A stretch of 64,000 bases of DNA from Arcticibacter tournemirensis (GTDB taxonomy: Bacteria; Bacteroidota; Bacteroidia; Sphingobacteriales; Sphingobacteriaceae), in contig NZ_VFPL01000001.1 of the NCBI RefSeq assembly GCF_006716645.1, positions 1,364,001 to 1,428,000 on the forward strand, written 5' to 3'. The notes under the pieces were generated by a model. The model was not told where the DNA came from and did no database searches. It saw only the letters and a program-made list of their open reading frames with translations. Positions 1 through 64,000 of this stretch are shown here, one piece after another (position 1 is the stretch's first letter; each line of letters begins with the position of its first letter). The translations under genes were made by a program, and so were the position numbers.

Positions 1-312
1 AGTATTATTTATAACCTGATATCCAACTCTATAAAGTATAAGGCAGCCGAAAGGTTTCCCGAAATTATTATCACGTCGAGAAAAGAAAGTAATACAATAC
101 TGATTAAGGTAGCAGATAACGGGATAGGCATAGATATGAACCAGCATAAGAATGAGCTTTTTGGCCTTTACAAACGGTTTACCGACCAAAAAGAAGGAAG
201 GGGGCTGGGCTTGCATATGACCAAAGTGCAGGTCGACTCCCTCGGCGGTACAATCAGTGCTGAAAGTATTCCCGGCAGGGGAACAACTTTTACCGTTTCA
301 TTCGGGCTGTAG
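1..312 (+). CDS. Sensor histidine kinase, C-terminal fragment
   Basis: The reading frame is open from the first base to TAG at 310-312 and encodes the last 103 residues of a histidine kinase. The ATP-binding domain is visible: an N-box (NLISNSIKY) near residue 6, a G1 box (VADNGIGID) near 36-45 and a G2 box (GRGLGLHMTK) near 70. The protein ends directly after the domain, so no receiver or output domain follows. The dimerisation and sensor parts lie outside the window, so the signal is unknown. The spacing and closing SAESIPGRGTTFTVSF strand are typical of PAS- or GAF-linked kinases of Bacteroidota. Confidence 0.9.
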   Translation, partial: SIIYNLISNSIKYKAAERFPEIIITSRKESNTILIKVADNGIGIDMNQHKNELFGLYKRFTDQKEGRGLGLHMTKVQVDSLGGTISAESIPGRGTTFTVSFGL

Positions 313-506
313 GCTGTGCATTATTTTTATCTTTGCAGTCAAAATTCAATAGCCTCTTTAAAGCTGCCTATTTGATGTTTATAAAATTAGTAAGAGGCTA
401 ATGTGGAGTTAAGGCGAAATAGGCTTTTGTAAACAAGCATTTTAAATGGCTTGCACTCAACTTACAACTTAACAACGGCGGCTCATAGTCACCAAGAAAC
501 ATTTTA

Positions 507-1445
507 ATGAACAGGAAAACACTGTGGAACATAGCTAAGATAGCCTTCAAATTAGGATTTACGGTCTTACTGGTTTATCTGGTCTTTAGGAAAATAGACT
601 TTCAGCAGGTCAAATCTATATTTTTGAAGAGCGACCCATGGTACATTCTTGCAGCTTTGCTTACCTATTTCTTTTCCCAGGTTATTTCGTCATGGCGTTT
701 GTTAAGCTTTTTACGCAGCATCGGACTCCCGCTTAAGTTCAGTTTTAACTTCAGGCTTTACCTCTTAGGCATGTTCTATAATGTGTTCCTACCCGGCGGC
801 GTAGGGGGCGATGGCTATAAGATATACCTGTTACGGAAGAAGTTCCAAAAGCCAACCCGGAAAATATTCTTCTCCCTGTTTTTCGACAGGGTAAGCGGTT
901 TGTGGGCTATCGCAACCTTAAGTGTTGCCCTGATAATACTGATTCCGCGGATAGATATCCCAAGGGCCTGGCCCTTGGCGGCCCTTATCGTCGGCACCGC
1001 GGTTTATTATTTGGTTATGCGGCGGTTTTTTGCCGATTATATAAAGTATTTTGCAGAAGCTCATCTTAAGGCGGTGCTGGTGCAATCGCTTCAGCTGTTA
1101 AGCGTTGTTTTTATCCTTCTCTCTCAGGACTTCGACGGGAAATTCTCACCGTATCTTTTTAGCTTTCTGGTGTCGTCCCTGGCAACGATCCTCCCTTTAA
1201 GCATAGGCGGCTTCGGTATCAGAGAATATGTGATGACGCATGCCTCGACTGTTTTCGACATGAACCAGGCTTTGGCAGTCTATACAACCATTACATTTTA
1301 TATCCTGTCGACAATAGCGGCCCTGCCAGGAATCTGGTTTGTATACCGGTCGAAAGAATTTGATCCTATGCCGGATGAAAAGGAAGTAAGCGCAGTTGAG
1401 AATGATATAGACGATGTTATTGAATCACACCACACTACCCCCTAA
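507..1445 (+). CDS. UPF0104 / LPG-synthase-TM-like integral membrane protein
   Basis: This 312-residue polytopic inner-membrane protein has about eight hydrophobic segments. It resembles the flippase-like transmembrane domain found in lysylphosphatidylglycerol synthases (UPF0104/AglD2). Typical features are the early WRLLSFLRSIGLP segment, the YNVFLPGGVGGDGYK loop near residue 92 and the ILPLSIGGFGIRE motif near 230. The soluble acyltransferase domain of MprF is absent, so it probably moves a lipid or glycolipid rather than aminoacylating one; the substrate cannot be read from the sequence. The ATG at 507 is the first in frame and the hydrophobic N-terminus follows at once. The gene stands alone. 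Confidence 0.85.
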   Translation: MNRKTLWNIAKIAFKLGFTVLLVYLVFRKIDFQQVKSIFLKSDPWYILAALLTYFFSQVISSWRLLSFLRSIGLPLKFSFNFRLYLLGMFYNVFLPGGVGGDGYKIYLLRKKFQKPTRKIFFSLFFDRVSGLWAIATLSVALIILIPRIDIPRAWPLAALIVGTAVYYLVMRRFFADYIKYFAEAHLKAVLVQSLQLLSVVFILLSQDFDGKFSPYLFSFLVSSLATILPLSIGGFGIREYVMTHASTVFDMNQALAVYTTITFYILSTIAALPGIWFVYRSKEFDPMPDEKEVSAVENDIDDVIESHHTTP

Positions 1446-1593
1446 GCTTGTTTTATGTGCAGCTTTATGTAAACTTGCATATAAAATAAGTTTAACTTAG
1501 TTTATTGATTATTTCTTTTTCTGGCAGATATTTTGTCTTTGATATAGTCATTTCGACAAGCCTGAGATAAATGGAGGTTATAATTCTTTAAAT

Positions 1594-2295
1594 ATGAAAA
1601 TTCTCATAACAGGAGCAAGCAGTGGAGTAGGATTTGAAGCTGTGCTCGACTTAATTCTTAACAGTGAACATGAGGTGATTGCTTTAGCCCGGTCGGATGA
1701 TAAGCTGAGAAGGTTATTTGAGATAGCGAAGGGACTGAATCCCGACTGCAAACTTTTCCCCGCTAAGTTTGATATTGTACATGATGATTATGCGTCTCTC
1801 GTTTCCTTTGTAAAAGAAAGAGCAGGCTCCCTGGATATTTTGATAAACAATGCAGGTCAGCTAATAAATAAACCGTTTGAGCAACTGACCCAACTGGACT
1901 TTGCTCAGATGCTGCAGAGCAACCTTCTTGGCCACGTCAAATTGGTCCAGCATATGCTGCCTTTGCTGAATGCAAATGCCCATGTTGTCAATATAGGAAG
2001 CATGGGTGGATTTAGTGGCAGTGTGAAATTCCCTGGCCTGGCAGCCTATTCTGCCAGTAAGGCGGCTTTGCACACACTTACAGAATGCCTTGCAGTTGAA
2101 TATACCGATCGTAATATTCACTTTAACTGCCTGGCGCTTGGCTCGGCACAGACCGAAATGCTGGAAGAAGCGTTCCCCGGTTATCAATCGCCTGTGATGG
2201 CTTTTGAAATGGGTAAGTATATCGCTGATTTTGCATTAACGGGAAACAAGTTTTTTAACGGGAAGGTGTTGCCCGTTGCGGTAACTACTCCGTAA
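1594..2295 (+). CDS. Short-chain dehydrogenase/reductase (SDR)
   Basis: This 233-residue protein is a classical SDR with an NAD(P)-binding Rossmann fold. The cofactor motif TGASSGVG lies at residues 6-13, the structural NNAG near 85-88, a catalytic Ser in the NIGSMGG strand, and the catalytic Tyr-x3-Lys as YSASK near 150. It is slightly shorter than the usual 245-260 residues but complete. Residues that would define the substrate are not recognisable. It is a single-gene unit whose stop codon lies inside a very long hairpin (2285-2350). Confidence 0.9.
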   Translation: MKILITGASSGVGFEAVLDLILNSEHEVIALARSDDKLRRLFEIAKGLNPDCKLFPAKFDIVHDDYASLVSFVKERAGSLDILINNAGQLINKPFEQLTQLDFAQMLQSNLLGHVKLVQHMLPLLNANAHVVNIGSMGGFSGSVKFPGLAAYSASKAALHTLTECLAVEYTDRNIHFNCLALGSAQTEMLEEAFPGYQSPVMAFEMGKYIADFALTGNKFFNGKVLPVAVTTP

Positions 2296-2350
2296 TTCGA
2301 AATACAGAAGCCCGGTAACCCGGGCTTCTGTATTTCGAATTACGGAGTAG
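2285..2350. terminator. 31-bp perfect inverted repeat between convergent genes
   Basis: Positions 2285-2315 and 2320-2350 are perfectly complementary over 31 bp with a 4-base loop. The left arm contains the stop codon of the SDR gene (2293-2295). It lies between the convergent SDR and pntB genes and can act as a terminator or RNA 3' end stabiliser on both strands. There is no clear U-tract. Confidence 0.75.
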
Positions 2351-2388
2351 CGGTTGGCTATTGGCGATTGGCTTTCAGCAATCAGCGA

Positions 2389-2517
2389 TCAGCAATTTTA
2401 GACTTTCGGCTTTTAAGGCTTTCAACTTTCAACTTTTGAGGCTTTAACCTTTTGGCTTTGAACTCTCTACTTTTAACTTCCAGGGGCTTTCAACTTTGAG
2501 CCTTCAACTCTTGACGC
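2389..2517. repeat. Degenerate heptamer repeat tract
   Basis: The spacer between the long hairpin and pntB consists of degenerate units such as ggctttc, aactttc and aactttt with a rough 7-bp period. It is the reverse complement of the gttgaaa/gttgtaa units seen in other spacers of this window. No coding potential is seen. Confidence 0.55.
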
Positions 2518-2519
2518 TC

Positions 2520-3935
2520 CTACATTTGCTTAAGTTCAGTTACGAGTTTGGTGATCACACTTTTGGCGTCTCCAAAGAGCATTGATGTCTTTGGATTGTA
2601 GAAGAGCAGGTTATCGATACCCGCGTATCCTGCATTCATCGATCTTTTATTAATGATAATATTTCGTGCGTTCTCTGCTTCCAGGATCGGCATGCCATAG
2701 ATCGGTGAAGACGGATCCGTTTTAGCTGCCGGATTCACTACATCATTCGCACCTACTACAAATACGACGTCGGTATTAGGAAATTCAGGATTAATGTCGT
2801 CCATCTCGCTAAGCTTGTCGTAATCTACATTAGCCTCTGCAAGCAGCACGTTCATATGTCCCGGCATTCTTCCTGCTACGGGATGAATGGCATACTTCAC
2901 TTCCACACCGTGATCTTCAAGGATAGTCTGAAGTTCGTGTATGGCATGCTGAGCCTGCGCTACAGCAAGTCCGTAACCCGGAATGATCGTCACCTTTCGC
3001 GAGTAGTTCATTAAAGCAGCTGTATCTGCCACAGAAATATCTTTTACATTACCCTTTGCAGTCGCTGCAGAAGCAGATGCATGAGTTCCAAATGCGCCGA
3101 AGATAACTTGCATGATAGGGCGGTTCATAGCCTTACACATCACAATGGTTAGCAATGTTCCGGCTGATCCAACGAGGATACCTCCGGTTAACATAACGTG
3201 GTTATCGTAAAGGAAGCCTCCGAAGGCAGCAGCAACCCCTGTAAAAGAGTTCAGCAATGAGATCACGACCGGCATATCAGCGCCCCCGATAGGCAGTACA
3301 AGAAGCACTCCGTATAGCAAGGCTAAAGTGAGCAGTGTATAAATAACTGCTACGTGCCCCGTGAAAAAAAGTTGAATGCTGACACCTACAACAAATGCAA
3401 GTATAACCAGATTGATATAGTTATACCGTGGTAGCCTTACTGGTTTTTCAAGCGTTCCATTGAGCTTTAGAAAGGCGATGATACTGCCGGCAAAGGAAAC
3501 GCTCCCGATAACCAGCCCGGATATGATGCAAACTAATGTGCCCGTTGAAACGCTGCTGACTTCAGTATAAATCCCCTCAGCAGGGTGCAACGGAAAAAGA
3601 TGATGAAATTCTATGAGAGATATAAGCGCTGCGCAGGCCCCGCCCATTCCGTTAAACATGGATACCAGCTCGGGAATTTTCGTCATTTGGACGCGCTTCG
3701 CGGTCAGCCAGCCAATAACGGTACCAATTAGGATAGCCAGAAATATAAGGATATAGATGATAGAGCTTATTTCACCTTCGTGAAGAAAAATAGTTCCGGC
3801 AATAGCCGCCGTCATTCCCGCTGCACTGATAAGATTTCCTTTTCGCGCTGATTTCGGGTTCCCCATCATTTTTAATCCCACGATAAAAAGAACCGATGCA
3901 ATGATGTAAATAGCCGATAATATGTGATGCTGCAT
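2520..3935 (-). CDS. pntB: NAD(P) transhydrogenase subunit beta
   Basis: This 471-residue protein is the beta subunit of the proton-translocating nicotinamide nucleotide transhydrogenase. It passes hydride between NADH and NADP+ at the expense of the proton gradient. About nine membrane helices fill residues 1-260. The C-terminal NADP(H)-binding domain III shows IIPGYGLAVAQAQH near 315, the HPVAGRMPGHMNVLLAEA stretch near 355, and FVVGANDVVNPAA near 395. It lies 106 bp downstream of the gene for the membrane part of the alpha subunit and is presumably co-transcribed with it. No gene for the NAD(H)-binding domain I is adjacent. Confidence 0.95.
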   Translation of the reverse strand: MQHHILSAIYIIASVLFIVGLKMMGNPKSARKGNLISAAGMTAAIAGTIFLHEGEISSIIYILIFLAILIGTVIGWLTAKRVQMTKIPELVSMFNGMGGACAALISLIEFHHLFPLHPAEGIYTEVSSVSTGTLVCIISGLVIGSVSFAGSIIAFLKLNGTLEKPVRLPRYNYINLVILAFVVGVSIQLFFTGHVAVIYTLLTLALLYGVLLVLPIGGADMPVVISLLNSFTGVAAAFGGFLYDNHVMLTGGILVGSAGTLLTIVMCKAMNRPIMQVIFGAFGTHASASAATAKGNVKDISVADTAALMNYSRKVTIIPGYGLAVAQAQHAIHELQTILEDHGVEVKYAIHPVAGRMPGHMNVLLAEANVDYDKLSEMDDINPEFPNTDVVFVVGANDVVNPAAKTDPSSPIYGMPILEAENARNIIINKRSMNAGYAGIDNLLFYNPKTSMLFGDAKSVITKLVTELKQM

Positions 3936-4041
3936 AGTTTATAATAGTAAGGTATAAATTGTGAAAGCAGATTTAAATGATCTGCAGGTTTAACTTCTCT
4001 CCAGTCCCTTCAGCCGGAGAATGTATGGTAATTGTGTTTGT

Positions 4042-4356
4042 TTATTTCTTTTTGAACATTTCAAGCATGCGGTCAGTAACAACGAAACCTCCTACCACAT
4101 TAAGTGTTCCGAGCAGGACTGCGAAGAAGCCAAGTGTTAGTGATATATAGTCGTCCGGTGAAGTATTGAGCATTACGAAAATAGCGCCTACAATTACTAC
4201 TCCATGTATCGCATTCGCGCCGCTCATTAGGGGAGTATGTAAAACCGTCGGGACTCCACCAATTACTTCGATTCCAACGAAAATGCTTAGAATTACGAAA
4301 TAAATCATTTGCTCATTCTCCCCGAGCAGGGTAAAAAAACTCTGTATTTGTTCCAT
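4042..4356 (-). CDS. pntAB: NAD(P) transhydrogenase alpha subunit, membrane part
   Basis: This 104-residue protein corresponds to the C-terminal membrane segment of PntA in systems where alpha is split into two polypeptides. Four hydrophobic stretches are visible, including the conserved IFVGIEVIGGVPTVLHTPLMSGANAIHG region near residues 25-52. It pairs with PntB just downstream. In three-gene systems the soluble NAD(H)-binding subunit PntAA is normally immediately upstream; here the 417 bp upstream hold no gene, so the complete enzyme needs a subunit encoded elsewhere or is missing. Confidence 0.9.
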   Translation of the reverse strand: MEQIQSFFTLLGENEQMIYFVILSIFVGIEVIGGVPTVLHTPLMSGANAIHGVVIVGAIFVMLNTSPDDYISLTLGFFAVLLGTLNVVGGFVVTDRMLEMFKKK

Positions 4357-4773
4357 GTTTATATTAGTAGTTTTATAATTTGCTGGTGTAATATTGGTTT
4401 AAAGAGGGGTAGGGGGGATCTCTGCATAAGGTTTGGTTTGGCTTTAGTTAATCCGCTCGCTTTCTGTGTCACGTGTGAGGCTTTTTAAACCAGCACCGGT
4501 GGCAAGAATTACCCGGCTTCTTTTAGTCCAGGTTCTTGTTGGAACGACTGTTCTCACTGCGAAATTGAATTTATATAGTGCTAATTAACATTATTTGATC
4601 CGTATTTCAAAACAACTGACAACTCTTCCCGAAATATTTTTCTATTCATTTATGCTTCCCTGAGCTTCTCAGGTCGTGCCGATTGTAACAATTTCCTTTC
4701 AGTAAGCAGATTCAGGAAGCACTGATGCAACCATCGTTGTATTCTGGCGTCTATAATACAAAGACACACAAAT
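4357..4773. other. Gene-free spacer upstream of pntAB
   Basis: This 417-bp stretch separates the divergent pntAB and the lipoprotein gene. No pntAA is present. A minus-strand open stretch at about 4449-4590 contains RVILATGAGLKSL, which faintly recalls the C-terminus of PLP enzymes of the threonine-synthase type, but it is too short to call a gene remnant. Confidence 0.5.
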
Positions 4774-5163
4774 ATGAAAGCAATATTTACACTCGTGCTC
4801 CCTTTGATGCTGGTATTAACGGCATGCGAGCAAAATGAATATCAGGTGCCTAACCGGACCGTCATTGTGGATATCGATCGCAATAGCTGGCAAGGGGATG
4901 CTTCTCAAACTTTCTATTCAACAGATATAGATCTCCCCGAATTAGATACCTATCTGCATGAACGTGGGGGAATACTTGTATATCTTTCTTTTGACGGCCG
5001 GTCTTACGAGCCGATTCCGCAAACTTATCTGGGCGCATCGTTTAGCTTCGAGGCACGTCCCGGGGTACTCAGACTTAGAATTGAAAGTACAGATGGTGTT
5101 ACAAAAATTAGCCGCCCGTCTTTCCTCACAGCAAAGATTGTCCTTATTGAATCAGATTATTGA
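4774..5163 (+). CDS. Small lipoprotein of unknown function
   Basis: I do not recognise a family for this 129-residue protein. It begins with a charged Met-Lys, a hydrophobic core and the lipobox LTAC (Cys at residue 18), so it is predicted to be lipid-anchored after signal peptidase II cleavage. The mature part is short, rich in beta-prone stretches (ILVYLSFDGRSY, VLRLRIES) and has no further cysteine. It is a single-gene unit ending at a strong bidirectional terminator. Confidence 0.7.
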   Translation: MKAIFTLVLPLMLVLTACEQNEYQVPNRTVIVDIDRNSWQGDASQTFYSTDIDLPELDTYLHERGGILVYLSFDGRSYEPIPQTYLGASFSFEARPGVLRLRIESTDGVTKISRPSFLTAKIVLIESDY

Positions 5164-5184
5164 TGTTTCGATAGTTTAAGGTAT

Positions 5185-5230
5185 AAAAAAAGCAGAGGCC
5201 GCATCTTATGACGCGGCCTCTGCTTTTTTT
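5185..5230. terminator. Bidirectional intrinsic terminator
   Basis: An 18-bp perfect stem (5185-5202 with 5213-5230) with a 10-base loop has seven A on the left and seven T on the right. It therefore gives a U-tract on either strand. It serves the convergent lipoprotein gene and fabI. Confidence 0.95.
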
Positions 5231-5244
5231 ATAAATGACGTTTA

Positions 5245-6057
5245 TTACTCGCCTAGTTTTTTCATTACGTCGATGCTCACCCCAGTGGAAGAATAACCTC
5301 CATCATGGAACAGGTTCTGCATGGTTACCATTCTTGTAAGATCGGAGAATAGTGTGATACAATAGTCGGCACACGATTCTGCATCAGCATTACCCAAAGG
5401 TGCAATAGCATTAGCATATTCGAAAAAGTCGCCAAAGCCTTTAATGCCGGTACCGGCTGTAGTTTTGGTAGGCGATTGAGATACCGTGTTTATACGAACC
5501 TTCTTCTCAAGTCCGTAATGATATCCAAAGCTACGTGCGATTGATTCCAGCATCGCCTTAATGTCGGCCATATCTGTATAAAAAGGGTATGTGCGTTGAG
5601 CAGCCATATAGGTTAAAGCCACAACGCTTCCCCATTCGCTGATTGCATCAAGCTTTTTAGCCACACTTAACATTTTATGAAAAGACAAAGCGGATATATC
5701 GATGCCCTTCATGAAAAACTCGTGGTTCGATTCTGTATAGGGAATGCTCTTGCGCATGTTAATGCTCATACCAATGGAGTGCAGCACAAAATCGATCTTA
5801 CCCCCCAATATCTCTTGTGATTCGGTGAAGAGATTGGTCAAATCGTCAATGCTTGTTGCGTCAGCGGGAATGATTTTAGAATTTGTTTTTTCTGCCAGGG
5901 CATCCATCTCACCCATACGCATAGCAACCGGTGCATTCGTTAATACAAATGTTGCACCTTCTTCATGTGCTTTCTCGGCCACTTTCCAGGCAATTGAGTT
6001 CTCATTTAATGCGCCTGTAATAATACCGCGTTTACCTTTTAATAAATTATAAGCCAT
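5245..6057 (-). CDS. fabI: Enoyl-[acyl-carrier-protein] reductase (NADH), FabI
   Basis: FabI catalyses the last reduction of each fatty-acid elongation cycle. This 270-residue protein has the FabI variant of the Rossmann motif (GIITGALNENSIAW, residues 11-24). The catalytic Tyr/Lys pair is in the YTDMADIK stretch (Tyr-x6-Lys) near 158-165, and the RINTVSQSPTKTTA loop near 188 covers the substrate. Length matches the family (about 260-270). The start ATG at 6057 is the first in frame and sits directly before the conserved N-terminal strand. Fatty acid synthesis is otherwise represented here only by a solitary FabF (22,563). Confidence 0.95.
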   Translation of the reverse strand: MAYNLLKGKRGIITGALNENSIAWKVAEKAHEEGATFVLTNAPVAMRMGEMDALAEKTNSKIIPADATSIDDLTNLFTESQEILGGKIDFVLHSIGMSINMRKSIPYTESNHEFFMKGIDISALSFHKMLSVAKKLDAISEWGSVVALTYMAAQRTYPFYTDMADIKAMLESIARSFGYHYGLEKKVRINTVSQSPTKTTAGTGIKGFGDFFEYANAIAPLGNADAESCADYCITLFSDLTRMVTMQNLFHDGGYSSTGVSIDVMKKLGE

Positions 6058-6170
6058 GTAGTAATAATTTGGCGACTAAAATAAGGAAAGTTTCTTGAAT
6101 TGGAGCTTAGAAATAGGAGCGCCATTTAATTGAAATTGCTATTCGTTTGATTATCAGCGCTACGCGAAGC

Positions 6171-7838
6171 TTAATATCCGGTTTCAAGTAGTTCGCGGGC
6201 ATGCTGAAGAGCAAACTCTCCCGGATTTTCTCCGCTCAGCATTTTGGCAATCTCCGTAACCCGTTCTTCTTTACCTAATAAACTGATGTTGGTATGTGTC
6301 CTGTCCTGTCTCTCATCTTTATAAACAAAGTAGTGAGCATCGCCCTTGCTGGCTATCTGAGGCAGGTGAGTGATAGCAATAACCTGCATCCCATCGGCTA
6401 GCTTTTCGAGGATCCGGCCAACTTTCAAAGCAACTTCTCCTGATATTCCGGTGTCTATTTCATCAAATATGATAGTTGGAAGAGCCGTATGCCGGGAGAT
6501 AAGCGATTTTATGCTAAGCATCAAACGCGAAAGCTCCCCTCCGGAAGCTACCTTATTTACAGGGGCCGGTTCCTGTCCTTTATTGGCTGAGAACAGGAAT
6601 TGGATCTTGTTGCGGCCTGTATAGTTTAACTGGTCTTCATCCAAAAGGATGTTCTCGATTTTCAATACTGCATGAGGCATTCCCACCTCTGTAAGCATCT
6701 CTTTAATCCGATCCTCAATAGACGGGATCACCTCGTTTCGGCTGGCCGATAAGGTATCCGACAGTCCTATTAATTCGGCTTTGAGTTTAGAGCATCCGGC
6801 CTTTAGCTTTTCTATCTCATCGTCGGCAAAAGAGATGGAATAGAGTTTATCAGAAAGCCTGGCTTTGATATCTGTTAATTCCTGTATAGTAGTTACGCGG
6901 TGTTTTTTCTGTAGATTGTAGATAATGGCAAGCCGCTCATTTATCTCCGCAGATCGCTCCTCATTAATTTGTGTCTTCTGCTCAAGTGTCTCTATTTCTG
7001 CTGCAATGTCTTTTATTTCTATTATCGTGCTTTCCAGTCGCTGGCTAAGCTCCTTAACAGAGGGGAAAAACCTTTCAATATGCTGCAACTGGGAGAGCGA
7101 CTCCTTTAACTGGACAACAGCAGCCTGATCGTTGTTGTTTAACAGATAAGTTGCTGCAATCAGATTTCTCTTTATCTCTTCGGCGTGGCTCAGAGCAGTA
7201 AGCTCCTGTTCAAGAATTTCCTGCTCATCGTTAATAAGCGAAGCCTGCTCGAGTTCGTTAAACTGATACTGATAATAATCGAGGTCGGCTTTTGCCTGCC
7301 GGCTTTCTTCTTCAAGTTCCTTTAAGCGTGCTGTATCCTTCCTGTAAGCCAGGTAGTTTTCCTGATAAGCTGTCAACAATGTGGCGTTGGCGGCAAGCGA
7401 ATCTACTACCAGGAGCTGGAACTTTTCGTCGTTAATTTCCAGGGTCGCATGTTGCGAATGAATGTCGATAAGCAGTTCTCCTAATTCACGTAGCACTGTA
7501 AGGTTAACAGGTGTATCATTTATAAAGGCTCTTGATTTGCCGTCAGCAGAGATTTCACGCCGTAATACTGTTTCGTCTTCATAATCCAGATCTTTTTCTA
7601 CGAAGAAAGAACTCAGGTTGTATCCCGAAACAGCGAAGATCCCTTCAATGACACACTTCTTCTGCTGATTATAGAAATACCTGCTTTCTGCCCGTTGTCC
7701 CAGAAGCAGCGACAATGCGCCCAGAATAATCGATTTTCCGGCCCCGGTCTCGCCGGTTAATATGTTCAATTTATGAGAAAAGGATATGTCCAGATCTTCA
7801 ATAAGGGCGTAATTGCGAATAATTAAACGGCTTAGCAT
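6171..7838 (-). CDS. recN: DNA repair protein RecN
   Basis: RecN is an SMC-like ATPase acting in double-strand break repair. This 555-residue protein has the Walker A GETGAGKSIILGALSLLLG at residues 29-47. A long central coiled-coil-rich region (about 150-370) follows. The ABC signature ASGGELSRLMLSIKSL and the Walker B IIFDEIDTGISGEVA lie in the C-terminal half, then the ITHLPQIAS H-loop. Length and order match the family. It is the last gene of the minus-strand string bamD-rpoZ-coaBC-porD-recN. Confidence 0.96.
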   Translation of the reverse strand: MLSRLIIRNYALIEDLDISFSHKLNILTGETGAGKSIILGALSLLLGQRAESRYFYNQQKKCVIEGIFAVSGYNLSSFFVEKDLDYEDETVLRREISADGKSRAFINDTPVNLTVLRELGELLIDIHSQHATLEINDEKFQLLVVDSLAANATLLTAYQENYLAYRKDTARLKELEEESRQAKADLDYYQYQFNELEQASLINDEQEILEQELTALSHAEEIKRNLIAATYLLNNNDQAAVVQLKESLSQLQHIERFFPSVKELSQRLESTIIEIKDIAAEIETLEQKTQINEERSAEINERLAIIYNLQKKHRVTTIQELTDIKARLSDKLYSISFADDEIEKLKAGCSKLKAELIGLSDTLSASRNEVIPSIEDRIKEMLTEVGMPHAVLKIENILLDEDQLNYTGRNKIQFLFSANKGQEPAPVNKVASGGELSRLMLSIKSLISRHTALPTIIFDEIDTGISGEVALKVGRILEKLADGMQVIAITHLPQIASKGDAHYFVYKDERQDRTHTNISLLGKEERVTEIAKMLSGENPGEFALQHARELLETGY

Positions 7839-7908
7839 CTCTTAATACTGCTTGTTTCTTTATTTATAAACAACTGAGTAATTCATAAACGGAAGTTTAT
7901 AGCTTCTC

Positions 7909-8832
7909 TCAATTTTTCCTTAGTAGTTCGTATTTCGTAATATTCGAAGGATCTACTGCACTTAGTATGTTATAAGCAGCCATGCGGTCCTTCGGCGCCG
8001 CCTGACTTATAATGTTAACGAGCTCATCGGCTTTAGCGGTGAAAAATACCTGGTTAAGCATCGATCCCTGTCGTTGTCTGTCAATTTTTTGCAACTGGGG
8101 GAGTACATCAATTATCTGTTTGCGGCCTTTAGCCTGGTTTTCGGCCATAACATCCAGTCCATTTCGATGATAATCATACAGTGCCTGTCGTAGAGGCGTG
8201 TACGCCTTGTTTGTGAAGTTTTCTACTAACCAGTAACGGTTCCTGAGAGTCTCAAAGGCTTTCCATCCTGGAAAGGAGGTGTTTTGTGCGTTGTTTACCA
8301 CGGTTTGCGCCTTGGTATAATACGGGCTTCCCGAGAACTTCGAAAATGTATCGTAGTCCAGCCCCGTTATAATATAAGCATAATAGGCAAGCAACGAAGT
8401 GAGGTTACTGTTATAAACCTGGTCGGAATAATCGAGCGGCTGCCCTTCGGTATAACTGAAATTAAACTCCTTGTCGCTAAGATTCAGAATCGTTGAATTG
8501 TAGCTAGTGCCATACACGGGCCTGCTTGACACAATCTGTGCTTCGGCTTTGAAGTTGGAAGATCCGTCCCATTCGATGATATTAATTACAAAACTGCAGT
8601 CAATTCTTTCCTGGTTTTGCAGGATATCTGCCGACCACTTCCGGCCATTTAGAAAGTCGCGAATCGCTCCCTCGAGCACTCCAAGGACCCTTTTGTTGGT
8701 ATTCTGTACTTGTGGAGACAATATCTGTACCCTTGCATTTAAATCCTGCGCTGAAACAACTGTCACCGAAAGAAGTAACAGAATGAGCGTTGCAAATCTC
8801 TGCGTTATATTAGTCCCGTTATTTTTTTGCAT
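7909..8832 (-). CDS. porD: PorD-like (DUF4835) secreted protein
   Basis: This 307-residue protein has a signal peptide ending in VVSAQ (near residue 29) and belongs by resemblance to the DUF4835 family. In Bacteroidota this family is placed with the type IX secretion/gliding apparatus (PorD). Recognisable features are the mature N-terminus DLNARVQILSPQVQNTN and the ALYDYHRNGLDVMAENQAKGRKQIIDVLP segment near 220-245. It lies between coaBC and recN, the usual place for this gene. Its start overlaps the coaBC stop by 28 bp; no later Met precedes the signal sequence, so this start is kept. The name rests on family memory. Confidence 0.75.
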   Translation of the reverse strand: MQKNNGTNITQRFATLILLLLSVTVVSAQDLNARVQILSPQVQNTNKRVLGVLEGAIRDFLNGRKWSADILQNQERIDCSFVINIIEWDGSSNFKAEAQIVSSRPVYGTSYNSTILNLSDKEFNFSYTEGQPLDYSDQVYNSNLTSLLAYYAYIITGLDYDTFSKFSGSPYYTKAQTVVNNAQNTSFPGWKAFETLRNRYWLVENFTNKAYTPLRQALYDYHRNGLDVMAENQAKGRKQIIDVLPQLQKIDRQRQGSMLNQVFFTAKADELVNIISQAAPKDRMAAYNILSAVDPSNITKYELLRKN

Positions 8833-10001
8833 ATATCTATAGCTACATCCTCTTTTGTTTTCAGCGGAAATCTTTCTGTGTTAAGATACCGGTCTATGAT
8901 AGTTATTTTATTCGTATCGCCTTTAAACCCTGCGCCTTCATCATTTAATGAATTAAGAACAATAAAATCGAGATTTTTCTTTTCGAGTTTTTTTATTGCG
9001 TTTGCTTCCTCATTCTGCGTCTCCAGTGCGAAGCCGATAAGTATCTGTCCGGCCTGTTTCATTTGTCCTGCCCGGGCAAGAATGTCCGTTGTCTTTACAA
9101 GCTCCATTCCGAATTCTGACGAATCTTTTTTGATCTTTTCAGTCGAGACGTACTTTGGCTTATAATCAGCAACGGCAGCGCTCATTACCGCAATATTGCT
9201 TTCTGGGAAATGTTTCTCCACTGCTTCAGCCATCTCATCAGATGATATAACATTGATCCTGCGGATACGTTTTCCTTTGAGTTCCAACGCCGATGGCCCA
9301 CTAATGAGTGTTACGTCGGCCCCTTGTTTCGCGAGTTCTTCTGCAATAGCAAAGCCCATCTTTCCAGAGGAGTGATTCCCAATAAAGCGCACTGGATCGA
9401 TTGCTTCATAAGTAGGCCCGGCTGTAACCAGCGCCCGCTTTCCACTTAAGGGCAATGATGTACTTAAACTGGTTTCCAGGAAGCGAATGATGTCCTCAGG
9501 TTCTGCCATTCGGCCCTCACCGGTAAGTCCGCTAGCCAGCTCGCCGTATCCCGGGTTTATCTGTATGTTTCCGTAATTGCCAAGAATTGCGACGTTCTGT
9601 TTAGTAGAAGGATGCTGCCACATATCTAGATCCATGGCAGGTGCGAAATATATAGGGCACTTTGCCGATAGATAAGTAGCAGTAAGAAGATTATCACAGA
9701 TCCCGTGAGCAAACTTAGCGATGGTGTTCGCACTTGCCGGCGCAATAAGCATCAGGTCAGCCCAAAGGCCAAGCTCCACATGGCTGTTCCATTCGCCGGT
9801 GTCTTCCTTGAAATAGCTGCTTAGAACGGGGCTTTTGGAAAGAGTAGAAAAGGTAAGGGGACTAACAAAATGCGACGCATCCTTAGTCATAATTACTTTG
9901 ACGTTTGCACCAGCTTTCACCAGTAAACGAGTTAAAGTAGCAGATTTGTAACTGGCTATGCTGCCACAAACGCCCAGTAATATCTTTTTTCCTTCAAGCA
10001 T
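8805..10001 (-). CDS. coaBC: Bifunctional phosphopantothenoylcysteine decarboxylase/synthetase
   Basis: CoaBC makes 4'-phosphopantetheine in coenzyme A synthesis. Residues 1-190 form the flavin-dependent CoaC decarboxylase: GVCGSIASYKSA near 10, a catalytic His in WNSHVELG near 72, the PASANT motif near 90 and PAMDLDMW with a preceding Cys (AKCPIYFAPAMD). Residues 190-398 form the CoaB synthetase with TAGPTYEAIDPVRFIGNHSSGKMG, AAVADYKP and the KIKK loop. Length (398) is standard. It follows rpoZ in the same operon. Confidence 0.96.
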   Translation of the reverse strand: MLEGKKILLGVCGSIASYKSATLTRLLVKAGANVKVIMTKDASHFVSPLTFSTLSKSPVLSSYFKEDTGEWNSHVELGLWADLMLIAPASANTIAKFAHGICDNLLTATYLSAKCPIYFAPAMDLDMWQHPSTKQNVAILGNYGNIQINPGYGELASGLTGEGRMAEPEDIIRFLETSLSTSLPLSGKRALVTAGPTYEAIDPVRFIGNHSSGKMGFAIAEELAKQGADVTLISGPSALELKGKRIRRINVISSDEMAEAVEKHFPESNIAVMSAAVADYKPKYVSTEKIKKDSSEFGMELVKTTDILARAGQMKQAGQILIGFALETQNEEANAIKKLEKKNLDFIVLNSLNDEGAGFKGDTNKITIIDRYLNTERFPLKTKEDVAIDICKKITGLI

Positions 10002-10101
10002 AATACATAAAGTCTAAAATGAAGCTTTAGCTTTATGCCTTCAACCACCGGCTTTTCAGCTATAATGGCTTTCAGACATTGAAGGTTCAAATATAGAACA
10101 A

Positions 10102-10431
10102 TTAGCCTTGTTCTTTTGAAGGATTTCTGAAGTAAACTTTGTCGTTTAAGAATTCGTCAATAGCAATAAGCGTAGGCTTTGGCATACGTTCGTAGTGCTT
10201 TGATATTTCTATTTGTTCACGGTTCTCAAATACCTCTTCCAGATTGTCGTTCGATGAAGCAAACTCAGAGAGTTTTCCATGAAGCTCTTCTTTAATGTTA
10301 TTTGATATCTGGTTAGCACGTTTTGCAATGATCACCAGTGATTCGTAAAGATTATCTGTTGTTGTATCTAACTGGCGCAGATCGCGTGTAATCGTGGTTG
10401 GCGCAACTGTGCTATTTTTAGTATTACTCAT
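10102..10431 (-). CDS. rpoZ: RNA polymerase omega subunit (Rpb6/omega type)
   Basis: This 109-residue protein matches the omega subunit of Bacteroidota RNA polymerase. The core SLVIIAKRANQISNNIKEEL (near residues 31-50) corresponds to the conserved Rpb6/omega helix, and the C-terminus KPTLIAIDEFLNDKVYFRN is characteristic of this phylum. It helps assemble the beta' subunit. The start overlaps the end of bamD by 8 bp and coaBC follows, an arrangement common in the group and indicating one transcript. Confidence 0.9.
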   Translation of the reverse strand: MSNTKNSTVAPTTITRDLRQLDTTTDNLYESLVIIAKRANQISNNIKEELHGKLSEFASSNDNLEEVFENREQIEISKHYERMPKPTLIAIDEFLNDKVYFRNPSKEQG

Positions 10432-11344
10432 TTTTACTTGTTTTATTTTCCTGATCTGTTTCGTTATTCTTTTCTGTGTCCTTGCTCTTAGGCGCGGGCT
10501 GCTGTTGTGCTGCCAGTAATTTCTGTACTTCTGAAATGCCTTCCTCAGCTTTTTTCTTATAATTCTGAACCTCTTTTAAGTATTTGCTGCTTGGATAATC
10601 TTCAGCAAATTCAGTAGCGAGGCTCACAACTTCTTCGTAACGTTCTTCCTGCCGTATCTCTATACTGTTTTCGGCATATAGATATTGTGCCTGCACTGTA
10701 AGATATTCCATCTCTTCAGCGTACTTGGTATCCGGATAGTCCCTCAGAACATTTTTAAATGCAAATACAGCCGACCGATAATTCTGAACGTCGTAAGCTC
10801 CAATATCAAGATAAAGCTTTGCATTTGCAAATGCTTTCCTCTCCAGTTTGTCACGAAGGTTTGCAATCAGATTACTAGCTTCTGCAACCCTGTCACTCTT
10901 AGGGTAAAGATTGATAAACAGCTGAAGCGATTCTATTGCCCTTGCCGTGTTTTCCTGGTCAAGCGAGAAATTAGGGGATTCAAGATAATAGCAGTAAGCA
11001 GACATAAAACGACAGTCTTCTGCTCTTGCACTGTTAGGATAAGTATCAGCAAAAACCTTAAACTGATATCTTGCAGTTGTATAATCTTTTAGCTGATAAT
11101 TAGTGTAAGCAAAATAATAAGAAAGATCCTCTGCTTCAGAGCGACCTCTGTATTTTTGCATCAACCCGTCGAACAGGATCAGCGCCTTGCTATAATCTTT
11201 TTTGTTGTAAAGCCGTATTGCTTCCTGATACTTCTTACCAGTATCGTTACTCTGTACGAGTTTTTCGAATTTACTTTTACAGCCTGCAACTACTGCTAAC
11301 AATATAAGTAAGCACCATGTTATTAAATGCTTGTTTTTAAACAT
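10424..11344 (-). CDS. bamD: Outer membrane assembly lipoprotein BamD
   Basis: BamD is a TPR lipoprotein of the BAM complex that inserts beta-barrels in the outer membrane. After MFKNKHLITWC and a hydrophobic core comes the lipobox VAGC. TPR-like repeats follow, with YNKKDYSKALILFDGLMQKY near residues 43-62 and the LSYYFAYTNYQLKDYTTARYQFKVFADTYPNS region. The tail (about 280-306) is Gln/Lys/Glu-rich and low complexity. A frame-upstream ATG at 11,359 exists, but it lies above a perfect -7 element (11,349-11,356), so it cannot be on the message; the Met at 11,344 is used here. It is the first gene of the operon leading to recN. Confidence 0.92.
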   Translation of the reverse strand: MFKNKHLITWCLLILLAVVAGCKSKFEKLVQSNDTGKKYQEAIRLYNKKDYSKALILFDGLMQKYRGRSEAEDLSYYFAYTNYQLKDYTTARYQFKVFADTYPNSARAEDCRFMSAYCYYLESPNFSLDQENTARAIESLQLFINLYPKSDRVAEASNLIANLRDKLERKAFANAKLYLDIGAYDVQNYRSAVFAFKNVLRDYPDTKYAEEMEYLTVQAQYLYAENSIEIRQEERYEEVVSLATEFAEDYPSSKYLKEVQNYKKKAEEGISEVQKLLAAQQQPAPKSKDTEKNNETDQENKTSKNE

Positions 11345-11348
11345 CCTG

Positions 11349-11379
11349 CAAAGATACATTAAATATGATAATGAGTCAA
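11349..11379 (-). promoter_or_regulatory. Promoter of the bamD-recN operon
   Basis: On the minus strand TTG (11,379-11,377), a 20-bp spacer and TATCTTTG (11,356-11,349) match the Bacteroidota sigma-A consensus. The -7 element ends only 4 bases before the bamD ATG, so the transcript is predicted to be leaderless or nearly so. Confidence 0.8.
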
Positions 11380-11459
11380 TCCTATATTAACTGGAGCGAA
11401 GGTAATATATTATCATTATTTGCTTGTCATTTTAACATACCTTAACGTTTGTTCTGACC

Positions 11460-11819
11460 GGGCGTTGTTCATGCCGTGTACTTATTAGTTACTTTTATGG
11501 ATACGGCTCTTAGGTTATGCTCTCTATTATCCTTGTGCGGTTTAATTAATTAGACACTACCTCTAAGCGTTGATACACTTAATTGAACACTACCCACGCT
11601 GAAACTACCTTTAACAGTCTCCTGAAAAGGTACTGATTCGCTGCGGTATGGCTGCGCATCAGGAATGGCTCTCCTACGGATCCCGGTCGATATTTTTACA
11701 ACAAAAGTCAAATAAGATGCGTCAGATAATCGTACCAAAAACGTTGTAAAAGCGTTTCTGCAGCGCAGCCATACCGTCGGCTTCCCGAACGCAACCCCTG
11801 GCCAGTTACCAGCGTGCCT
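11460..11819. other. Spacer with decayed insertion-sequence ends
   Basis: No gene is seen. The sequence taattagacactacc (from 11,547) recurs as taattgaacactacc at 11,580, 33 bp on, recalling the iterated ends of the neighbouring IS. A 14-bp inverted repeat (CGGTATGGCTGCGC at 11,644 and its complement at 11,763) brackets about 105 bp. Both suggest remnants of older insertions. Confidence 0.45.
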
Positions 11820-11825
11820 TGTCTT

Positions 11826-11941
11826 ATCCTGGAATAGCTATACAGGTTAATGAATAAATCCTGAATTAATTATACACTATGGTTTGTTATTCCTGATTGG
11901 ATTATACACTGCAATTTGGTAATCCTGATTGAACTATACAA
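11826..11941. repeat. 32-bp tandem iterations at the IS end
   Basis: Four units begin at 11,826, 11,858, 11,890 and 11,922, exactly 32 bp apart. Each starts with A/TTCCTG and contains TATACA 14-19 bases in. The same motif occurs once at the opposite IS end, so these are probably transposase-binding iterons. Confidence 0.75.
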
Positions 11942-12833
11942 GGGCAAGTTCCTCCTTTTTTGATTTTTTATTCTTCCAGCGTTTCATCAAGACTCCTGCC
12001 CGCAAATGAGCCTGATCTGGAGTGAGGTAATCACAACTGGCATGAGGTCTTAACTCATTATATGCCCGGATGCTTTCGGCGATCTTTCTTTTAGTGTCAT
12101 CAAAGCCCAGTCCTGAGTGGTGCAGGTTGAATTCTTCTTTGAGGATCCCGTTCACCCGTTCAGCCAGTGCATTTTCATAGGGATCGCCATTTTCAGTCAT
12201 ACTGATGGCAATCCTGCTGCCCAGTAATACAGATACATACTCTTTGCTGCAATACTGCGATCCCCGATCTGAATGATGGATCAGTTCATCCTGATAGATC
12301 CGATTGTCCAGGGCCATTCTCAGAGCCTGTGCACATCCCTGAGCAGCCAGATCTTTATGAAAGCAGTACCCCATGATCTTCCTGGAATAAGCATCCGTCA
12401 CCAGGCTGAGATATCCCCATCCGCTGTTCATGCGGATATAGGTAATGTCACTCACCCATACCTGCTCGGGACGGTTAATCCTCAATTCTTTCACCAAATT
12501 GGCATATTTATGCATCCAGTGCCGCGAATCGGTCGTCACTACCCGCCGCTTTCTGCGCCGGATATCCAGTCCGTGCTCCCGCATCAGATCAAATAAATAG
12601 TCCCGCCCTATTCGGATGTCATGCTCAGCCAGCATGGGAGTGAGCATGTAATGTAATTTAAGGGTGCCTGTCCGCGGCAGGGACTCACGGACCTGATGGA
12701 CATGCTGCAGGATGATCTCCTCTTTTAATCCAATATCCTGATAGCGCCACTGGTGGTCATACCAGGCATGGCGGCTCTTGCCAAACAGTCTGCACAGTTT
12801 CTTTATTCCCATTGCGGGTTCCTGCTGTTTCAT
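11934..12833 (-). CDS. IS3-family transposase OrfB (DDE integrase core)
   Basis: This 299-residue protein is the catalytic part of an IS3-type transposase. An HTH_21-like N-terminus (LPRTGTLKLHYML) precedes the rve domain. The DDE residues are visible: Asp in VWVSDITYIR near 126, Asp in HSDRGSQYCS near 188, and Glu in NALAERVNGILKEEF near 225. Its start overlaps the stop of OrfA as ATGA (12,830-12,833), allowing translational coupling or frameshifting to a fused product. Full length. Confidence 0.93.
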   Translation of the reverse strand: MKQQEPAMGIKKLCRLFGKSRHAWYDHQWRYQDIGLKEEIILQHVHQVRESLPRTGTLKLHYMLTPMLAEHDIRIGRDYLFDLMREHGLDIRRRKRRVVTTDSRHWMHKYANLVKELRINRPEQVWVSDITYIRMNSGWGYLSLVTDAYSRKIMGYCFHKDLAAQGCAQALRMALDNRIYQDELIHHSDRGSQYCSKEYVSVLLGSRIAISMTENGDPYENALAERVNGILKEEFNLHHSGLGFDDTKRKIAESIRAYNELRPHASCDYLTPDQAHLRAGVLMKRWKNKKSKKEELALV

Positions 12834-13381
12834 TTTGGTGACTGTTTGGCTCCAGACTTTTTTCGGATATCGATTTTGAGCTGTTCTTCGGCAATATCGA
12901 TCATCGTCTCCAACGCCCGGATCTTTAACTGGGCCTCTGCCAATTGTTCCTTCAGCGATTTGGTTTCGCCCGCGGAAACTTCTTTTTGTTGTTTCTTTTT
13001 TGATTTCACTGGTGGTATTTGACGGCTAAGTTCGGCATTTTCTGCTTTCTGTTGCTTCACCCAACGGTCTACTACTGTCCTGCTTTTGATGCCAAAAGCC
13101 ACACATGCTTCCCGTACAGACATTCCTGACTCTACTGCCCGCAGCACCGATCGCTTCTCTGAGGGGCTATACCGCCGGCTGCGTTCTGCATAATAGTCCT
13201 TCGATCCATAACGGGTCATCCAATTGGTCAAGGTCGATTCATGCATCCCGTACTCACTCAGTATCTCCCGACGGGGAATTCCTGATTCGATCTGTTCTAC
13301 TATTTCCTTGATTTTACGCTTGTCAAAGGGTACGTTCTTTTCCGCTCTCTTTGATTTAAATTTCACTCTTCTGGTTTCCAT
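12830..13381 (-). CDS. IS3-family transposase OrfA (HTH protein)
   Basis: This 183-residue protein precedes OrfB and supplies DNA binding. Two helix-turn-helix units are recognisable, one around EIVEQIESGIPRREILSEYGM (residues 26-47) and one around SVLRAVESGMSVREACVAFGI (near 78-98). A Lys/Glu-rich leucine-zipper-like coiled coil ends it (EQLAEAQLKIRALETMIDIAEEQL). It is longer than many OrfA proteins (about 100 residues) because of the doubled HTH. Confidence 0.88.
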   Translation of the reverse strand: METRRVKFKSKRAEKNVPFDKRKIKEIVEQIESGIPRREILSEYGMHESTLTNWMTRYGSKDYYAERSRRYSPSEKRSVLRAVESGMSVREACVAFGIKSRTVVDRWVKQQKAENAELSRQIPPVKSKKKQQKEVSAGETKSLKEQLAEAQLKIRALETMIDIAEEQLKIDIRKKSGAKQSPK

Positions 13382-13421
13382 ACACTGCTTGTTTGGTGTA
13401 TAGCTTTTTTAGGAATCGACA

Positions 13422-14210
13422 CCTTATGGAAGGACCATAGATTAAATCGTACAACGTTTATTATTATATATAAATGGGTATTATTGTATAGGGAGACCTA
13501 GCTCCGGTAGATGTTCAATCCCCAAGCAAGATATCACTTTGCGTAGTGAACCATTCCTTATTGATAAGTCGTCGGCAATTCGTCAGAACTTCACTGGGAC
13601 TGCTGGCACTTTTCCGGCAGACTGGTGGCAGACTGACGGCCGGAGCGATGCAAGGCGCTACGGCATTTCGAGCCAGTTTATTCGACTTTCTGTCGATAAA
13701 AAGTCGATGAAACCAGCATAGCGAGTCGATGAAATGACGACCAATCCGGCCGCAAGCCTGCCACCGTTGTGCCCGTTGTGCGCCACCAGTCCCCCGATCG
13801 GGCCCCGATCCGGGGCCACCCCGGGTCACCCGTGACCATCAGTCCTCTGCCCGGGGCCACCGCCTCCCGGCATCCGCACCACACCACCCATCCGCCCGCC
13901 AGCATTTTGCCGTACCCTTGCCGTACCCGTGCCGGGACAGGTTCCTGATTTGCCTAGCAGCGTATCGGAAAAGCAACGGGCGGGTATCGGTAATTCATCG
14001 GTAGCTCCCGTAGTCCGCCCGTAGCTTTTCCGATACTTTTCCGATGGCGGCCCGATAAAAAGAGGGGGTAGAGTGCCTTCAGGTACGGCCATGGTACGGC
14101 CCGGGGCAACAGCAGACAAAAAAAAGAGGGGTGTTAGAGGCCTGAAGATGAGCAAAGTGGGAAAAGGAAAACCCCTCATGCGGGAAAAGGTTTGAAAAAA
14201 AGGGAAAAAA
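13422..14210. other. Gene-free, locally GC-rich stretch upstream of the rRNA promoters
   Basis: About 790 bp separate the IS from the rRNA promoters. Positions about 13,740-14,110 are strikingly GC-rich compared with everything around, with short self-complementary runs (cccgatcggg, ccccgatccgggg) and repeated ttgccgtaccc and gtcgatgaaa words. Open frames here have unnatural composition and no recognisable motif, so I call none of them a gene. A large hairpin lies at 13,962-14,036. Confidence 0.6.
13962..14036. repeat. 22-bp inverted repeat
   Basis: GTATCGGAAAAGC at 13,962 extends to 13,983 and pairs with 14,015-14,036 in 21 of 22 positions around a 31-base loop. It lies 180-250 bp upstream of rRNA promoter P1. 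Its role is unknown. Confidence 0.8.
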
Positions 14211-14213
14211 GAT

Positions 14214-14244
14214 TTGCAGGGGGCCAAAAAAGTGTGCATCTTTG
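14214..14244 (+). promoter_or_regulatory. rRNA operon promoter P1
   Basis: TTG (14,214-14,216) and CATCTTTG (14,237-14,244) are separated by 20 bp. The element is followed by CAATCCCAAAACGGGA. The same layout recurs 158 bp downstream, which supports both as rRNA promoters of the phylum-specific type. Confidence 0.75.
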
Positions 14245-14371
14245 CAATCCCAAAACGGGAGATACGGCGCAAGGCTGTTGAGGCAAAAAGGCTGAGAGAA
14301 GGGTACCGGGAGGCCAGAAAAGGGGGAACGGAAGCGGAGAAAGGGGCGAGAAAAAAAAGTAAAAAAAGTTC

Positions 14372-14402
14372 TTGCAGAAAAGAAAAAAGATTCTCACCTT
14401 TG
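14372..14402 (+). promoter_or_regulatory. rRNA operon promoter P2
   Basis: TTG (14,372-14,374), a 20-bp spacer and CACCTTTG (14,395-14,402) are followed by CAGTCCCAAAACGGGA. This is nearly identical to the start region of P1. An A-rich block precedes the -33 element, as expected for strong rRNA promoters. Confidence 0.78.
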
Positions 14403-14691
14403 CAGTCCCAAAACGGGACAACCGAAAAGGGAAAAACAAAGCAGAAGGCGCGACGCTGGAAGCCAATAAAAAAGAGATCAAAAGCTGCAAAGCTTTGAAG
14501 ATAGCCAAGCCGTGAGGGGGAGGCGCAAAAGTTCTTAAAAAAGAAATGTCATGTAGCGTAACAGGTAGGAATATCTGTTAACAAAACAACAAGAAGTTAA
14601 CGAAATCCCAAGTCAATTCAGCAAATAGCATTAATACAAACGATTCTATTTGAATAATACTTAAATAGGGTCAGAGAACAAAAACTTCATT

Positions 14692-16213
<1,522 letters not shown>

Positions 16214-16266
16214 TCTAGAGGCTGGAAAGAGCCTGTTATGCTACAGATATTCTTTTAGAGTTACAA

Positions 16267-16308
16267 GTGGAAAGTAGAAAGTTAAAAGCTGAAAACTGAA
16301 AGCAGAAA
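16267..16308 (+). repeat. Heptamer repeat in the 16S-23S spacer
   Basis: Six consecutive 7-bp units (gtggaaa, gtagaaa, gttaaaa, gctgaaa, actgaaa, gcagaaa) occupy the spacer between 16S and tRNA-Ile. Similar runs lie at 16,503-16,560 and 16,793-16,827 in the same spacer. Confidence 0.7.
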
Positions 16309-16414
16309 ACGATAAAAGAGAAAGACATTTCAAAAGAAACACAAGAAGAAACACCCGCAAGAGGAAAGCCAGAACAGTGGCAATAGCCAGAAGAGCTGGC
16401 GTGATTGGAAAAAC

Positions 16415-16489
16415 AGTCCCGTAGCTCAGTTTGGTTAGAGCACTACACTGATAATGTAGGGGTCAGCAGTTCAAATCTGCTCGGGACTA
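16415..16489 (+). tRNA. tRNA-Ile (GAT)
   Basis: The acceptor stem AGTCCCG pairs with CGGGACT, the anticodon loop is ctGATaa, and the T arm contains gttcaaatc. The location between 16S and tRNA-Ala is the standard rRNA spacer position. CCA is not fully encoded. Confidence 0.96.
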
Positions 16490-16578
16490 CAGGCGAGGAG
16501 TTTAAAGTTGAAGGTTGAAAGTGAAGCGTAGCAATACGGTAACTTTAAACTCGGAACGTTAAACGAAAAACTCAACAC

Positions 16579-16652
16579 GGGGGATTAGCTCAGCTGGCTA
16601 GAGCACCTGCCTTGCACGCAGGGGGTCAACGGTTCGAATCCGTTATTCTCCA
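16579..16652 (+). tRNA. tRNA-Ala (TGC)
   Basis: The acceptor GGGGGAT pairs with ATTCTCC (with G-U pairs), the anticodon loop reads ttTGCac, and the T loop is ttcgaat. It is the second tRNA of the 16S-23S spacer. Confidence 0.96.
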
Positions 16653-16906
16653 CCGGTAAGCAGAAAGAGGGCAGTAAAAGAGAGAAGACGATGTCTTGAT
16701 ACCTGATACTAGCTACTTGATACTGTTTAACAACGTTCTTTGACATATTGGAAGAAGTAATTGAAGAGAAAACAACAGAAAGAGTCTCTTAAGTTAAAAG
16801 TAGAGAGTTAAAAGTAGAAGGTAGCGATACACGAAACTTTAAACGTTGAACTTTAGACTTAGAACTCAAAAAAAGCATTGTTTGCTGAGCAAAAGCAGCA
16901 AACAAG

Positions 16907-19780
<2,874 letters not shown>

Positions 19781-19931
19781 AGAATATTCTGTTGGGCGAA
19801 TCTTCAACTACTTCTTCTGATTATGTTAAATTAAGGCAGCAAGCTGAGAGCCGAAAGGTGAAAGCTACTGTTAAAGAGATAAAGGGAATGCTTTAAGCTT
19901 TGCGCTTTTGGCTTTCACCCTGAAAGATCTT

Positions 19932-20043
<112 letters not shown>

Positions 20044-20047
20044 TTCT

Positions 20048-20081
20048 AAAGCCCGTTAGTTCATTCTGACGGGCTTTTTTT
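20048..20081 (+). terminator. rRNA operon terminator
   Basis: AAAGCCCGT (20,048-20,056) pairs with ACGGGCTTT (20,069-20,077), followed by a T run. It sits just after 5S and also lies beyond the end of the convergent uvrA-type gene. Confidence 0.92.
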
Positions 20082-20096
20082 GTGCCCTAGATTTAG

Positions 20097-22367
20097 CTAT
20101 TGCGAGATTCCATGAACATGCCTCCTCAGATATTTGGCAGTTGCAGACACTTTATCTTCCATTAATCTTTTAACGGTTCCTTCAAATACCAGTTGTCCGC
20201 CATATTTACCTGGACCGGGCCCGATATCTATCACCCAGTCGGCCTGTGAAATAATATCGAGATTGTGTTCAATCACAATCAGAGTGTTCCCACTTTCCAC
20301 CATTCGGTTAAGTATCGCCATGAGTCTCTTTGTATCAGCAGGATGCAGGCCCGTAGTTGGCTCGTCTAATATAAGGACCTTACCTTTCCCGTTCAGTTCT
20401 ATTGTTAATTTTAACCGCTGTCTCTCACCTCCTGAGAAAGTGCTCAACCGTTGTCCAAGTGTTACATAGCCTAGTCCTAACTCAATCAGCAGGTTGAAAT
20501 GATGAGAGAAAACCTGATTCATAAAAAAGACCGCTGCTTCCTCTACAGTCATATTCATAACCTGCACAATGTTTTTCTTTTGATAGCTGTACTGCAGAAC
20601 GTCATTACGAAATCCGCTTCCATGACATGCTTCACAGGGTTCCTCTACGTCGTCCATAAACGCCATGTCGATTTTTTCTATTTCTAATCCTTTGCAAAAG
20701 GGACAGGCCCCCTCGCTATTGCGACTAAAAAGCTTGTTGCTTACTTTGTTGGAGGTCGCAAATAGGTCCCTTATTTCATTAGAAATATCCAGATAGGTTA
20801 GTAAGTTAGCCCTTGAATTGCCAATAATAGCTGACTGATCTATAATAATAACTTCAGGAAACTGAGAGGGGAGAACCTTGCCGACCAAGGTGCTTTTACC
20901 CGACCCTGCTACACCGGTGATAACCGTCAGTATATCTTTTGGCAGTTTAACGGAAATCTTGTTAAGATTATATAAACTAGCGTTCTTAATCTCAAAGATT
21001 TCAGTCCATTTGCGGGGATGCAGTTTAAAAGTTCTTTTATCAGAGAAGTACTCGCCGGTTTTACCAATTGATGTTTTTAAGTTTTCAAATGAACCTTCAT
21101 ATACTATTTCCCCACCATGGATTCCCGACAGGGGGCCCATATCAATAATATGATCGGCAATTTTTATCAGATCAGGATCATGCTCGACGATCAAAACGGT
21201 GTTCCCTTTTTCTTTTATTTGTTTAATAATTTGAGAAATATTGTCGAGATCTTTAGGATGAAGGCCCACACTAGGTTCGTCAAAGATGTATAACAGGTTT
21301 TCCAGACTGTTTCCAAGATGTTTGACCATCTTAATGCGTTGCGATTCGCCTCCCGATAATGTGTTGGTTGTTCTGTCTAAGGTTAGGTACTGAAGTCCTA
21401 TCGTAACGACATTCTTGAGCTTTTTTTCAAGCTCATGGAGTATTGTTTGATAAAGGCTGGACGACAATGATTGTATAAATATTAACAAATCATCTATAGG
21501 GAGGGCGGCGCAATCGGCAATGTCCTTATCAACAATCTTACAGTATAGTATTTTGTTGTTCAATCTTTTTCCATGGCAATCGGGACATGCGCCAGAAGAA
21601 ATGATTTTTTGGAGATCGGTTCTTCTTAGCGTGTGCTCTCTTGAGTCCTTCTTTAAAATACTGTTTTTTATCCGGGGCAGCACGCCTATATACTGCACGG
21701 TCTTCCCCCATTCCTTCGTGGGACGCGGCGGTTTGTGCTCTGGGGCATGGAGTAGTAGTTCCCATTCTTCCTTTGTGTAATCCTTTAGCTTTTTTTCGTT
21801 GTCAAAATATCCCGAATTGGCATATCTCAGCCAACGATACCCCCCTGATTGAAATGTGGGGAAGAGGATAGCTCCTTCATTTAAAGACTTATTTTTATCG
21901 AAGAGCTTGTCGATATCTATGCTGTTGATATAGCCCAGTCCGTCGCACGTTGGGCACATTCCCTGCGGGTGATTGAATGAGAAAACGTTAGAGTAGCCCA
22001 CAAATGGCCTTCCCATTCTGGAAAACAACAGTCTCAACGAAGCATAGATGTCGGTCGCTGTTCCTACGGTAGAGCGTGCGTTTCCGCCTAATCGCTTTTG
22101 GTTTATAATAACCGGAACATTTAGGTGTTCTATTTTATCGACATCTGCTACACCGAGATGCATTAATCGATTTCGGACGAAGCTATTCTGGGTTTCATTT
22201 ATTTGGCGTTGAGCTTCTGCTCCAATGGTTTCAAAAACCAGCGATGACTTCCCCGAACCTGACACCCCTGTGAAAATGGTTATCTGATTCTTAGGAATTT
22301 CCAAAGAAATGTTTTTCAGGTTGTTTTGACGGGCGCCAAATATTTTAATTGTTCTCTCTTCAATCAT
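20097..22367 (-). CDS. Short UvrA-type excinuclease ATPase (UvrA2/DrrC-like)
   Basis: This 756-residue protein has two ABC ATPase modules of the UvrA type. The first has Walker A TGVSGSGKSSLVFE near residue 33, a signature LSGGESQRIK near 338 and FDEPSVGLHP. The second has TGVAGSGKSTL, FSGGERQRLKL and LDEPTTGLHP. Zinc-binding CxxC pairs appear as CPTCDG, CPDCHG, CPFCKG and CEACHG. It is about 180 residues shorter than UvrA proper (about 940), as expected for class II UvrA proteins that lack the UvrB-binding insert and are linked to drug or DNA-adduct tolerance. No uvrB or uvrC is nearby. Confidence 0.88.
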   Translation of the reverse strand: MIEERTIKIFGARQNNLKNISLEIPKNQITIFTGVSGSGKSSLVFETIGAEAQRQINETQNSFVRNRLMHLGVADVDKIEHLNVPVIINQKRLGGNARSTVGTATDIYASLRLLFSRMGRPFVGYSNVFSFNHPQGMCPTCDGLGYINSIDIDKLFDKNKSLNEGAILFPTFQSGGYRWLRYANSGYFDNEKKLKDYTKEEWELLLHAPEHKPPRPTKEWGKTVQYIGVLPRIKNSILKKDSREHTLRRTDLQKIISSGACPDCHGKRLNNKILYCKIVDKDIADCAALPIDDLLIFIQSLSSSLYQTILHELEKKLKNVVTIGLQYLTLDRTTNTLSGGESQRIKMVKHLGNSLENLLYIFDEPSVGLHPKDLDNISQIIKQIKEKGNTVLIVEHDPDLIKIADHIIDMGPLSGIHGGEIVYEGSFENLKTSIGKTGEYFSDKRTFKLHPRKWTEIFEIKNASLYNLNKISVKLPKDILTVITGVAGSGKSTLVGKVLPSQFPEVIIIDQSAIIGNSRANLLTYLDISNEIRDLFATSNKVSNKLFSRNSEGACPFCKGLEIEKIDMAFMDDVEEPCEACHGSGFRNDVLQYSYQKKNIVQVMNMTVEEAAVFFMNQVFSHHFNLLIELGLGYVTLGQRLSTFSGGERQRLKLTIELNGKGKVLILDEPTTGLHPADTKRLMAILNRMVESGNTLIVIEHNLDIISQADWVIDIGPGPGKYGGQLVFEGTVKRLMEDKVSATAKYLRRHVHGISQ

Positions 22368-22562
22368 TTTGGACTTACAGACGTAATCGGATAGCTATTT
22401 GTTTATTATAGCAGATGTTATTCAAAGGTACAAAATGTTGCTGAATAGGTGTTTTCATGATTCCTTAGCTATGTTAATAATAATACCGAAAGGTATATTA
22501 TTTTGTGTACCTTTGGGTGTAAGTCGTGACTAAGGCTTCGAAGCATTTTAAAATATACAAGT

Positions 22563-23810
22563 ATGACCAATCGCGTTGTAGTAACAGGCATAGGTGCTCT
22601 GACACCCTTAGGAAATAATGTAAAGGATTTTTGGAGCGGTGTTAAGAGCGGAAAAAGCGGAGCCGCACCGATTACCAGATTTGATGCATCGCTATTCCGG
22701 ACAAAGTTTGCGTGCGAACTGAAAAATTTTGATCCTACACTTTTCCTGGATCGGGCGGAAGTTAAACGAATGGATCCATTCACTCAATATGCCATTGTCG
22801 CATCAGATGAAGCCATAGCGGATTCTGGTTTCAATGTGAATGAGATGGATCCGTTTGATGTAGGGGTGATCTGGGGCTCGGGACAGGGCGGAATGCAGAC
22901 CTTTGAAGAGCAGGTCGCCGAATATGCTCTTGGTAACGGACAACCACGATTTAGTCCCTTTTTCGTGCCGAAACTCATTGCAAACATGGCCTCAGGTATG
23001 ATCTCAATCCGTAACGGTTATATGGGAATCAATTATACAACCGTTTCGGCTTGCGCCACCTCGAATAGTGCAATTATGGACGCCTTCAACTATATCCGCA
23101 CAGGGCAGGCCAAGATTATAGTAACCGGCGGATCTGAAGCGCCCATTACAGCGGCATCGATTGGCGGATTCTGTGCGATGAAGGCCATGTCTGTAAGGAA
23201 TGATGATCCTGCAGTGGCTTCCCGTCCCTTTGATGTAGCCCGAGATGGCTTCGTTATGGGAGAAGGTGCAGGTGCATTGGTGTTGGAAGATTACGATCAT
23301 GCGAAAAGCAGGGGCGCACATATCTATGCAGAGATCACCGGTGCAGCAATGACCGCAGATGCTTACCATATGACGGCTACACATCCCGAGGGACTGGGTG
23401 CAAAGCGGGCCATGGAAATTGCATTGAAAACTTCAGGAATGAACTTTCAGGATCTCGATTATCTGAATGCACATGCGACATCGACACCTGTGGGCGACCT
23501 TTCGGAAATCAAAGCGATTATAAGCCTCACAAAAAATGAAAAGAATAAAGTGCAGGTCAGCGCAACGAAATCAATGACGGGGCATCTTATGGGGGCAGCC
23601 GGAGGAATTGAAGCACTCATTTGTATCCTGGCTATCCGCGACAGGGTAATCCCTCCAACGATTAATACAACAGAAGTGGATCCGGACATTCCGCAAAGCG
23701 TGAATCTGGTTTTAAAGGAAGCTATAGATTTTCCCGTGAAGGCAGCGATGAGTAATACCTTCGGGTTTGGGGGGCATAATAGCATTGTGGTTTTCCGGGA
23801 GCTTGCCTGA
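22563..23810 (+). CDS. Beta-ketoacyl-ACP synthase II-type enzyme (FabF family)
   Basis: This 415-residue condensing enzyme has the complete KAS triad. The active Cys is in TVSACATSN (near residue 161), the first His in NAHATSTPVGD (near 303) and the second His in KSMTGHLMGAAGG (near 339). It would join malonyl-ACP to an acyl-ACP. NAHATSTP replaces the common NAHGTSTP, and it stands alone without acpP or other fab genes. It may therefore be a paralogue of the housekeeping enzyme serving a specialised acyl chain. A TACCTTTG -7-like element lies at 22,508-22,515. Confidence 0.9.
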   Translation: MTNRVVVTGIGALTPLGNNVKDFWSGVKSGKSGAAPITRFDASLFRTKFACELKNFDPTLFLDRAEVKRMDPFTQYAIVASDEAIADSGFNVNEMDPFDVGVIWGSGQGGMQTFEEQVAEYALGNGQPRFSPFFVPKLIANMASGMISIRNGYMGINYTTVSACATSNSAIMDAFNYIRTGQAKIIVTGGSEAPITAASIGGFCAMKAMSVRNDDPAVASRPFDVARDGFVMGEGAGALVLEDYDHAKSRGAHIYAEITGAAMTADAYHMTATHPEGLGAKRAMEIALKTSGMNFQDLDYLNAHATSTPVGDLSEIKAIISLTKNEKNKVQVSATKSMTGHLMGAAGGIEALICILAIRDRVIPPTINTTEVDPDIPQSVNLVLKEAIDFPVKAAMSNTFGFGGHNSIVVFRELA

Positions 23811-23905
23811 TCCGGATGAGGGCGTCCCAGGACTGGCTGTCAGCGGCCAGGCCTGGCATACCTGGAAATCCATTAGTTTGCCAGTAAGCGCCGACCGGTA
23901 TGAGA

Positions 23906-24517
23906 TTATGCTTTGTTAATTTGAATCTGGGAAAGGATCAGCTGCACGGTGCGGGTAATATGCTCAAAATTGCTGTTATCATCAGTTACCTTCGTAATCA
24001 TAATACCTCCCTCTATTAGAGCGACAATCGATATGGAAAGTTGATGTACGTTGGTTTCCGGGTGGAATTCGCCATTCTCAATGCCTGTGCGCAGCAGCTC
24101 AGCTATCCTGGATCTCCACTGATTTATAGCAATTGCAGCTTTGTTTTTTAATAGTGCATGAGTGTCGTCGGCTTCGACAGCTGTGTTCAGTACAGGACAA
24201 CCGCCCCTGGGAGAACCACTCCTGTTGATTTTGTCGTAAACATTTACAAAGGCCATTAACTTTTCATAGCAGGAGCTTGCTTTCGCCATATTCTGATCAA
24301 CCAGCGTCTTCACCTGATCAAGATTAAAATCAAAAGCTGCTAATGCAACCTCGTCCTTGTTCTCGAAGTTTCCGTAAATACTACCTTTTGTTAACCCTGT
24401 GGCCTCAGTAAGATCGGTCAGAGAGGTGCCCGCGTATCCTTTCGTATTGAAGATACCGGCTGTCGTTTGGATAATGAATTGACGGGTACGTTCTGCTTTC
24501 GAAAGTTTTTCTGCCAT
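23906..24517 (-). CDS. TetR/AcrR-family transcriptional regulator
   Basis: This 203-residue protein has an N-terminal TetR helix-turn-helix (residues 10-57, LTDLTEATGLTKGSIYGNFENKDEV). A helical ligand-binding domain follows with the RGGCPVLNTAVEADD segment near 100-114, seen in a common subfamily that senses organic compounds. It has no adjacent target gene in the same operon. A perfect palindrome over its own promoter points to autoregulation. Confidence 0.9.
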   Translation of the reverse strand: MAEKLSKAERTRQFIIQTTAGIFNTKGYAGTSLTDLTEATGLTKGSIYGNFENKDEVALAAFDFNLDQVKTLVDQNMAKASSCYEKLMAFVNVYDKINRSGSPRGGCPVLNTAVEADDTHALLKNKAAIAINQWRSRIAELLRTGIENGEFHPETNVHQLSISIVALIEGGIMITKVTDDNSNFEHITRTVQLILSQIQINKA

Positions 24518-24524
24518 GCAGCAA

Positions 24525-24542
24525 ATATACCAATTAGTATAT
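24525..24542. promoter_or_regulatory. Putative TetR operator overlapping the promoter
   Basis: ATATAC and GTATAT are perfect 6-bp half-sites around CAATTA, 8 bp upstream of the regulator's ATG. On the minus strand TATATTTG (24,528-24,521), a -7-type element, overlaps it. A bound repressor would block transcription of its own gene. Confidence 0.6.
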
Positions 24543-24751
24543 ATAATAAGTTACAGATGGATCGTACAGATGACCGGACCCGGTCCTGAGCTATTCGCGG
24601 GTCAGATGATAATAAATTATCAAGTCAGTTGAAGAATGTTTTGTAAAGCTGATCTGTGTGGTATATAATATGAAACTATTACAAACTCTATAAAGAAAAA
24701 TGCTCTGCAAGTGATACCCTTAGTATAGACATTGGAAGACAGCAATCAATA

Positions 24752-24781
24752 AAAGCGCAACGGTTAGTGCCGTTGCGCTTT
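24752..24781. terminator. Intrinsic terminator after the manganese catalase gene
   Basis: A 12-bp perfect stem (24,752-24,763 with 24,770-24,781) around a 6-base loop is flanked by A and T runs. It lies 26 bp beyond the catalase stop on the minus strand. Confidence 0.85.
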
Positions 24782-24806
24782 CGATCATTAATGAACAAAG
24801 AGGTGT

Positions 24807-25751
24807 TTACTTTTTGCTTTTGGAATAATCGCTCCACTGTGCAGTGCCTTTGGGTTCAGCGTTCCTAACTTCAGCACTTCGTTCCTCACTCAGCTGTTCG
24901 TTTAGTTTTTCAGTTTTTGCAAGCTCGCTTTTCTTGTTGTCTTCAGTTTCAGTTAGCCCCTTAGTATCCTTCACGTGCGCCACCGGATCAGCAATATATT
25001 CCCAATCTTTTCCCATATCCGGCATTTCTCCGTCATTCCATGGGCCTCTTGGACTTTTTTCCGGAGAGAGGTTGAAATATTGTTGCGTAAAACGAGGGTC
25101 TGCCTGTAATACGCCCGGAGGGAAGTTGGGCTGGATGGTTGCTAATGCTGCTTCGAACATTTTATAATGAGCAACTTCACGGGTCATCAGAAAAGATAGC
25201 GTTTCTTTTACATATGGGTCATCCGTAAATTTCATCAGGTGCTCGTATACTAACTTAGCTCTCGACTCCGATGCAAGGTTACTTCGCAGGTCGACAGTAA
25301 GATCACCATTTGAGTGGATGTAGGAAGCGCACCATGGAATACCCTGGCTGTTTCTTAGGGTTGGACCGCCTCCGGTAATAATCGGGAACTGAGGATTAGC
25401 GGTCAGAGCAGCATGAATGATGTTCTCTTTAGCTGCTTTTCCGTCCAATACCTGCATGATCTCACTTTGGTCTGCAGCATCTTTAAGCTCTCCGTTTACG
25501 CCTTTTAGTAGCATCTGGATTGTGGCACCAACGATCTCCAGGTGTGAAAATTCTTCTGTGGCAATATCCATAAGCATGTCGTACTTGTCCGGATGAGGCT
25601 GCTTAGCGCCGAAGGCTTGCGTGAAATACTGCATTGCGGCAGCAAGTTCGCCATTTTCTCCTCCAAACTGTTCTAGTAGGATATTCGCAAATGCCGGATC
25701 AGGTTTTGATACCCGGGCATTAAACTGCAGGTCTTTTGAGTGATGAAACAT
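24807..25751 (-). CDS. Manganese (non-haem) catalase
   Basis: This 314-residue protein matches dimanganese catalases, which dismutate hydrogen peroxide. Metal ligands are expected from the four-helix ferritin-like core: Glu in NGELAAAMQYFTQAF (near 34), Glu and His in IATEEFSHLEIV (near 66-70), Glu in LASESRAKLVYEHL, and the TREVAHYKMFE helix carrying Glu and His. The C-terminal tail (about 270-314) is highly charged and low complexity. It is monocistronic with its own terminator; the TetR gene lies 289 bp upstream in the same direction. Confidence 0.93.
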   Translation of the reverse strand: MFHHSKDLQFNARVSKPDPAFANILLEQFGGENGELAAAMQYFTQAFGAKQPHPDKYDMLMDIATEEFSHLEIVGATIQMLLKGVNGELKDAADQSEIMQVLDGKAAKENIIHAALTANPQFPIITGGGPTLRNSQGIPWCASYIHSNGDLTVDLRSNLASESRAKLVYEHLMKFTDDPYVKETLSFLMTREVAHYKMFEAALATIQPNFPPGVLQADPRFTQQYFNLSPEKSPRGPWNDGEMPDMGKDWEYIADPVAHVKDTKGLTETEDNKKSELAKTEKLNEQLSEERSAEVRNAEPKGTAQWSDYSKSKK

Positions 25752-26017
25752 AGTTTTTCTTTTAGAAGATGTAAATTGTTATCTAATACAACCCTCATCG
25801 GTAGTATTGGTTTTGGGATTCGCCTATTAAGATCGATTACAAGGAATGTATGGATGATTGCTCATTCCTGCGATAAATATTGTTTAGAATACCTTCCCGG
25901 GCAACACTCGGATCGTTGAACAGATCTGACAAATTGTTTTTAACAAGCAGATAAGCCTGCTTGATCCAGAAATGATTACTATGTAGGATTCAACGAGGAA
26001 AAGAGATGCTAAAACAA

Positions 26018-26047
26018 AAACCCCTCAAACTATTGTTTGAAGGGTTT
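26018..26047 (-). terminator. tmRNA terminator
   Basis: Positions 26,018-26,030 pair with 26,035-26,047 in 12 of 13 positions around a tatt loop. On the minus strand a U-rich run follows. It lies 24 bp past the 3' end of ssrA. Confidence 0.8.
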
Positions 26048-26070
26048 AGTGGTGTTTGATATTCACCCAG

Positions 26071-26435
26071 TGGAGCCGGAGGGATTCGAACCCTCGTCCA
26101 GATACGGAACAAATTATGCTTTCTACATGCTTATCTGCCATTTAATTGTAGGGAAGGGGAAGGCTGGCAGATTGCCTGTACCGTCTTCCTTAGGTGCTTT
26201 ATCTCGCCTGGTCACCACACCACTAACCAAGCCAGTTCTGTTGATCGATGCCCCGGTTACTGGTTTAACAGAACAGAATACCAGCGGGACAAAAGCTGAG
26301 CTAATTCTAAATTAGGCAGCTAAGGCGTAGTTATTTTCGCCAATTATAGTTTGAGAGTTCAGATTTAAGCGCTAGTCTCACAACGCGCTGCATGCTTACA
26401 TACCTGCCACCATCCTGTCAATTCCGGTCGGCCCC
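26071..26435 (-). ncRNA. ssrA: Transfer-messenger RNA (tmRNA)
   Basis: On the minus strand the 5' GGGGCCG pairs with CGGCTCC at the 3' end, followed by discriminator A. The T arm gggttcgaatccct is intact. The tag reading frame (26,341-26,312) encodes GENNYALAA then TAA, the typical Bacteroidota proteolysis tag. The RNA rescues stalled ribosomes with SmpB. Length is about 365 nt; CCA is not encoded. Confidence 0.96.
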
Positions 26436-26447
26436 ATGTATGTGTTG

Positions 26448-27686
26448 TTATATTCTCACTTCTTCTTTCAGTGTTTCAGTTTCTCCCTTTACAACTCGTC
26501 CGGGATATTCTATTAACGCTTTCTCCAGGCAAATCATTGCCTTCGCTAAATCCTCCTTGTTCAAAACATATGCCAAACGTACTTCATCTCTTCCAGCACC
26601 CTCCGTACAGTAAAAACCTGCCGCAGGAGCCATCATTACTGTCTCATTGTCATAAGAGAACTTTTCAAGTACCCACTGGCAGAACTTTTCGGTGTCATCC
26701 ACCGGCAGGCGGGCGACTACGTAAAAAGCGCCTTTCGGATTGGGACAGAATACCCCTTCCATCTTATTAAGAGCCTGTACGAGGAGGTCGCGCCTTTCTG
26801 TATACTCCTTATTTACTACTTCGAAGTACGATTCAGGCGTATCCGTTCCTGCTTCTGCGGCAATTTGATCCACCATACCCGGACTAAGTCTTGCCTGCGC
26901 AAATTTCAGTGCGGTGGAAAGCACCCGCTTGTTCTTCGTTACAAAACAACCAATACGTGCTCCGCAGGCGCTGTAACGCTTCGAAATACTATCGAAAACA
27001 ATAACGTGGTCGTCCAGACCTTCAAGATGCATCGGCGAATAGAACTTATTGCCGTCGTAGCAAAACTCACGGTAGGCCTCATCTGCGAACAGATAAAGAT
27101 CATACTTGAGGCATAGTTTCTTTAATTCTACAAGTTCTTCGTAGGAGTAAAGGTAGCCCGAAGGATTATTGGGATTACAAATAAATATAGCTTTTGTCTT
27201 CGCGGTGATGAGCTTTTCAAACTCGCTTACGGGTGGAAGCGCAAATCCTGTTTCTATAAACGAAAGCACGGGTTTGATCACGGCGCTGCTCATCCAGGCA
27301 AAAGCGCTGTAATTGGCATAGAAAGGCTCTGGAATGATTACCTCGTCTCCCGGATCTAAGCACGATTGCATTGCAATAACTATCGCTTCCGAAGCCCCGC
27401 TGGTTACCAGGATGTCTCCGGCATCAACGTTATACCCGGCGCGATTATAGTATTCTGCAAGTTTGGTACGGTAAGATTCTGTTCCTTCTGACTGGGTATA
27501 AGCCCATACATCGAAGTCTACAGAGCGGATGGCATCCATCATTACCTGGGGTGTATCGATATCGGGCTGGCCGATATTCAGATGATAAACCTTCTTTCCT
27601 TCGTGTTTTGCCTGTTCTGCGTAAGGTGTAAGCTTACGAATTGGAGAAGCCGGCATCCCATTCCCCTTCTTTGAAATCTTTGGCAT
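26448..27686 (-). CDS. Pyridoxal-phosphate aminotransferase, class I/II
   Basis: This 412-residue protein is a fold-type I aminotransferase of the aspartate/tyrosine type. It shows the N-terminal YHLNIGQPDIDTP segment (near 36), VTSGASEAI (near 90), the cofactor-contacting NPNNPSGYLYS (near 173) and DEAYREF. The PLP-binding Lys is in DSISKRYSACGARIG (near 235). Substrate cannot be assigned securely; in this phylum close relatives act on aspartate and aromatic acids. A TATTTTTG element ends 5 bases before the ATG, suggesting a very short leader. Confidence 0.9.
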   Translation of the reverse strand: MPKISKKGNGMPASPIRKLTPYAEQAKHEGKKVYHLNIGQPDIDTPQVMMDAIRSVDFDVWAYTQSEGTESYRTKLAEYYNRAGYNVDAGDILVTSGASEAIVIAMQSCLDPGDEVIIPEPFYANYSAFAWMSSAVIKPVLSFIETGFALPPVSEFEKLITAKTKAIFICNPNNPSGYLYSYEELVELKKLCLKYDLYLFADEAYREFCYDGNKFYSPMHLEGLDDHVIVFDSISKRYSACGARIGCFVTKNKRVLSTALKFAQARLSPGMVDQIAAEAGTDTPESYFEVVNKEYTERRDLLVQALNKMEGVFCPNPKGAFYVVARLPVDDTEKFCQWVLEKFSYDNETVMMAPAAGFYCTEGAGRDEVRLAYVLNKEDLAKAMICLEKALIEYPGRVVKGETETLKEEVRI

Positions 27687-27700
27687 TTGTGCAAAAATAA

Positions 27701-27730
27701 AAAAACCTCTCCGGTTCCAGAGAGGTTTTT
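27701..27730. terminator. Intrinsic terminator between the DUF1573 and aminotransferase genes
   Basis: AAAAACCTCTC pairs with GAGAGGTTTTT around an 8-base loop. It ends transcription of the DUF1573 gene before the aminotransferase promoter. Confidence 0.85.
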
Positions 27731-27750
27731 GATTCTTTTGAGTTTTTATT

Positions 27751-28140
27751 TTATTTCGACTCCGGTACTACCTCTCCTTTGATGTATAAATATTTAACCG
27801 GGGTCTTCGCATTTGATTTAATGGTAAGCACCTTGTTAAACGAACCAGGGGCCGCTGCATTGAAAGTTACAGTGATTGTACCCGCTTCTCCTTTTTTAAT
27901 TGGAGTGCTGGTATATTTAGGCACTGTACAGCCACAGCTTGATTCTACCGTGCTAATGATCAGCGGCAGATCGCCGGTGTTATTGAATTTGAATTCGTAT
28001 GTAACAGGCTTCCCCTGTGCTATTTTACCAAAATCATTCGTTTCCTTTTCGAATTTGAATTCGGGCTGCTGGTCTGCGCGTAAAGCTGTCATCACAACAA
28101 ATCCCATAATCAGCGTACATAAGGCTATGAATCTTTTCAT
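27751..28140 (-). CDS. Secreted DUF1573 protein
   Basis: This 129-residue protein has a signal peptide (MKRFIALCTLIMGFVVMTALRA) and one DUF1573 domain, an immunoglobulin-like beta sandwich common in Bacteroidota envelopes. The hallmark is NDFGKIAQGKPVTYEFKFNN followed by the SSCGCT motif near residue 67 and PGSFNKVLTIKSNA. The role of the domain is not established. It is a single-gene unit, divergent from the E1 gene. Confidence 0.88.
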   Translation of the reverse strand: MKRFIALCTLIMGFVVMTALRADQQPEFKFEKETNDFGKIAQGKPVTYEFKFNNTGDLPLIISTVESSCGCTVPKYTSTPIKKGEAGTITVTFNAAAPGSFNKVLTIKSNAKTPVKYLYIKGEVVPESK

Positions 28141-28235
28141 TTTATCAGTGTTTGTTCAAATATATGTAAAGTTACCAAGTATTTTGTTTATTCAAAAATA
28201 ATACCAATTATGTTTACGTAACAATCATCTTGGGG

Positions 28236-28265
28236 TTTCATAATGCTGGTATTTTATTAATTTTG
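28236..28265 (+). promoter_or_regulatory. Promoter of the fused E1 gene
   Basis: TAATTTTG (28,258-28,265) matches TAnnTTTG and is preceded at 19 bp by TTT. The coding start lies 10 bases downstream, so the leader would be only a few bases. Confidence 0.55.
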
Positions 28266-28275
28266 ACAAAATCGC

Positions 28276-30699
28276 ATGAAGGATATATCAGTTCAAATGA
28301 AAGCAATAAGTCAGTCCGATACTTCTGAGTTAAGCTTCGACGATTTCAAGCAGATAGTGATCAATGATTATCGTATTTGTTTTGAGAGCCGCCAGGCAAG
28401 TTTACTTGGACGTAAGGAGGTATTAACAGGAAAAGCGAAGTTCGGCATTTTTGGTGATGGCAAGGAAGTAGCCCAGGTGGCTATGGCCAAAGCATTCAAA
28501 AAAGGCGACTGGCGATCCGGCTATTACCGCGATCAGACTTTCATGTTCGCTACCGGTATGGCTACCCTCACCGAGTTTTTTGCGCAGTTATACGCGAATA
28601 CCAATGTAGACGAGGAACCTTTCTCGGGCGGAAGGCAGATGAACAGCCATTATGCTACCCGCATATTAAATGAAGACGGAAGCTGGAAGGATCAGACGCA
28701 AACAAAAAATACTTCGTCTGACATATCAACCACGGGTGGGCAGATGGCCCGGCTGGTAGGTCTTGCTCAGGCTTCAAAACTTTACCGGGAGAATCCAGAC
28801 CTTAAATATCTTACTCATTTTTCCGTAGATGGGAATGAAGTGGCATTCGGCACTATCGGAAACGGGTCGACTTCTGAGGGTGTATTCTTTGAGGCGATAA
28901 ATGCTGCCGGAGTACTACAGATTCCGATGGCTATTTCTATATGGGACGATGCCTACGCCATATCTGTTCCTTCAGAACTTCAAACTACAAAACAGGACAT
29001 TTCGGAAATACTAAAAGGTTTCCAGCGCGACGAGAAAGGAGACGGCTTTGAAATATTTAAAGTGAAGGGCTGGGATTATCCCGGTCTGTGCGAAACCTAC
29101 GAGAAGGCCATTCAGGTGTGCCGCGAAAAGCATATTCCTGTAATGATCCATGTATATGAGCTCACCCAGCCACAGGGGCACTCTACGTCGGGCTCTCACG
29201 AAAGATATAAAAGCAAGGACCGCCTCGACTGGGAGCTTGAATATGATTGCCTGGTTCAGATGCGCAGATGGATGCTTGAGTCGGCGCTGGCGACCGAAGA
29301 AGAAATTTTAGAAATTGAGGCTAAAGCGAAGGAATATGCCCGCTTATGCCGCAAGAATGCATGGAATAGTGTACAGGAGGTGCTCAAAAGCGAAGCCAGA
29401 GAAGCCGTACAGTTGCTGAGAGAGTTCAAAAACGAAAGTATACAGCAGCTTGCACACCAGTTGCATTCAACGGTTGAAATGTCCCGCCGCGATATTATGG
29501 AAACAGTAAGGAAGGCGATCCGTATGCTTGCCGGCTCTGATTCTCCGGAACGCAGCAACCTTCTGGACTGGTACCATAAGCAGATGGACCTTAACAGCGA
29601 GAGATATCACTCGAAGCTTTTTACCGAATCGGTTGACTCTCCTTCAAATATACCGGTGGTACCTGCCGAGTATGGCGATGATGCGAAAATGGTCGACGGA
29701 CGTGAAGTTCTGAATGCCTGTTTCGATGCCAACATAACCCGTGACCCCAGGATCCTTGCTTTTGGAGAGGATGTTGGAAGTATCGGCGACGTTAACCAGG
29801 GATTTGCGGGCTTACAGGCTAAGCACGGCAAACTTCGCATCGCTGATACCGGCATCAGGGAAAGTACGATCATCGGGCAGGGTATTGGTCTGGCACTGCG
29901 TGGACTGAAGCCGATAGCTGAGATCCAGTATCTTGATTATCTGCTGTACGCCATTAACGTCATAAGTGATGATCTGGCTAGCTTAAGTTACCGCACGAAG
30001 GCAGGGCAAAAAGCTCCTCTTATCATACGGACCCGCGGTCATCGCCTGGAAGGGGTTTGGCATTCCGGGTCGCCGATGGCGATGATACTCGGCATCATGC
30101 GAGGTGTTCATATTTGTGTGCCGCGTGATATGACGCAGGCTGCAGGACTGTATAATACGCTGCTAAGAGCTGATGAACCTGCTCTTGTGATTGAATGTCT
30201 GAACGGCTACCGCCTTAAAGAAAGGCTGCCTGCTAATGCAGGTGAGTTTACCGTTCCTTTAGGCCATTCTGAAGTTGTGAAAGAGGGAAGCGACCTCACC
30301 GTTGTGTCTTATGGATCAACCTTGCGTGTTGTACAGGAAGCCGCGGTTGAACTCGAAAAGATGGGAATCTCCATAGAGATAGTCGATCCGCAAACCCTTC
30401 ACCCATTTGACCTGAATGAAGTGTGTGTGGCCTCATTAAAGAAAACGAATAAGCTGATCGTAGCCGACGAAGACGTGCCCGGAGGTGCGTCGGCGTTTAT
30501 ACTTCAGCAGATTATTGAGCGACAGAAAGGATATTTTCACCTCGACAGCGCGCCAAAGACTATAACAGCTCGTGAACACCGCCCTCCGTATGGTTCTGAT
30601 GGCGATTATTTTACCAAACCGTCGGTGGATGATGTTATAGAAGCAGTGTATGAAGTAATGAGCGAAGCTGATCCCGACAAGTTCCCGGCGCTGTTTTAA
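28276..30699 (+). CDS. 2-oxoacid dehydrogenase E1, fused alpha and beta subunits
   Basis: This 807-residue thiamine-diphosphate enzyme fuses E1-alpha (residues about 30-370) to E1-beta (about 475-800). The alpha part shows GNGSTSEGVFFEAINAAG, the ThDP/metal motif, near 195-212, and HSTSGSHERY near 295. The beta part shows FGEDVG near 497, GIRESTIIGQGIGLALRG, the RTRGH stretch near 592 and an IVDPQTLHPFD strand. Such fusions are common in Bacteroidota and belong to the branched-chain 2-oxoacid complex. No E2 or E3 gene is adjacent, so the partner subunits are encoded elsewhere. A second Met (residue 8) is an alternative start. Confidence 0.9.
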   Translation: MKDISVQMKAISQSDTSELSFDDFKQIVINDYRICFESRQASLLGRKEVLTGKAKFGIFGDGKEVAQVAMAKAFKKGDWRSGYYRDQTFMFATGMATLTEFFAQLYANTNVDEEPFSGGRQMNSHYATRILNEDGSWKDQTQTKNTSSDISTTGGQMARLVGLAQASKLYRENPDLKYLTHFSVDGNEVAFGTIGNGSTSEGVFFEAINAAGVLQIPMAISIWDDAYAISVPSELQTTKQDISEILKGFQRDEKGDGFEIFKVKGWDYPGLCETYEKAIQVCREKHIPVMIHVYELTQPQGHSTSGSHERYKSKDRLDWELEYDCLVQMRRWMLESALATEEEILEIEAKAKEYARLCRKNAWNSVQEVLKSEAREAVQLLREFKNESIQQLAHQLHSTVEMSRRDIMETVRKAIRMLAGSDSPERSNLLDWYHKQMDLNSERYHSKLFTESVDSPSNIPVVPAEYGDDAKMVDGREVLNACFDANITRDPRILAFGEDVGSIGDVNQGFAGLQAKHGKLRIADTGIRESTIIGQGIGLALRGLKPIAEIQYLDYLLYAINVISDDLASLSYRTKAGQKAPLIIRTRGHRLEGVWHSGSPMAMILGIMRGVHICVPRDMTQAAGLYNTLLRADEPALVIECLNGYRLKERLPANAGEFTVPLGHSEVVKEGSDLTVVSYGSTLRVVQEAAVELEKMGISIEIVDPQTLHPFDLNEVCVASLKKTNKLIVADEDVPGGASAFILQQIIERQKGYFHLDSAPKTITAREHRPPYGSDGDYFTKPSVDDVIEAVYEVMSEADPDKFPALF

Positions 30700-30734
30700 G
30701 TTATAGGTAATAAGTTGTAAGTTTTAAGTACAAA
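30700..30734 (+). repeat. Heptamer repeat after the E1 gene
   Basis: Five 7-bp units (gttatag, gtaataa, gttgtaa, gttttaa, gtacaaa) begin at the stop codon of the E1 gene. They are the same family as the array at 31,923. Confidence 0.75.
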
Positions 30735-30816
30735 GCAGCTGATAGTCTTTGTTCTGTTCCAAAACAAGTCATTTACCATATAACATAACACTAGTGATTA
30801 GCTGTATTGCCAACAG

Positions 30817-31911
30817 CTACAAGCTGATCGCCTCCTGCCTCAGCAGGTGGTCGGCAATAACGAGTGCCGCCATAGCCTCTACAATAACCACTGCTCTTGG
30901 TACCACACATGGATCATGACGTCCTTTCCCTTTTATTTCGGCCGCATTTCCATCCTTGTCTATTGTTTGCTGACTTTGCATGATGGTCGCTATGGGCTTA
31001 AATGCTACTCTGAACATGATATCCATGCCATTGGAGATGCCACCCTGGATGCCTCCGGAGAAATTGGTGAGTGTACTGACGGGTGCATCGCCTTCAGGAG
31101 CTATAAAGATGTCGTTATGCTCCGAGCCTCTCATTTCAGAGCCGGCGAACCCAGACCCATATTCAAAGCCATGAACCGCGTTGATGCTCAGCATAGCCTT
31201 TCCAAGATCGGCATGAAGCTTATCGAATACCGGTTCGCCGAGGCCTACCGGGCAGTTCCGGATGATGCAGGAAATCTTTCCGCCGATCGTGTCGCCCTGC
31301 TTCCTGACGCCGTCGATCAGCTCAATCATTTCGTTCGCCGTAGCGGGGTCGGCACAACGCACGATGTTGCTTTCGCGTATTTCAAGCAGCTCGGCGAGAT
31401 TTCTACTCGGGACATTCGGAGCATCGATCGCTCCGGCAGACGAAACATGGGCAAATATCTCAATGCCTTTTTGCTTTAAGAATAGCCGTGCCACAGCTCC
31501 TGCGGCCACACGGGCTGCCGTTTCGCGGGCAGAAGAGCGGCCGCCGCCACGATAATCGCGGTTGCCGTATTTCGCCTGATACGTAAAATCCGCATGCGAA
31601 GGCCTGAATATATCTTTGTTGTGGTCATAGTCCTTCGACCGTTGATCCTCATTAGGGATAACCATGGCAATCGGCGTCCCAGTACTCTTACCCCCAAACA
31701 CCCCGGACAAAATCTTAGCGGTATCGCTTTCTTTTCTTTGCGTAGTGATCTTCGACTGCCCCGGCTTCCTCTTATCAAGTTCGCCCTGAATAAACTCCAG
31801 ATCGATCTCCACATTAGGAGGGCATCCGTCAATAATCACCCCTATAGCTTCACCGTGTGATTCCCCGAAGGTTGTAATGCGAAACAGTTGTCCGAAAGTA
31901 TTTCCCGCCAT
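30817..31911 (-). CDS. aroC: Chorismate synthase
   Basis: AroC converts EPSP to chorismate using reduced FMN. This 364-residue protein shows the conserved [18 protein letters not shown] near residues 14-31, the [14 protein letters not shown] region near 105, [20 protein letters not shown] near 125-144, and [11 protein letters not shown] near 288. The catalytic His pair (HG near 18, RPSHAD near 108) is present. It is the last gene of pheA-aroG/CM-aroA-aroC, separated from aroA by an array of 7-bp repeats. Confidence 0.97.
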
Positions 31912-31922
31912 TTGAGTTTTAC

Positions 31923-32013
31923 GTTATAAGTTGTAAGTTATAAGTTGTAAGTAGTAAGTAGTAAGTTGTATGTTGTGAGTTATAAGTTGTATGTTGTGAG
32001 CTGCAAGTTTTAG
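31923..32013 (+). repeat. Array of thirteen 7-bp units
   Basis: Thirteen consecutive 7-bp units (consensus GTTGTAA, variants gttataa, gtagtaa, gttgtga) fill the aroA-aroC spacer without a break. The period is not a multiple of three and there is no open frame. The operon RNA would carry the complement, rich in ttacaac. Confidence 0.9.
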
Positions 32014-32031
32014 AACCAAGTATTCTCATCC

Positions 32032-33276
32032 TCAATTGTCAATTATAAAGAATCCCGCCTTCTCCAGGTCATTCCAGAACGAAGGGTACGACTTACCAAC
32101 AACCGCCGGGTCCTCAATAATTACTTTGGGGATTTTTAGCGCCAGAGGAGCAAAAGCCATAGCCATCCGGTGATCTTCGTATGTGTCAATTCTAACAATT
32201 TCAGGGAAGTGGAGGCCAGAGCAGTCCAGGTGATAGAACCCGTTGTCTTCATGAAGTTTCACGCCGATCTTGCCGAGCTCATTCTGCAGCGCCGCGATCC
32301 TGTCGGTCTCCTTGATCTTCAAAGTTTCAAGACCTGTAAATGTAGCGTTATGGCCTAAAGCAGCACTGCAAACGATCACTGTCTGAGCCAGGTCGGGGCA
32401 GTCTTTCAGATCGAACAGATCACCCTTGATCCCGGTCGCCACTTTAGATATCTCTATCCCGCCGTCGGTAAACTCAGTACTCACGCCAAAGTGTTCCATG
32501 ATGCTGCTGATCCTGCTGTCGCCCTGCAGGCTGCTCTTCTTAAGCCAGGGCAGTTTAATGGCGGCTGCGTCAGACAAGGCTGCAATCGAGTACCAGTAAG
32601 ACGCTGCGCTCCAGTCGGGTTCTACCGTGATCAAAGCATCTCCGAAATCCCGGGAAGGGATCAGAATAACGTTCTCCTTCCATTGATAACTGATACCCGC
32701 CTCGCTTAGCATGGATAAAGTCATCTCTACGTACGGCCTGGAAGTAAGCTCTCCTTCTATATTAAGTTCCAGTCCTTCGGGAAGAGCTGCCGCCACGAGC
32801 AATAATGCCGTGATGTACTGTGAACTCACATTGCCCCTGATGTTTATCTTGTTGTTCTTTTGGCTGAAGCCTTTATGAAAAGCAAGAGGAGGGAAGCCTT
32901 CTTCTTCGGCATAGTCCACTATAGCTCCCAGCTCTCTCAGCGCATTAACAAGTATGCCGATCGGGCGCTGTTTCATTCTTTCAGTACCCGTAAGAGTCGT
33001 CTCTGTGCCAGTTACCGCAAAATACGCACTAAGAAATCGCATAGCCGTTCCCGCCGGACCAATATTTATCAGAGGTGCATGGTCGGCAGCATTCTTCAGG
33101 CTCTCCTGCATCACCGCCGTATCATCAGCCGAAGAGAGGTTTCTAATACCGACCTTCCCCTTGCTAAGGGCGTTGAGGATCAGTGCGCGGTTGCTTTCGC
33201 TTTTCGATCCCGTAAGTTCAATAGAACAGAAAGATTCGGCCGATGGCTTTGAGAGAGTTAAAGACCTGTTCGTCAT
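32032..33276 (-). CDS. aroA: 3-phosphoshikimate 1-carboxyvinyltransferase (EPSP synthase)
   Basis: AroA joins phosphoenolpyruvate to shikimate-3-phosphate. This 414-residue protein shows GSKSESNRALILNAL (residues 24-38), the shikimate-binding start. The PEP loop NIGPAGTAMRFLSAYFA near 72-88 has a Gly-Thr-Ala, and the DTYEDHRMAMAFAPLAL motif is near 365. The LNAL..SADDT spacing fits the family. Its start overlaps the stop of the upstream DAHP synthase gene by 4 bp (33,273-33,276). Confidence 0.95.
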   Translation of the reverse strand: MTNRSLTLSKPSAESFCSIELTGSKSESNRALILNALSKGKVGIRNLSSADDTAVMQESLKNAADHAPLINIGPAGTAMRFLSAYFAVTGTETTLTGTERMKQRPIGILVNALRELGAIVDYAEEEGFPPLAFHKGFSQKNNKINIRGNVSSQYITALLLVAAALPEGLELNIEGELTSRPYVEMTLSMLSEAGISYQWKENVILIPSRDFGDALITVEPDWSAASYWYSIAALSDAAAIKLPWLKKSSLQGDSRISSIMEHFGVSTEFTDGGIEISKVATGIKGDLFDLKDCPDLAQTVIVCSAALGHNATFTGLETLKIKETDRIAALQNELGKIGVKLHEDNGFYHLDCSGLHFPEIVRIDTYEDHRMAMAFAPLALKIPKVIIEDPAVVGKSYPSFWNDLEKAGFFIIDN

Positions 33277-34382
33277 TTTTCAGCAACAGGGGCTTTTGCG
33301 TTCATGATCTCAGTCTGCCTGCGAATAGATTCCGCATGTATCAGCTCAAGCATTTTTGTGGTAAAGTCTTCGTCAAGCTTCAGGGCCTTGCCAAAACTTG
33401 CACGCTTTTGAATAATCTCATCCCATCGGTTTAACTGGAGGATAGTAATCCCGTTATCTCTTTTATACTCACCAATTTTATCTACTATCGACATCCTTTC
33501 AGCCAATTTCTGGATTACCAGGTCATCAATCTTGTCGATCTGCTTACGTAATTCAGCCAGCTTGTCAATCACTTTCGGATTTACCGGGTCAGGCTGACGA
33601 ATAGTAAGGTGATCGATCAGCTCAGAAAGGGAAGACGGAGTAAGCTGCTGTTTGGCATCTGTCCATGCTACCGAAGGATCGATGTGCGACTCGACCATTA
33701 ATCCCTGCATTTCAAGGTCAAGAGCCTTTTGTGAAATATAAGGGATCAGCTCGCGGTTGCCGCAAATGTGACTAGGGTCGCAGATTACAGGCAATTGCGG
33801 ACAAAGAGTTTTCAGCTGGATAGTAAGCTCCCACATCGGCTCATTCCTGAAGGCCGACTTTTCGTAAGACGAAAATCCACGCGATATGGCAGCCAGCTTG
33901 GTGATACCCGCGTTGTTAATGCGCTCCAGTGCGCCGATCCATAAAGAAAGATCAGGGTTCACCGGATTCTTTACCATTACAGGTACATCAACACCCTTTA
34001 AAGCGTCGGCTATTTCCTGAACCGTGAAAGGATTTACCGTTGAACGGGCTCCAACCCATAGAATGTCCACACCAGCTGCTAACGCCTCTTCTACGTGTTT
34101 GCCTGTAGCTACCTCTACCGTAATAGGCAAACCGGTTTGTTCTTTAGCACGTTGAAGCCATTTCAAGCCGATGCTTCCAATACCTTCAAACTCTCCCGGC
34201 CGGGTGCGCGGTTTCCATATTCCTGCCCTTAGTACAGATATCTTACCTGTTTTAGCTAAAAGGTCGGCAGTTGCTAAAAGCTGTTCTTCAGTTTCAGCGC
34301 TGCAGGGACCTGCAATTACCAGTGGCTGATGCTGCGGCTTCAACCAGTTGCTTAGTGGTTCTATGTTGAGATTAAGTTTCAT
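33273..34382 (-). CDS. Bifunctional DAHP synthase / chorismate mutase
   Basis: This 369-residue protein has an N-terminal DAHP synthase domain of the KDO8PS-like type (residues 15-265: VIAGPCSAET near 23, LRAGIWKPRTRPGEFEG near 52, KNPVNPDLSLWIGAL near 137, CDPSHICGNR near 199). It also has a C-terminal AroQ-type chorismate mutase (about 280-355, LAELRKQIDKIDDLVIQKLAERM). It thus combines the first step of the shikimate pathway with the branch-point step to prephenate. The fused mutase commonly allows feedback by prephenate or chorismate. It sits between pheA and aroA in the attenuated operon. Confidence 0.93.
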   Translation of the reverse strand: MKLNLNIEPLSNWLKPQHQPLVIAGPCSAETEEQLLATADLLAKTGKISVLRAGIWKPRTRPGEFEGIGSIGLKWLQRAKEQTGLPITVEVATGKHVEEALAAGVDILWVGARSTVNPFTVQEIADALKGVDVPVMVKNPVNPDLSLWIGALERINNAGITKLAAISRGFSSYEKSAFRNEPMWELTIQLKTLCPQLPVICDPSHICGNRELIPYISQKALDLEMQGLMVESHIDPSVAWTDAKQQLTPSSLSELIDHLTIRQPDPVNPKVIDKLAELRKQIDKIDDLVIQKLAERMSIVDKIGEYKRDNGITILQLNRWDEIIQKRASFGKALKLDEDFTTKMLELIHAESIRRQTEIMNAKAPVAEK

Positions 34383-34482
34383 ACTATATATACTTTTTGT
34401 TATTTGAGAGATTATTTCAACAGACTTTATAAAATTGATTTAAGATTCTTTACTTAAAACCTAAAACGTATTACTTAAAACT

Positions 34483-35313
34483 TTAAACGCGGTCGTTCTT
34501 AAGATACTCGCCCATCAGCGTGAAATTCACGGTATGCCGTAGCACCTTACTGATTGCTTCCTGGTAATGTGCTGTTTTATCCCATTCAACGTCAACATAA
34601 AAATTATACTCATTTCGTCTTCCTAAAACAGGCATCGACTGGATCTTGGTGAGGTTTACCTCATTTTCGGCAAAGATATTTAACACTTTAGCCAGCGATC
34701 CCACTTCGTCGGTGGTCTGAAAGGAAATAGATGCTTTATTAGCCCCCGGTATATCCGTTTCCTTATGATCTGTGAGGATCAGAAAACGTGTGTAATTCTT
34801 CTTGTTCGATTCGATACGCCGTTCGAGGATCTCGAGGTTGTACAGCTTGGCAGCAAGCTGGTTGGCTATGGCTACGGTATCAGTAAGCTGCTCATCCCTT
34901 ATCCGTTTGGCACATGCCGCGGTATCGGTGCTCTCTTTAATATTCAGATGCGGATATTCATCAAAAAAGTCGATACACTGACGTATAGCAATCGGATGTG
35001 ATTCAACATTCTTTATCTGTTCAAATTTAACGCCGGGCAAAGCGAGAAGGTGCAGCTGGATGCGCAGATACACTTCGCCGATGATCGAGAAGTGGTAGTC
35101 GCGCAGAAGAGTGTAGTTCGGAAGAAGGCTTCCGGCAATCGAGTTCTCAATGGCCATCACTACGTAGTCGGCCTTTTTGTTTCGCAGAGCCTGGCAGGTC
35201 TGCTTAAACGAACTGCATTCGATCGTTTCAATATCGTCGCCGAAAAACTTTAAAGCCGCTTCCTCGTGGAAGGACGCCTTAATTCCCTGTATTGCTACTC
35301 TTTTTTTATCCAT
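34483..35313 (-). CDS. pheA: Prephenate dehydratase
   Basis: This 276-residue enzyme makes phenylpyruvate for phenylalanine synthesis. Residues 1-180 are the dehydratase domain with IQGIKASFHEEAA, the MAIENSIAGSL motif and the catalytic TRF (NYTRFLIL near 170). Residues 193-270 are a regulatory ACT domain (VGSLAKVLNIFAENEVNLTKIQS) that would bind phenylalanine. It is the first gene of the aromatic operon; its ATG starts 4 bases after the U-tract of the leader terminator, so synthesis depends directly on read-through. Confidence 0.95.
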   Translation of the reverse strand: MDKKRVAIQGIKASFHEEAALKFFGDDIETIECSSFKQTCQALRNKKADYVVMAIENSIAGSLLPNYTLLRDYHFSIIGEVYLRIQLHLLALPGVKFEQIKNVESHPIAIRQCIDFFDEYPHLNIKESTDTAACAKRIRDEQLTDTVAIANQLAAKLYNLEILERRIESNKKNYTRFLILTDHKETDIPGANKASISFQTTDEVGSLAKVLNIFAENEVNLTKIQSMPVLGRRNEYNFYVDVEWDKTAHYQEAISKVLRHTVNFTLMGEYLKNDRV

Positions 35314-35317
35314 GGTT

Positions 35318-35351
35318 AAAAAAAAAGTCCCGGCTGTTGGGCCGGGACTTT
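35318..35351 (-). terminator. Attenuator terminator upstream of pheA
   Basis: On the minus strand AAAGTCCCGGC (35,351-35,341) pairs perfectly with GCCGGGACTTT (35,334-35,324) around ccaaca and is followed by nine U in total (35,326-35,318). The pheA ATG is at 35,313. The 5' arm can instead pair with an upstream antiterminator strand. Confidence 0.93.
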
Positions 35352-35380
35352 ATATATAGTTCTTTTGGTCAAAACATATC

Positions 35381-35390
35381 AGTCCCGGCT
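35381..35390 (-). promoter_or_regulatory. Antiterminator strand of the aromatic attenuator
   Basis: On the RNA, AGCCGGGACT (35,390-35,381) begins one base after the leader peptide stop. It is complementary to the 5' arm of the terminator (35,350-35,341). A ribosome at the stop codon would cover it; a ribosome stalled at upstream Tyr/Phe codons would leave it free to block the terminator. Confidence 0.88.
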
Positions 35391-35391
35391 T

Positions 35392-35442
35392 TTACCTAAA
35401 GTAGTAAAAGTAACCGAACCAGTATGCATTGATATTTCTCAT
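35392..35442 (-). CDS. Aromatic-rich leader peptide (attenuation)
   Basis: This open frame encodes 16 residues, MRNINAYWFGYFYYFR, then TAA. Eight of the 16 residues are aromatic (four Tyr, three Phe, one Trp), and they are clustered in the last ten. It begins about 19 bases downstream of a perfect promoter -7 element and ends where the antiterminator strand begins. That is the layout of a transcription attenuator sensing charged aromatic tRNAs. It controls pheA and the shikimate genes behind it. The composition and position make a chance reading frame very unlikely. Confidence 0.92.
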   Translation of the reverse strand: MRNINAYWFGYFYYFR

Positions 35443-35460
35443 TTACTGTTTTGCTTGAGC

Positions 35461-35490
35461 CAAATATACGCGTATATTTTTATGTGTCAA
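35461..35490 (-). promoter_or_regulatory. Promoter of the pheA-aro operon
   Basis: On the minus strand TTG (35,490-35,488), 19 bp and TATATTTG (35,468-35,461) match the Bacteroidota consensus exactly. Transcription should start around 35,455, just upstream of the leader peptide ATG at 35,442. Confidence 0.85.
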
Positions 35491-35706
35491 TAGGAAAAGG
35501 AAAAATTTGATAAGGAAAATGGCGTTTATATAAATAATGATATTTCATTTTGTTTTTAATTCTTTTTTATCTTATTTCGAATACGAGCAAACTGAAATAT
35601 AAAATTATAAATCGTAATTAAAAACGGCTGTGCTTCTAAAGCAGGGCGGGTTTTTTAACATCACAATCTACAGAAGAAGTTTAACGTATTAACCAATTAA
35701 GAAATA

Positions 35707-37221
35707 ATGGAAAGTTACATTCTAGCTCTTGATCAGGGCACTACCAGTTCCAGGGCAATTGTTTTTGACCACAAAGGCGAGATCAGATCAGTCGCGCAAA
35801 AAGAATTTACACAGATCTTTCCCCAGCCAGGATGGGTTGAACACGACCCTAACGAAATTTGGTCGACACAGGCGGGTGTAGCTGCAGAAGCAACGGTGAA
35901 ACTTGGCCTGAACGGGACGAACATAAAAGCCATCGGTATTACCAATCAGCGTGAAACAGCCATTGTGTGGAACCGCACTACCGGAGAACCTGTATACAAC
36001 GCCATCGTTTGGCAGGACAGGCGCACAGCGCCTTTTTGCGATCAGCTGAAACGCGACGGGTATACCGACACGATACGTTCTAAAACCGGACTGGTGATCG
36101 ATTCGTATTTCTCGGCTACCAAGGTAAAGTGGATCCTGGATAATGTAGAAGGAGCAAGGGAGAAGGCAGAGGCAGGTGAACTGGCTTTCGGTACCGTGGA
36201 CAGCTGGCTGATCTGGAAGCTTACACGCGGACGGGTACATGTAACCGATGTGACCAATGCCAGCCGTACCATGCTCTTCAATATCCGGACTCAGCAATGG
36301 GACCCTGAACTGATGGATATCTTCGGGATACCGGCAAGCATGCTGCCGGAGGTAAAACAATCGAGTGAGATCTACGGTGAAACGGCAACAACCATCTTCG
36401 CTTCTAAAATTCCTATTGCAGGCATCGCCGGCGATCAGCAGGCCGCCCTTTTTGGCCAGATGTGCATCGATAAGGCGATGGTAAAGAATACCTACGGAAC
36501 CGGCTGTTTCATGTTGATGAACATTGGCGACGAGTTTATTGAATCGAAGAATAATCTGCTCACTACTATCGCATGGAAGATCGACGGAAAGATCCAGTAT
36601 GCTTTCGAGGGAAGTATATTCATTGGCGGTGCAGTGGTACAGTGGCTTCGCGATGGGCTGGGCATCATTAAGAACTCGGGTGATATTGAAGAGCTGGCGC
36701 TCAGCGTTCCCGACACGGGCGACCTGTATTTTGTTCCCGCCTTCGCGGGACTTGGAGCGCCTTACTGGAATTCGGATGTGAGAGGAACAATTGTTGGTCT
36801 CACCCGTGGAAGCACCGCCGGACATTTAGCCCGGGCAGCTATTGAGTCGATCGCCTTACAAACCATGGATGTGTTAAAAGCAATGGAAGCCGACGCTGGC
36901 ATGAAGATCCAGGAGTTAAGAGTAGACGGCGGCGCCACCGTTAATAATCTTTTAATGCAGTTTCAGGCAGATATTTTAAATTGCAAGGTGATCAGGCCTA
37001 ATATCGTCGAAACCACAGCTCTTGGAGCTGCGTATCTGGCAGGTCTGGCCGTTGGATACTGGAAGGATGTGGATGAAATTCAGCAGCTTTGGCAAACCGA
37101 AAGAACCTTTGTTCCTGCATCGGGTACCGAAGAGATACAGAAAACGATCAAAGGCTGGAAAAAGGCGATACATGTAGCACAGTGCTGGTGTGATGATAAA
37201 ATTGAATCACAAACCATTTAG
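35707..37221 (+). CDS. glpK: Glycerol kinase
   Basis: GlpK phosphorylates glycerol to sn-glycerol-3-phosphate. This 504-residue FGGY-family kinase shows the phosphate-binding [15 protein letters not shown] (residues 7-21), [11 protein letters not shown] near 42, the [28 protein letters not shown] region near 80-107, and the FGGY signature region [19 protein letters not shown] near 375. It is followed 20 bp downstream by glpF, forming a glycerol-uptake operon. The roughly 245 bp between it and the divergent aromatic promoter show no clear TAnnTTTG element for glpK. Confidence 0.96.
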
Positions 37222-37241
37222 TTAAACATAAAAATCATAAG

Positions 37242-37970
37242 ATGACGCCGTTCATAGCCGAATTAATAGGTACCATGCTGCTCATCCTTTTAGGGGATGG
37301 GGTAGTGGCCAATGTTGTGTTAAACGATACCAAAGGGAACAATGGTGGCTGGATTGTAATTACCACGGCCTGGGGACTGGCGGTATTTGTAGGAGTGGTG
37401 GTAGCTGGTCCGTATAGTGGCGCCCACCTCAATCCCGCTGTTACTATAGCTCTCGCCATGGCCGGGAAGTTTGCCTGGGGGAGTGTCCTTTCCTATATCA
37501 CCGCGCAGATGCTTGGCGCCTGTCTCGGTGCCTTCCTGGTATGGGTAATGTATTATGATCATTTTCAGCGTACCAATAAGCCCGACTCTGTACTGGCTGT
37601 TTTTTGCACAGGTCCTGCTGTACGCAACTACATTTCGAATATTTCGAGTGAGATCATCGGCGCCTTTGTTCTCATCTTTACCATCTTCTACATTTCCGGT
37701 GCAGAGATCACGCCCAGTAAGACACCGGTTGGCCTGGGTTCAGTTGGAGCTGTGCCCGTGGCGTTCCTCGTTTGGGTAATCGGACTGTCGCTTGGTGGAA
37801 CTACCGGATATGCTATCAATCCTGCGCGCGACTTAGGCCCGCGTTTGATGCATGCCATATTGCCCATTAAGAGTAAGGGGAGTAGTGACTGGTCCTATTC
37901 GTGGATCCCGATTGCCGGACCTGTCATAGGTGCCGCAATAGCTGCGCTGCTTTACATGCAACTTAGATAA
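37242..37970 (+). CDS. glpF: Glycerol uptake facilitator (MIP family)
   Basis: This 242-residue aquaglyceroporin has six membrane helices and the two pore motifs: GAHLNPAVT near residue 60-68 and GYAINPARDLGPR near 188-200. The Asp after the second NPAR is characteristic of glycerol facilitators rather than water-specific channels. It lets glycerol cross the inner membrane for trapping by GlpK, encoded immediately upstream. It ends at a bidirectional hairpin shared with aroB. Confidence 0.95.
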   Translation: MTPFIAELIGTMLLILLGDGVVANVVLNDTKGNNGGWIVITTAWGLAVFVGVVVAGPYSGAHLNPAVTIALAMAGKFAWGSVLSYITAQMLGACLGAFLVWVMYYDHFQRTNKPDSVLAVFCTGPAVRNYISNISSEIIGAFVLIFTIFYISGAEITPSKTPVGLGSVGAVPVAFLVWVIGLSLGGTTGYAINPARDLGPRLMHAILPIKSKGSSDWSYSWIPIAGPVIGAAIAALLYMQLR

Positions 37971-37977
37971 AGTAATG

Positions 37978-37996
37978 ATCCCGGTTCTGCCGGGAT
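37978..37996. terminator. Hairpin between convergent glpF and aroB
   Basis: ATCCCGG pairs with CCGGGAT around ttctg, with weaker A/T pairing outside. It overlaps the aroB stop codon (37,996-37,998) and lies 8 bp beyond the glpF stop. Confidence 0.7.
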
Positions 37997-39063
37997 TATT
38001 GATTTAAAAGGCTGTTATAATAATTGAAGCTTTCGATAATCTGCGTTTCCTCCAGGTATATATTGTAATCGCATTGCCCTATCTCTTTCAATAATGCAAA
38101 GCCGATATTTCCGCTGATATTCTTTTTGTCGTTTTTCATGAACTCCATCACATCACTATAAGAAGATGGCTTAAAAGAATAATCAGGAAAAACAGAACGG
38201 ATATAGCGGATAATTTCTTTTAAATCCTCTTCACCTAAACCATTGTGTTTGTGCGAGAGAAAACTCTCGCAGATCATTCCCAAAGCAATTGCCTCGCCGT
38301 GCAGAAGCGGGTCGCTGTCGTTTTTGAGAGAGTATGTTTCGACCGCATGTCCGATAGTATGACCGAAATTAAGGGTCTTCCTTAGTCCTTTCTCGAAAGG
38401 ATCGGTAGTGACCACGTGATTTTTAATTTCCACCGAACGGTAAATAGCTTCAGCGGGCGGGTCCACAATATCAATATTCTGGATTTGATAGTAATAATCC
38501 TTATCGGCAATCAGGCCATGTTTCACAATTTCAGCAAAGCCCGATACCAGCTGTCTTTTGCTTAAAGTCTTCAGGAATTCCGTAGAGATGAACACCGCCT
38601 TAGGCTGTGTAAAAGTGCCTATAATGTTCTTTATGCTGCCCAGGTCGATGCCCGTTTTACCGCCCACAGAAGCGTCTACCTGCGAAAGCAGGGTGGTAGG
38701 GATCTGTATAAAGTCAATCCCCCGCTTAAAAGTAGAAGCAGCGAAACCACCCATGTCGGTAATAACACCACCTCCAAGGTTAATCAGCAAGCTGTTCCGG
38801 TCGGCGCCAAAGTCGAGGAGCATCTGCCATACGCCAATGCAGTAATCGATATTCTTGTTCTCTTCACCGGGATCTACTTCGATGATGTCGTAATTATCCA
38901 GTTCCGGAAGATATTTGCCGATCAGCGGCAGACAATGTTCCGACGTGTTAAGGTCTGTCAGGAAGAAGACCTTCGAATAGTCAGACGTGTTCAGAAATTC
39001 TTTAAGTGAGGCAAGGCTGTTATCAAAAAAGACGGAGTATCCGTTGCTCTGTATTGGAAGCAT
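37996..39063 (-). CDS. aroB: 3-dehydroquinate synthase
   Basis: AroB cyclises DAHP to 3-dehydroquinate, the second shikimate step. This 355-residue NAD- and metal-dependent enzyme shows INLGGGVITDMGGFAASTFKRGIDFIQIPTTLLSQVDASVGGKTGIDLG (residues about 93-141) and the metal ligands in FAEIVKHGLI near 178 and LNFGHTIGHAVE near 232. It is not part of the pheA operon, being separated from it by glpKF. A small S4 protein gene lies directly upstream with a 1-bp gap. Confidence 0.95.
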   Translation of the reverse strand: MLPIQSNGYSVFFDNSLASLKEFLNTSDYSKVFFLTDLNTSEHCLPLIGKYLPELDNYDIIEVDPGEENKNIDYCIGVWQMLLDFGADRNSLLINLGGGVITDMGGFAASTFKRGIDFIQIPTTLLSQVDASVGGKTGIDLGSIKNIIGTFTQPKAVFISTEFLKTLSKRQLVSGFAEIVKHGLIADKDYYYQIQNIDIVDPPAEAIYRSVEIKNHVVTTDPFEKGLRKTLNFGHTIGHAVETYSLKNDSDPLLHGEAIALGMICESFLSHKHNGLGEEDLKEIIRYIRSVFPDYSFKPSSYSDVMEFMKNDKKNISGNIGFALLKEIGQCDYNIYLEETQIIESFNYYNSLLNQ

Positions 39064-39064
39064 A

Positions 39065-39271
39065 TTATTTTACGACGATTTTTTTACGGTCAAATTCAAT
39101 TATATCACCCCTTTTAACTTTCAGACGTTTCCTGTATTCTACTTCTCCGTTGCACTTCACCAATCCGTCAGAAACGACTATCTGGGCTTCGCCGCCTGTT
39201 TGCACAAGATTCGTAGCCTTCAGCAATTGTATCAGCGGAATAAATTCTCCTGCAAGCTCAAATTCTATCAT
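39065..39271 (-). CDS. Small S4-domain RNA-binding protein
   Basis: This protein of 68 residues resembles the YbcJ/S4-like family of free-standing S4 RNA-binding domains. It shows FELAGEFIPLIQLLKATNLVQTGGEAQ and a Gly-Asp-Ile turn (KRGDIIEFD). The open frame extends 31 codons upstream, but the family begins at MIEFELAGEF, so the Met at 39,271 is chosen. It is followed after 1 bp by aroB and is probably co-transcribed. Its target RNA is unknown. Confidence 0.8.
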   Translation of the reverse strand: MIEFELAGEFIPLIQLLKATNLVQTGGEAQIVVSDGLVKCNGEVEYRKRLKVKRGDIIEFDRKKIVVK

Positions 39272-39370
39272 AGGCACAAATGTATAAAGAATGAATAATA
39301 CTTGATTGGCTAAATAAATGATATTACTCTGTCGTTCTGGCGATAAGTTCAGAATCAGGATCAATTTCCG

Positions 39371-39378
39371 TAAATTTG
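39371..39378 (+). promoter_or_regulatory. -7 element of the proline dehydrogenase gene
   Basis: TAAATTTG matches TAnnTTTG and lies only 4 bases before the ATG (39,383). TTC occurs 20 bp upstream where TTG is expected. The message is predicted to be leaderless. Confidence 0.55.
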
Positions 39379-39382
39379 CTTA

Positions 39383-40591
39383 ATGAATCAGAACTTAGGA
39401 GAAACAATTTCAACAAATATAGATCTTCCGGATTTTAACGATACCGAAATAGCGTTCAAAGGTAAAACCAAGGAAGATCTGAACCGGGCTTATTGGCTGT
39501 TTAAGATCATTTCCAGTAACTTTCTAACGAAAGTGGGGCCGTACCTCACCAATAGCGCAATTAAGTTCGGCCTGCCTGTAATTCCCCTGATAAAGAAAAC
39601 CATCTTTGCGCAGTTCTGCGGGGGCGAAACAATCGAAGAATGTAATGCTACCATCGCGCAGCTCGACAGCGGGAAAGTAGGCACTATACTCGATTATTCG
39701 GTAGAAGGCGAACAACAGGAGAAGAGCTTTATTCATACTACGGAAGAGATCATGGCGATCATCAGGAAGGCAAAAACAGACCCGCGGATTCCGCTTACTG
39801 TTTTCAAGCCTACCGGTGTTGCCCGGTTTGAACTTCTAAAAAAGGTTAGCGCTAAAGCTTCTCTGAGCACGGCAGAGCAGGCAGAATATTTTAAGGTTAA
39901 AGCCCGCATTAACCAGATCTGCCGTCTGGCATATGAGTTAGATGTGCCGGTAATGATTGATGCCGAAGAGTCGTGGATACAGAATGCCATAGATGATATC
40001 GCCACCGAAATGATGCGCACGTATAACAGGGAGCGGGCCATCGTGTATAACACCTACCAGCTTTACCGTAACGACAAGCTCGCCTCCCTTCAGGCCGATA
40101 TTTATCTGGCTGAAACCGATGGCTTTATACTCGGCGCGAAGCTAGTCCGCGGAGCTTATATGGAGAAAGAACGCGAGAGGGCACAGCGTATGGGATATCC
40201 CTCGCCGATCCATGCAAGTAAAGAAGCTACAGACACTGACTACAACGAAGCTATCAAACGTTGTATGAAGCATATTGAACATACTGCATTTGTTGCAGGT
40301 ACGCATAATGAGCAAAGCTGTCGTTTGCTTGCAGAGCTGATAAATGAATACAGGTTGCCCCATAATCATCCTCATATCTGTTTCTCGCAGTTACTAGGGA
40401 TGAGTGATAATTTGAGTTTTAATCTCGGAAGCGCGGGATATAACGTCACCAAGTATGTGCCGTACGGACCGGTGAAGTCGGTATTGCCCTACCTGTTTCG
40501 CCGCGCAGAAGAAAATACGGCGATAGCAGGGCAGACCGGTAGAGAGCTTAAACTGATAGCAGCAGAAAAGGAAAGGCGACGGACGAATTAA
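39383..40591 (+). CDS. Proline dehydrogenase
   Basis: This 402-residue flavoenzyme oxidises proline to pyrroline-5-carboxylate. It is a stand-alone beta/alpha-barrel PRODH rather than the bifunctional PutA. The barrel shows VFKPTGVARFELLKKV near residue 140, PVMIDAEESWIQNAIDD near 190, GFILGAKLVRGAYMEKERERA near 250 (substrate-contacting region) and FAQLLGM-like FSQLLGMSDNLSFNL near 336. The C-terminal RRAEEN motif (FRRAEENTAIAGQ) contacts the proline carboxylate in this family. The P5C dehydrogenase gene is not in the window. Confidence 0.92.
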   Translation: MNQNLGETISTNIDLPDFNDTEIAFKGKTKEDLNRAYWLFKIISSNFLTKVGPYLTNSAIKFGLPVIPLIKKTIFAQFCGGETIEECNATIAQLDSGKVGTILDYSVEGEQQEKSFIHTTEEIMAIIRKAKTDPRIPLTVFKPTGVARFELLKKVSAKASLSTAEQAEYFKVKARINQICRLAYELDVPVMIDAEESWIQNAIDDIATEMMRTYNRERAIVYNTYQLYRNDKLASLQADIYLAETDGFILGAKLVRGAYMEKERERAQRMGYPSPIHASKEATDTDYNEAIKRCMKHIEHTAFVAGTHNEQSCRLLAELINEYRLPHNHPHICFSQLLGMSDNLSFNLGSAGYNVTKYVPYGPVKSVLPYLFRRAEENTAIAGQTGRELKLIAAEKERRRTN

Positions 40592-40893
40592 TCCGGCGTA
40601 TTCAGTTTCTTTAAAAGTTCTTCGGAAATGTCGTCAGAGTAAACTCCATAGGCGTTTACAAAAACTCCTTTTACATTGTACTTATCCGACCTGATTCCAT
40701 AAACGATGGAATTGTCACCAGGATCAGACATCCCTTCAAAGCGGTGAACCTCGCAAATGCTGAAGTCTTCGGGCTGAAGGACTATGTTTTCGCTGCTGTT
40801 GTGTAAAACTCCATTAGCAAGATTGAAATCTAGGGTAAAGCCCCGCTGTTTTAAGCCGTCGAGGGCTTCAACCATTGTTTGATAATTTTCCAT
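40588..40893 (-). CDS. Conserved small protein of unknown function
   Basis: This 101-residue acidic protein (EALDGLKQRGFTLDFNL, EDFSICEVHRFEGMSDPGDNSIVYGIRS, VKGVFVNAYGVYSD) belongs to a small Bacteroidota family. I recall such proteins being labelled phosphoribosylpyrophosphate synthetase in databases, but the sequence has no PRPP-synthetase motif, so I assign no function. The stop overlaps that of the convergent proline dehydrogenase gene by 4 bp. Confidence 0.7.
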   Translation of the reverse strand: MENYQTMVEALDGLKQRGFTLDFNLANGVLHNSSENIVLQPEDFSICEVHRFEGMSDPGDNSIVYGIRSDKYNVKGVFVNAYGVYSDDISEELLKKLNTPD

Positions 40894-40944
40894 ACCGCAA
40901 TAACAATGGTTTCAAGATTTTTGTTTAACAAGTAAACCAGGCCT

Positions 40945-41583
40945 TTATGGTTTTAGCAGTCCCGATCTGTAAAGGAATTTTTCCAGTGAATCGTCCTTTG
41001 TCCTCAGATGCGTATGAAGACCAAGCTCCTGACCGGTTTTAAGGTGTTGGGGACTGTCGTCGATAAACAGCGTTTCAGCAGGGTTGAGATTATTTTCATT
41101 TAACACCAGCTCAAATATTTCGCGGTTAGGCTTACGCATCCTCACGAGGTGCGAATAGTAAACCTTCTCGAAGAAGACATCGTTCGATTCCACCTGGTAT
41201 TCGCGTTTTAAGTAATCGGAAATGTAGTCGAGATGAATCTCATTAATGTTGCTGAGCAGGAATGTGCGGTATTGCGCTTTTGCTTTCAGTAACAGTTCGT
41301 GGTGGACCGGCGGCACACCAATCAGGAGGCTGGTCCATGCGTTGTCAATCTGCTCGTCGGTAAGCTCCGGCTTTTGGGTGATCCTTCTGATGCCGTCGCG
41401 AAACTCAGCCGAAGTAATGTTTCCCTTTTCAAACTCATCGAACAGCGGATCATGTCCGGAGTGAGCAAAAAAGCGCTCCACGTTTTTAATTCCAAGGTCA
41501 GTAAAGGTGTGTTGAGTCTTAAGAAAATCGATCAGGAAGATCACGTTACCGTAATCGAAGATGATGTTTTTAATATGCTGCAT
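40945..41583 (-). CDS. HAD-superfamily phosphatase
   Basis: This 212-residue protein is a HAD subfamily IA hydrolase. Motif I is IFDYGNVIFLID (residues 8-19), where the nucleophile Asp is present but the second Asp of DxD is replaced by Gly-Asn, as in YihX-like relatives. Motif II is the LLSNINE strand near 110, motif III the Lys in RMRKPNREIFE near 150, and motif IV FIDDSPQHL near 175. The substrate is unknown, probably a sugar phosphate. Single-gene unit at the edge of the accessory island. Confidence 0.87.
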   Translation of the reverse strand: MQHIKNIIFDYGNVIFLIDFLKTQHTFTDLGIKNVERFFAHSGHDPLFDEFEKGNITSAEFRDGIRRITQKPELTDEQIDNAWTSLLIGVPPVHHELLLKAKAQYRTFLLSNINEIHLDYISDYLKREYQVESNDVFFEKVYYSHLVRMRKPNREIFELVLNENNLNPAETLFIDDSPQHLKTGQELGLHTHLRTKDDSLEKFLYRSGLLKP

Positions 41584-41666
41584 ACCGCAAAGTTAAGAGG
41601 CTGCGACGAAAAAACCGTCCATGCTTAACGATAACGCACATTTTTGCCTCTTTTTTATTTACAGTT

Positions 41667-41696
41667 TTGCGAAATTGAAAGGAATAACTACATTTG
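41667..41696 (+). promoter_or_regulatory. Promoter of the truncated tRNA-Met copy
   Basis: TTG (41,667-41,669), 19 bp and TACATTTG (41,689-41,696) form a consensus promoter. It resembles the promoter of the intact tRNA, including the GCGAAA after TTG, so promoter and tRNA appear to have been duplicated together. Confidence 0.75.
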
Positions 41697-41726
41697 CACA
41701 CGCAAAAAATGAAAGTTTTAGCAGCT

Positions 41727-41770
41727 GCGCCTATAGCTCAGTCGGTTAGAGTAGAAGACTCATAATCTAC
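41727..41770 (+). pseudogene. Truncated tRNA-Met copy (5' half)
   Basis: The sequence from the acceptor 5' strand (GCGCCTA) through D arm and anticodon (actCATaatct) matches the intact tRNA at 41,912. It breaks off after the anticodon stem: no T arm or 3' acceptor strand follows. It is a non-functional half tRNA. Confidence 0.8.
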
Positions 41771-41809
41771 GGGCTAAAGTATTGAAAGCAAGGGATTTAG
41801 ATGCAATAT

Positions 41810-41838
41810 CTTTGAAAATCATTTGGAGTTTTTCAAAG
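41810..41838. repeat. 9-bp inverted repeat in the tRNA spacer
   Basis: ctttgaaaa (41,810-41,818) pairs with ttttcaaag (41,830-41,838). It lies between the half tRNA and the intact tRNA promoter and could be a terminator for the first copy. Confidence 0.55.
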
Positions 41839-41851
41839 GACAAGAATGGTG

Positions 41852-41881
41852 TTGCGAAACTAAAAAAATTGCCTAAATTTG
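41852..41881 (+). promoter_or_regulatory. Promoter of tRNA-Met
   Basis: TTG (41,852-41,854), 19 bp and TAAATTTG (41,874-41,881) match the consensus exactly. The tRNA begins 30 bases downstream. Confidence 0.82.
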
Positions 41882-41911
41882 CCTCACGCAGGTAGCAAAA
41901 AAAATGCGTAA

Positions 41912-41985
41912 GGGCCTATAGCTCAGTTGGTTAGAGTAGGAGACTCATAATCTCTTGGTCGCTGGTTCGAGCCCAGCTGGGCCCA
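41912..41985 (+). tRNA. tRNA-Met (CAT), elongator type
   Basis: The acceptor GGGCCTA pairs with TGGGCCC (one G-U), the anticodon loop is ctCATaa, and the T arm GCTGG/CCAGC is perfect with ttcgagc loop. The 1-72 position is a G-C pair, unlike initiator tRNA. A lysidine-modified tRNA-Ile with CAT cannot be excluded. The discriminator is A. An integrase gene follows, so the 3' end is a probable attachment site. Confidence 0.92.
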
Positions 41986-41989
41986 CTAT

Positions 41990-42027
41990 AAAACCGCCTA
42001 ACGAAGAAATTCGGAGGCGGTTTTTTT
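41990..42027 (+). terminator. Terminator of tRNA-Met
   Basis: AAAACCGCCT pairs with AGGCGGTTTT (42,015-42,024) and is followed by more T. It directly follows the tRNA. Confidence 0.88.
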
Positions 42028-42168
42028 GTTTTTCTGGTGCTGATTACCGTCAGCAACTATGCTTTGAGGAAACCCCTTTAAAGCAGGTTTTACATAATTT
42101 TTTGTTAAACTTTACGCAAAACCGTAACAAATACGTAACGGAAATTTTTGCGTGCTAAAAAGAAAATT

Positions 42169-43470
42169 ATGGCAACCGTAAGCGCAAAGGTTTATGAACA
42201 CCACAAGAAAGCAGATGGCACCTACAACGTAAAAATCTGTGTCCATCACAAAGACCAAAGAAAGTTTATTGACACCAATCATTATGTAGTCAAGAAACAA
42301 TTAACGGCAAAACTAAAGATCAAAGACAACTTTGTCATTGATCTGATCGACGACCAGCTGAAAGGCTACCGCAAAATCATCGGCGAACTCGGCGAAAAAC
42401 TCAACTTCTTTAATGCGGAATCTTTAAGGGATTACCTGCGGGACAAAGACGCCGACGTAGATTTTATCAAGTTCTGTGCGGTACATATCGAACAGAGCGA
42501 AAAAGACGGAAGAAAGGGTACTGCGCACAACCATCGTGTGGTACGTAACAGCCTGGTCGATTATTTTAAAAGGGAAGCTGTATCCGTAACAGAAATCAAT
42601 TCAAATATGCTGCTTTCCTATGAGCGCTTTTTGAGAAGTGAGCGTATAATGATACGCCCAAGCGGACAGAAAAACATCACTAAACAAACAAAAAGTAAGG
42701 GATTGTCTGATAGTGGACTTTATAATCACATGCGTGATCTGCGTACCCTGTTCAATGCCGCCCGCGATATGTATAATAACGAAGACCTGGGCATTTACCG
42801 AGTCAGACATTACCCATTTAAAAAGTACAAAATAGGCTCCGCCCCACTTACAAAAAAGAGGAATAATACTTTAGAGCAAGTAAGGATCATCCGCTATTGT
42901 GTAACCAAACCCGGAAGCCGGGTAGAATTGGCGAAAGAACTCTATATGCTTTCGTTCTACCTATGCGGCATGAATGCGGTGGATTTGTATCATTTGACAA
43001 AAGAAAATATCAGGAACGGAAGAATAGATTATAATCGTTCCAAAACAGAAGGCCAGAGAAAGGATAATGCTTTTATTAGCATCAAAATAGTCGATGAAGC
43101 CAGACCTTTGCTGGAAAAATACATAGAAAGGCTTTCTGTACGCTATGTAAATTCTGATGGACTGAACAAAGCCCTAGGAATGGGAATGAAACAGCTGCGG
43201 AAGATTACAGGCTTAAATGAACTTACAGTTTATTGGGCAAGGCACACTTTTGCTACTATCGCCCGCAATTCCTGTAGAATGAGTAAAGACGATGTAGCCC
43301 AAGCGTTAAATCATATAGACAGCGAACACACTACTACTGACATCTACATTGAAAAGGATTGGGGCATTGTTGACGAAGTGCAAATTAAGGTCATCACCTT
43401 ACTAAGAAAGTTAGATATGAAGATCGTTGCTCAGCAAAGGAAATTAGCTGCATCAAAGCAGGCCGCATAA
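42169..43470 (+). CDS. Tyrosine site-specific recombinase (integrase)
   Basis: This protein of 433 residues (from the Met in MATVSAKVYEHHK) has the Bacteroidota integrase layout. There is an N-terminal arm-binding domain (residues 1-90), a SAM-like core-binding domain (about 100-215) and a C-terminal catalytic domain (about 230-410). In the catalytic domain the usual first Arg position reads LCGMNAVDLYHL, without Arg. The HxxR box reads YWARHTFAT and keeps Arg, the next His is in ALNHID, and the nucleophile Tyr in TTDIYIEKDW. Loss of the first Arg is known in IntDOT-type enzymes. The upstream in-frame ATG at 42,148 would add seven Lys-rich residues and is less likely. It presumably inserted the island into the neighbouring tRNA-Met. 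Confidence 0.93.
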   Translation: MATVSAKVYEHHKKADGTYNVKICVHHKDQRKFIDTNHYVVKKQLTAKLKIKDNFVIDLIDDQLKGYRKIIGELGEKLNFFNAESLRDYLRDKDADVDFIKFCAVHIEQSEKDGRKGTAHNHRVVRNSLVDYFKREAVSVTEINSNMLLSYERFLRSERIMIRPSGQKNITKQTKSKGLSDSGLYNHMRDLRTLFNAARDMYNNEDLGIYRVRHYPFKKYKIGSAPLTKKRNNTLEQVRIIRYCVTKPGSRVELAKELYMLSFYLCGMNAVDLYHLTKENIRNGRIDYNRSKTEGQRKDNAFISIKIVDEARPLLEKYIERLSVRYVNSDGLNKALGMGMKQLRKITGLNELTVYWARHTFATIARNSCRMSKDDVAQALNHIDSEHTTTDIYIEKDWGIVDEVQIKVITLLRKLDMKIVAQQRKLAASKQAA

Positions 43471-43479
43471 AAACTGACA

Positions 43480-43510
43480 CCTGCATGGTTCAAAAAATAA
43501 CCCATGCAGG
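43480..43510. terminator. Hairpin after the integrase gene
   Basis: CCTGCATGG (43,480-43,488) pairs with CCATGCAGG (43,502-43,510) around 13 bases. There is no T-tract, so termination is uncertain. Confidence 0.5.
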
Positions 43511-43547
43511 TCTATAAACTTAATTGAAAACTCTAAGTTTGAAAATC

Positions 43548-43676
43548 ATGAAAACTCTGATTTTGTTTTTCCTAACCTGTATCATAGGTACGGGCGCATT
43601 TCTGGCCGGAACAACTATGAAAAACCCGTTACCTGCCTTTATAGTGGCATTCGGTATGGACGCTGTTTCTTTATAG
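43548..43676 (+). CDS. Small membrane protein, 42 residues
   Basis: An ATG at 43,548 opens a 42-codon frame. Its product has a hydrophobic segment (LILFFLTCIIGTGAFLAG), a short TTMKNPLPA linker and a second hydrophobic stretch (FIVAFGMDAVSL). No family is recognised. Its composition suggests a genuine small membrane protein or the start of a truncated one, since it ends abruptly inside the second segment. Confidence 0.5.
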   Translation: MKTLILFFLTCIIGTGAFLAGTTMKNPLPAFIVAFGMDAVSL

Positions 43677-43693
43677 AATAGGTAAAAGATAGT

Positions 43694-44112
43694 CTATAAC
43701 GAACCTAGGATGTGAGCACCGAAGGAGCCATTCCATACAGCTCTTGAAGCGTAAGAAAAAATGCGAGAGATTCTCAAATCCCAAATCTGGTTATATTTCT
43801 GACGCCGTTTTTCTTCTTCCGTTATTAGATAATGAGCCTCTTTTAACCTTCGCTTCCGTAACCATCGATGGAGCGTATTATCAAATAGTTGTTTAAATCA
43901 CGTTTGAATGTTGTAATACCTTGAACGGCTAGATAAGCAACCTTTCTAAAAAAACATTTAAATGATAGCTCTTAATAGATTCTTCCGGGTTTATCTTATA
44001 AGGTTCCGTAAAATCAAATAAGATGTTATTTAAATCGGGCTTTGATTGACGAACATGATAGCATCACATGTTTCATATAGTTCTACACTTTCTCGTTCAT
44101 GACAGTTGTTGC
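43694..44112 (-). pseudogene. Decayed AraC-family regulator
   Basis: On the minus strand three frames together spell an AraC-type protein. ELYETCDAI and LFDFTEPYKINPEES are followed by a stop, then VQGITTFKRDLNN in another frame. RWLRKRRLKEAHYLI follows in a third, then a degraded last helix (RISRIFSYASRAVWNG). The TFKRDxxxxF...RWLxxxRLxEA pattern is the diagnostic AraC double helix-turn-helix of Bacteroidota. At least two frameshifts and one stop make it non-functional. Confidence 0.75.
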
Positions 44113-44175
44113 TACTGTGATTTATATTTCAATTTAATGTGATGCGCATCATTTTAATCTTACTAACAAAAAGAC

Positions 44176-44216
44176 TATCTTTGGTATAGTAAGAGTCCTT
44201 CAAGGAAGGATTCTTA
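44176..44216 (+). promoter_or_regulatory. Promoter and leader hairpin of the metal cluster
   Basis: TATCTTTG (44,176-44,183) matches TAnnTTTG and is followed at once by a 12-bp hairpin (44,190-44,201 with 44,205-44,216, one G-U pair). Both lie 35-75 bp before the first metal-cluster gene. No TTG is seen at the ideal distance. Confidence 0.5.
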
Positions 44217-44251
44217 CAAAGAAACCAATCGAGAAATAATATATATTGGTA

Positions 44252-44638
44252 ATGAAAAAGTTTACAATCACATTGATAGCGATCTTGTACCTTGGGGTAT
44301 CCTCAGGAGCAAGTATAACTTTTCATTATTGTATAGGACAAATTATTTCTTGGAGTTTTTCCTCCAAAAATTTAGATAACTGCAAGGGATGTGGTAATCA
44401 TACCGGAGATGCAAAATGCTGCAAAAACGTTCGGCTGGAACTGAAAACAAAAAGTGAGCAAAGCAAACCTGATGATTCCTTGCTGTTTGGAAATTTTTAC
44501 CATCTCCAGTCTTCAGAAGCCTTTAACTTTAAGATTGCGGAAACCTATTCCACTGTATTATGTGGAAGTGTTCATAGTAAGGACTTAAGATCGACTTCTG
44601 TTCCGATCTTTATACGCAACTGCACTTTTCAAATTTGA
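44252..44638 (+). CDS. HYC_CC_PP-type small secreted protein
   Basis: This 128-residue protein (Met at 44,252; a Met two codons earlier is possible) has a hydrophobic N-terminus. A FHYCIGQ motif near residue 25 and a cysteine cluster CKGCGNHTGDAKCCKN near 45-60 follow. The HYC...CC pattern is that of a Bacteroidota family repeatedly found next to heavy-metal efflux genes. The spaced Cys and His suggest copper or silver binding in the periplasm. It opens the cluster; the HMA protein gene follows 150 bp downstream. Confidence 0.72.
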   Translation: MKKFTITLIAILYLGVSSGASITFHYCIGQIISWSFSSKNLDNCKGCGNHTGDAKCCKNVRLELKTKSEQSKPDDSLLFGNFYHLQSSEAFNFKIAETYSTVLCGSVHSKDLRSTSVPIFIRNCTFQI

Positions 44639-44789
44639 TCTCTCTCTTCTTTCAACCAGTTTAAATTTTAGCAGGACGAAGCAGTATGCCCTGTTATAAG
44701 CTCTTTATTCTGCAAAGGTGTAGTTCTATTGTGCCATTAGGGCACAGCGACTTGCCATACACACTATTTCATTAAATAATATTAAAAAC

Positions 44790-45200
44790 ATGAAAATAAC
44801 TAAATTTATAGGTATGATCTTATTATGCCTTATAGGACTTAATTCGTTTGCACAATTAACTAAAACCTCATTTGAAGTATCTGGCAAGTGTCTGGAATGT
44901 AAGAAGAGAATTGAAAATTCACTAAAAGTACTAGGCGTGACCAGCGCAGATTGGAATGTAAACAGTCAGATTTTATCTGTTAGTTATGATCCGAAAGCCA
45001 TTAAGCTTAATAAGCTACAGAAACTCATATCAAACGCGGGGCACGATACTCCCAAATTCAGGGCAGATCAGGATGTGTATAATTCACTTCCTGCTTGCTG
45101 TAAATATGAACGTATGACTTATTCCAAGTCAAAAAACGAAGGCAGTGCTAATGATATGCCGGGTATGCCAGATATGAGCGGCCATTCGGGGCATCATTAA
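44790..45200 (+). CDS. Secreted heavy-metal-associated (HMA) domain protein
   Basis: This 136-residue protein has a signal peptide (to about SFAQ, residue 22) and an HMA fold. The metal-binding loop is VSGKCLECKKRIENSL (CxxC near residues 34-37), followed by VTSADWNVNSQILSVSYDP and ISNAGHDTPKFRAD. The tail has a CC pair (PACCKYERMTY) and a Met/His-rich end (MPGMPDMSGHSGHH). It probably captures Cu(I) or Ag(I) in the periplasm and hands it to the efflux pump encoded downstream. Confidence 0.88.
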   Translation: MKITKFIGMILLCLIGLNSFAQLTKTSFEVSGKCLECKKRIENSLKVLGVTSADWNVNSQILSVSYDPKAIKLNKLQKLISNAGHDTPKFRADQDVYNSLPACCKYERMTYSKSKNEGSANDMPGMPDMSGHSGHH

Positions 45201-45240
45201 ATAAGGAAGAAGAAAAGAAAAGGAGAATAGGCAGTTGCTT

Positions 45241-45268
45241 ATCCCACAGCTAAAGAAAGCTGTGGGAT
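45241..45268. terminator. Hairpin between the HMA and HGW-protein genes
   Basis: An 11-bp perfect stem (45,241-45,251 with 45,258-45,268) around a 6-base loop follows the HMA gene by 40 bp. T-rich sequence after it is short. Confidence 0.65.
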
Positions 45269-45381
45269 ATAAGTTTCAAGTAAGCTATTCAGCCACTTAA
45301 GAGCAATTATAAAAGAATGAGCATACAACGTTATAGGTGTCAAATCCTCTAATCCACTAGAAAATTTATAAAATCGAAAAC

Positions 45382-45843
45382 ATGAAAAAGTCTAAAACAG
45401 GTATATTAATAATCCTTGCAGTATTAAGTGTACTTACTGCAGTTGCACAAGGGGATCAAAACTCAGATAAAAAATCAAGCGCTTTCCTTAATAGAAAAGG
45501 TGGCGTGCACGATCACGGCTGGACATCACTAGGCTTTCTGGATAAAGAGAGTGTTACCAGAATTTACAGTGGCAGAAAAATAATTTTTCTTGACCAAAAA
45601 GGAAATGCTGTTGACTCCAAAGGAAATAATTTAGGCCGAGCCCCTAAAAATGCCGTTTACTTTAAATTCAATGGTGAAAATGTAGTTCAGCAAAGAGGTT
45701 CACTATCTGAAACCTGTGCGACTCTAGACCCGAAGGGACACTACAGTGGACCTGATCACAACAATTACAAGCTGCACAATTGTATTACCCATTGCTACTT
45801 TTTGACTAACAAAAAAGATACGTTAAATCAAATGGCTATGTAA
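45382..45843 (+). CDS. Secreted HGW/HNC-motif protein, copy 1
   Basis: This 153-residue protein has a signal peptide ending at TAVAQ (about residue 23). Short repeated strands follow: LNRKGGVHDHGWTSLGFL, RKIIFLDQKGNAVDSKGNNLGRA, VYFKFNGENV. The C-terminus contains CATLDPKGHYSGPDHNNYKLHNCITHCYFL, with three Cys and several His. It is clearly paralogous to the protein at 62,112: HDHGW/FDHGW, KGNNLGRAPKN/NGKNLGRAAKN, NYKLHNCITHCYF/NYKLHACATHCFF. The NxxGNxxDxxGxxLG repeats recall bladed beta-repeat proteins, but I cannot name a family. Its place just upstream of cusA suggests a metal-related role. Confidence 0.75.
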   Translation: MKKSKTGILIILAVLSVLTAVAQGDQNSDKKSSAFLNRKGGVHDHGWTSLGFLDKESVTRIYSGRKIIFLDQKGNAVDSKGNNLGRAPKNAVYFKFNGENVVQQRGSLSETCATLDPKGHYSGPDHNNYKLHNCITHCYFLTNKKDTLNQMAM

Positions 45844-45891
45844 GTAACACAGTAAAGCCTTGGCATTTATTACATCTTAATAATTTATAAA

Positions 45892-47178
45892 ATGGTACAA
45901 GCCCTTATAACATTCTCCTTAAAAAACCGGATGCTGATCTTGCTATTGGCAGTCCTCTTATTTGCGTGGGGAATATATTCTGTAAAAAGAAATCCCATTG
46001 ATGCTATTCCAGATCTATCAGAAAACCAGGTAATTGTATTTACCGAGTGGATGGGACGAAGCCCACAACTAATAGAGGACCAAATAACTTTTCCTCTGGT
46101 TTCCAATCTTCAGGGAATACCCAAGATAAAGAATATACGAGGCACGTCGATGTTCGGGATGAGCTTTGTGTACATCGTTTTTGAAGATGATGTTGACATT
46201 TATTGGGCTCGGACGAGGGTGCTTGAACGACTAAACTATGCTCAACGACTGTTACCGCAAGGTATAACACCTTCACTAGGACCGGATGGGACCGGTATAG
46301 GCCACGTATTCTGGTATCATTTAGATGCTCCCAGACTGAATCTGGGCGAACAAAGGGCCTTACAGGATTGGTATATAAAATTTGCTTTGCAGACGGTGCC
46401 TGGGGTAGCTGAAGTAGCTTCCTTCGGCGGATTTGAAAAACAGTATCAAATAGTTATCGACCCGATAAAGCTTCAATACTACAAAGTATCCCTGATGGAC
46501 GTAATGAAGAGAGTACAATCAAATAATAACGATGTCGGAGGAAGGAAATTCGAAATGAGCGATATGGCCTATGTAATCAGAGGACTGGGATATATAAAGA
46601 ACAAGGATGATATTGAAAATATCGCAGTGGCGCAATATAATGGAATACCTGTAAGGATTAAAGATCTCGGGTCTGTACAAATGGGGGGAGATCTACGGCT
46701 GGGGATTTTTGACCAGAACGGTGAAGGCGAAGTCGTTGGCGGTATCGTGGTAATGCGGTATGGCGAAAATGCCGATAACGTAATTAATTCAGTAAAAGAA
46801 AAAATAAAGGAACTGGAAAAGGGACTACCCGAAGGAGTAACTCTTAAAGCATCCTATGACCGAAGTGGGTTGATTGAGGCTGCAATAGAAACGGTAAAGG
46901 GAAAGCTGATAGAAGAAATTATTGTGGTTTCTTTAGTGGTCTTAGTATTTCTCTTCCACTGGCGCAGTGCATTGAGTATTATCCTTCAAATACCCTTGAC
47001 TATTGCAGCCAGCTTTATTCTGCTAAATGCGTTTGGTATGTCGTCGAACCTGATGTCTTTAACCGGAATTGCACTGGCAATCGGAGTAATTGTAGATAAT
47101 GGAATTATAATGTCTGAGAATAGTTATCGGCAACTTTCCGAGTGGCAGAACAGTGATAACCCTGAAAAATTTAATTAA
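45892..47178 (+). CDS. CusA/CzcA-type RND metal efflux pump, N-terminal half
   Basis: These 428 residues are the first part of a heavy-metal RND pump. They contain TM1 (LILLLAVLLFAWGIYSV), the first porter domain (residues about 35-335), and TM2-TM4. The TM4 stretch GIALAIGVIVDNGIIMSENS keeps the proton-relay Asp and Glu of HME-RND pumps. The frame is closed by TAA at 47,176 in the cytoplasmic loop before TM5, and the second half restarts with ATG in the same frame without a gap. Undivided homologues are about 1040 residues. Either a nonsense mutation or a true two-piece pump. Confidence 0.88.
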   Translation: MVQALITFSLKNRMLILLLAVLLFAWGIYSVKRNPIDAIPDLSENQVIVFTEWMGRSPQLIEDQITFPLVSNLQGIPKIKNIRGTSMFGMSFVYIVFEDDVDIYWARTRVLERLNYAQRLLPQGITPSLGPDGTGIGHVFWYHLDAPRLNLGEQRALQDWYIKFALQTVPGVAEVASFGGFEKQYQIVIDPIKLQYYKVSLMDVMKRVQSNNNDVGGRKFEMSDMAYVIRGLGYIKNKDDIENIAVAQYNGIPVRIKDLGSVQMGGDLRLGIFDQNGEGEVVGGIVVMRYGENADNVINSVKEKIKELEKGLPEGVTLKASYDRSGLIEAAIETVKGKLIEEIIVVSLVVLVFLFHWRSALSIILQIPLTIAASFILLNAFGMSSNLMSLTGIALAIGVIVDNGIIMSENSYRQLSEWQNSDNPEKFN

Positions 47179-49134
47179 ATGGATTTTATAAAAAGAGTCA
47201 AAGAAGGTTTCAATAAAAAACTGAAGCCTTCATACCGAAAAATTCCCGAAAATATAAGGATGTCCATTATCGAGAGGGCATGTAAACAAGTATCCAGAGG
47301 GGTATTCTTTTCGACAATCATTATTATTGCTTCATTTTTGCCGGTGTTTCTGTTAACTGGCCAGGAGGGTAAGTTATTTCACCCGCTCGCATATACCAAA
47401 ACGTTCATACTTGCTATCGACGCGGCATTAGTTTTAACTCTTGCGCCTGTACTTATTTCCTTCTTTATGAAGGGAAGATTTTTACCTGATCATGCCAATC
47501 CTGTCAATCGATTTTTAGAACGGGTATATGAACCGATTATTAAAGCATGTATAAAAAGGCGGTGGATAACAATTGGTGTTAACTTAGCCGCACTTGCCAT
47601 AAGTATTCCTTTGGTAATGAGTCTGGGACGGGAATTCATGCCTCCACTAGATGAAGGATCCTTGTTATTTATGCCAGTGACTATGCCTGATGTATCCAAC
47701 TCAGAGGCAAAGCGGATATTACAACTACAGGACAAAATCATTAAAAGTATTCCCGAAGTGTCACACGTATTGGGTAAGGCAGGTCGTGCTAACACTGCTA
47801 CCGATAATTCCCCAATAAGCATGATAGAAACAATTATTATGCTAAAACCGAGCGATGAATGGAGAAAAGGGTTTACCAAAGACAGTATTATCAATGAGCT
47901 AAATTCTAGGCTGCAATTACCCGGTGTTACTAATGGCTGGACACAGCCTATCATTAATCGAACTAACATGCTTTCAACGGGCATACGTACGGATGTGGGA
48001 GTTAAAATATACGGGCAAAATCTGGACACTATTTATTCGTTTGCTCAGCAAATCAAGAAAGCGCTCGACGGTACCCCTGGTGTCAAAGACCTGTATGTTG
48101 AGCCCATAACAGGAGGCAAGTATTTAGATATCATTGTGAAGAGGGAGGAAATCGGGCGTTATAACTTAAGTATAGACGATGTGAATTCTGTTGTAGAAAC
48201 GGCACTAGGAGGTATGAGACTTACCACTACAATTGAAGGCCGCCAACGTTTTTCTGTTAATTCAAGGTTCGGTCAGGACTTCAGGAATAATATAAAAGCA
48301 ATTAAAAGACTGCAAGTACAAACAATGGATTACGGTCCCATCCCTTTGGAAGCTGTGGCAGATGTCCGATTGACAGAAGGGCCTCCGATGATTAATTCAG
48401 AGAATGCGATGCTGCGCGGTACTGTGCTTTTTAATGTAAGGGAAAGAGATTTAGGCAGCACTGTACAGGAAGCACAGGAAAGGCTGAATAAAATGATACT
48501 TAAAATGCCTAAAGGGTACTTTTTGGAATGGAGCGGACAGTATGAAAATCTAATACGCGGCGAGAAAACGTTGAAAATGATTTTACCTGTCGTACTGATC
48601 ATTATATTCATGTGCATGTACTTCGCCTTTAATTCAGCTCGTGAAGCTTTCTTTAGCCTTATTTCTATTCCTTTTGCCTTGATAGGAGGAGCCTACTTTG
48701 TGTACTTCTGGGACGTTAATCTCTCCGTAGCCGTATCTGTTGGCTTTATTGCATTATTTGGTTTGGCAGTAGAAACCGGGATAGTGATGGTGATCTATCT
48801 CAATGATGCTATGCAAAAACTGGTAGCCCTTAAAGGAAATTCAAGTGAAACAATTACCACAGAAGATTTAAAGGAATATGTAATTGCTGGTGCAGCAAAA
48901 AGACTGAGGCCAAAATTAATGACAGTAAGCGTGTCTCTATTTGGCCTGGTGCCGATTCTCTGGAGTACCGGGGTTGGAAGTGATGTTATGATACCCATTG
49001 TTCTACCAATGATTGGCGGAGTACTGACGTCTTCTACACATATACTCCTGGTAACTCCTTTGATATTTCTGATGCAGAAGGAATATGAGTTGAAAAAGTT
49101 GGGAAAAATAGAGGTGTTGGAAGCTAATCATTAA
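47179..49134 (+). CDS. CusA/CzcA-type RND metal efflux pump, C-terminal half
   Basis: These 651 residues continue the pump in the same frame. They include a cytoplasmic amphipathic stretch, TM5-TM6 (VFFSTIIIIASFLPVFLLTGQEGKLFHPLAYTKTF), TM7, the second porter domain (about 140-470) and TM8-TM12. The LGREFMPPLDEGSLLFMPVTMP segment after TM7 and MIETIIMLKP are characteristic of HME-RND pumps. The ATG directly follows the upstream TAA, so termination-reinitiation could produce it as a separate chain. The methionines expected to relay Cu(I) are plausible (for example in TMPDVSN and NRTNMLSTGIRT) but were not mapped individually. Confidence 0.88.
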   Translation: MDFIKRVKEGFNKKLKPSYRKIPENIRMSIIERACKQVSRGVFFSTIIIIASFLPVFLLTGQEGKLFHPLAYTKTFILAIDAALVLTLAPVLISFFMKGRFLPDHANPVNRFLERVYEPIIKACIKRRWITIGVNLAALAISIPLVMSLGREFMPPLDEGSLLFMPVTMPDVSNSEAKRILQLQDKIIKSIPEVSHVLGKAGRANTATDNSPISMIETIIMLKPSDEWRKGFTKDSIINELNSRLQLPGVTNGWTQPIINRTNMLSTGIRTDVGVKIYGQNLDTIYSFAQQIKKALDGTPGVKDLYVEPITGGKYLDIIVKREEIGRYNLSIDDVNSVVETALGGMRLTTTIEGRQRFSVNSRFGQDFRNNIKAIKRLQVQTMDYGPIPLEAVADVRLTEGPPMINSENAMLRGTVLFNVRERDLGSTVQEAQERLNKMILKMPKGYFLEWSGQYENLIRGEKTLKMILPVVLIIIFMCMYFAFNSAREAFFSLISIPFALIGGAYFVYFWDVNLSVAVSVGFIALFGLAVETGIVMVIYLNDAMQKLVALKGNSSETITTEDLKEYVIAGAAKRLRPKLMTVSVSLFGLVPILWSTGVGSDVMIPIVLPMIGGVLTSSTHILLVTPLIFLMQKEYELKKLGKIEVLEANH

Positions 49135-49145
49135 TTCTTTAAACA

Positions 49146-49571
49146 ATGAAAGTAACTCGAACAATAGCAGGTGTTATGCTTTTCGTACTACTCTTTTTTT
49201 CCTGTAGTCCAGAAAGACATGCCAAAAATAATCATGATTTGTCAAAGGGGACTCCAGTAAATGCATTTGCCACAGACGTTCGGAAAATTGAAGCCAGTAA
49301 AGTATGTATGGTAAATGACAAATATATGAACACTGACCAGATTGCCATTGAGGTAGATGGAAAAATTTATTATGGATGTTGCCAGGCGTGTATAAATACG
49401 ATAAGAGACAATCAGGCCTCCCATATGGCTAAAGATCCCCAAACAAACGAACAAGTTGATAAAGCTACGGCATTTATTGTTGTCGAACCGGGCAGCAAAG
49501 ATGAAGTACTCTATTTTAAATCTTTGGAAAATGCTCAAAAATATTTTAGCAGGCACTATAACGGCGGATAG
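49146..49571 (+). CDS. TRASH-like metal-binding lipoprotein
   Basis: This 141-residue protein has a lipoprotein signal (LFVLLFFSCSPE, Cys near residue 20). A domain with the pattern KVCMVNDKYMN...GKIYYGCCQACINTIRDN follows. The spaced CxxN..YM and YGCCxxC resemble TRASH/YHS metal-binding modules. It probably presents copper or silver at the membrane. It lies 11 bp after the pump gene and is part of the same transcription unit. Confidence 0.78.
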   Translation: MKVTRTIAGVMLFVLLFFSCSPERHAKNNHDLSKGTPVNAFATDVRKIEASKVCMVNDKYMNTDQIAIEVDGKIYYGCCQACINTIRDNQASHMAKDPQTNEQVDKATAFIVVEPGSKDEVLYFKSLENAQKYFSRHYNGG

Positions 49572-49661
49572 TTTTTATAAACAGACAAAAAGTATAAATA
49601 TCGCCGGTAGTACATGTGCGGTTTAACCTCGGATAGAGGAGATGATTTAAAAAATGAATTC

Positions 49662-50915
49662 ATGAAAAGGTTTTTTTATATAGTTTTTGCATTGGCGATC
49701 TTCACTGCTCTCCAGGCGAGTGCACAGGAAACGATTGCTCTTAATTCAATTTTTGATTCAATAAGAGCAAATAATCCTTCCCTAAAGATGTATGATGCAG
49801 AAATTCGCTCGTTAGACGAAGCTGCAAAGGGAGCAAGAAGCTGGATGGCTCCGGAATTGTCAACGGGTTTTTTCATGGTGCCCTACGCCCCTCGTTATTG
49901 GAAGGCAATGGATGGTCAGCCCGGAATGGGACAGTATACTATATCGGCTCAGCAAACTATCCCAAACCCTAAACGGTTGAATGCCGATTTTACATATATG
50001 TCTTCTATGTCTTCTGTTGAGAAGGAGAAAAAAGGATATACATTAAATCAGCTTTACGCCGAAGCAAAGAAGAGTTATTACCGATGGATAATTATCAAAA
50101 AGCAACAGCGCGTATTAGACGACAATGAAAAGCTTCTTAACTACATGATTCAAAGCGCTGCTTTACGGTACAAAAACGGTCTTGATAAAATTAATGCCTA
50201 TTATAAAGCAAAAGCAGCATTGGCTGATGTACAAAGCACGAAGATAATGCTGGCCAATGAAATAAAGCAAAGTCGGTATACTCTCAATACCCTAATGTTT
50301 CGCAATAAAACCATTGACTTCGATATAGACACCTTGTATCAGTTGAAAGACTATAAGTATCTATCGTTTGATACCACTTCGTTTTTATCCAGTAGGAGCG
50401 ACCTGAAAGCTCTCGAAAACGAAATGAAGTTAAATACATTAAAGCAAGAGACCGAAAGAGCGAGGTTACTGCCTGAATTCGGTGTGCGATTTGAGAATGC
50501 CTACGGTTGGGCAAGGCAACCGATGCAGTTTACAGCCATGGCTATGGTACGCTTACCAATGACCCGCTGGTCTGCCAGAATGAACAAAGCGAATATCGAA
50601 AGCCTGAATTGGAAAAACGAGTCATTAAAACAGCAGAAACAGATGATTTTGAATGAGTCCATCGGGATGGCCTATGGAATGCGAACGGACATCCTTAACA
50701 AATTAAAACAATTAAAGCTGTATCAGGAGAACATCTTACCTGCATTACGAAGGAATTTTCAAACATATCAATTAGCATACGAACAGAATTCTGAAGAACT
50801 GTTTGAATTGTTTGACTCCTGGGAAACCTTGAATAAGACCGAACAGGAGTATTTAAACGAACTGCAGGAGGTACTCCTGATGCAGGTTGAGTTAGAACGA
50901 GTCTTGCAAACCTAA
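49662..50915 (+). CDS. TolC-family outer membrane efflux channel
   Basis: This protein of 417 residues (Met at 49,662, before the signal peptide MKRFFYIVFALAIFTALQASAQ) is an outer membrane factor of the CusC/TolC type. Long helical stretches with heptad character alternate (residues about 30-70, 130-205, 230-260, 310-415). It forms the outer membrane exit of the tripartite pump. The ORF extends 16 codons upstream but those residues precede the signal peptide. It lies between the TRASH lipoprotein and adaptor genes. Confidence 0.87.
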   Translation: MKRFFYIVFALAIFTALQASAQETIALNSIFDSIRANNPSLKMYDAEIRSLDEAAKGARSWMAPELSTGFFMVPYAPRYWKAMDGQPGMGQYTISAQQTIPNPKRLNADFTYMSSMSSVEKEKKGYTLNQLYAEAKKSYYRWIIIKKQQRVLDDNEKLLNYMIQSAALRYKNGLDKINAYYKAKAALADVQSTKIMLANEIKQSRYTLNTLMFRNKTIDFDIDTLYQLKDYKYLSFDTTSFLSSRSDLKALENEMKLNTLKQETERARLLPEFGVRFENAYGWARQPMQFTAMAMVRLPMTRWSARMNKANIESLNWKNESLKQQKQMILNESIGMAYGMRTDILNKLKQLKLYQENILPALRRNFQTYQLAYEQNSEELFELFDSWETLNKTEQEYLNELQEVLLMQVELERVLQT

Positions 50916-50993
50916 ACGTTTGCATATGAATTCAGTGAGATAGAAAACATTAGGTACTAAAGTTAGGAACCGTTTTGGTTAGAACTATCAGTT

Positions 50994-52325
50994 ATGAAAA
51001 AGAAAAAAATAATAGGAATCATTGTCTCAATGCTGCTATTCTCAGTGGCAGTTTGGATATACTTTAAGCCGACAATTACCAATAATAGCAATGTAACTCA
51101 TGAGGGAATGAGCGATATGAAAACGACAAGTAGTCGGGGGCATGAAATACATTCTCATCAAACCAGTGAGAAAGCTGAATATACTTGTGCCATGCACCCT
51201 CAGATTATCCGGTCAGAACCGGGGAACTGCCCCATTTGTGGCATGAGTTTTGTTAAAAAGGCTGGACTGAGCAATGAAATTCACAATATATCATTGCATA
51301 CAGTCCTCCAGTCCACAAACCGTTTTGCCATATCTTCTATCCCTTCTGTAACTTTAACAAAACGTGAAGTCCCTGTTGAAATTAATGCGCTTGGATACAC
51401 CGCATATAATACCACACAAGTTGGCGCCATATCAGCACGAATAACAGGAAGGATTGAAAAATTATATGTCAGATATCGCTTCCAGCCTGTAAAGAAAGGT
51501 CAAAAGATAATGGATATCTATAGTCCTGAGTTACTTACCGCACAACAAAATCTACTATTCCTGTTAAAAAGCGATCCTCTAAACACTTCCTTAATTGATG
51601 CTTCCAGGGAAAAGTTGCTGTTACTTGGGTTTACAAACCAACAATTAAAAGAGGTGGAGAGCCGTCGCAAGCCATTATACAGGGTGGCAATTTACAGCCA
51701 GTATAGCGGGCATATACACGAAGCATCACGAAAAGAAATGGGTGGTAATACACCTCAGCCTGTCTCCATGAGTGATAACAGCTCGCTAATAACTAAAGAG
51801 CTTAATCTGAAGGAAGGGATGTATCTACAAAAAGGTCAGACGATATTCGACGTATATAATCCAAATAGAATATGGGCATTGCTAAATATTTATCCAGCTG
51901 AACAGTCCCACATTAAAGTCGGGAACAAAGTCAGAATTGTATCAGAGACAGGGTCAGGACAAGAAGTTGATGGTTTAATTTACTTTATCGAACCTTTCTT
52001 CAGGGAAGGAAGCAAGTCCTTAATAGCAAGGGTAAACATTAATAATAATGAACTTCAATCTACGATAGGAGGTCAGGTTAGGGCAACTATTTCAGGAGGG
52101 CGTGTAGATGCACAATGGCTACCAAAAGAGTCGGTGCTTTCGCTTGGTCTTCAAAGTATTGTCTTTCTGAAAAACGCTAATGGCTTTAGGGCGCAAAAAG
52201 TTTCTACAGGGATAGAATACAAGAATTTGATACAGATAACCGCTGGGATCAGACCTTCAGATTCCGTAGCGGCTAACGCTCAGTTCTTAATGGATAGTGA
52301 AAGTTTTATTAAGACGGATAAATAA
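50994..52325 (+). CDS. CusB-type periplasmic adaptor with heavy-metal-binding domain, copy 1
   Basis: This 443-residue membrane fusion protein has an N-terminal anchor (residues 5-23) and a His/Met-rich linker. A heavy-metal-binding motif YTCAMHPQ...GNCPICGM lies at about 62-85. The adaptor fold then shows a barrel-sandwich hybrid (ITGRIEKLYVRYRFQPVKKGQKI), a helical hairpin (about 180-225) and a C-terminal beta-barrel. It links the RND pump to the outer membrane channel and takes metal from chaperones. A second adaptor gene follows 92 bp downstream. Confidence 0.9.
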   Translation: MKKKKIIGIIVSMLLFSVAVWIYFKPTITNNSNVTHEGMSDMKTTSSRGHEIHSHQTSEKAEYTCAMHPQIIRSEPGNCPICGMSFVKKAGLSNEIHNISLHTVLQSTNRFAISSIPSVTLTKREVPVEINALGYTAYNTTQVGAISARITGRIEKLYVRYRFQPVKKGQKIMDIYSPELLTAQQNLLFLLKSDPLNTSLIDASREKLLLLGFTNQQLKEVESRRKPLYRVAIYSQYSGHIHEASRKEMGGNTPQPVSMSDNSSLITKELNLKEGMYLQKGQTIFDVYNPNRIWALLNIYPAEQSHIKVGNKVRIVSETGSGQEVDGLIYFIEPFFREGSKSLIARVNINNNELQSTIGGQVRATISGGRVDAQWLPKESVLSLGLQSIVFLKNANGFRAQKVSTGIEYKNLIQITAGIRPSDSVAANAQFLMDSESFIKTDK

Positions 52326-52417
52326 TACCGGCAATTGGCTTTACTGATTTAAGCCCGTTGAGCAGGTATATATAGAGGGGTAGATGATAAAAAGGGCAGA
52401 CATAATTTAAAAAAAAA

Positions 52418-53632
52418 ATGAAAAAGGTACAGATGATTCTAGTGCTAATACTAATAATTGCAGCCTGCAAAAACGCTGAAGTAAAAGATGCAAAAAAAGC
52501 AGTTCATAAAGACCATAACGTGGATTATTATACGTGCTCTATGCATCCGCAAGTTATAAAGGACAAACCTGGTAATTGTCCCATCTGCGGAATGAAACTG
52601 ATTAAAGTTTCGCGAAGTTCAGCCAAAGACACTGAAGGAATACAATTAAACGAGCAACAAATGCAGCTTGGGAACATTATAACTGATACCATTGGAAACA
52701 AGATGATAAGTGATGAGATGGTACTTACCGCAACTATCAATGTAGACCAGCGAAATATAAATGCAGTGAGTGCAAGGGTGATGGGAAGAATTGAACGTCT
52801 ATACTTTAAAAATACTGGCGACTATGTAAGGAAAGGAGACAGATTATTTGACATATATAGTGAAGACCTGAATAATGCCAAACAGGAATACATTTTGGCC
52901 TTAGAAAAGCAAAAGTTATTGCATGGTTCTGTTATAAATCCTGAAGTGCTTGTTGAAAGTGCGAAGAAAAAACTTGAACTATGGGGACTGTCCCTATCAC
53001 AAATTAAGGAGCTGGAAGTTAGAAAAACAACGACGCCTGTTACTACTTACTATAGTCCTGTAGCAGGATATATATTATCAAATGAGTTACGAGAAGGCGA
53101 ATATGTAACGGAAGGAGGAACGGTTGTTCGATTGGCTGATCTTTCGACATTATGGGCCGAGGCTCAAATTTATTCCTCAGAACTCTACCAGATAGATAGG
53201 CACGCAGCAGCCTCCGTACAATTTCTAAATATACCAGGCAGACAAGCCATTGGAGCAGTTCAGTTTGTTGCACCTGAAATTGCCGATCAAAGCCGGATTA
53301 TTCTATTAAGAGTGCAAATCCCTAACTCAGGACTCTTGCTCAAACCAGGGATGCCTGCATCTGTGACAATAAAAAGTAAATCTGTAAACACATTAACCCT
53401 ACCTTCTGATGCAGTGCTTAGAGTGGGCAATACTGCATCAGTGTGGGTGCAAACGGGTAATTATCATTTTAAGAACAAGATGGTTGAAACAGGAATGGAA
53501 GAGGGTGAAATGGTTGAGATAAAATCAGGACTGCAGGCAGGGGATATTGTAGTTATACAGGGAGCTTATCTCTTAAATAGTGAATATATTTTCAAGCAAG
53601 GTGCTAATCCTATGGAGGGAATGAAAATGTAA
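52418..53632 (+). CDS. CusB-type periplasmic adaptor with heavy-metal-binding domain, copy 2
   Basis: This 404-residue adaptor begins with a lipoprotein signal (LILIIAACKNAE, Cys near residue 17). It carries the motif YYTCSMHPQVIKDKPGNCPICGMKL near residues 38-62, then the barrel-sandwich (VMGRIERLYFKNTGDYVRKGDRLF) and beta-barrel domains (LRVQIPNSGLLLKPGMPASVTI). It differs from copy 1 in its lipid anchor and shorter linker. Two adaptors for one pump may form a mixed hexamer, or copy 2 may serve another pump that has been lost. Confidence 0.9.
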   Translation: MKKVQMILVLILIIAACKNAEVKDAKKAVHKDHNVDYYTCSMHPQVIKDKPGNCPICGMKLIKVSRSSAKDTEGIQLNEQQMQLGNIITDTIGNKMISDEMVLTATINVDQRNINAVSARVMGRIERLYFKNTGDYVRKGDRLFDIYSEDLNNAKQEYILALEKQKLLHGSVINPEVLVESAKKKLELWGLSLSQIKELEVRKTTTPVTTYYSPVAGYILSNELREGEYVTEGGTVVRLADLSTLWAEAQIYSSELYQIDRHAAASVQFLNIPGRQAIGAVQFVAPEIADQSRIILLRVQIPNSGLLLKPGMPASVTIKSKSVNTLTLPSDAVLRVGNTASVWVQTGNYHFKNKMVETGMEEGEMVEIKSGLQAGDIVVIQGAYLLNSEYIFKQGANPMEGMKM

Positions 53633-53675
53633 AGTTTAATTTTCATCAGATCAGGATCAACTGTATTTATAAGTT

Positions 53676-53882
53676 TTGATAATGAAAACGGATATGTCCA
53701 ATATTAAGCTCGATTACATCTTTATAAAGGCATTTAGATGTTTGACTTTTGAAATTGAATTTGAAGAAGAAGATTGGCTTCAGTTTGAAAAAAAGCTGCT
53801 TAAGAAGTCATCTCGACATTCTCGGCAGAGAATATCGCTTTCGGTTTCCTATAAAAGTCGAAAAAACAATGACAGACGTTAA
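53676..53882 (+). CDS. Small basic protein, unknown
   Basis: This 68-residue frame encodes an acidic helix-prone part (FEIEFEEEDWLQFEKKLLKK) followed by a Ser/Arg/Lys-rich tail. No family is recognised. It lies between the second adaptor and the AraC regulator in the same direction, with 43 and 12 bp spacing, which favours a real gene only mildly. Confidence 0.35.
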   Translation: MIMKTDMSNIKLDYIFIKAFRCLTFEIEFEEEDWLQFEKKLLKKSSRHSRQRISLSVSYKSRKNNDRR

Positions 53883-53894
53883 TAAATATTCTAG

Positions 53895-54455
53895 ATGAGA
53901 ATTATTTATATTAGAAACATGATCTCACTCAGCTGCATTTATGTAGTAAGACATGAGTTTGAAAAATTTGGCTTTACTATAGAAATGATTAAATTAGGCT
54001 TAGTACAGATAAGAGAACCGTTGGACGATAATGTACGAAAAGAGCTATCGGTTCAACTTCGAAAATATGACTTAGAGATAACAGAGGAATGGAATCCAGA
54101 TGTGGAACAAATAAAGAGAGTAGTAATAGAGTATTTTCAGAAAAATGAAAATATATCAGGAAAAATAAATTGGGCTGATCTTTTAAAAGGCAGTATTGGA
54201 AAAAAATGTACTTATAGTTATATCAGCCACCTCTTTTCAAATATGGAGGGAGTTACTCTAGAAAGATATATTATAAAGCAAAAAATTATAGCTGTAAAGC
54301 GCCTTTTGTTAAATCAGCAACTTAAGCTGAAGGAAATCACCAAGAAGATGGGATATAAAAATATTTCTCACCTTTCATACCAGTTTAAGAAAGTTACAGG
54401 TCAAACTCCTTCTGAATTTAAGAAATCAAAATTTGATACAGGGATTCGTGAATAG
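53895..54455 (+). CDS. AraC-family regulator with HMA-like N-terminal domain
   Basis: This 186-residue protein has a C-terminal AraC double helix-turn-helix (residues about 85-180: SYISHLFSNMEGVTLERYIIKQKIIAVKRLLL and LKEITKKMGYKNISHLSYQFKKVTGQTPSEFKK). The N-terminus (MISLSCIYVVRHEFEKFGFTIEMIKLGLVQI) resembles the HMA-like fold found in a Bacteroidota AraC subfamily near metal-efflux genes. The metal-binding CxxC is reduced to a single Cys here. It probably regulates the preceding cluster; a metal response is an inference. Confidence 0.82.
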   Translation: MRIIYIRNMISLSCIYVVRHEFEKFGFTIEMIKLGLVQIREPLDDNVRKELSVQLRKYDLEITEEWNPDVEQIKRVVIEYFQKNENISGKINWADLLKGSIGKKCTYSYISHLFSNMEGVTLERYIIKQKIIAVKRLLLNQQLKLKEITKKMGYKNISHLSYQFKKVTGQTPSEFKKSKFDTGIRE

Positions 54456-54895
54456 TATGGATCAGGTTATTATCCTGAAACTGTAGGGGTGCTCGCTTTA
54501 CCGGGAAAAAGTCAAGGAACTACTTTGAGATATATTCATATCCTGCTGGGTAATATAGTATAACCATTGAACGAGACTGCACTTTTAGGTAAGGACAAAG
54601 CATTATCAGTTCCCGAAACTCCGGATGGACTAAGGGAAATCGTAACAAAGCTGACACTAAGTTAAAAGACTGCGTTCCATACAAGTCAAGGTTTTATCTA
54701 GGGTTTTCTTTTTTTGTTGTTAGTTAAAAAACATCAGAAGAAGCTAAGGTAGCTTATAAAGAGTAGTTCACGAGATGAATAATAATCGTAGGAGGTAACG
54801 ATTTAGTAATGGGTGCTTACGGCATTCATTTTAGCAGACTTTCCTTTAAATCTGTTTCAAAAATACAAAAGATGAAAGCACATTAGCTTTTAAAC
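54456..54895. other. Gene-free stretch between the AraC gene and the IS481-type element
   Basis: About 440 bp with stops in all frames. No RNA gene, terminator of note or recognisable gene fragment was seen. Confidence 0.6.
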
Positions 54896-54903
54896 TGTGG
54901 GAT

Positions 54904-55875
54904 TTACAGACATCGTTTCACTCCATTTAACTGTAAGTCAAGTCGATAATTTTGAACTCTGAGCCGTTCTTTGGATTCATTGTACATTTCACCCACTTCG
55001 TCCCAAAAGGGAGTTTTATTCGATAAAGAATTAATGACATCAATGGGCGCTTTACCGTTCAGGGATCTGTGGACCCTGAACCAGTTATAGTGAAACTGCC
55101 ATTGTGATAGCAGGTCAGGAAGTTCCGGATCTTTGAGGTCCACCGTCGAGTAGAACTCGTCAAGATCGGTACGCTGGGATCGTTCAACCTTTCCATTCAG
55201 GCGGGGAGAACGCGGTTTGACCGGACGGAATTTAATGCCATACTCCATCAAGGTCTTCTGGAATTTCTCAGCGAAGAATTCATTGCCCCTGTCCGTTTGA
55301 ATTCGTTGAATGGGAAAAGGCATCTGCTCAAGAACAATTTCAAGGAAACGCAGGGTGTTGGCCGCTGTCCGTCGTGGGTACAATGCCAACACCCTGAATC
55401 TGCTACTGTCGTCTATAGCTGTATACTGGTAAAGTCCCGGTCCAATCTTACAGACATCCATCTGGACACGGTCCCCAGGAATGGGCCTGCTATAGCGGTT
55501 TGTCTTTTTCCTGTATCCACGTTTAATTTTCAGGTATTTACAGTTATGCTGCTCAAGGATTTTTTGTATCGTGGCGGTAGAGAAAGAACGTCCGTGCAAA
55601 CGTTTCATCTCACTGACAATGCTTCTATGACCAAGTTTTCTGCTTTTCCTCAGAATAAGGATATTGGAAACATCCTGGGGAGTAACCTTGGCTTTAATGC
55701 GCAGGGGACGTCTGCTATGCTCGGATAAACCTGCAACGCCAAGTTCCTTATATCTTTGTATCCACTTACGGAGTGTCGGTCTGCTGATACCGCAGCGGCG
55801 GCATGTAAGTCCTAAATTGCCTGTTGATTCATATAGTTTTATCCAGCCAAGTCGTTTCTTGACATCGCTTTCCAT
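54904..55875 (-). CDS. IS481-family transposase
   Basis: This 323-residue protein has an N-terminal HTH (residues 5-58, NLGLTCRRCGISRPTLRKWIQRY) and a second HTH region (about 65-110). An rve-type DDE domain follows: Asp in RVQMDVCKI near 136, Asp in IQTDRGNEFF near 194, Glu in LNGKVERSQRTDLDEF near 231. The frame is intact and the length typical, so the element may be active. Confidence 0.92.
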   Translation of the reverse strand: MESDVKKRLGWIKLYESTGNLGLTCRRCGISRPTLRKWIQRYKELGVAGLSEHSRRPLRIKAKVTPQDVSNILILRKSRKLGHRSIVSEMKRLHGRSFSTATIQKILEQHNCKYLKIKRGYRKKTNRYSRPIPGDRVQMDVCKIGPGLYQYTAIDDSSRFRVLALYPRRTAANTLRFLEIVLEQMPFPIQRIQTDRGNEFFAEKFQKTLMEYGIKFRPVKPRSPRLNGKVERSQRTDLDEFYSTVDLKDPELPDLLSQWQFHYNWFRVHRSLNGKAPIDVINSLSNKTPFWDEVGEMYNESKERLRVQNYRLDLQLNGVKRCL

Positions 55876-55889
55876 TGTTGTTGTTGATT

Positions 55890-55935
55890 ATGTTAAAAAT
55901 GTGGTAAAGCCGTAGGCTTTTCCATATTTTAACAT
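55890..55935. repeat. Imperfect long hairpin upstream of the IS481-type transposase
   Basis: ATGTTAAAA at 55,890 and TTTTAACAT ending at 55,935 bound a near-palindrome with aaagcc/ggcttt at its core. It lies between the right IS end and the transposase ATG, where it could limit read-in transcription from outside. Confidence 0.65.
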
Positions 55936-55996
55936 AAAGTTATGGAAACGATCTATATGAATCACACATTTAAACCAACTATTCGCTCTCTGTTTG

Positions 55997-56380
55997 TCAA
56001 TCTTCGGGAGTGCGGCCATATTCTTCATCCGTTACCGATTTCAGCCATATAGCTCCTCCTGCATTGGTATTTGTACCTATTGCAATATGTGTCATTGCCT
56101 CGGTTGGTGTGGCACCGTGCCAGTGTTCAACATTGGGCGGGCATTTTATTACATCACCTTTTTTTATGACCTCAACCGGTTTTCCTTTTTCCTGGTATAA
56201 CCCTTCACCTTCGGTTACCAAAAGTATCTGACCTCCTTTATGAGAGTGCCAATTGGTTCTTGCTCCCGGTTCAAAAGTCACCGAGCCGATATTGACATTG
56301 TAGGTAGTATCATTTTCCGCCAGATAATTAAGCCAGACTGTGCCGGTAAAATTATCGTTCGTCACTTTTTCTCCTTTAGG
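55997..56380 (-). pseudogene. Cupin lipoprotein gene, C-terminal part
   Basis: This piece encodes a cupin domain: KGEKVTNDNFTGTVWLNYLAEND, NWHSHKGGQILLVTEGEGLYQEKG and CPPNVEHWHGATPTEAMTHIAIG, with the metal ligands HSH...E...H intact. The first residues of the apparent 138-residue frame come from the adjoining insertion sequence. Removing the IS (56,381-58,086) and one TTTAGG copy joins it in frame to the signal-bearing part at 58,087-58,224, as MVFPK-GEKVTNDNF. The intact gene encoded a lipid-anchored small cupin. Confidence 0.9.
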
Positions 56381-58086
56381 TGGATATTCCGGAACATGTT
56401 GGTTCTTCCCCACTTTTGGTGGTTATGAAGGTGCCATCACGAGTCTTTTCTCCAGTAGGCGGAGCGAACAACGGCCGTACATCTGTCTTTTCAAGGTCTT
56501 CAACTTGTTTACGTTTCCTTCAACAGGCCCGTTGCTCCATGGTAGATCAAAGGCGTTTTTGACTGCTGCTAGATCCTGTTGGAGCCCTTTGGCAAAACCA
56601 CATAATTCAGGAATCGAAGATTCGCTTACTCTCCGGATCCAATCATTTAGACCTGCGCTACATTGATCTTTAAACATCATTTGACGAAACTGCCTGATGA
56701 AAGACAAAGATTGTTTCAAGACAACCGAAGCTCTGCAGAGTTGGTTTAATATATTCGATTCATCCTTAGAAAGTTTCTGGGGATCATTAAAGAAAAGCAT
56801 GGAACTCCTTGATGGTCTCCAAAGGTTCAGATCTGAGGGCAGCACTGTTTTTGTTCCCTTTTTCTTACCCACTGCCAGGCTATGCCTTGCCAAACCGTCG
56901 GATAAAGTTGAGTATGCACCTTGATACCCGCGAGCTTTAAGTTCAGCGTGTAACTGTCTGAGCTGGATTTCAGGATCCTCCTTTCTTCTTTTCTTTACAT
57001 AGTTAAGATGCTTTTCCAGCCCCGTAGGTGAGATGTATATTTTTCGTGGAAGTTCCGTGCAGTGTTTATATTTTCTGATTGTTATCCGACTCATTCTGAA
57101 CCTTCTGGCTATCTCTCTGATCGGAACGTCCTGTTGTAATAGTTGCTTAACTTCCAGGAATTTTTCCTTTTGACGTGGGGAAGCCATGCTTTTCAATACA
57201 CGTGGAGTAGGCAGTATTGTTTCCCTCTGGCTGTTCCTTATCCTTTTCAAAGCCGTATGTTCTCTCTCCAGGATTTTCCGGACTGCCTCACCAAGGTTTT
57301 TCAGCAGGTGCCAGCGATCCGTTACCTGGATAGCCTGCGGCGCCCCCTTCGTGGAGCCTCGTTGATAATTACCATACCTGTCTCTGGAAATGACTTGTAT
57401 TTTACCCCGCTCTTTGAGCCAGTAGGAAAGCGTGTCTTCTTCCCGATCGCCAAGTAGGCCAATCGGCCTATTTGTTGCAAGGTCCACGAGTATACTGCCG
57501 TATCGCTCCCGCTTTCGGATAGCCCAGTCATCTACTCCTAATGCTATAACTTCTTGACTTTTGGGTAGTTCCACCCGGTCTACTATACGTAACAAGGTTG
57601 TATCGCTTACAGGTATAGAAAACCTGCTACAAATCCTTTCCGCTGACTTTCCTCCAGTCTCAATGGCGATGTTCAACAATCTATCATGCAATCTTTCCGT
57701 TCTTCTCTGGTATGGCCTGAAATGATTGTCAAATCTTTCAGTGAATACCTTTAATGGACATTCGTCAGTGCAGCAATAGTACTTACGTGCCCTGAGAAAT
57801 AGCGTAGAAGATTTTCCAAACGATGGCAGATCATTCAACCTTCTGGTGTAGTAACTGTGTACCTTTAGATCTCAGACAACAATTTGGACATAAACTGCCT
57901 TTCTGAGTGCTTTGCACGTATATATTTAACATATCTATCTGATTATCCACAGAAATAACCCGGAACTTGTCACCTGTATTGAAAATCATTTTGGAAGCAT
58001 TCATGGATAATACAACGAATCCAAGAGCTTGATCTCATAAATCTACCACCAAAAGTGGGGAAGAACCAGCATCTCCGGAATCTCCA
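56381..58086 (-). mobile_element. ISL3-type insertion sequence (about 1706 bp)
   Basis: The inverted repeats are about 42 bp with an identical inner 24 bp containing GGTTCTTCCCCACTTTTGG. The outer parts read TGGATATTCCGGAACATG (left) and TGGAGATTCCGGAGATG (complement of right). TTTAGG flanks both ends (56,375-56,380 and 58,087-58,092). Precise removal restores a cupin reading frame, confirming the boundaries. Confidence 0.9.
56423..57932 (-). pseudogene. ISL3-family transposase, frameshifted
   Basis: The long open part (to about 57,871) encodes the ISL3 transposase body: YYTRRLNDLPSFGKSSTLFLRARKYYC near the start, VIALGVDDWAIRKRERYGSILVDL with the first catalytic Asp, VTDRWHLLKNL with the second, a helix-turn-helix around VPIREIARRFRMSRITIRKYK, and the Glu in SNGPVEGNVNKLKTLKRQMYGR. 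The zinc-finger start (MLNIYVQSTQKGSLCPNC from ATG 57,932) is in a different frame, separated by a one-base shift near 57,862-57,872 and a TGA. The enzyme is thus probably inactive unless frameshifting occurs. Confidence 0.82.
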
Positions 58087-58224
58087 TTTAGGAAAAACCA
58101 TATCTGTACTTGTTTTGGTCGGTGAAGAATTTTGTTTGTTTCCACTGTTGCACGACATTGTTCCCAGTGAAACACAGAGGACAGAAAAAATCATCAAGCC
58201 CGTTTTAAAATTGATATATCTCAT
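58087..58224 (-). pseudogene. Cupin lipoprotein gene, N-terminal part
   Basis: This piece encodes MRYINFKTGLMIFSVLCV, the lipobox MSC and the linker to MVFPK, then runs into the IS end. It is the missing start of the cupin at 55,997-56,380. Confidence 0.88.
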
Positions 58225-58240
58225 TACAAAGTTCCTTTAG

Positions 58241-58394
58241 TTATTCGCTAATTTTCACCGCCTCAAATTTTACAGTAAGGGGATCGGGACTGCTGAATGT
58301 TTCTATTCCTTTTTCCAGCCGTGCCAAAACAATAAGCCCTGCTTTCACTTCACTGTTGTCCTGATGATAGAAAACAGCAATACCGCCACTGTAC
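58241..58394 (-). pseudogene. Cyclophilin-like fold protein, C-terminal fragment
   Basis: About 50 codons ending at TAA (58,241) encode GGIAVFYHQDNSEVKAGLIVLARLEKGIETFSS and a final beta strand. The pattern resembles the C-terminus of the bacterial cyclophilin-like fold family (COG2164-like). The gene is cut off by the end of the next insertion sequence. It lay just upstream of the cupin lipoprotein gene, 16 bp apart, as one operon. Confidence 0.6.
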
Positions 58395-58456
58395 TAGCCC
58401 CCTAAAAGACTGGACTAAATTTAGAAAACAATTTAGAACCATTAAATTAGGGAATC

Positions 58457-58771
58457 ATGAAAAAAGAAAGAAGGATCTTCACGCCCGAAGATCGGTTGGC
58501 TATCATCCAGGAAGGAGAGCGGGAGGGTGCCACAGCCACCTGCCGCAAGTATAATTTGGCGCCCTCATTGTATACCCGCTGGAAGAAAAAGTATCAGAGT
58601 AAAGGCATGGAAGGTTTGAAGCCAGCTTACCACCGTGTGGATCCTGAGGTAAGAGCCTTGGAAGAGGAGAATGAGCGGTTAAAACGGATCATTGCCAGAC
58701 AGGCTCTGGAGATAGAAGTAAAGTCTGAGCTTTTAAAAAAAACTCCCATTCAAACCAGGACAAAAAGATGA
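58457..58771 (+). CDS. IS3-family transposase OrfA
   Basis: This 104-residue protein has a helix-turn-helix (residues 8-50, FTPEDRLAIIQEGEREGATATCRKYNLAPSLYTRWKKKY) and a leucine-zipper-like coiled coil (EVRALEEENERLKRIIARQALEIEVKSELLKK). Its stop overlaps the OrfB start by 4 bp (58,768-58,771). It is intact, but its partner is broken. Confidence 0.88.
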   Translation: MKKERRIFTPEDRLAIIQEGEREGATATCRKYNLAPSLYTRWKKKYQSKGMEGLKPAYHRVDPEVRALEEENERLKRIIARQALEIEVKSELLKKTPIQTRTKR

Positions 58772-59729
58772 TCGTCTCCCAGTTCAAACATTTAGTGCCT
58801 TGCAGGACGCTTCTGTCCTGGATGGATATGCCCGGCAGCGTCTACTATTACAGGAATAAAAACGGCAAGCGGGGGGCAAAGCCCAGTACCCATACGTTTA
58901 AGCTGGATGGTTCCATGGTGGACAATCAGGTGGTCATTGAAGAAATAAAAGATATTCTGTCGCAGGAATTCTGCTGCTACGGGTATGAGAATGTCACCCA
59001 GGAACTGCGTAAGCAGGAATATTATATCAATGAGAAAAAGGTATACCGGTTAATGAATGAACAGAACCTGTTATTAGGCAAAGTGATCCGCACAAGCGGA
59101 AAACGCAACTTCGTTCAGCATCGCAGAATACAGGCCTCTTACCCATGGAATATCTTTGTCTGGACATTAAATACATCTATGTGCATGCAGACAAACGAAA
59201 TTACTACCTGTTAACCATCCTGGACGTATTCTCTCGTAGAACAGTCGATCAGATCTTTCAGAAAAGCATCAGGCTGGTTGATGTCATTAATGCCTTGAGA
59301 AGAATCAATCAGGAGTATGGCATTAAAGGGGTAACCATACGCAATGATAACGGCTCGCAATTTATCGGCAATAACGTCAAACAGTATCTTAAGACAGCGG
59401 AAGCAAACCAGGTGTTCACTCATATCGCCACACCCGAAGAAAACGCTTATATTGAAGCTTTTCACAGCATCGTTCAAAGGGAGGTGGTTGACCGCTTCGA
59501 GTTCGACAGCTTTTACCATGCTAAACATACACTGGCGGCTCATAGAAACTGGTATGATAACAGAAGGTTACACCGTAGTATTGGAATGACCCCAGTTCAA
59601 AAGTGGAATGAAAATATTCATATTACCCAACGTAAAAGAGCAGAACTGAAGAGCTTTCAGAATACCACTGAAATATCCGCTGATACCAACAATTATTACA
59701 CAACTAATTCATTATTATTGTCCAACTAA
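58768..59729 (+). pseudogene. IS3-family transposase OrfB, frameshifted
   Basis: The first frame (58,768 to about 59,143) gives CCYGYENVTQELRKQEYYINEKKVYRLM. From 59,145 a second frame continues with MEYLCLDIKYIYVHADKRNYYLLTILDVFSRR (first Asp), IRNDNGSQFI (second Asp) and NAYIEAFHSIVQREV (Glu). A one-base loss near tacccatggaa separates them. The full protein would be about 320 residues. Confidence 0.85.
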
Positions 59730-59777
59730 TAAGGGGTCGGTACAATAGGTAAGTGTCCTCTTAAAAAATTATGGGCT

Positions 59778-60085
59778 ATGAAATACTCTCTACAAAACGT
59801 CATTTTAGAAATTCAAAACAAGGAAGACAAGATTTCATCACAAAGCAAGAGACTGATTGATGAAGCTTATGAGATGACACTGTACCTACAGGACTTGTTA
59901 TTTACAGTTAAGAAACATATAGTTGAATAAGGCTTTAAGAGTGAAGCAAAAGAAATACAATTTTTCCGTAATATAAAACCTCAGATACTCGGTAAGCTGA
60001 TACTATAATAAGGAATACAGGATAGAAACCACCTTCCCAGTGAGCAACGGCAAAATGTATTACATTTATTTTTCGGGTCAATTGT
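59778..60085 (+). pseudogene. Decayed rteC (conjugative element regulator)
   Basis: The first 50 codons (MKYSLQNVILEIQNKEDKIS, then DEAYEMTLYLQDLLFTVKKHIVE) are followed by an in-frame TAA. The frame continues as GFKSEAKEIQFFRNIKPQILGKLI, and after a frameshift as YRIETTFPVSNGKMYYIYFSGQL. This is the N-terminal half of RteC, which in CTnDOT-like elements controls excision. The second half is missing where the next pseudogene begins. Confidence 0.8.
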
Positions 60086-60513
60086 CAAGTACATGATATT
60101 GTACTTGTTCAATGTGCTTTGGGAACGCTTTTTCTTGTCGACCATTTTTTTATAGTCTTCATCCTGCTGTTAAATACTTTCATTATAGCATCGTCCATCA
60201 CGCCAACACTCAGAAAGGCAAGTTTTACTTTCTGTGCTGTGGCAAAGCGATGATCTTTCATTATGTCTTCATCTTATTGATCCATAACTGAATTCTATCC
60301 AACTTTAGAATAATGTTGATGGCTAAATTGCTTTTGCCCAAAACACAACCGTGTTTCAAATCTCAACCTTGAAGGTCAATTTCCAGTTTGGTTCCAAAAA
60401 ATGTTGGAGTTCCGTCAATGGTAATGCGACCCATTACGGGCGCATTACTATTTTTCTTAGGCTCGTTTTAGGTAGAATAACAGATTGAACGTAGATCTTT
60501 TTGCTTACTCCAT
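60086..60513 (-). pseudogene. Decayed second tyrosine integrase
   Basis: On the minus strand from ATG 60,513, several frames together give STFNLLFYLKR, KKNSNAPVMGRITIDGT and FFGTKLEIDLQG, then TAQKVKLAFLSVGVMDDAIMKVF and DEDYKKMVDKKKRSQSTLNKY. This is the arm-binding and core-binding part of a CTn-type integrase. The catalytic domain is absent. Several stops and shifts are present. Confidence 0.75.
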
Positions 60514-60594
60514 AACTCAAAAATTTAATGTCTAAAATTAATGAGTTACAAGGAAGCATAAAATGGCATACAAAATACTGAAACACAATACTTA

Positions 60595-61630
60595 ACCCGT
60601 TGTGCGGTTTAAGCGGCAAGGGCATGTTTTAAGTGATTAATGGGTTTGTTGTTTTTGAAATTGATCAACTGCAGAACGGCTACGCCACTTATCTTTGAAC
60701 ACATCCTTGTGAAGAGCCCGCTGAGCGATTTTGCATAATTCCTTTTGATGTAAAGGTGGTCGCAAAGCTGAGAAAACAGAGTTTCCACTCTCTTGCGGAC
60801 GTATCGGTAAGAAGGATTCCAGAGCGTTGTTCTTTTCTTCATATTATTCCTTAAAGGGGTGATTAACCGAATCCTGTCCTGTTCAAAAAGAGTGGTTTGA
60901 TAGGGCAGGGATAAATATCCTTTATCTGCAATTAATTCACATTCATTTAGTTCCAGATTTTCAAGCTGGCTGAGATAGTGTACATCATGTACATTAGCAG
61001 CCGTTATTCCCATTGATACCGGAACACCGGCTTTCGAAATAATCAGTTGCATTTTGAAGCCGTAATAATGCAGCCTGTGAGATGCATGATACCCTCTGGA
61101 AGGTTGTACATGCAAATCTTCTCTGCAAATGCTGGTCCTGGAAATCCTTACATTCTGACAAATAGGAACAGGTACCGAATCTATAATAAACTGGCGGTTA
61201 TCGGGATTGATTATTTCCGATATAGGTTGAGCCACCAGGGCAATATAATCCTGAAGTCTCTTTCGCCTTCTGTTGTAATTAGACCGGTCTATTAAATTAG
61301 GAAACTCCCCGCTATATTCTGTTCTAAGTTTAGAAAACAGCAGGTTTTCCGAGTCAATACCCAGTGCTTCGGAAGTAATAGACAAAGCAACTATCTCTAT
61401 ATCTGACAGTTTTGGCAAATTCCTGTACTTGAAGAAGTTGCCATCCGCTAACATATATTCTGTCAAAGCAAGTTTGCTAATCTCAAGAATCTTATCGAAA
61501 TTGGTCTTTAAGTTGTGCATGTAAGAAAATGTCGAATACTTTCTTAATTTACTGCTTATCAGTAACGTGCACAACTTTATTCCTTCTTCTTTTTTCATTT
61601 ATTTACTTTTACTCAAACCGCACAACGGGT
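60595..61630 (-). mobile_element. IS982-family insertion sequence (1036 bp)
   Basis: The ends ACCCGTTGTGCGGTTTAAG (60,595) and ACCCGTTGTGCGGTTTGAG (complement from 61,630) are inverted repeats with one mismatch. AATACTTA flanks both ends exactly (60,587-60,594 and 61,631-61,638), an 8-bp target duplication. The transposase is intact; this looks like the most recent insertion here. Confidence 0.92.
60609..61520 (-). CDS. IS982-family transposase
   Basis: This transposase of 303 residues starts at MHNLKTNFDKILEI, the usual family start; the frame is open for 26 more codons to 61,598. It shows the family segments LPKLSDIEIVALSITSEALGIDSENLLF, DRSNYNRRRKRLQ, the catalytic Asp in FIIDSVPVPICQ, the HYYGFKMQLI strand, HDVHYL, and ADKGYLSLPYQ with a second Asp. 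The conserved final Glu is in RKRVETLFSQL. Intact frame and clean ends suggest activity. Confidence 0.92.
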   Translation of the reverse strand: MHNLKTNFDKILEISKLALTEYMLADGNFFKYRNLPKLSDIEIVALSITSEALGIDSENLLFSKLRTEYSGEFPNLIDRSNYNRRRKRLQDYIALVAQPISEIINPDNRQFIIDSVPVPICQNVRISRTSICREDLHVQPSRGYHASHRLHYYGFKMQLIISKAGVPVSMGITAANVHDVHYLSQLENLELNECELIADKGYLSLPYQTTLFEQDRIRLITPLRNNMKKRTTLWNPSYRYVRKRVETLFSQLCDHLYIKRNYAKSLSGLFTRMCSKISGVAVLQLINFKNNKPINHLKHALAA

Positions 61631-61638
61631 AATACTTA

Positions 61639-62111
61639 TAATATTGTTTGCCTGTTTGTAGCCGGAAATAATTTAGTAACCCAACTTGGTCATTTTAGCC
61701 CAAAACTTATCGGACACCGACTTTCCAATTTAAACTGCTGTTTTATAAGTTGTTGAATATGAACGGACTTAACCGTTTTTCTTATTTTTGCTTTTTAACG
61801 AATTTTAAAAAAAAATGTGTAACTTGTCTTAACGTTTCGTATATCCTTTTAATCATTCAGTTTATAAGTTTGGCATGTGATATAAGCGAGACTAAGCTCT
61901 CAGATCATTTTACAGTGTAAATTGTATAAATCAATTCAACATGATAGTACCCATGCATGAGAAATAAGTACTTTAATATGCATCCTGCTGATCTTCGAAT
62001 GTCTCGCTTAATGCGTCTTCTATCAAGCGATTGCGTTCTGAAAAGGGCCAGACCCGATTGGCTAGTTTCAGTCATTAAGTAAACAAACAATTAATTTAAA
62101 TTAAAATAAAG
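61639..62111. other. Gene-free stretch before the second HGW-protein gene
   Basis: About 470 bp without a convincing gene. TATTTTTG near 61,783 resembles a -7 element. A minus-strand stretch around 61,985-62,035 could be translated as RLIEDALSETFEDQQDAY but is too short to identify. Confidence 0.5.
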
Positions 62112-62567
62112 ATGAAAACGTTGTATTTTTTCTTTCTGGTACTTTTATCAGTTTTCGGTGCTTCGTCATTTGATGCAAAGGCACAAAGCACCTCAGCTTC
62201 CGAAAGATCTATCATTATCAACAAAAAGGGTGAAATCTTTGATCATGGATGGAACAAACTTGGATATATCACCAGTGATAATATTGCCAAAAACAATAAA
62301 GGGAAAACCATCTATTTTATAAATAAAAATGGAAATGTTATCGACGCAAATGGGAAGAATCTAGGCAGGGCAGCTAAAAATGGCAACTATTACAATTTAA
62401 GCGGGGAAAATGTAATAACAGTTCGGGATAAAAATGCCGAGGAATGCGATATACTTGACCCTCAGGGTCACAAACTGGGAACTGTTCATAAGAATTATAA
62501 GCTTCATGCCTGCGCAACCCATTGTTTTTTCTTGGCAAAAGAAAAGGAGAAGAGGGTTGGTAATTAG
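62112..62567 (+). CDS. Secreted HGW/HNC-motif protein, copy 2
   Basis: This 151-residue protein has a signal peptide (to about DAKAQ, residue 25). The same architecture as the protein at 45,382 follows: IINKKGEIFDHGWNKLGYI, KTIYFINKNGNVIDANGKNLGRA, NYYNLSGENVITV, ECDILDPQGHKLGT and NYKLHACATHCFFLAK. Conserved residues include FDHGW, KNLGRA and the C-terminal HxCxTHC. It is followed by a 23-bp perfect hairpin and then by remains of copA, so both copies neighbour copper-transport genes. Function unknown. Confidence 0.75.
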   Translation: MKTLYFFFLVLLSVFGASSFDAKAQSTSASERSIIINKKGEIFDHGWNKLGYITSDNIAKNNKGKTIYFINKNGNVIDANGKNLGRAAKNGNYYNLSGENVITVRDKNAEECDILDPQGHKLGTVHKNYKLHACATHCFFLAKEKEKRVGN

Positions 62568-62570
62568 AAC

Positions 62571-62629
62571 GTAACATAACGATAAATTGGTACCGTAAAT
62601 AAGACTGTACCAATTTATCGTTATGTTAC
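62571..62629. terminator. 23-bp perfect inverted repeat
   Basis: Positions 62,571-62,593 and 62,607-62,629 are perfectly complementary around a 13-base loop. The hairpin begins 3 bases after the stop of the preceding gene. No T-tract follows, so it may act by RNA structure. Confidence 0.7.
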
Positions 62630-62679
62630 ACCGGTATTAATGTTTCTATATTATTTCTCAATAACTGATATTTATGGCA

Positions 62680-63520
62680 ACGATTATCCTGCGGAAGCTA
62701 TTGTCCTTCATTTAAAACAGGAAAACATTGGTTCGATATCGGTGAACAAATTTGAAAGTCTGAACAGGAAAAGATGCGAAGGCGGAGTTTGGAGGAGAAA
62801 CCTATTGGACAGGAAGCCATAAGATCTTAAAAAAACCAGTTACTCTCGGTAAGCGAAACTTTACAACGGAAGTAGGCACGCTACAACAACAAGTGAAAAC
62901 GGTCATTTATTATTTTGACAAAAGCCAAATATTGGCCGTCACCATTGCAAACCAGATTAAAGAATGTTCCAGAGGCGCTGTAGACGAATTGATAAACTAT
63001 AAATAGCTGTGTCTATGCTTGCCGGAAATAATTATCAAACCGTCGCCGGCGTAGCTTTGCGGTCAGGAATACCGATTATAGGGCAGAGGTGTTTCCCTCA
63101 GATGAAGCCGGATTTTTTAGTAGCTTCAATCGCAAGTCAAGGTGATTGCAATGATTGCAGCGGCATTAATGATAGCTAAGCATTGGCACAGGCAGATGTA
63201 TCTATAGCGATGTGTAAGGATTCCAATATTGCAATTGATGTAGCTAAAATTATGCTGGTATCATCCAACCTTAATACAGGTGTCCAAAGCGTTGCGTTTA
63301 TCCAAATTACCATGCGTACCACACGGCAAAGCCTATTTTAGGCATTCATACTTTGATAGGTATTCCAACTGCCATTGGAGTTCTATACCCTGGTAAACGG
63401 CTTTTTATTACACATGAGGATTGCAGGTGCGGCAATGGAATTAAGCTCGGCGCCGGTTATAAGCAATAACCTTCGTCTTATATTTTCTCAGTTAATATCA
63501 AATAATAATAAAAATAATAA
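62680..63520 (+). pseudogene. Decayed copper P-type ATPase (copA), C-terminal half
   Basis: Successive frames spell the end of a CPx-type ATPase: AEAIVLHLKQENIGSISVNKFESL, GGETYWTGSHKILKK, KTVIYYFDKSQILAVTIANQIKE, MLAGNNYQTVAGVAL, SGINDS, ALAQADVSIAMCKDSNIAIDVAKIMLVSSNL and ELSSAPVISNNLRL. The HP region, phosphorylated DKTGT and membrane entrance are gone. Multiple stops and shifts show long-standing decay. Confidence 0.82.
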
Positions 63521-63523
63521 GTC

Positions 63524-63740
63524 ATGGAAACATTAAATTTAAAACCAATATCGAATATGGCAGATGTATAGCTGCTATACCCCCCCATTTAAACAAACTT
63601 GTAAGTGTAGAAAATGGGAAGCAGACAACGAAAACCCTGATAAGATACTAACTATCCAAGACAAATCAGGATTAGATGCCTGGGAAGTAAGTGACCGACA
63701 CTCTTGAACATGCAGGCAATAAGGCGGAAAAGCTTTGATA
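63524..63740 (+). pseudogene. Decayed HMA metallochaperone
   Basis: ATG 63,524 starts a CopZ-like reading that needs frame changes: FKTNIEYGRCIAAIPPHLNKLVSVE, then WEADNENPDKILTIQDKSGLDAWEV, then a stop. Only one Cys of the GxCxxC loop remains. Chaperone genes of this kind usually follow copA, as here. Confidence 0.72.
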
Positions 63741-63859
63741 TATTAGCGTAATAGTTAGCGAACATCAAGCTGTTAGTCTGGCTTGGTATTGTTGCATTAC
63801 AAAACTAAAATTTTAGAACAAACATATCATTTATTTGTAATTATGATAATTACCCGGTA

Positions 63860-64000
63860 ATGAGAAAAACGTGTGCCATAGGTTTTGCAGCGTTCTACCT
63901 GTTGTTAACAACGGGAATGTTTGTCTGCATCTTTCATTGTGTGTCCGAGTATTTTTTAAAACCACAGGTAAGCATCAGTCTACATAGCGAAGAAGCCAGA
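63860..64000 (+). CDS. Small membrane protein, partial (cut by window end)
   Basis: The frame starts at ATG 63,860 and is open to the end of the window (47 codons). It encodes one hydrophobic segment (AIGFAAFYLLLTTGMFVCIF) followed by HCVSEYFLKPQ. The arrangement of a membrane helix ending in Cys and His recalls small proteins near Bacteroidota copper-efflux genes, but the family is not certain. Confidence 0.6.
   Translation, partial: MRKTCAIGFAAFYLLLTTGMFVCIFHCVSEYFLKPQVSISLHSEEAR

Follow-up and report, generated by a model that had tools for sequence, protein, structure and literature searches.

A probable ribosome-mediated attenuator with phenylalanine and tyrosine codons upstream of pheA in Arcticibacter tournemirensis

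The pheA locus and its leader region

The window analysed here, a 64,000-nt stretch of the Arcticibacter tournemirensis genome, carries four consecutive genes on the minus strand, placed by family searches as pheA, a DAHP synthase/chorismate mutase gene, aroA and aroC. This is the gene set that a sequence-only reading of the same DNA had assigned to one operon under a translation-coupled attenuator. The genes are preceded by a short leader region (minus strand, 35490-35318), and the parts of the locus are the following.

35490-35461, minus: promoter, TTGACA (35490-35485) and -7 box TATATTTG (35468-35461)
35442-35392, minus: leader ORF MRNINAYWFGYFYYFR with its stop codon, 16 codons, 8 of 16 aromatic, aromatic core kept in 41 nonredundant leaders
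35427-35374, minus: outer stem of the leader hairpin, 35427-35423 (codons 6-7) pairing with 35378-35374, present in the window's own fold
35410-35389, minus: inner leader hairpin, 35410-35403 (codons 11-14) pairing with 35396-35389
35389-35381, minus: strand 2, the 5' strand of the antiterminator, GCCGGGACT, 9 nt
35351-35341, minus: strand 3, the 3' strand of the antiterminator and 5' arm of the terminator, AAAGTCCCGGC
35334-35318, minus: strand 4, the 3' arm of the terminator, GCCGGGACTTT, and the U tail
35351-35324, minus: terminator, AAAGTCCCGGC-CCAACA-GCCGGGACTTT, a perfect 11-bp stem, with six more U to 35318
34483-35313, minus: pheA, prephenate dehydratase, PF00800 at 191 bits (cut-off 25.2), best NCBIfam match below its cut-off
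33273-34382, minus: DAHP synthase with a C-terminal chorismate mutase domain, NCBIfam matches below their cut-offs, both domains placed
32032-33276, minus: aroA, EPSP synthase, TIGR01356 above cut-off
30817-31911, minus: aroC, chorismate synthase, family match above cut-off
35707-37221, divergent: glpK, upstream of the attenuator region

The promoter can be read directly from the sequence, and it agrees with the sequence-only reading, as does the leader of 16 codons with eight aromatic residues. Smaller details of that reading required correction. The antiterminator strand begins two bases, and not one, after the leader stop codon; it is complementary to the terminator arm over 9 bases, where 9-10 had been claimed; and the perfect 11-bp terminator does end 4 nt before the pheA ATG (at 35313), but three of its nine U belong to the stem. 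In the 100-nt gap 3' of pheA, inspection by eye revealed no U-run terminator and no exact TAnnTTTG, only TACGTTTT. The four genes are presumably co-transcribed. PMC9723704 gives TAnnTTTG as the -7 consensus; an exact copy lies at most 75 nt from the leader ATG in 55 of the 79 leaders described below, and most of the 24 misses read TAnnTTTA.

An ORF of this kind is rare. Both strands of the window were screened for ORFs with an ATG start, a length of 10-25 codons and at least six and at least 45% phenylalanine, tryptophan or tyrosine residues, which returned one match, the pheA leader, and a single match when the whole window was dinucleotide-shuffled 20 times; ORFs with at least eight aromatic residues were absent from all 20 shuffles. 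The predicted ORF is short and rich in end-product codons, as expected of an attenuator. Furthermore, the leader RNA folds with a z-score of -5.1, none of 200 shuffles being as well folded, and the minimum-energy fold of the full-length leader consists of the leader hairpin and the terminator.

Conservation of the leader and its RNA structures in close relatives

Close relatives were collected by a PheA search of genome contigs, of which the best 80 of 309 loci were taken and all 80 used. A script found an aromatic-rich ORF before pheA in 78 of them; the contigs of the remaining two (L070 and L071) begin inside the leader, which is in frame by eye, bringing the count to 80 of 80. The 79 leaders with a start, the window included, were reduced to 41 at less than 90% identity, aligned, and their pairs counted, giving a covariation set of close relatives whose relatedness inflates the shuffle tests reported here. 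Four of the records (L015, L021, L023 and L026) bear the titles Legionellaceae, Flavihumibacter and Sphingobacterium thalpophilum, while their leaders resemble those of Daejeonella/Sphingobacteriaceae loci; these titles may be wrong.

Among the 41 leaders, 98.0% of the terminator cells are paired and 20 cells are changed on both sides, whereas shuffles average 3.5 such cells and slid controls do not exceed 6. An intrinsic terminator, with its 11-bp stem, U-run and covariation, stands between the leader ORF and pheA. The short distance between its U-run and the pheA ATG in the window would also suit control of pheA translation, with a hairpin that hides the start codon instead of ending transcription, but the terminator lies far from the ATG in some relatives, for instance more than 70 nt in L028, L032, L005, L063 and L074, with the U-run kept, and we consider such translational control very unlikely.

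The antiterminator is paired in 92.8% of cells, as opposed to 53.3% or less in slid controls, with a covariation score of 0.121 against 0.052 or less. Shuffles average 1.2 cells with a change on both sides and the antiterminator has 7, but two slid controls do as well or better (9 at +2, 7 at -3), and this count therefore does not single it out. Its pairs with a both-side change are equalled in 16 of 500 shuffles and its pair types in 24 of 500, in both cases only a moderate excess over chance. Strand 2 pairs with the 5' arm of the terminator, and the two structures are therefore mutually exclusive.

The third conserved element is the leader hairpin adjoining the antiterminator strand, which the sequence-only reading overlooked. 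Its inner part is paired in 98.6% of cells and has 8 cells with a change on both sides, where shuffles average 1.2 and slid controls give up to 7, while its pair types do not exceed the shuffles (367 of 500 as high); RNAalifold, run unguided, picked this inner hairpin and the terminator. In six sequences a C-G pair has become U-A, the Tyr13 codon ending in T exactly where its partner is A, and in 34 sequences the third base of this codon is C with G as its partner; there is one mismatch. As the six U-A sequences look like one clade, the change may be a single event. The outer stem (CATATT:AATATG) is paired in 72.3% of cells and has 36 cells changed on both sides (mean 23.3, slid controls at most 20), but its 7 pairs with a both-side change do not rise above the shuffles, which average 6.9, and are fewer than in some slides. 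This outer stem is weak in the window, where it comprises 5 bp with a wobble and is not the best helix of a helix scan, and stronger in relatives. The inner hairpin overlaps strand 2 by only one base and thus need not compete with the antiterminator.

The alignment of relatives that had been proposed as a check hence finds the aromatic leader conserved and the stems covarying, and the retention of leader codons and pairing supports a translation-coupled attenuator of the pheA operon.

Amino acids read by the leader

Mixed Tyr, Phe and Trp codons had been taken as a sign that the whole aromatic pool is sensed. The comparison bears this out for phenylalanine and tyrosine, each of which occurs in all 41 nonredundant leaders, but not for tryptophan, which occurs in 13 of them and has a separate WWW leader at trpE. 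Codon 7 is Tyr in 40 leaders and Phe in one; codon 12 is Phe and codon 13 Tyr throughout (41 of 41 each); codon 14 is Tyr in 20, Phe in 19 and another residue in two. Codon 8, the window's Trp, is Tyr in 16, Trp in 12, Phe in 10, Leu in two and Gln in one. Exchanges between Tyr and Phe as well as synonymous TAC/TAT changes are found across these leaders, and 37 diverged leaders all contain Phe and Tyr, 15 of them also Trp. Tryptophan was accordingly rejected as a sensed amino acid, and since Phe and Tyr are conserved, Trp is not, and trpE has its own Trp leader, the pheA leader would read Phe and Tyr.

A TyrA-like gene elsewhere in the genome scores just above the PF02153 cut-off, and no aromatic leader was seen in the 330 bp examined there. 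A supply of tyrosine only via phenylalanine hydroxylase was rejected, given this gene and the lack of a PF00351 match in the genome.

Ribosome position, spacing and the proposed mechanism

The effect of a ribosome on the leader RNA was modelled by an equilibrium walk on an RNA that ends before strand 4, with an assumed footprint that extends 12 nt upstream and 15 nt downstream of the P-site codon's first base. In the window, the modelled probability of pairing between strands 2 and 3 is 0.97-0.99 with the A site on codons 7-14 and drops to 0.77 at codon 15, 0.44 at codon 16 and 0.01 at the stop; averaged across the 41 leaders, it is 0.96-0.99 at codons 7, 8, 9 and 11-14 and 0.00 at the stop. 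Under this footprint, a stalled ribosome would leave strand 2 free and a ribosome that finishes the leader would cover it. Walk and fold together thus predict read-through in starvation and termination in plenty. In the state with no ribosome, the window has a 2:3 probability of 0.96 and the leaders a mean of 0.90, and silence in the absence of translation, as in the E. coli trp attenuator, is therefore not predicted at that stage, although the minimum-energy fold of the full-length RNA does contain the terminator.

The placement of strand 2 is also found in distant leaders. Among 37 diverged leaders, the distance from the last aromatic codon to the start of strand 2 is 3-14 nt (median 9) in 34, compared to 12% in shuffles. 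These 37 had been chosen by hand; the six remaining leaders found were run afterwards, and four of them fall into the same range. Combined, the spacing holds in 38 of 43 leaders from 16 other families against the expected 12%, a comparison for which a binomial figure would be descriptive only, as several of these families, counted from genome listings, are close to each other. The set excludes second locus identifiers of the same genome, all of the close family f1 and the leaders L171-L176, which came from the covariance model alone. One of the 34 in-range leaders, L200, depends on a poor terminator call (score 6.5), and 9 of the 37 have a complement of the terminator arm that does not surpass shuffles (p >= 0.05). 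Under the mask used, a ribosome reading the last codon occupies a further 10 nt downstream, so that strand 2 begins about where a stalled ribosome ends. A model in which the leader stop codon decides was rejected, the position of the stop being free in diverged leaders: the start of strand 2 relative to the end of the stop codon ranges from -34 to +4 nt in the 34 in-range leaders.

These parts, their pairing and their spacing, established by sequence and comparison, very probably constitute a ribosome-mediated (leader-peptide) transcription attenuator that senses charged tRNA-Tyr and tRNA-Phe. The order of events would be as follows. RNA polymerase would start at the promoter, and a ribosome would start on the leader at once. 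With plentiful tyrosine and phenylalanine, the ribosome would reach the stop codon and cover strand 2, whereupon strands 3 and 4 would pair, the terminator would form and transcription would end before pheA. If either amino acid is short, the ribosome would stall with its A site on one of the aromatic codons 7-15 and its front edge short of strand 2; strands 2 and 3 would then pair, the terminator could not form, and pheA, the DAHP synthase/chorismate mutase gene, aroA and aroC would be transcribed.

A different use of the same parts would be nascent-peptide arrest, for which TnaC is the precedent: free Phe or Tyr would act on a ribosome carrying the leader peptide, instead of slow decoding. 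The aromatic core YFY(Y/F), which is very conserved in close relatives, would fit such an arrest peptide. Over 16 families, however, the peptide diverges while its richness in Phe and Tyr and the spacing to strand 2 stay, and stalling would switch the genes on, which fits starvation and not excess; arrest is highly improbable.

Another alternative combines a plain intrinsic terminator, for example a leftover or a control of read-through, with a meaningless small ORF. In the genome of A. tournemirensis itself, a GTCCCGG...CCGGGAC stem also occurs 3' of an unrelated gene (L002), which shows that the stem sequence alone is common; this second genomic match of the region was rejected as an attenuator, being an ordinary terminator behind another gene. 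At pheA, however, glpK is divergent, and the terminator is therefore not the end of an upstream gene. The rarity of such ORFs in window and shuffles, the codon-level constraint across the 41 leaders and the retained spacing of strand 2 in the diverged ones likewise speak against a plain terminator, leaving this explanation scarcely credible.

Distribution of the leader in the phylum

PheA was matched in 172 of 198 genomes of the phylum, and the upstream DNA was examined in 70 of the 172, namely the 30 best matches, which include the A. tournemirensis genome and five others of its family, and 40 picked for family spread. A leader was accepted with at least 30% and four aromatic residues, or at least 33% and five, with looser readings in some loci. 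In the class of the window, taken as Bacteroidia on the names of the close relatives, a leader was found in 35 of 38 genomes (25 of 26 plus 10 of 12, one of the latter by a looser reading), a spread beyond the order that the sequence-only reading had likewise overlooked. In other classes it was found in 4 of 32: three, and one by a looser reading, account for the four such genomes among the 30 best matches, while the scan returned no leader in the other 28 same-phylum genomes outside the class, which serve as its control. The PheA matches of these four out-of-class genomes have 43-46% identity to the search protein, and a joint transfer of gene and leader is possible there.

An even draw of 99 genomes of the class contained 26 with PF00800, some of which were also in the first sample; 17 of the 26 have a leader (14 by the strict rules, three by looser readings) and nine have none. 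In family f66 (L193, L196 and L206) and genus g19 (L104, L119 and L125), PheA is present in all three genomes sampled from each and the scan found no leader; these cases appear to be losses.

A phylum-wide covariance model matched 59 of 395 genomes at E <= 0.001. Of 15 places opened, eight are pheA leaders, five are leaders of other operons (two thrA, two hisG and one phenylalanine-hydroxylase-like, assigned partly by eye), and two have neither a leader nor a downstream gene in the stretch; the 59 genomes therefore cannot be read as a tally of pheA leaders.

Relation to known systems

No Rfam family reaches its gathering score over the attenuator region: Phe_leader (RF01859) scores 21 bits and Thr_leader 28.9 bits, each below its gathering score of 55. 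A T-box-like tRNA-binding or other ligand-binding riboswitch that mimics a leader peptide would share the terminator/antiterminator pair, which is common to both kinds, but T-box is absent from all 27 Rfam matches up to E = 10 and the conserved elements are codons and the codon-to-strand-2 distance, so that its probability is next to nil. The pheA leader would represent an RNA family unmatched in Rfam.

In E. coli, PheL is a short, aromatic-rich leader with Phe codons, followed by an alternative antiterminator and a terminator just before pheA. The window shares with it (RF01859) the gene and the layout of leader, terminator and antiterminator, but has Phe and Tyr codons where PheL has Phe codons. 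The E. coli trp attenuator consists of a leader hairpin, an antiterminator and a terminator and is silent without translation. As in trp, the position of the ribosome would decide between the structures at pheA; in contrast to trp, the inner hairpin of the window overlaps strand 2 by one base, and its state without a ribosome favours the antiterminator at equilibrium.

Candidate attenuators of amino-acid operons in Bacteroidetes/Chlorobi were reportedly described by Vitreschak et al. in 2004. For Flavobacterium psychrophilum, an excerpt of a transcriptome study mentions 'strong clues' for leader peptides before amino-acid operons (PMC9723704); these candidates share with pheA the phylum and the type of operon, amino-acid biosynthesis, and individual operons are not named in that excerpt. 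Leader-peptide-like small ORFs are mentioned in a study on Bacteroides thetaiotaomicron (PMC7366714), and leader genes in Bacteroidetes were counted by their distance to the next gene in a study whose excerpt names no pheA case (PMC4833913). Word searches of open-access literature gave no title naming a Bacteroidota pheA leader among the matches listed. The sequence-only reading, right on its main point, knew of no such leader in Bacteroidota, but given the F. psychrophilum clues (PMC9723704) leader peptides are not wholly new there. The element before pheA is genuine and well conserved, and very probably an attenuator that works by a known mechanism, in a lineage with few descriptions of it.

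Leaders at other operons

Leaders of other composition stand before further biosynthetic genes. The trpE gene of A. tournemirensis (L114/L213, G000:C1 near 121450, plus strand) is preceded by the leader MLIIKHTQNWWWHAISSAGNRYVYTE with WWW and then a terminator. Searching 31 genomes with this TrpE gave 30 loci, of which seven at paralog level were left out; a script found a WW-containing leader in 17 of the 23 true trpE loci, A. tournemirensis included, with a spacing of 11-18 nt in 14 of 17. The complements at trpE beat shuffles at p < 0.05 in only 3 of 17 (p = 0.37 in A. tournemirensis).

In the same genome, a Thr/Ile leader, MIKNIYTIITTITTTGTAGSGGRSNMV, and a terminator precede an aspartokinase-like gene (L183, G000:C2 near 304531, minus strand), and a His-rich leader, MTDSFTYHHHLHHRH, precedes hisG (L115, G000:C1 near 2648300, minus strand). 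Spacings are 10, 10 and 12 nt in three Thr/Ile leaders and 18, 19 and -26 in three His leaders. Behind the His leader of A. tournemirensis there is no clear U-run terminator, only a weak hairpin, and control may therefore differ at hisG. In another genome (G367, L177), MKNLNNTYYYYPILTRRIGQ and a terminator stand before a phenylalanine-hydroxylase-like gene, leader and gene being named by eye; this is possibly a Tyr-specific attenuator. At ilvD of A. tournemirensis no leader was found in 420 bp; when a longer stretch was taken, its final 1500 bases held a single TTG ORF, which was rejected as unconvincing.

Leader-peptide attenuation might be a principal means of controlling amino-acid operons in Bacteroidia. 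It would read Phe and Tyr at pheA, Trp at trpE, Thr and Ile at thrA and His at hisG, and Tyr at the phenylalanine-hydroxylase-like gene of one genome, with an almost constant spacing at pheA, where the antiterminator follows the last control codon by about 9 nt, and read-through as the default without a ribosome, opposite to E. coli trp. As a joint statement this proposal is tentative, and we regard it as somewhat doubtful. If true, it would require close coupling of transcription and translation in Bacteroidota, a phylum that makes little use of Shine-Dalgarno signals, and the pheA attenuator would offer a simple in vivo reporter of whether ribosomes follow RNA polymerase closely there. With a pheA attenuator in most sampled genomes of the class that have the gene, and trpE, thrA and hisG leaders beside it in one genome, the mechanism would gain a second major lineage.

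A further hairpin element, ATGAAACCATSAT...GATAGCTTYAT, lies between the terminator and the pheA ATG, just before the start, in L005, L063 and L074. Among the loci searched against Rfam, none gave it a convincing match. In A. tournemirensis the pattern has one match, before a lipoprotein-like gene (L243), and a similar hairpin stands before thrA.
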